From: a virus
DNA: 20,396 nucleotides
Virus record (IMG/VR): IMGVR_UViG_3300036792_000074
Location: 1 to 20,396 of that record
Strand: one strand, 5' to 3'
A program made the position numbers and the translations under genes. Within the stretch, counting starts at the first letter, position 1. Each line of letters begins with the position of its first letter. Under the pieces are notes generated by a model. The model was not told the origin of the DNA, made no database searches, and saw only the letters and a program-made list of their open reading frames with translations. Below, in pieces: positions 1 to 20,396 of the stretch.

Positions 1-863
1 TCTTCCTCGTCCTTAGCCTTATCCTTGGCTTCGGCTTCCTTCTTTTTGCGCTCTTCCTCTTCCTCTTCGTCCTTCGCCTTGTCTTTGGCGAGTTTATCGA
101 GGGTGGCGGCGATTTTGGCGATGGAGTCCTTCGTTTCTTTCTTGAACTTTTCGTTCTCCTCGTCCCTGGCTTTGTCTTCCGCAGCCTTTTTCTTCTTTTC
201 CGCTTCCTCTTCGTCCTCATCTTTGGCGCGTGCGTCCAGGACCGCCCGAGTGATAGCGGCCTCATCCTTTGAAGCGATCGCTGCTTGCAGACGATCCCAG
301 ATCTTCGACATGATGTTCTCCTTGGGGTTGATGGCGTTGTCTCTGAAGGCGCAACGCGAGCCGCAACGTCCCGCCTCGACTAGCGCCAAATGATTGATGT
401 AGTAGTTTCTTTGGTCTCCGCGACCGGGACCGGTCTGGAAATAGTCAGCGTCGTACCCGAGCGATACTTCGCGCATGCCGCTGTCGATCTCGGTGATCGC
501 TTCCGGAGTCGTGACGAATATATCGGCGACACACTCGTCGCGCTGTTCGCCGGTACCGCGACGCGCATTGACCATGAACCCGTTCGACAGAGTGCGCCAA
601 TTAGCCGGCGTCACATCATCGTCGGGGTGCTCGATCACGAGCGACTTCCCGTTGCAGCTATCGAGCGCTTCCTGCCGGAAGACTTCTTCCGGCGTTCGCG
701 TGATATGAATCAGCCCATCAGGACCGGGCTCAATGCCGGTGCCCTCATCGGGACCGTAGACCTGCTCGCCGATACGCGAGATCGATACGTTGCGGAAGAC
801 AGTAAAGCCTTCCTTGGTCACTTCGCGATTCGGGCCAAGTTTGAGAATTGTCTGGAACTTCAT
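1..863 (-). CDS. DUF2213 prohead-protease-like protein with charged scaffold-like tail (3' end outside window)
   Basis: The reading frame is open from ATG at 863 to the left edge (287 codons), so the C-terminus is missing. Residues 1-184 match the DUF2213 pattern found next to gpF-like genes in phage head operons: VIEHPDDDVTP, then REVSLGYDADY, then NHLALVEAGRCG. The His of EHP and the Ser of SLGY sit where HK97-type prohead proteases carry catalytic residues; the protease role is inferred from family and position. From residue 185 the protein changes to an almost pure Lys/Glu/Asp/Ala helix, which resembles a capsid scaffold. The start overlaps the stop of the gpF-like gene by four bases (ATGA), which suggests coupled translation. 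The family call is firm; cleavage activity is not shown. Confidence 0.85.
   Translation of the reverse strand, partial: MKFQTILKLGPNREVTKEGFTVFRNVSISRIGEQVYGPDEGTGIEPGPDGLIHITRTPEEVFRQEALDSCNGKSLVIEHPDDDVTPANWRTLSNGFMVNARRGTGEQRDECVADIFVTTPEAITEIDSGMREVSLGYDADYFQTGPGRGDQRNYYINHLALVEAGRCGSRCAFRDNAINPKENIMSKIWDRLQAAIASKDEAAITRAVLDARAKDEDEEEAEKKKKAAEDKARDEENEKFKKETKDSIAKIAATLDKLAKDKAKDEEEEEERKKKEAEAKDKAKDEE
309..323 (-). promoter_or_regulatory. Internal ribosome-binding site and in-frame ATG inside the DUF2213 gene
   Basis: On the minus strand AAGGAG (323-318) stands six bases before an ATG (311-309) in the same frame as the long DUF2213 gene. This ATG is codon 185, where the globular part ends and the Lys/Glu-rich part begins (MSKIWDRLQAAIASKDE). 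The site could start a second, shorter scaffold protein nested in the protease gene. That use is inferred; the motif and spacing are seen directly. Confidence 0.5.
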
Positions 864-1678
864 CGTTTGGCTCCAAACCGATCCGGTATCGCGACTTCCG
901 GGAAGCACCGGCAATTAGCGAATTCACCGCAGTGCGCGGTGTAATGGTCCAGTGTTGGCGGGTGATCCCACGGCACGAACTTGCCTTCCATCGCGCGATG
1001 TGACGGCCGTACCGCACCGTCTTTCGAGGTGCGCCAGGTGTAACCTTCGCTGCCGATGTAAAGCGCGCGAACTTTAGTGAATTGCGTCGCTGTCGACGAG
1101 ACGCCAGTGCGGGCCAGCATCATCGCTTCAGACCGCGTGACATTGCCGGATGCGAGTACTTCCGCTGCGATCTCAGAGGCGCGCTTGCCCGATGGCAGCG
1201 CTTCCGCTGTGAGCTTGTACAGCCGCTCGGCAGCCTGCCGGGGCAACAGTGTTATGCGCCTGGATTGCTCTTCGAGGGCCGCGCGGAAAGCTGCCCCTGT
1301 CGGGGCTTCGGCAATCTCTCGCTTGAGAGACTGGCCGATTGCTTTACTGTGCCGTTCCCACGCGCTCGCATCGCGCCGGCTGACATCGGCGATCATCCGC
1401 CCCGCCACGGATTCAGACCATGGCTTGAGCAGATCGGCGTAGCGATTCAGGACGCCGATTAACTCAGCAACGTCACTGATCACGCCATCCGGGGCCATGC
1501 CGCGCACAATGACGTCTACCTGCTTGGCGACCTGTCGAAGCTGGAGGCCGTATTGCGACTCAGCTTTGCGACCGGCGAGGAAGCGCTCGCGGGCTTCGAT
1601 GCGGGCTTTGCGGAGTGTGAGAAGGCGGTTGCTTAGAGATGGGGGCGATGCGTCATGACTTAGCATCCCAACTCCCAT
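860..1678 (-). CDS. Phage Mu gpF-like minor head (head morphogenesis) protein
   Basis: This 272-residue protein carries the C-terminal signature of the Mu gpF / SPP1 gp7 head morphogenesis family: a helical segment TRSEAMMLARTGV (181-193), then RPSHRAMEGKFVPWD (224-238), then HCGEFANCRCFPE (249-261), whose His and Cys residues are typical of the family. Such proteins sit near the portal and help assemble or stabilise the prohead. The N-terminal 170 residues are mostly helical. ATG at 1678 follows the upstream TAG directly and has GGAAGG seven bases ahead; Met5 is a possible later start. Its stop overlaps the DUF2213 start. Order portal, gpF-like, DUF2213 is usual for this phage type. Confidence 0.87.
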   Translation of the reverse strand: MGVGMLSHDASPPSLSNRLLTLRKARIEARERFLAGRKAESQYGLQLRQVAKQVDVIVRGMAPDGVISDVAELIGVLNRYADLLKPWSESVAGRMIADVSRRDASAWERHSKAIGQSLKREIAEAPTGAAFRAALEEQSRRITLLPRQAAERLYKLTAEALPSGKRASEIAAEVLASGNVTRSEAMMLARTGVSSTATQFTKVRALYIGSEGYTWRTSKDGAVRPSHRAMEGKFVPWDHPPTLDHYTAHCGEFANCRCFPEVAIPDRFGAKR

Positions 1679-1837
1679 CTACCAGCCTTCCGAGATCATC
1701 AGCCCATCGCGCTGCCACTCGCCCGCGACCTCACACGCGCGGCGGAAGCACGGGGTCCAGCCGACAAAGACGCCGTGCTGTTCGAGCGACCAGCCGCCGA
1801 CCTGTCCGTTACGATTGCGCTTGATGTGCAGTTTCAT
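1679..1837 (-). CDS. Small protein of unknown function (52 aa)
   Basis: The ORF begins at ATG 1837 and ends at TAG 1679-1681, directly before the start of the gpF-like gene. Its ATG overlaps the TGA of the lipoprotein gene (ATGA), so it fits the coupled chain. The product is basic at the N-terminus (MKLHIKRNRNGQVGGW), rich in Trp, and has two Cys residues, without a membrane span or signal peptide. I do not recognise the family. The case for a real gene rests on tight coupling on both sides; no strong ribosome site is visible. Confidence 0.6.
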   Translation of the reverse strand: MKLHIKRNRNGQVGGWSLEQHGVFVGWTPCFRRACEVAGEWQRDGLMISEGW

Positions 1838-1977
1838 GACGAGAACCTGTGATCGCGCATGGCGTTGCCGTTGGTGAAGTGCTGCATGTAAATGCGGTTC
1901 ATATCAGGACCGCGATGCCGATGCGCAGCGCAACCCGAGAGGACACAACATAAAAGCAACAATGCCGCTAGCCTCAT
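1834..1977 (-). CDS. Small lipoprotein (47 aa), possible outer-membrane spanin-like
   Basis: The product starts with a classic lipoprotein signal: MRLAA, a run of Leu/Cys/Val, then the lipobox LSGC with the acylated Cys at residue 16. About 32 residues would remain after processing, rich in His, Arg and Asn. Its ATG overlaps the TGA of the membrane protein upstream (ATGA), and its own TGA overlaps the next ATG. A short lipoprotein translated together with a single-span inner-membrane protein recalls Rz/Rz1 spanin pairs, but this one lacks the usual Pro-rich mature part and lies among head genes rather than in a lysis cassette. The lipoprotein call is firm; the spanin role is a guess. Confidence 0.72.
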   Translation of the reverse strand: MRLAALLLLCCVLSGCAAHRHRGPDMNRIYMQHFTNGNAMRDHRFSS

Positions 1978-2273
1978 TTGTCGTCTCTCTCGCTCGGCTT
2001 GTTCTTATAAGCGTCACTCCACGATGTCATCACGTCATCGAGCGTGAAGCCGTCCTCAATCCTGCAGGCGCTGATTGTTTCGCCATCATCGACGATCTGA
2101 CATTTGGCAACCTTCTCGCCCTTTTTGTTGTAGAGGGTCAAGCTGTTTGGCTTATCTTCCGACTGGTAGAAGATCGGCGCTGGCGGATCGGGCTTATGGG
2201 TGACGACTGCAAAGAGCTTCACCGCGACGACAGACCACAACGCAACAATAGCGACCGCCTTCAAGCTGGCCAT
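1974..2273 (-). CDS. Small single-span membrane-anchored protein (99 aa)
   Basis: The N-terminus holds one hydrophobic segment (residues 4-25, LKAVAIVALWSVVAVKLFAVV), followed by a polar domain with two Cys and a Lys/Asp-rich end. It could be an uncleaved anchor with the domain outside the membrane. ATG at 2273 has GAGG seven bases upstream and overlaps the end of the 97-residue gene by 13 bases. Its stop overlaps the start of the lipoprotein. The pair may act together in the envelope, for example in lysis, but this protein lacks the long coiled coil expected of an inner-membrane spanin. I do not recognise the domain. Confidence 0.65.
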   Translation of the reverse strand: MASLKAVAIVALWSVVAVKLFAVVTHKPDPPAPIFYQSEDKPNSLTLYNKKGEKVAKCQIVDDGETISACRIEDGFTLDDVMTSWSDAYKNKPSERDDK

Positions 2274-2554
2274 AGGCGACCCTCCGGCGTACGTGCCCCG
2301 ACTTGTATCGGCATATCGCGATAGAGCAGATCCCAGATCCCGCTCCGCAACTTCGCGGCGAGTGAGAACCGCATTACCGGGTCTTCAATGCGCGGTGTCA
2401 GCAGTTCGCTGATGAGAGCCTCAAATGTCTTAGGGCCGCACTCCCAGCGCGTCGCCTGCATGACGTAATCAGGCGGAGGTGCGATCTTGGCGAGCGTCGG
2501 CACTTCACCCTCGACCTCGAGGTTGTCTGTGCGGATGGCTAGGGTGACGTCCAT
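2261..2554 (-). CDS. Conserved-looking phage protein of unknown function (97 aa)
   Basis: This ORF starts at ATG 2554, six bases after the portal stop, with AGAGG four bases ahead. The product is soluble with mixed composition (MDVTLAIRTDNLEVEGE at the N-terminus) and shows no membrane span or known motif. It ends 13 bases inside the next gene. Its position directly after the portal suggests a late structural or accessory role, but no function can be assigned from the sequence. Confidence 0.65.
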   Translation of the reverse strand: MDVTLAIRTDNLEVEGEVPTLAKIAPPPDYVMQATRWECGPKTFEALISELLTPRIEDPVMRFSLAAKLRSGIWDLLYRDMPIQVGARTPEGRLWPA

Positions 2555-2560
2555 GGGCCT

Positions 2561-4012
2561 CTAAGCGGGCTCGTCGCCCGGCTCCGGCTTCGCTGCGGCG
2601 TTGGGGTTGGGTGGCTGGGGCAGGTCTTCGCTCATCGCTTCGGCTTTGGGCATGATCTCGTCGCTGGCCGCGTTGATGATCTCGTTATCGATTGCCTCCC
2701 AGCGACCGGTCTTGCGCGATGAATGCTGGAGAGCTTGCAGTGCTGTCTTGTCCGAGATAATGCCGCTGGAGTGAACTTCCATCACGGTCGCGGTATCCTT
2801 CGCCGCGACTTCAGCCTTCTCCGGCTCGCTCATCTGCCACAGGGGTTTGAACGACAGCGAGAAGCCTTTTTGGATCTTGATTCGAAGGCTCGCCGCCAGG
2901 CAGCGGTATATCTTTGTCGCCATGACAAGCAGGTGAGCGATCTGCCGCTGCTTGATACCGTCATAGTAAGTCTTCAGTTCCGATTCGCCAGCCGAATTAA
3001 GCCCGGCCGGCGACTGACCAAGCAGCCTCACGAGCGGGATCTGGTAAGCACCTGAGATATGCTGCGCAAGCTGCAACAACACGTCGGAAATGCCGGTGAA
3101 GTTTGTCGCCTGCGTTGTCACCATGTCGTCTTCGGCGTCGATGAGGCTGATTCCCTCATTCGAGGCGAACAGGCGCATGTTGGCGACCATTTCCATCAGG
3201 CCCTTGAGAGCCTGTGGACCGCCAAGTCCAGAGACTACCTTGCGATAATCCTTGATCTTGAAGTAGCGCAGATAGGACTTATGGACCTGCTGACTGGCTC
3301 CGGTCGTTGCAGCGTCGAAGGACGTAACGCGATCCCATGGACGCTCAAGGACTGACATGCCCCAGAGGTTCTCAACCTGTGCCTGCTGATAAGGCAGCTC
3401 GTCGCCAAGCAACCGCAGGCACCGGGAGTAATGCACCTTCTGACCACGCAACGCCGGCGCATTGATCTCGACGGTGTAAAACTTCGGGCAGCCGATGTCC
3501 GGGCCCATCTCGGTGACCAGATCGTTCAGGCTCGGCGAGACCATCCAGCGGTCAAGGACGAGAAGGCCTTTGAACTGATCCGGGCCAACGGTGTCGAGGC
3601 GCAGCGGCCTCGACATATCCTGCCCATCGATCAACATGACACAGATAGCGCCGCCATACAGGCGAGACCACTTGATCGTTTGATTGATGCGCTCCCAGAC
3701 TTTGAGCTGGATTGCCAACTCGTCGATCTGCTTGACTTCATCGGGCTCGAGCTGACCCTGCAGGTCAACCCCTTCGCGCGTCATATCGTCGGCGATCACA
3801 TCGACGGCGACGCCAGCAACCCACGAGCCGCGATAGGCCCACTCCAACTCGGTCCGTTGCCGAGTCATAGGGTTGAAGCCGTAGTGATTGAAGGTGCTCA
3901 GATTCTGAGTACCCATCCCGAGGCCGAGCGCGAAGTTCTGAAAGGAATCGCGCGCCTTGGAGTCTTGCGTCTTCGCTTTGCGGACAGAGGCCTTGATGCT
4001 GACTTTGGACAT
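2561..4012 (-). CDS. Phage portal protein, DUF1073 family
   Basis: The 483-residue product forms the ring at the head vertex through which DNA enters and leaves. Family marks are the early segment RTELEWAYRGSWVAGVAVDV (residues 53-72), EKLW-type helices, YRKVVSGLGG near the middle, and the strongly conserved IPLVRLLGQSPAGLNSAGE plus ELKTYYD block at about residues 325-350. The C-terminus ends in a Pro/Glu-rich tail. Start ATG 4012 has AAGG just upstream and follows the terminase stop by six bases. DUF1073 proteins are sometimes labelled anti-CBASS Acb1 family in databases; no extra phosphoesterase domain is fused here, so portal is the right reading. Confidence 0.92.
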   Translation of the reverse strand: MSKVSIKASVRKAKTQDSKARDSFQNFALGLGMGTQNLSTFNHYGFNPMTRQRTELEWAYRGSWVAGVAVDVIADDMTREGVDLQGQLEPDEVKQIDELAIQLKVWERINQTIKWSRLYGGAICVMLIDGQDMSRPLRLDTVGPDQFKGLLVLDRWMVSPSLNDLVTEMGPDIGCPKFYTVEINAPALRGQKVHYSRCLRLLGDELPYQQAQVENLWGMSVLERPWDRVTSFDAATTGASQQVHKSYLRYFKIKDYRKVVSGLGGPQALKGLMEMVANMRLFASNEGISLIDAEDDMVTTQATNFTGISDVLLQLAQHISGAYQIPLVRLLGQSPAGLNSAGESELKTYYDGIKQRQIAHLLVMATKIYRCLAASLRIKIQKGFSLSFKPLWQMSEPEKAEVAAKDTATVMEVHSSGIISDKTALQALQHSSRKTGRWEAIDNEIINAASDEIMPKAEAMSEDLPQPPNPNAAAKPEPGDEPA

Positions 4013-4018
4013 TGGACC

Positions 4019-5533
4019 TTATCCGCGACCGAGGGCCGCCCAGGCTGAGAGATCGTAGTTCTGACGCCACCAGTTGATGGCCTGCGTCATCGCATCGACG
4101 TCGTCGTCATGCGACCCGTTGGGGAACGCCGCGGCTTCGTCGATCATTTCCTGCGCGTTGGCTTCGTTGGTGTCGTCGGGCAGATAGACGCCGCCAGCTT
4201 CGACGGTGGGCTGCGCGGCCCAGGCGCGTGCTTCTTTGCCGCCTTCTGGGTTGATGGCGATTACACCCGGAACTTCGCGCCCCAACTCCTCGATGACAGC
4301 CGATCCGTTGGCCTTGTCTTCGATGATGGTTGCTGACGGCTTGAACTCGTCCCACAACACCCGGACAGAAGCTTTCGTCGCCGTAAAGCCCATCTTGTCG
4401 TGACGACGGGCGAGCAGATAAATACGGGGGCCACAGAACCCGTAAACATGAATGGCTACGTAGTCGGAATCGCTGACAGCCTTGAATGTGCAGTCGACCG
4501 AGATGATGACCATGTCCAGCGCGGGAAGTTCCTCGCGGGTGTAACGTCGCCAGTACTGCCGCTTGAACATTCCGCCTTCGGCGGGAGCGGGACGCTGCTG
4601 GTGCTGACCGGCATAGTCGTAACTGCCGAGGTCTTTCTTGGCTTGCCGGATGACTTCCGCGGTGAACAACTCTGGGAAGAGCAGTTCCCCATCAACTGTG
4701 CGCTTGTCTGTAAAGCCTATCTTTGTCGTTGCGCCGTGCTCTTTGCACCAGGCACAGCATTTGCGTTCCCGCTCGAACTCGGATGGCAGATTGAGGTGAA
4801 CATAATCCCCTGTCGCCAGCATGGCGCCGTAGGGATCTTCCTCATGCAGACGCTGGCCGATGACGACGCGCCAGCCTTTGCGCATGTCGTTAAAGCGCGA
4901 GGACATGGTGCTGATTGCCCAGTCCTTCGCGTAGTCTCGAGCGGCCTGCGAGTGCTTCTCGCTGGCGTTCAGGAGATCGTCGAAGATCTGTCCATCTGCA
5001 CGGAAGCCGGTTGCTTTACCGCCGACTGAAAGTGCGCGGCGCTCACCCGAGGTGGAGTTGCTTATCCAGTCCTCGTTCGTCTTTACCATCTCCCAGGCGG
5101 GAGAGAAGGTGTCCTGAAACCATTCCGACATCACCAGATCGCGCGTCCGGATCGAGTCGCGGATGGTGAGCTGCGATGCGTACGTCGCTGCGATGACCCG
5201 CGTCTGAGGATTGCGCGCCCATAGCCAGGCAGAGAACATCACGCTGGCGATGATCGACTTGGCGTACCCGGGCCCAATGTTGATCATCAGGAACCGGATC
5301 TGCTCTTCGGACACGGCTTGCAGATGCACAGCCAACGCGTCGATATGCCAGTTGTCAATCAGCTTCATCGCCGGATCGACAACCGACCAGGATGCGCGGA
5401 TGAAGGCGGCGAAATCACCCTTGAGGCGTTCGGCCTCAGCCTTCCGTCGCCTCCGTCTCTCCAGCTCCGCTTGAATCTTCGCCTTCAGCGCTTTGCGGAT
5501 CGTCAAGTTCTGCAGCGAGGGCGGCGAGCTCAT
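4019..5533 (-). CDS. terL: Terminase large subunit (ATPase and nuclease)
   Basis: The 504-residue motor protein pumps DNA into the prohead and cuts concatemers. The ATPase half shows a deviant Walker A, NIGPGYAKS, and a Walker B-like GQIFDDLLN. The nuclease half has SVDCTFKAVSDSDY, ATIIEDKANGSA and the late acidic HDDDVDAMTQA, as expected for an RNase H-like fold with Asp residues binding metal. The N-terminal segment around FAAFIRASWSVVDPAMKLID is typical of the family, so the start must lie upstream of it; ATG 5533 is the only ATG that fits. This makes the gene overlap the small subunit by 98 bases. The first 40 residues are very basic. Confidence 0.94.
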   Translation of the reverse strand: MSSPPSLQNLTIRKALKAKIQAELERRRRRKAEAERLKGDFAAFIRASWSVVDPAMKLIDNWHIDALAVHLQAVSEEQIRFLMINIGPGYAKSIIASVMFSAWLWARNPQTRVIAATYASQLTIRDSIRTRDLVMSEWFQDTFSPAWEMVKTNEDWISNSTSGERRALSVGGKATGFRADGQIFDDLLNASEKHSQAARDYAKDWAISTMSSRFNDMRKGWRVVIGQRLHEEDPYGAMLATGDYVHLNLPSEFERERKCCAWCKEHGATTKIGFTDKRTVDGELLFPELFTAEVIRQAKKDLGSYDYAGQHQQRPAPAEGGMFKRQYWRRYTREELPALDMVIISVDCTFKAVSDSDYVAIHVYGFCGPRIYLLARRHDKMGFTATKASVRVLWDEFKPSATIIEDKANGSAVIEELGREVPGVIAINPEGGKEARAWAAQPTVEAGGVYLPDDTNEANAQEMIDEAAAFPNGSHDDDVDAMTQAINWWRQNYDLSAWAALGRG

Positions 5534-6017
5534 CGTCAGAGAGGTCCTTCACGCTGCGGATCTTGTGCTCATGCTTTTCCACGAGTTGTCCAAGCTCCTT
5601 GGCAGCCTGTTCCTGAATCTTGAGTAGGTCTCTCACTGCGGCAGAGTCATACACGTACTCGGTAACCTGATTCTCCCCGGAGACCTTGTATTGCCGCACC
5701 AGGAGACCAGTTCCACCGCCGGCGATCTCTTCACCCATATTCGCGGCGCGCTCTTCAATCAATGTTTCGATCTTCGTGTGCATCCGGTTGAGAACCATGA
5801 CCCGGTACTCTTTTCGGGCAATTGCGCGCTTCAAAAGCCGGTCGGAAAGCTCGGCGGAAATCTGCTCGACGCGCGCGGCGAACTTCTTATCCTTTCGCCA
5901 GCGGTGGAGAGTTCGCCTCTCAACTCCAACCTTTTCAGCAATTTCTATGTACTCATGGCGGCCCTCCGCAACTAACTGGGCGGCTTGCTCTTGTTGTGGA
6001 TTTTTAAGCTCTCGCAT
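5436..6017 (-). CDS. terS: Terminase small subunit, phBC6A51-type helix-turn-helix
   Basis: This 193-residue protein is likely the DNA-recognition part of the packaging enzyme. Residues 5-50 form a phBC6A51-like HTH (QAAQLVAEG, then IAEKVGVERRTLHRWRKDKKF). A long helical middle follows, then the motif VKDLSDDELAALAAELDD common in this family, and a very acidic tail. It starts at ATG 6017, inside the last 14 bases of the zinc mini-protein gene, with no strong ribosome site, so translation is probably coupled. The acidic tail is encoded by the same bases as the basic N-terminus of the large subunit. Confidence 0.87.
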   Translation of the reverse strand: MRELKNPQQEQAAQLVAEGRHEYIEIAEKVGVERRTLHRWRKDKKFAARVEQISAELSDRLLKRAIARKEYRVMVLNRMHTKIETLIEERAANMGEEIAGGGTGLLVRQYKVSGENQVTEYVYDSAAVRDLLKIQEQAAKELGQLVEKHEHKIRSVKDLSDDELAALAAELDDPQSAEGEDSSGAGETEATEG

Positions 6018-6180
6018 GGGACACCGTGGGACTTTGCGCCGTCTTCAGCCAGTGCGTAGGCGGATTCAATGGCGATTGGCAGTGATAGCAGTGCTTTGCG
6101 CCTTCGGCCAACGCCTCGATCTCCCGCTTGCATCGCCAGCATTTGGGAATAATTCGCGCCTCTTGCCGTTTCGGCATCAT
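6004..6180 (-). CDS. Zinc-ribbon mini-protein (58 aa)
   Basis: The product has two CxxC pairs, PKCWRCKREIE and KHCYHCQSPLN, about 18 residues apart, a layout that suggests a single zinc ribbon. Two ATGs stand in tandem (6180 and 6177); the first overlaps the TGA of the upstream gene as TGATG, which supports this short form over a longer ORF in the same frame that would begin inside the neighbour. It overlaps the small terminase by 14 bases. Role unknown; a DNA or protein contact is plausible. Confidence 0.62.
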   Translation of the reverse strand: MMPKRQEARIIPKCWRCKREIEALAEGAKHCYHCQSPLNPPTHWLKTAQSPTVSHARA

Positions 6181-6434
6181 CACTGCACCGGCAGAGCTTT
6201 GTTTATGTTCTCGGTCCAGTACCGCGCCAAAACATCGCCAGCCGGCATCATCAGGACTCGAACGTCCGACCGCCGTGGCGTAACCTTGCGGCATGTATGC
6301 TTCGCCGCGAGGCTCTCTTTCCATTCGACCAGTCGAACCGGATTCGCGAGAATGCTACTGCGAACCTCGAAATGTGTCCCGCATTTGCTGCACCGGATAC
6401 CAGTACCGCTGTGAGCGAGATGAGCAATTTGCAT
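6180..6434 (-). CDS. Small Cys/His protein, possible zinc finger (84 aa)
   Basis: The start at ATG 6434 has a strong ribosome site, GGAGG, five bases ahead. Residues 13-20 are IRCSKCGT and residues 46-48 are HTC, giving a possible C2HC metal site with a long loop. The remainder is basic with no membrane span. It lies in the operon directly upstream of the zinc-ribbon and terminase genes. I do not recognise a named family; existence is supported by the ribosome site and the TGATG junction with the next gene. Confidence 0.62.
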   Translation of the reverse strand: MQIAHLAHSGTGIRCSKCGTHFEVRSSILANPVRLVEWKESLAAKHTCRKVTPRRSDVRVLMMPAGDVLARYWTENINKALPVQ

Positions 6435-6457
6435 TGTGCCTCCGAAATAAAACCGTC

Positions 6458-6745
6458 TTACAGGTGATGCCCTTTGGCTATCGCCTCAAATACTGCCGTC
6501 GCCAAGGCTCCCACCACTGCAATTAATCCGCTGAGCAGCCAGAAGTGAATCTGCGCCCGCTTCTTGTCGGTCTGCGCTTTAAGCGTCTCGGTCGTTTCGA
6601 AGGTGATAAAGAACTTATTCGCGCCCTCTTGAAACTTCCTGAAGTTCGAGACTCCGCTTTCGACAACCACCATTCGCGCCCTCAAGTCTGCGATGTCCGC
6701 CTCGAACGAATTCCCTGAATGTTGGCCCATTTGGTGAATTGGCAT
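6458..6745 (-). CDS. Small coiled-coil protein with C-terminal membrane span, holin/XhlA-like layout
   Basis: The 95-residue product has a helical N-terminal part (residues 14-65, heptad-like ADIADLRARMVVVESGV) and one C-terminal hydrophobic segment (FWLLSGLIAVVGALATAVF), ending in a short basic tail. This layout recalls XhlA-type proteins that sit next to holins in phage lysis cassettes, yet no endolysin or second holin is visible here, so lysis is only a possibility. GGGAG lies about 11 bases before ATG 6745. It is the first gene of the packaging operon, just after a 400-base gap that may carry a promoter. Confidence 0.68.
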   Translation of the reverse strand: MPIHQMGQHSGNSFEADIADLRARMVVVESGVSNFRKFQEGANKFFITFETTETLKAQTDKKRAQIHFWLLSGLIAVVGALATAVFEAIAKGHHL

Positions 6746-7148
6746 CGGCTGCCGAGCTCCCTTTATTGCAAATTGATTTCAGTCATGCCAATCGATACAT
6801 TTCCGGCTTTTTGACTACGCGCGCGCGGAAAAAGCGTCATTCGGATCGATCTCGCCCCATCCCCTGGGATGGCCTGATCCCGCGCCGTCGTTCACCGTCG
6901 CGCCCGCGTTTTCGCTGAGATGTCCCTCGCGGGACCGGATAGCCCTAGCTTTGCGCTGCCGAGAAGCCGTCACTCGGCGGAGGATGGTTCTGGTCGTTCC
7001 TGCTTTTGAAAAGGCCCTCCGGGCAGCCAGTGGAGGTCAAGTCCAGACTGCCCAGAGAATTCGAACGACTCGACGCTTCCCCGACGTCGAACCGCTCAGC
7101 CGGTTGCCCGGCCATGCTGCGCTCAAGCCTGGCGGCGAGCGCAACAAC
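6746..7148. other. 403-base gap with several hairpins; no confident gene
   Basis: No well-supported gene lies here. A 56-codon minus ORF (7115-6945) lacks a ribosome site and a known motif. Inverted repeats are frequent: GCGCTC/GAGCGC (7119-7142), GCCGG/CCGGC with a GCAA loop on the minus strand (7099-7112), CGACG/CGTCG (7071-7089), GGGCAG/CTGCCC (7021-7053) and CCATCCC/GGGATGG (6857-6872). Such density would suit a structured leader or small RNA between operons, but GC-rich DNA also gives stems by chance. The right-hand end near 6770-6800 is AT-rich and may hold the packaging promoter. Confidence 0.4.
6762..6791 (-). promoter_or_regulatory. Candidate late promoter upstream of packaging operon
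   Basis: On the minus strand TTGGCA (6791-6786) is followed after 18 bases by AATAAA (6767-6762), a 5/6 and 4/6 match to sigma-70 boxes in a locally AT-rich stretch. It stands directly before the gene starting at 6745. The match is modest and the leader would be short. Confidence 0.28.
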
Positions 7149-7472
7149 TTAAGCTAAGTACCCGCTCGCCGGCACCATTGTGCCCTCAGGGAGCAGATTG
7201 AACCCGATCAGCCGCTCGATCCAGATCTCGTTGACTTTCGTCATGCCCGCGATCGCGCGCGTGTCGTGGATCGTAATACTGGCCGCGCTCGGCTTCGCTT
7301 CCGACGCCTGCGGGAAGAATCTCTTTTTGAACTTCTGCTGGGCGTCGCGGCGACCGGACACCCGCGTCACTTCGCCGTTGCTGAACATACGGTCGGCTTC
7401 GCCCTGGCTCATCCAGCGACAATGTGTGCCGTCCTCGTTGAACAACTGCACTTGTATTACCTGTGCGCGCAT
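7149..7472 (-). CDS. Phage protein of unknown function (107 aa)
   Basis: I chose ATG 7472 because GGGAG lies five to six bases ahead; a TTG four codons upstream is less likely. The product is soluble and basic in the middle (GRRDAQQKFKKRFFP) and ends with ITIHDTRAIAGMTKVNEIW and LIGFNLLPEGTMVP, which look folded and protein-like. No family is recognised. It stands alone between the terminator-like structures at 7508-7712 and the structured gap, so its expression may depend on read-through. Confidence 0.66.
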   Translation of the reverse strand: MRAQVIQVQLFNEDGTHCRWMSQGEADRMFSNGEVTRVSGRRDAQQKFKKRFFPQASEAKPSAASITIHDTRAIAGMTKVNEIWIERLIGFNLLPEGTMVPASGYLA

Positions 7473-7507
7473 GAATTCTCCCAAGGCGTGGTTGAAGTCG
7501 AACGTGC

Positions 7508-7551
7508 AAAGTAAAAGGGCACCGCGTCCGTGGTTGCGGATGAGGTGCCCT
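7508..7551 (-). terminator. Rho-independent terminator-like hairpin at end of early operon
   Basis: AGGGCACC (7516-7523) pairs perfectly with GGTGCCCT (7544-7551), and TCCG/CGGA pair again inside the loop. Read on the minus strand the stem ends in CCCTTTTACTTT, so a U-rich tail follows. It lies downstream of the last early gene (stop at 7801) and before the gene starting at 7472. Confidence 0.65.
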
Positions 7552-7588
7552 CTGCTGCGGCTATTTATGGGTTGTCCAGAGATAGATC

Positions 7589-7712
7589 GGCCAAACCTTT
7601 TGTGGCCCCGGTGTCGCTCAGGGAATCCGTTTATTCACGGCGTCGCTATTGCGTTGCCGGCGGATTGCGAGACCTGACCCTCGGACCTGAGGGCACCCGG
7701 CAAGAGGTGCCC
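7589..7712. other. Cluster of alternative hairpins sharing the terminator's stem sequence
   Basis: GGGCACC (7691-7697) and GGTGCCC (7706-7712) form a stem with the same arms as the terminator at 7516-7551. A competing stem CCCTC/GAGGG (7678-7693) uses three of the same bases, so both cannot form together. A further stem GGCCA/TGGCC lies at 7589-7607. Identical arms allow the upstream stem to swap partners with the terminator, as in attenuators. No gene is visible in 7473-7800. The pairing is seen in the sequence; a switch is inferred. Confidence 0.4.
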
Positions 7713-7800
7713 GCTCAGCGGCTCGTAAGGAGGTCTGGAAAAGATAGTCCCATCATTGTCCCGAATGCGCAAGCGGGTTGCTTCCTGTTCATAAAATATT

Positions 7801-8019
7801 TCAGATAGTTTGGGGGTTATATTTCAGATTCCCCTCAGAGGCAGGTGGCGGGGCGGGCTGCTTAGGTCCAACGAACCCTCTGGGTCCGTGGCAGCGGCAA
7901 GTGCAGAATGCCTGTATCCCACCATTGGTTCTGTGCCGGCCGCTGCACACCTTATGGTCGCTCCGTCCGCAACTTTTTGACGGATTCGACCCGCGCGCGT
8001 AGATATTTGCGTTTCCCAT
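7801..8019 (-). CDS. Cys-rich mini-protein (72 aa), last gene of early operon
   Basis: The product has the cluster HKVCSGRHRTNGG, then AFCTCRCHG, with a further Cys at residue 17, giving five Cys and several His that could bind zinc. The C-terminus is Pro-rich. ATG 8019 comes two bases after the stop of the upstream gene and has GGAGG eight bases ahead. It is the last gene before the terminator-like region. No named family is recognised; the existence of the gene is supported by spacing and ribosome site. Confidence 0.6.
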   Translation of the reverse strand: MGNANIYARGSNPSKSCGRSDHKVCSGRHRTNGGIQAFCTCRCHGPRGFVGPKQPAPPPASEGNLKYNPQTI

Positions 8020-8021
8020 TC

Positions 8022-8198
8022 CTAGGCCCTCCGCAACTGCGAGATGTAGATCGTCAACCGCCGGCCGGCACTCATCACCTCGGCGACGCGTGGCCCGATC
8101 TTTGCGACGATCCCCTCGTAGGTCGTCGTGACGCCATTAAGGCGGACATCGAAGGCTACTCGGTCTTTGACTTTTATTTCCTGCTTGCTCAACTTCAT
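8022..8198 (-). CDS. Small beta-barrel-like phage protein (58 aa)
   Basis: The start ATG 8198 abuts the TAA of the DUF1064 gene (TAAATG). The sequence alternates hydrophobic and polar residues around IKVKDRVAFDV, TTTYEGIVAKIG, VAEVM and RLTIYISQLRR, a pattern like small SH3- or KOW-type barrels. Such proteins are common in phage early operons but their targets are mostly unknown. The fold is inferred from pattern only. Confidence 0.62.
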   Translation of the reverse strand: MKLSKQEIKVKDRVAFDVRLNGVTTTYEGIVAKIGPRVAEVMSAGRRLTIYISQLRRA

Positions 8199-8558
8199 TT
8201 ACACTTCCTCGATTTCGATGCCATGGAGCAAAGCCGCCATCTTCCGCTTGAGCCGGTACACGGCCGTCTTGCAGCCCTTGGCGTCGACGATGTGCTGTTT
8301 CCCATCCTGCAAGTACACAAAGTCAGCCACATACCGAATCGGCCTGATCTTTCCGTTGCCTTCGACGAGAGTGAATGATACTTGTTCGCGCAGTTCGGTG
8401 ATGATTCCATGGCTTTCTAGAGCCCCGAGTTTCTGCGCGATCTCGGCTTCGTATTTGCTGGCATATCGCTTGCCGCGCTCGTTGCCGTACTTGTTCGTCT
8501 TGGGCTGGATGCCATCGATATGCGCCGTCCACGCCGCGCGTTGCGAGTCTCGCCTCAC
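8199..8558 (-). CDS. DUF1064 family protein, likely phage nuclease
   Basis: This 119-residue protein matches the DUF1064 outline: KYGNERGKRYASKYEAEIA near residues 23-41, the Glu at 38, then LESHGIITELREQV, YVADFVYLQDGKQHIVDAKGCKTAVYRLKRK and a C-terminal IEIEEV. The series Glu, ADF and VDAKG resembles the metal-binding residues of PD-(D/E)XK nucleases, and the family has been linked to endonuclease I-like resolvases; I infer a role in processing replication or recombination intermediates. The start is GTG at 8558, overlapping the previous TGA by four bases (GTGA). Confidence 0.83.
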   Translation of the reverse strand: MRRDSQRAAWTAHIDGIQPKTNKYGNERGKRYASKYEAEIAQKLGALESHGIITELREQVSFTLVEGNGKIRPIRYVADFVYLQDGKQHIVDAKGCKTAVYRLKRKMAALLHGIEIEEV

Positions 8559-8773
8559 TGAGTGACCTCGAAATCCTTCGCGATGGTCGCCGCCGACACC
8601 AGGCCCTTCTTGTTACCGCCGGCCTTCATCATCCAGAAGTTACTCATGCCGTGCTTCGCGCCGATGATGTAGATCGTGCCAGTTGGCTTATGGACGACCT
8701 CGCTGCCGAGCTTCATGTTGCGCTCGACGAAGCTCACGGCATCGCGCGATGACATTTTGGTTTCAAGCGCCAT
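8555..8773 (-). CDS. Phage protein of unknown function (72 aa)
   Basis: ATG 8773 was chosen because GGAGG lies six bases ahead; a TTG start five codons earlier would place the ribosome site inside the gene. The product is basic with segments VSFVERNMKLGSEVVHKPTG and TIYIIGAKHGMSNFWMM, which look like a small beta-rich fold. It overlaps the Cys-rich gene by 11 bases and the DUF1064 gene by four. No family recognised. Confidence 0.6.
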   Translation of the reverse strand: MALETKMSSRDAVSFVERNMKLGSEVVHKPTGTIYIIGAKHGMSNFWMMKAGGNKKGLVSAATIAKDFEVTQ

Positions 8774-8987
8774 CGCCACCCTCCGCAATCAGGATTTCGG
8801 TTATCACTTCGGCGAGATCGTCGATATCATCCGGCGGTGCCATCTCGCTATCGCAGTGCTGGCAATCGTGCGTTTCCATGCCGCAGGCGCAAGCATCACC
8901 GCCGCACAGGCACGGGACGACGCCGGTGTTGTGGCACACATCGCACCAGTTTTCGTCAGCGGGCTCAAATATCAGATTTTCGCTCAC
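8763..8987 (-). CDS. Cys-rich zinc-binding mini-protein (74 aa)
   Basis: The first 50 residues hold WCDVCHNTG, PCLCGG, ACACGME and DCQHC: eight Cys in CxxC or CxC pairs, similar to DnaJ-type zinc repeats. The last third is strongly acidic (PPDDIDDLAEVITE). The start is GTG 8987, sharing GTGA with the stop of the upstream gene and preceded by GAGG. The likely role is a zinc-stabilised protein-protein contact; no precise function is evident. Confidence 0.66.
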   Translation of the reverse strand: MSENLIFEPADENWCDVCHNTGVVPCLCGGDACACGMETHDCQHCDSEMAPPDDIDDLAEVITEILIAEGGDGA

Positions 8988-9230
8988 ACTTCCTCGCTCG
9001 GCTTCGTTCCCTGATAACTCGGGAACCGTCTCAACAACTCCGTCTCGCCATTACCGGTGCGCTCCATCCACTCCGGCGCCCATTGCCAGAACTCGACGAC
9101 CTGCTGGTTACGGCGTTGCGCAGCCTGCACCACGGCAGCATCTCGCCGTAATACATCGCGCACGTACTCGATGCGCTCGGCGATCTCGTCCGGTCGGGGA
9201 AAGAATTCCGCCCCAGGAGTGAGTCGCCAC

Positions 9231-10326
<1,096 letters not shown>

Positions 10327-10337
<11 letters not shown>

Positions 10338-12063
10338 CTGCTTCCCCCTCTATTACCGCTTCGCTATTGCGCGCCAAGAAGTCGCGCGCGAGATCCTTTA
10401 TGCGGTTGCCATCGTTCTGCAGTTCCTGAAACAACTCCCCTTCGCCATCGTGGCGAATGCCGGATATCTGCTGCTTCTTTACGCCGAGGACTTGCGCGAC
10501 GGTCGGATCCGATCCGCTGTCTGCGACCAGATAATAAGCGAAGACTGGCTCCTTCTGACCATCGCGCAGGATGCGCCCCTCACACTGCTCATGCACTCCA
10601 GGACTCCAATCCAATTCGCCGAATACCAGCGTGCGGCACCCGAACTGTAGCCCGTCGAGGCCGGCGCCCGCGCGCAGGGAGATGATCAACACGCGACTCT
10701 CGCCCTTCATGAAGGCTTCTTTCGCGGCATCCTTCTGTGTGGGCGACTCCGAGCCTGTGTACAGTACTGGCTTGAATTCCTTCAGGCGGTCCATCCAGAT
10801 CGAATAGACTTCGCGGTGCCAGCCGTAGATAACGACGCGCTCCTCACCCTCAAGGAGCAGTCGCACGTATTCGGCAACGAACGGTGCTTTGGCGATGCCG
10901 GTCGCTTGGCGGAGAAGATTTGAGAACTCTTCCGATTGCTGCATCTTCTGCCCGCGATACGCTTCGCCGTGGTGAAGGATAGACTTCGCCAACTCAGCGC
11001 AACTAAAGGTCACTGACTCCAGTGCCTTCATGTCGGCGTCGATATGCTCCACACACTTATTGAGGGGGAGCAGCTCCCTACCAACGTCCTTGCGGGTCCG
11101 GCGAAGCATCAGCCCAGACTCCCTCATGTAAGAGCCGAAAGCCTTCGGATCTTTGATCTTCGCCTTGTCGAGCTGGTTCCCGAACACGGCTGTGCACCAT
11201 TCGTTCAGAAACTCATTCCAGGTGCCGATAGAATCGGGCGCAATCGACTGCATCACATTCCAGATCTCCGACCCGTAGTTATAGATCGGAGTCGCGCTCA
11301 ATCCCATGCGCCAGGTCGTGGCCCCCGATATATGGCGCGCAGCCGCGGCCTTGTCGCTACCACTGCGGCGCAGCTCCTGCACCTCGTCATAGACAACGGT
11401 GCGGATCAGAGGAGCGAGCGTGTCGGCCCATTTCGAGAGTTTCGAATAACTGATGATGATTACATCGGGGAGCACTTTCGGGCCGCGCTTGCCCCGGCAA
11501 TGCTTCTCCAGGACGTCGTATGGTTTCCCGGTCTTGATGATGTGCGTGCTGAGGTGCGGAGCGAACTTGCCTAGCTCGTCGCGCCACTGGCGGGGTAGAT
11601 GGGTGAGGGTGACGACGAGGGCGGGCAGCGTGACAGAGCGCGCCATCAGGCCGATTGCGGAGGCGGTCTTGCCGAGGCCGACATCGTCTGCCAGTAATAA
11701 GCTGTTGCGTTGGAAGGCGATCTCGGCTGCTACTTCCTGATATTCGCGCAGCGGCATCGCGAGGCCGAAGTCCGCGACCTCAATCCGGCCTGAAAGAATC
11801 GCATCCACCGCGGCCGTGCGCTCCCGATGCCGGTCTGCGCGGGCCTTCAATTCGTGGCTTGCGTCATCCACTACTTCGAGCGGAAATCGATCCATGAACC
11901 ATTCGAGGTCGCGCGCGGTCTCTTCCGTGGCGGCGACATAGATCACCCCATGTTGGCGCTTGTCGATCTTTCCGAATACCCGCTTGAGGCGCATGACGAC
12001 GTGCGCCTCGCACTGGATAAGAAAGCGGCCTTCCTTGAAATGCAGGGTCCCATATGTTCTCAA
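10327..12063 (-). CDS. SNF2/DEAD-type DNA helicase
   Basis: The 578-residue enzyme has the full set of superfamily 2 motifs: motif I ADDVGLGKT (125-133), motif Ia around LVVTLTHLPRQW, motif II DEVQ (226-229), motif III LSATP (255-259), motif V VLIISLRAGAGLDG and motif VI QCEGRILRDGQ (493-503). The N-terminus GTLHFKEGRFLIQCEAHVV is typical of phage SNF2 proteins. Start is TTG 12063, supported by that conserved N-terminus; it shares TTGA with the nuclease stop. Phages often pair such a helicase with a small nuclease for replication or recombination. Its stop lies inside the start of the replication gene. Confidence 0.92.
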
Positions 12064-12425
12064 AGGGCACCATCCAGCAGTGAGTGAACGAGCACGGGTT
12101 TGCCGTTGAAGGAAGGCGGCAGGGTGTGAGTCGCGCGGTCAGTGACCACGAGAATGCCGAGTACCTTGGGGCTCTGCGCGTAGCGCGACACCTGGCGCAT
12201 AAGCTGCGGAGCGCTTCCCTCGATCTTGGTTTCGATAACAATCTCGCCATCGATAAAGAAGTCGAGGCGGCCCAGATCGTCGAGGCGCAGTTCCCGCTGG
12301 ACGGCATATGTGGTCGCCGACAATGCGCGCTCAATACCTTCCTGTAGCTCAGCCTCGCTCGAGTAGTTAAAGCGGAAGTGAGATAGGAAGTCGCGCAGGG
12401 CGCGGAGCTTGATAGGGTCGGTCAC
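12060..12425 (-). CDS. PD-(D/E)XK-type nuclease paired with helicase
   Basis: The 121-residue protein shows the core of a restriction-like nuclease: Glu30 in a helix, RLDFFIDGEIVIETKIEG (residues 53-70) with Asp55 and Glu65-x-Lys67, then QLMRQVSRYA (74-83). This order fits PD-(D/E)XK enzymes. Start is GTG 12425, overlapping the upstream TGA (GTGA). In many phages a VRR-type nuclease occupies this place before an SNF2 helicase; here a different, shorter nuclease seems to fill it. A flap or junction cutting role is inferred. Confidence 0.8.
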   Translation of the reverse strand: MTDPIKLRALRDFLSHFRFNYSSEAELQEGIERALSATTYAVQRELRLDDLGRLDFFIDGEIVIETKIEGSAPQLMRQVSRYAQSPKVLGILVVTDRATHTLPPSFNGKPVLVHSLLDGAL

Positions 12426-13084
12426 GCCGACAGCTCCGAATCCGCCTTTTTAGCCTCAGCGTCATACTGCTTAATTGCCCATGTGATCGCGTAGCAGCAC
12501 CACACGAAGCGGAAGGTGTACTCGCGAAGATTCCACTCCCAGGTGTCGCTAAATTCGAACCTGTGACTATTGATTTTGCAGGAGAAGTTGCGGAGCGCCC
12601 TGTGCGCCTCATGCTCACCATCTTCTGAGTAGCGGAGCACATCCTCTTGAACTGCGGAGCGCAGTTCCTCTTGCTCGTCTTCCGTGAGGCTGCATTCCTC
12701 GATCCATTCGGAGACGTGCTCTTCAACGCGCTCTTTCAGGATGTCCTCAGAGAACGCCATCTCACTGTTTGATCTGTGGTCGCGGTCAACGGCCTGCAAC
12801 TTCTCAGCCCAGTAGCCAGTGTTGATGTGCAACTGGGCCTTCTCATTAGCCGGGCGCGTCCGGAAGAACTCGAACATGTCGCTCAGACGGCTAAAAACAA
12901 AGCAGCCCATATCGCCAGAGTAGGCAAGGAACCCCGGCCAAGTAACGATATCGAACCATTGATTCCATGGGCGCGCGCCCGTGCTTGCAAAGCGCAGATG
13001 TCGATAGATGCCGTCATCCTTCATAACCTTCATCGCATGGTTCGCGACATCCTTCAGAAATACTTCCTCAGTGCGCTCCCTCAT
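12422..13084 (-). CDS. Conserved phage protein of unknown function (220 aa)
   Basis: ATG 13084 has GGAAGG close upstream and overlaps the TGA of the zinc mini-protein (ATGA), so I prefer it over a longer ORF reaching 13195. Residues 6-100 carry marks I have seen in phage replication modules: FLKDVANHAMKVMKDDGIYR, WFDIVTWPGFLAYSGDMG, FVFSRLSDMFEFFR and INTGYWAEKLQAVD. No catalytic motif is clear. Its fixed place next to helicase and nuclease genes suggests a role in DNA metabolism, but no function is known to me. Confidence 0.8.
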   Translation of the reverse strand: MRERTEEVFLKDVANHAMKVMKDDGIYRHLRFASTGARPWNQWFDIVTWPGFLAYSGDMGCFVFSRLSDMFEFFRTRPANEKAQLHINTGYWAEKLQAVDRDHRSNSEMAFSEDILKERVEEHVSEWIEECSLTEDEQEELRSAVQEDVLRYSEDGEHEAHRALRNFSCKINSHRFEFSDTWEWNLREYTFRFVWCCYAITWAIKQYDAEAKKADSELSA

Positions 13085-13239
13085 CGTCCTTCCCCTCTCG
13101 GCTTCTGCAAGCACTTCCGGCAGCGCGGATTGGTGCGCTTCAACTGGCTCGGCGTGAACAAGCATGGCTCTTTTGGCTTGCCGCACTTCACGCATATCCT
13201 TGGTGGTACGTCACTCGGTGATTGTTCCGCTGCGTCCAT
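13081..13239 (-). CDS. Zinc-finger mini-protein (52 aa)
   Basis: The product has RICVKCGKPKEPCLF and, about 20 residues later, RCRKCLQKPRG: two CxxC knuckles with a basic tail, as in small treble-clef or zinc-ribbon proteins of phages. AGGGAA precedes ATG 13239, and the TGA overlaps the next ATG by four bases. It lies between the helicase-methyltransferase fusion and the 220-residue gene. DNA binding is plausible but not shown. Confidence 0.72.
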   Translation of the reverse strand: MDAAEQSPSDVPPRICVKCGKPKEPCLFTPSQLKRTNPRCRKCLQKPRGEGR

Positions 13240-13262
13240 CTATTTCCCTTTGCGCGCCTATT

Positions 13263-15941
13263 TTAGGCGGTTGCTTCGTAATCGAGAAGGTCGAAGAGGG
13301 TAGGGATGTATGCCTTACGTTCGGCCTCTTCCGCATATCCCACGGCGTCGATGAAGTAACGCGGCGCCAGTTCCACCCCATACCCTTTGCGACCGAGCGA
13401 GACGGCGCGCATCGGCACAGTCCCGATGCCGGCGAAAGGGTCGAAGACGATCTCACCTTCCATCGAAAACTGATTGATTACGCGGTCCACCAGATCGAGT
13501 TGGAGAGGGCAGAGATGAGACTCGCGATTCGCCATTGATTGATTCAGGTTCAGCGTCCGCATACGGGTGATGTCGGTCCACACATCGTCGTGCCAACTTT
13601 GCGGCTGGAGGAGCATGAACGTCGCGGGTAGGCGGCTTCCAGCAATCTTGCAGGGGCATTTCCCGCACTTCCTATCGCCCGTGTGGATATGTCCGCACTC
13701 CTGGCAGGATTCGAGGCTCTCGCTTAACCCTACGTGGCGTTCGAAGTTATAGACTTGGCGCATCGAGTCCTGCCGGAACAGTTTGAATATCCGCTCGTGC
13801 GGGATTCCTTGAAGATCAGCCGGAGCAAGATAGCGATCACCGTTCGAGCGCATGAAGCCGTGGGCATCGATCTGCCAGCGTGATCGGGTATAGTTCGCCT
13901 TATCTTTGATGACCGGATCGTCGGCGTATCCATTGCTCGTGTCCGATGGCGGCTTGCGGAACAGGAGAAGATACTCGGGAAGCCCTGCGCCCATACGGCT
14001 GCCATCCTTGCATTGCTCCGTCCACCCGAGGCGATAGGTCTGATTGTTCTCGCGCACAACATCGGTGATGATGGTCTTGCGAGCCAGAAACCCGAACCCA
14101 TGCTTTTCGAAGGCCCGCGCGCAGTCATCGGAGAAACGGTAGACTGTCTGGAATCCCATGCCTGTCATGCCGCTTGGCGTGATGCGGTCCTTTACGTGGA
14201 TCGCTGCCACGCGGCCGGGTTTGAGGATGCGAAACAATTCCGGAATCAGATAGTCCATCTGCTGCCAGAAGTGCTCGTTATTCTCTGTATGCCCGAAGTC
14301 GCGGAAGCTTGGAGAATATTCGTACTGTTGGGAAAAAGGAATTGAAGTCAAGATCAGATCAACCGAGCGGCGCTCCATCGATCTTGTCTCCAGTACGCAA
14401 TCGTTGTTGACGACAACCCAGTTCTCGCCGCGCCGCTCAACGCGCTCCACTTCCATCTTGCGTACCGCCTCGGAAGCCAGCGCATTCGACCCCAAACCAT
14501 ACCTGCGGATAATCGCCGTCATGTTGGCGACGAGCTGCTTGTGGTTCTCCCACTTCTCTTCAAGGGAACGGCGAATCTCGCGTTCGGCTTCGGTGTAGAT
14601 GATGTCGATGCGGACAGGATGCTTCTGAAGAAAGCGGTGAATCCGGTGGCACGCCTGAATGAAGTCAAAGAACTTGTAGCCGACGCCGAGGAAGATGGCG
14701 TGATGCGACTGCTGCAGGTTAACCCCCGCGCCATACATGATCGGCTTGCTGACAAAAGCGCTCGTCTCGCGGTTGCGCCAGGAGTTCATCAGAGACTCGC
14801 GCTCTTCAATGTCTTGATTGCCATAGAGTGACGAGTATGGGATGCCGTACTCGGTCAGAAGCTTGTCGACGCCGGCCTGCTCGTCATTTAGATCACACCA
14901 GACGATGAACTGATCGTGGCCGTACAGGTCCTTATCAGTCGTGTCGATGATGGTCGCCAGCTCTTGCAGGCGGCGCGGCAGGCTGTCGCGCTTTTCGTGC
15001 GCGGCCGAGCTGAGACCGATGGCGGAGTTGCGCAGCAATCTTCCCTGCCCGCTTGGATCCATGCCGGCATTCGCATGATCCGATGCGACCTCGTGCCAGT
15101 AAACCTTCATCTCCGGCATCTCGTAGCCGGTGGCGTCGAAGCCAAGGTCGGCTGGGCTTTGCAGGAATACGGCCCACGTCGAGCACCAGAGCCAGAAGTC
15201 CTGTTCGCGGCTGGGCATCAGTGTCAGTTCGTCGGCGTGCTCGGAATTGCGCTTGAAGAACTTAGTCTTCGCGGCCGAGACGTCCATCGCGTCGAGAAAT
15301 GCGGAATAGGCGAGCAGTTCGATGAAGTCATTCGGCGAGGGGGTCGCCGTGGCAACGAAGCGATATGTGCCGCTGCCTTCGAAATAACCCATCAGCTTCC
15401 GGAATGTTTTCGTGCCTCCGAAGCCACGCAGGCAGGCCGCCTCATCAAGAGACACCGCCGTGAATTCGCGCGGGTCAAGTTTGCCGTCGCGAACCGTCTC
15501 ATAGTTCGTGATGTAGATACGCTTGCGCCTCGCCGCGCATTCGGGGCAGCCCATGTAGCTTGTCGAGCTACAAGCTACCTCGCCAGTGTCATCGCAAAAG
15601 CTGCAATGCTCCTCGCACTCCTCGATTGACCGGATGAACCTTAAGTCAATGCCGAGCATCTTGGCATCGCGCATAAACTCTTGCCGTACCCCAAGCGGAG
15701 CAACGATCAGACAGCGGCCGCCGAGCTTCTCTCCGAGAAGGCGCGTGATCTCCAACTGCATCACACTCTTGCCCAATCCGAAGGCGGCAAATATTGCAGC
15801 CCGGCCACGCTTGACGGCCCACTTAACAATCGCGCGCTGATGGGGCTTGAGGATGGGGTTGATGTCGGCATCGGTGATATCGATGCCAATGTCGGGAGTA
15901 GAGAGCACTTTCGCTCGCAGAAAATCTTCGTAACTTACCAT
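13263..15941 (-). CDS. Fusion of SF2 helicase and beta-class DNA methyltransferase (892 aa)
   Basis: N-terminal helicase: LKPHQR (31-36), Walker A FGLGKS (54-59), SLDEAA (164-169), TATP (198-201) and a C-terminal lobe with YGAGVNLQQS and QACHRIHRF. A Cys cluster (residues 113-135) interrupts the first lobe. The methyltransferase follows: motif IV DLILTSIPF (528-536) and, far behind it, motif I FDPFAGIGT (833-841), the beta order IV then I used by N4/N6 amino-methyltransferases. SIPF replaces the usual SPPY. A second Cys cluster lies at 746-764. The start ATG 15941 has GGGGAGG six bases ahead. Such fusions occur in other phages; likely role is modification of phage DNA against host restriction, with the helicase aiding site access. 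Confidence 0.9.
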   Translation of the reverse strand: MVSYEDFLRAKVLSTPDIGIDITDADINPILKPHQRAIVKWAVKRGRAAIFAAFGLGKSVMQLEITRLLGEKLGGRCLIVAPLGVRQEFMRDAKMLGIDLRFIRSIEECEEHCSFCDDTGEVACSSTSYMGCPECAARRKRIYITNYETVRDGKLDPREFTAVSLDEAACLRGFGGTKTFRKLMGYFEGSGTYRFVATATPSPNDFIELLAYSAFLDAMDVSAAKTKFFKRNSEHADELTLMPSREQDFWLWCSTWAVFLQSPADLGFDATGYEMPEMKVYWHEVASDHANAGMDPSGQGRLLRNSAIGLSSAAHEKRDSLPRRLQELATIIDTTDKDLYGHDQFIVWCDLNDEQAGVDKLLTEYGIPYSSLYGNQDIEERESLMNSWRNRETSAFVSKPIMYGAGVNLQQSHHAIFLGVGYKFFDFIQACHRIHRFLQKHPVRIDIIYTEAEREIRRSLEEKWENHKQLVANMTAIIRRYGLGSNALASEAVRKMEVERVERRGENWVVVNNDCVLETRSMERRSVDLILTSIPFSQQYEYSPSFRDFGHTENNEHFWQQMDYLIPELFRILKPGRVAAIHVKDRITPSGMTGMGFQTVYRFSDDCARAFEKHGFGFLARKTIITDVVRENNQTYRLGWTEQCKDGSRMGAGLPEYLLLFRKPPSDTSNGYADDPVIKDKANYTRSRWQIDAHGFMRSNGDRYLAPADLQGIPHERIFKLFRQDSMRQVYNFERHVGLSESLESCQECGHIHTGDRKCGKCPCKIAGSRLPATFMLLQPQSWHDDVWTDITRMRTLNLNQSMANRESHLCPLQLDLVDRVINQFSMEGEIVFDPFAGIGTVPMRAVSLGRKGYGVELAPRYFIDAVGYAEEAERKAYIPTLFDLLDYEATA

Positions 15942-16093
15942 AACCAACCTCCCCGCACGGCGATGCGAAACACGCTGATCCAGGCAGCAATCGCGAGCGC
16001 GCATAACACAACAATCCAGACGTTAAGCTTGCGTTCGCTGCGATCAAGCGAGCAGCGGCACATATAGAGCGGATGGGGGCAGCGGTGTCTCAT
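15935..16093 (-). CDS. Small single-span membrane protein with Cys-rich N-terminus (52 aa)
   Basis: ATG 16093 has AGAGGA four bases ahead, which is better than a longer in-frame form. The product starts RHRCPHPLYMCRCSLDRSER and then has one membrane segment, VWIVVLCALAIAAWISVF, ending in GGWLW. The Cys/His part could bind metal on the cytoplasmic side. It overlaps the helicase-methyltransferase start by seven bases. Unknown role; small early membrane proteins in phages often alter host envelope or block superinfection. Confidence 0.58.
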   Translation of the reverse strand: MRHRCPHPLYMCRCSLDRSERKLNVWIVVLCALAIAAWISVFRIAVRGGWLW

Positions 16094-16103
16094 TGGATCC
16101 TCT

Positions 16104-16355
16104 TCAAGAGCACAAGGAGCGCAGCAGCTCCCGCGATTGGGACAACCAGATTTCCAAGGCATCGGAGTTGATCGGCTCGGCTGAAGTCCAACCCTCCGGC
16201 AGACCTTGAAGCCAGCAAACGAACTTCGGATTGAGGCGTTTCGGCGGCGACGGCGGGTGCCAAGTCGGGTCGAGTTCTAATAATGTCGGCCCATCGTTCT
16301 CTGTCGGCTGGTCCGGGAGGAAAGAGTGCTCGACTTGATTGCTCAGTTGATCCAT
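16104..16355 (-). CDS. Cytosine-methyltransferase-like fragment, readable frame (83 aa)
   Basis: From ATG 16355 this frame reads MDQLSNQVEHSFLPDQ, then RLNPKFVCWLQGLPEGWTS, phrases known from the C-terminal part of phage and bacterial C5-methyltransferase-related proteins (compare LNP-FV-WLMG-P-GW). There is no catalytic PCQ or ENV motif, so no activity is expected from this piece. The segments that should flank it lie in another frame on both sides, so the gene looks disrupted. No good ribosome site precedes the ATG; a run of nine G lies ten bases upstream. It may be translated as this short form, or only by frameshifting. Confidence 0.5.
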   Translation of the reverse strand: MDQLSNQVEHSFLPDQPTENDGPTLLELDPTWHPPSPPKRLNPKFVCWLQGLPEGWTSAEPINSDALEIWLSQSRELLRSLCS

Positions 16356-16365
16356 ATGTCGCCTG

Positions 16366-16374
16366 CCCCCCCCC
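16366..16374. repeat. Homopolymer run of nine C (G on coding strand)
   Basis: Nine C in a row on the plus strand lie where the methyltransferase-like gene changes frame. Such runs slip during replication and are also error-prone in sequencing. Confidence 0.9.
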
Positions 16375-16382
16375 TACTTCCG

Positions 16383-16682
16383 TCACATGCGATTCCGAGT
16401 TCGCACCCTTCCAGTCAAGGATCGCCTCTCTTCAACGGCATCACTGCCGCGCGTCCCGATCAGGCGCGGGATGTATTGCTTGAGCGTCTGCCGGACTTCA
16501 TCGGAGACGGAATCGTTATAGCTGCGCAGAAACGCGGCGATTACTGGCGATGCGCATCGCGGTGAATCCGTCCATGACTCACCGGCCACCCAGCTAACGA
16601 GTTCCATCACGCACGCGCCCTCTTCTATGCTGCTGTGAGAGCCGACCTTTAGTTGCACATCGTCTAGATCAAATGTCTGCAT
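16383..16682 (-). CDS. Conserved phage protein with CVMELVSW motif (99 aa)
   Basis: The product holds the phrase GACVMELVSWVAGESWTDSP (residues 22-41) followed by CASPVIAAFLRSYNDSV and IPRLIGTRG, a combination I know from phage and actinobacterial hypothetical proteins. The biochemical role is unknown. A strong ribosome site AGGAGG with a short spacer precedes ATG 16682. Relatives usually go on after the GTRG part with a DW-containing segment; here the frame ends early in RTRNRM, close to where the next disrupted gene begins, so the C-terminus may be shortened. Confidence 0.76.
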   Translation of the reverse strand: MQTFDLDDVQLKVGSHSSIEEGACVMELVSWVAGESWTDSPRCASPVIAAFLRSYNDSVSDEVRQTLKQYIPRLIGTRGSDAVEERRSLTGRVRTRNRM

Positions 16683-16693
16683 CCTTACTCCTC

Positions 16694-17200
16694 CTAAGCT
16701 TTGCTATGCTCCATCGCAATTTGCCCAGCCAATTCAAGCCCGATGTCGCTCTGCGTGTCGAGAGTCTTCCACCGCTTGAGTAGCGAAACGATCTCTGCGC
16801 GAATCGGACGCACGGCATTGATTCGGTCGGCACTGTCTTGGCAGATGTAGTAACCATGCGGCTCCTGGCGCGATGAACCCACCGGGACGCCGTAGTCTTC
16901 GATTAGCTGTTTCACGGCGCCTTTGATCTGCCGGTCGGTGTACTCCACGCCGGCCGCGCTCTCACCGCCCGCCATGCGGTACCGGAACACGCGTTGTAGG
17001 TCAGCTATCGAGATCGCGCGAGCGCGGCCCACAGCCGGGCGGCCGGCGAGCACGATGAGCACCGCCCTTGCGCAGCCGCTCATATTCGGATCGGCGATGG
17101 CCTTGTTGATGCGAGCAGTCACTTCGGCAGGTATCGCCGGGAAGAGATCCGCCTGCGCTGGCTTGGTGCCTTGAATGACACCCAGTTGAGGAGTCGCCAT
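16694..17200 (-). CDS. Winged-helix/HTH phage protein (168 aa)
   Basis: Residues 60-125 look like a DNA-binding winged helix: RAISIADLQRVFRYR, YTDRQIKGAVKQLIEDYGVP, then a wing GSSRQEPHGYYICQD. This outline appears in phage and plasmid replication or regulatory proteins. The C-terminus is helical. ATG 17200 directly follows the TAG of the upstream gene (TAGATG), so translation is likely coupled. Its early position could suit a regulator or a replication accessory protein; the sequence does not decide between them. Confidence 0.72.
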   Translation of the reverse strand: MATPQLGVIQGTKPAQADLFPAIPAEVTARINKAIADPNMSGCARAVLIVLAGRPAVGRARAISIADLQRVFRYRMAGGESAAGVEYTDRQIKGAVKQLIEDYGVPVGSSRQEPHGYYICQDSADRINAVRPIRAEIVSLLKRWKTLDTQSDIGLELAGQIAMEHSKA

Positions 17201-17383
17201 CTAGCGCACCCCGTGATGACGAGCGAAGGTGAGAACTATCTCGCTGAGAACGAACCCGAATCCCGTCGAAATCGCGATGACCAATGTCCAGACGATCTGA
17301 GACGAGAGATCGTAAACGCGTTTCGTGCGCCACATCGAGCCGGGCGGATACGTGCAGCGAATGTCGACTATTGCGCGGGGCAT
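17201..17383 (-). CDS. Small single-span membrane protein (60 aa)
   Basis: One hydrophobic segment spans about residues 29-53 (IVWTLVIAISTGFGFVLSEI) after a basic N-terminus. ATG 17383 lies 16 bases inside the upstream gene; the stop TAG abuts the next ATG. A second ATG at codon 17 is an alternative start. Function unknown; part of a group of tiny membrane proteins at the head of the early operon. Confidence 0.55.
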   Translation of the reverse strand: MPRAIVDIRCTYPPGSMWRTKRVYDLSSQIVWTLVIAISTGFGFVLSEIVLTFARHHGVR

Positions 17384-17574
17384 GTGTAGTCATCTCCCTC
17401 TGGGGTGAGTTGCAGGATCTCGAGCGCTGCGGACGATGGACGCATGCGCCCCGTCGCCATCCGGCGCAGACGCGCGCGGGATTCGTTGAGCATCTGTGGC
17501 AAGGGTGGATGGAAGACAATCGCCACGCGGATGACGAGCGCGACCTGGGGAGGCGTGAGGGTGACGGTCTTCAT
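17368..17574 (-). CDS. Small protein of unknown function (68 aa)
   Basis: ATG 17574 overlaps the TGA of the upstream gene (ATGA). The product begins MKTVTLTPPQVALVIRVAIV and has a basic middle (SRARLRRMATGRMR) and an acidic end. The N-terminal hydrophobic stretch is too short for a sure membrane span. The coupled start is the main support; no family is recognised. Confidence 0.52.
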   Translation of the reverse strand: MKTVTLTPPQVALVIRVAIVFHPPLPQMLNESRARLRRMATGRMRPSSAALEILQLTPEGDDYTCPAQ

Positions 17575-17822
17575 TGGGCCATCGCCTCATCGCTGAGCCG
17601 CGCCAGCTCGACCGCTTCGTCGTGGGTGACGGTCAGGTCCGGGGCAGTCCCTATGCCCCAGAAGCCGCAATACATCGCGGACAAAAGCTGACCACCGGGC
17701 GTATTGCGCCGCCGCTCAGAAGCGCGCCTCTCGCTGACCGCGTCCTTATAGTTCCGCTCCATCGCGAGGGCGACCTGTTCGGCATGTTTGGCGGGGTCGG
17801 TGTTGTAGTAGGAGTTCCTCAT
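17571..17822 (-). CDS. Small helical protein of unknown function (83 aa)
   Basis: I choose ATG 17822 (MRNSYYNTDPAKHAEQVALA), whose ATG overlaps the preceding TGA, over a longer in-frame form beginning inside the upstream gene. The product is charged and helical with SERRASERRR in the middle and a helical end THDEAVELARLSDEAM. No known motif. AAGGGA lies about nine bases ahead. Confidence 0.55.
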   Translation of the reverse strand: MRNSYYNTDPAKHAEQVALAMERNYKDAVSERRASERRRNTPGGQLLSAMYCGFWGIGTAPDLTVTHDEAVELARLSDEAMAQ

Positions 17823-17956
17823 TGGCGGCGTCCCTTCTGGCAGAAGTCCATCCACCAGTCAGCGGCGCGCTCCAATTCGGGCGAGTAACGCGCTACCAGG
17901 AATGCGCCCAGGATCAGCGCGGCGATGGCGGCAAGTGCGACGGTGAGCGTGTCCAT
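17819..17956 (-). CDS. Very small membrane protein (45 aa)
   Basis: Residues 3-22 form one membrane segment (TLTVALAAIAALILGAFLVA), followed by a polar tail RYSPELERAADWWMDFCQKG. ATG 17956 abuts the TAA of the upstream gene (TAAATG), and the TGA overlaps the next ATG. The coupled junctions on both sides support a real gene. Possible host-envelope role; unknown. Confidence 0.58.
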   Translation of the reverse strand: MDTLTVALAAIAALILGAFLVARYSPELERAADWWMDFCQKGRRQ

Positions 17957-18376
17957 TTACCTCACCCCTTTCCAGTAGTCCGCATCGTTCAATTTCGACT
18001 GCATGGCCGCGAGAGCCGCCTGCTTGCTGGTGATCGTGTCGAGCGCGAATTCCTGTTTGAGCCTTGCGCTCTGCACCCGCGCCATGGCGTCCGCGACTTC
18101 CCGGCCGGCACTGGTCCACTGACCCTGTTCGATCCGATACTTGGCGCACTCCGCGGCGGTGGCGAGTGCTCCGAGGAAGTCCTGAAGGTGGACCCGCTGC
18201 GCCTGTTCGAGCGATATCAGCGCGGCAAGTTCGGCCTGAGCCTCTTCGATGTCGGCCATCAGCACGCTGCGCCCGAACTGGGCCTTGGTCGCGCAGTGGA
18301 TAGGCGTGGGCTCAAAGCCGAAGATCGCCGCAAGGCGGGCGTCGGCAATTTCGAGTACGTGTTGAACGATCTGCAT
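17957..18376 (-). CDS. Helical protein of unknown function (139 aa)
   Basis: The product is mostly alpha-helical with coiled-coil-like stretches (ADIEEAQAELAALISLEQAQ and REVADAMARVQSARLKQEFA). It has no membrane span or catalytic motif. ATG 18376 directly follows the upstream TAG (TAGATG), and the stop abuts the next ATG. It is the second gene of the leftward early operon, a place often held by host-takeover or regulatory proteins, but no function can be read. Confidence 0.62.
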   Translation of the reverse strand: MQIVQHVLEIADARLAAIFGFEPTPIHCATKAQFGRSVLMADIEEAQAELAALISLEQAQRVHLQDFLGALATAAECAKYRIEQGQWTSAGREVADAMARVQSARLKQEFALDTITSKQAALAAMQSKLNDADYWKGVR

Positions 18377-18568
18377 CTAGCGGCCGCCTTTCGCGAACAA
18401 CCGGATGAGGGCGGCGGGGATGTTGAGGCTGCATTCGACGTCCCACCAGAAGTCGGTGAGCATCAGGTACACAGCCGCGGCGAGGAACACATTGAGAATG
18501 TTGGTGGACGACGATGCCGCGGAGGGCGGCTCGGAAGGATTGATCGAGATGCTGCGGGAGTCAGCCAT
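18377..18568 (-). CDS. First gene of early operon: small membrane protein (63 aa)
   Basis: ATG 18568 has GAGG five bases ahead and lies about 86 bases downstream of the predicted start of transcription. The product has a Ser/Pro-rich head (residues 1-22), then one hydrophobic segment ILNVFLAAAVYLMLTDFWW and a short amphipathic, basic end. Being first in the early operon, it may act on the host membrane, for example in superinfection exclusion; this is inference only. Confidence 0.6.
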   Translation of the reverse strand: MADSRSISINPSEPPSAASSSTNILNVFLAAAVYLMLTDFWWDVECSLNIPAALIRLFAKGGR

Positions 18569-18660
18569 CGTTACCTCGTAGAGACACACGTAGAGTGAGG
18601 ACCTTTATTAGGCCTTGTTTCGTTCAAGTGTCTTGGAATACCCTTGCAGGAACGAATCCA

Positions 18661-18689
18661 GAGTAAGCCCGTCAGATTACCCTGTCAAT
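18661..18689 (-). promoter_or_regulatory. Leftward early promoter
   Basis: On the minus strand a perfect TTGACA (18689-18684) is followed after exactly 17 bases by TACTCT (18666-18661), a weaker -10 box. Transcription would start near 18654 and run into the gene starting at 18568 and the rest of the leftward operon. Confidence 0.6.
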
Positions 18690-18735
18690 AGGTCAGAAAT
18701 ATTTATTTTCAGATGTAGGAGACTTGTACAGATTG

Positions 18736-18750
18736 TGCTATAACAATTGT
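18736..18750 (+). promoter_or_regulatory. Rightward promoter and possible operator for xis/int
   Basis: TGCTATAAC (18736-18744) is an extended -10 box; no good -35 is visible. It overlaps a palindrome ACAATTGT (18743-18750), and another palindrome TGTACA lies at 18725-18730, so a repressor or activator could act here. The message would begin near 18751 with AGGAGG almost at its end. Confidence 0.42.
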
Positions 18751-18764
18751 CAGTAGGAGGATAC

Positions 18765-19022
18765 ATGTCAGGATTCGTTATAAGACCGCCGAAAGAATAT
18801 TTCACCAAAGAGCAGGCCGCTCAATACCTAAACGTTCCGGTGCGGCGGCTCGAATACTGGCGCCTCGTGAAGAAGGGGCCAGCATATTGCTACGGTCCCA
18901 GCGGACAGCGCGGTGGCGTTTTATATCTGAAAGAGGATCTGGATTCCTTTATGAGCCTCTACCGGCGCATCGTGCCCAGCGCAACGGCAAACGCAATGAA
19001 AGAGGCTGGGCGTGTGGCTTAA
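18765..19022 (+). CDS. MerR/excisionase-like HTH DNA-binding protein (85 aa)
   Basis: Residues 12-60 form a small winged helix of the HTH_17/Xis type: YFTKEQAAQYLNVPVRRLEY, then WRLVKKGPAYCYGP and a strand plus helix GVLYLKEDLDSFM. ATG 18765 has AGGAGG four bases ahead; an in-frame TTG six codons earlier is unlikely because it would include the ribosome site. The gene overlaps the integrase start by 11 bases. Such proteins bend att DNA to favour excision or regulate the adjacent promoter; which applies is not shown. Confidence 0.82.
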   Translation: MSGFVIRPPKEYFTKEQAAQYLNVPVRRLEYWRLVKKGPAYCYGPSGQRGGVLYLKEDLDSFMSLYRRIVPSATANAMKEAGRVA

Positions 19023-20067
19023 GAAGCGCGGCAAATTCATTCATTACCGCTTCATGTTCAACGGGCATCTCTACCGCGGCAGCACGAAAGAAACCGGCAT
19101 GGGTGGGGCGCGGACGTTCGTCACCACGCTCATGCAGCAGATCCGCGAGGGCAAGGTCAATCCACACTGCCGCAAGGCGCCCACCCTCGAAACGCTCTCC
19201 GTGCGCTTCATGGTCCACATAGAGAAGCGCGTTGCCTCGCACGACCTTAAGCCACGGGCGCAGCGCTTCTACGGCTCGGGCATCAAACTGTTGCGCAAGA
19301 CGGTCGTATGGCAGATGCGTGTAAATGAGATCGATCGCAACCAGGCTTCAGAACTGACGTTCCCTGGCGGCGGCGGTAATGCCAATGTGGCCCTGCGTAC
19401 CCTCCGCGTCATGCTGTCCTACGCCGAGCAGCTGAAGATGATACTTAACCCGCCCAAGATCGATCTCCGGGCCGAGAATACGCGAGATCGCATCATTGAG
19501 CCGTGGATGGAAACGCTATTGCTTGAGGCTGCAAGGCCGCTCCTGCACGATGTGATCATCATCATGCTCGATTGCGGGATGCGTCCCAACGAAGTGAGCC
19601 GCATGGAGTGGGAGCATATTCGCTGGAATGACAACACCGTCCTCGTGCCGCATGGCAAGACGCTCAAGGCGCGGCGATTCGTCGGCATGACTGAGCGGAT
19701 GCGGGCGGTATTCGAGGCTCGCAAGAAGGGAAGTATCTATGTCTTCCACTCGCCGCGCGCAGCCAGCCAGCACGTCGAGGACTTCGGGCACTCATGGCTC
19801 AAGGCGGTGAAGGCGGCAAATGCGCTGGCGGCCAAGCGGGCGTTCCCTCCCCTGCCTAGCGATATCGTGCTCTACTCCTGCCGCCACACATTCGCAACGA
19901 ACTTTCTGCGGGCCGGTGGGGACGTCGGCCAGCTCATGCGCCTGATGGGGCATAGCAGCCTGTTGGTGACGCAGCGGTATGTGCATCTGGTCGAGTCGTC
20001 AGATGCGGGGGCGGTGATGGATCGGCACAATGAAACGAAGCTGAAGATTGTTAAGCGGAGGGCATGA
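19012..20067 (+). CDS. int: Tyrosine-type site-specific recombinase (phage integrase)
   Basis: The 351-residue enzyme breaks and rejoins att sites. Catalytic residues: Arg191 in DCGMRPNEVSRMEW, Lys in the HGKTLKARR beta-hairpin (216-222), Arg291 in LYSCRHTFAT (the first His of the usual HxxR box is Tyr288), His314 in LMGHSS and the nucleophile Tyr323 in TQRYVHL. An N-terminal DNA-binding part precedes a core-binding domain. Start is GTG 19012, within the end of the Xis-like gene, with GAGG nearby. The stop overlaps the HNH start. No att site could be identified here. Confidence 0.95.
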   Translation: MWLKKRGKFIHYRFMFNGHLYRGSTKETGMGGARTFVTTLMQQIREGKVNPHCRKAPTLETLSVRFMVHIEKRVASHDLKPRAQRFYGSGIKLLRKTVVWQMRVNEIDRNQASELTFPGGGGNANVALRTLRVMLSYAEQLKMILNPPKIDLRAENTRDRIIEPWMETLLLEAARPLLHDVIIIMLDCGMRPNEVSRMEWEHIRWNDNTVLVPHGKTLKARRFVGMTERMRAVFEARKKGSIYVFHSPRAASQHVEDFGHSWLKAVKAANALAAKRAFPPLPSDIVLYSCRHTFATNFLRAGGDVGQLMRLMGHSSLLVTQRYVHLVESSDAGAVMDRHNETKLKIVKRRA

Positions 20068-20351
20068 TGGCTCGGCGTCATTCACAGCATGGCCCAGATA
20101 TGCGCCATCAAATCATCCAGCGGCAATCTGGCATTTGCTTCTATTGCCAAGAGAGATTTACGCGCAGGCCTAAGAGCGAACGGCCTACGCTAGAACACGT
20201 CATCCCACTCTGGCGCAGTGGCAAAGATGACGTCTTGAATCTCGTAGTGGTCCATGAACGATGCAACCAAGCGGCAAACAGAGCTGACCCATGCATCAGG
20301 CCGATTAGTCCCAAAACTGGCACATTGCCCCAACCGAACGATTCTTTATAA
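20064..20351 (+). CDS. HNH endonuclease (95 aa)
   Basis: The product shows GICFYCQERF (Cys25, Cys28), TLEHVIPLWRSGKDDVLNLV with the HNH-type Glu44-His45 and Asn59, and HERCNQAA (64-71), which closes the zinc and metal site. Small phage HNH proteins nick or cut DNA and often assist packaging, or act as homing enzymes. ATG 20064 overlaps the integrase stop (ATGATG), so it is coupled to int; this place after an integrase is less usual than one next to a terminase. Confidence 0.88.
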   Translation: MMARRHSQHGPDMRHQIIQRQSGICFYCQERFTRRPKSERPTLEHVIPLWRSGKDDVLNLVVVHERCNQAANRADPCIRPISPKTGTLPQPNDSL

Positions 20352-20363
20352 GAGGCGTAACGC

Positions 20364-20396
20364 AATGCCCATCAACACGTTAACCAGCGCAACGGA
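20364..20396 (+). CDS. Possible start of a further rightward gene (partial)
   Basis: ATG 20364 is preceded by AGAGG at about nine bases and the frame (MPINTLTSAT) is open to the window edge. Only eleven codons can be seen, so no product can be suggested. Confidence 0.3.

Follow-up and report, generated by a model that had tools for sequence, protein, structure and literature searches.

Does one reading frame of this phage encode both a capsid-maturation protease and, from an internal start, the scaffold of its capsid? The window analysed here, meaning the whole stretch of DNA, is a complete IMG/VR record of 20,396 bases, and a DUF2213 protease-scaffold gene lies at its edge (1–863, minus strand). 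The window edge cuts the gene and, since the window is the whole record, the remaining part cannot be read. As a preliminary description of this DNA had it, the frame that begins with the ATG at 863–861 stays open past 311, with no stop through the edge (287 codons read), and carries an in-frame ATG at 311–309 (codon 185 of the long frame) with AAGGAG at 323–318 and a 6-nt spacer between them. The duplex energy of this internal Shine–Dalgarno sequence is −8.5 kcal/mol; the ribosome-binding site of the full-length protein, GGAG at 871–874 on the same strand (7-nt spacer), reaches −5.6. The putative nested scaffold gene (1–311, minus strand) keeps the frame of the protease gene and is likewise cut by the edge. 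In the preliminary description the ATG stood exactly where the DUF2213 part gives way to a Lys/Glu-rich helix. The boundary holds, the ATG lying 10 codons past the domain (residues 13–175), but the composition does not: the Lys/Glu-rich stretch begins only at about residue 212, and the residues right after the ATG (SKIWDRLQAAIASKDEAAITRAVLDAR) form an ordinary amphipathic segment. The motif taken by itself in the window is weak evidence, no rarer than chance, with two occurrences of AAGGAG-N4–9-ATG against 1.0 expected; only its conservation in homologues lifts the internal start far above chance.

We consider it highly probable that one frame gives two products here, a protease-scaffold protein from 863 and the scaffold alone from 311. 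Starting at 863, ribosomes would make the long protein, an N-terminal capsid-maturation protease followed by a helical scaffold at the C terminus; starting at 311, with the internal Shine–Dalgarno sequence, they would make only the scaffold half, and probably an excess of it, given that the internal ribosome site is the stronger. The scaffold domain common to both would build the procapsid and bring the minority of protease-fused copies inside, and these would then cleave the scaffold and the capsid proteins ahead of DNA packaging. Comparison with relatives strongly supports this nested-scaffold reading through a conserved start and Shine–Dalgarno sequence, selection on codons, a predicted protease fold, a domain boundary and genes that are split in some relatives; from it we infer that the window phage makes both products, their ratio, the scaffold function of the window copy and the cleavages.

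The surroundings are those of a head-gene cluster. Upstream of the protease-scaffold gene, all on the minus strand, lie genes for a Mu F-like head morphogenesis protein (860–1678; Pfam PF04233), which overlaps the protease start by ATGA, a portal protein (Phage_portal_3/DUF1073; 2561–4012; PF06381) and the terminase large subunit (4019–5533; PF17289, PHROG 38). The closest homologue (L016) is 60% identical to the window protein over the aligned part. In ten full-length relatives the protease-scaffold product has 400–484 aa; a single gene for a protein of ~160–200 aa comes next and, where the record extends that far, the major capsid gene after it. These ten, read in context, have no separate scaffold gene between the protease and capsid genes, and an in-frame nested start is annotated in none of them. 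Elsewhere in the window, the minus-strand ORF at 8984–9523 probably starts at ATG 9478, after AAGGAGG, rather than at the upstream ATG; positions 9231–10337 encode a 368-aa protein with a Glu-Pro repeat run whose sole Pfam match is an acidic repeat model below cut-off; and a 913-aa protein (13263–16004) combines a helicase C-terminal domain with an N6/N4 DNA methylase domain.

The predicted protease and scaffold halves

The DUF2213 domain (Pfam PF09979; 339–827, minus strand) is matched with an E value of 9e-40, scoring 136.8 bits where the cut-off is 22. An AlphaFold2 model of the window protein has a pLDDT of ~96 over residues 1–170, a low-confidence boundary at 171–190 and helices beyond. 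Aligned by VIA-align, the front half of this model superimposes on T4 gp21 with a Z score of 10.8 (2.9 Å over 131 residues), and herpesvirus proteases occupy ranks 2–34 (Z 5.4–8.5). A Foldseek search of the PDB with the model returned no significant match, and the predicted T4 gp21/herpesvirus-assemblin fold, that of a predicted serine protease, rests on VIA-align. Three residues, invariant in an alignment of 51 sequences, are proposed to be catalytic: His79 (codon at 627–629), the putative nucleophile Ser134 in the motif VSLGY (462–464) and, as the third member, His158 (390–392), all encoded on the minus strand. We take their order and spacing to be like those of the herpesvirus Ser-His-His triad. 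Pfam gives only DUF2213 for the window protein at E values up to 0.1, with no S49 peptidase domain, and NCBIfam has no model for it.

The rear half is very probably, on its own, a temporary internal scaffold for capsid building. The scaffold of the closest homologue is modelled as all helical. The family profile matches gp24 of Pa193 (PDB 9b40; E 2e-10), and the front half of gp24 matches the protease family. In the structural work on Pa193, gp24 residues 286–326 form a helical pentamer in the mature head, beneath its five-fold vertices; that work calls gp24 no more than a putative scaffold, and the word 'protease' is absent from it (PMC11042391). This C-terminal fragment, which stays in the mature virion, is what would favour a reading in which the short product is made but, instead of being a scaffold, regulates the protease or is an internal protein of the head. 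We regard that as unlikely: a retained remnant is compatible with scaffold and non-scaffold readings alike, whereas a scaffold fits the position and size of the short product, its helical composition and the finding, in the relatives read in context, of no other candidate between the protease and capsid genes.

In L006–L015 and L016–L175, TGD/TKD motifs recur in the scaffold halves, which also have a conserved C-terminal motif resembling IN..NR.FW. The repeats are possibly cleavage sites and the C-terminal motif possibly binds the coat protein; by eye, no clear counterpart of TGD/TKD was found at capsid N-termini.

Conservation of the internal start

A search of viral contigs with the single protein gave four distant loci only. 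Alignment queries worked better, and the 171 loci of the homologue set were reduced to 68 representatives at 70% identity. Every representative has an in-frame start codon at the domain boundary (66 ATG and two GTG, the latter in L037 and L075), 12–25 codons past a GRCG motif, and in 66 of the 68 the Shine–Dalgarno duplex energy at this junction start is −4.4 kcal/mol or lower. The median is −6.6 at junction starts versus −2.4 at 504 other in-frame ATGs, 17% of which reach −4.4 kcal/mol; among the other 16-codon windows of these genes, 4.8% contain an ATG with a comparable Shine–Dalgarno sequence. Domain and start are joined by a linker that varies in length and comes in 64 distinct sequences, and the start is nonetheless kept. 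From it, the nested scaffolds of the relatives would measure 207–367 aa (median 254).

Fresh searches were run with distant members in three groups, with narrower alignments as queries. The preliminary description had proposed looking in homologues for the internal ATG and its ribosome-binding site, and the outcome is mostly in favour of its reading. Besides the 66 of 68 close representatives, both are present in 18/18 sequences of the Rhizobium/Acinetobacter type and 26/29 of the Vibrio/Klebsiella type; the exception is a Chaseviridae-type clade (L349–L373), in which two of 13 representatives have the internal start and the other 11 a fused gene without it. The DUF2213 domain thus does not force the motif, since this clade mostly goes without it, and the family can do without the short product, since the clade keeps the fusion without the start. 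One distant member, L259, has GTG at the position where the similar L226 has ATG. An internal ATG also stands at codon 182 of the Pbunavirus SN gene (L191:1501–2895), a relative of Pa193 gp24, and its Shine–Dalgarno energy is −6.1. By comparison of these sequences, the internal start is a real and conserved feature that is widespread and unannotated in the relatives' records inspected.

In three Clostridia-type phages the DUF2213 protease and the scaffold are two separate genes (L186:2477–3720; L374:2001–3238; L379:2001–3294). The protease ends in a stop codon, and the scaffold gene starts ~15 nt later with GGAGG and an ATG or TTG (TTG in two). Both genes of L186 and the scaffold gene of L374 match PHROG 16985, a single profile of the fused form, the protease at its front and the scaffolds at its rear. 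A further profile comparison (A3 versus A2) was set aside, as both alignments contain the same sequences.

Codon choice at the junction favours the Shine–Dalgarno sequence beyond what the protein needs, as judged by resampling the synonymous codons upstream of the start, with 499 other Met codons as the control. The combined p-value across the representatives is 2e-8, a figure that overstates independence because the 68 have common ancestry, and the control Met codons show no excess; for the window sequence alone p is 0.34, short of significance. In the junction Gly-Asp, Gly is encoded by GGA in 58% of cases, compared with 11% for other Gly codons. The mRNA at the junction is, on average, less structured than 85% of positions in the same gene. 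The internal Shine–Dalgarno sequence is stronger than that of the estimated long-protein start in 56 of the 68 representatives, a comparison that gives only a trend because the long start was chosen by a heuristic. Scored in the same way, the known nested starts of lambda nu3 and Mu Z give −6.4 and −7.4.

These data bear on two further explanations. One is that the fusion is the sole product: the scaffold would act within it and be freed by self-cleavage near the junction, and the ATG with its AAGGAG would be incidental. Such an arrangement exists in P2, whose gpO works as a fused protease-scaffold with the protease in residues 1–141 and the scaffold in residues 195–284 of one protein; in contrast to the gene described here, that work reports no nested start for gpO, whose scaffold domain belongs to the fusion (PMC7552001). 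The Chaseviridae-type clade, too, has the fusion without the internal start, and its DUF2213 genes may rely on fusion alone. We nevertheless think this explanation quite unlikely, as it leaves unaccounted for the conservation of start and Shine–Dalgarno sequence across the 64 linkers, the GTG replacements and the codon bias. The other, that the junction Met and Gly-Asp/Lys-Glu are conserved for the protein's sake with the Shine–Dalgarno sequence as a by-product of their codons, can appeal to the IGDK(E) common to many members, whose codons readily contain GGAG or AAGGA, and to a synonymous test that is flat for some sequences, but it is very improbable and largely refuted by the GGA usage, by the combined synonymous excess and its clean control, by linkers that lack GD and still keep the Shine–Dalgarno sequence, and by the Met-to-Val replacements, which use the GTG codon in 3/3 cases (L037, L075, L259).

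Known systems and implications

The preliminary description had likened the two-product arrangement to lambda C/Nu3. The likeness stands for the logic and fails for the kinship. In both, the start of a scaffold lies within the gene for the capsid protease and in its frame, apparently with a Shine–Dalgarno sequence of its own and of similar strength, and the gene order is portal, protease/scaffold, small head protein, capsid. Lambda C, however, is annotated as an S49 peptidase, whereas the DUF2213 protease of the window has the predicted T4 gp21/assemblin fold; since the window protein has no S49 match, it would work like C/Nu3 from outside that protease family.

In herpesviruses, UL26/UL26.5 provide the scaffold in two forms from one frame: fused to an assemblin-fold protease, and by itself as a short product with a transcript of its own. 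The herpesvirus proteases align with the DUF2213 model; the difference is that the short product would here arise by internal initiation of translation. On balance we lean towards the view that DUF2213-family tailed phages use the herpesvirus plan, with an assemblin-fold protease-scaffold fusion and an excess of scaffold supplied by internal initiation and not by a second transcript.

Mu I/Z and the Mu-like phage PaMx73 also have a scaffold start internal to the protease gene (Mu record; PMC4378225), but Mu I/Z has, as far as seen, no DUF2213 match. Pa193 gp24 is a homologue of the window protein with its rear half inside the head, and the SN gene related to it shares the internal ATG. A literature search for nested protease/scaffold starts found only the Mu-like cases, which is no proof that the present one is unpublished. 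The nested logic itself is already known; what is new here is the combination of lambda C/Nu3-like nesting with a protease of the T4/herpesvirus type.

DUF2213, a domain of unknown function in Pfam, is by this prediction placed among the T4/herpesvirus capsid proteases. Transposon data had led to its being reported as an essential domain of the Burkholderia gene BCAM1066 (PMC8770471), and, with DUF2213 resembling a phage capsid protease, that interpretation should be reconsidered. The nested start points to a scaffold gene that has gone unannotated across many phages and prophages, among them the Pbunavirus group, of which the therapeutic phage Pa193 is a member. It would explain the apparent absence of a scaffold gene from such genomes and mark where the protease ends. 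Nested, split and fused-only genes would form a natural series for studying how the scaffold-to-protease ratio is set in a virus. If the herpesvirus plan does apply, the split genes and the clade lacking the start would each be a different solution derived from a single ancestral module, and the relation between phage and herpesvirus scaffolding would become testable.
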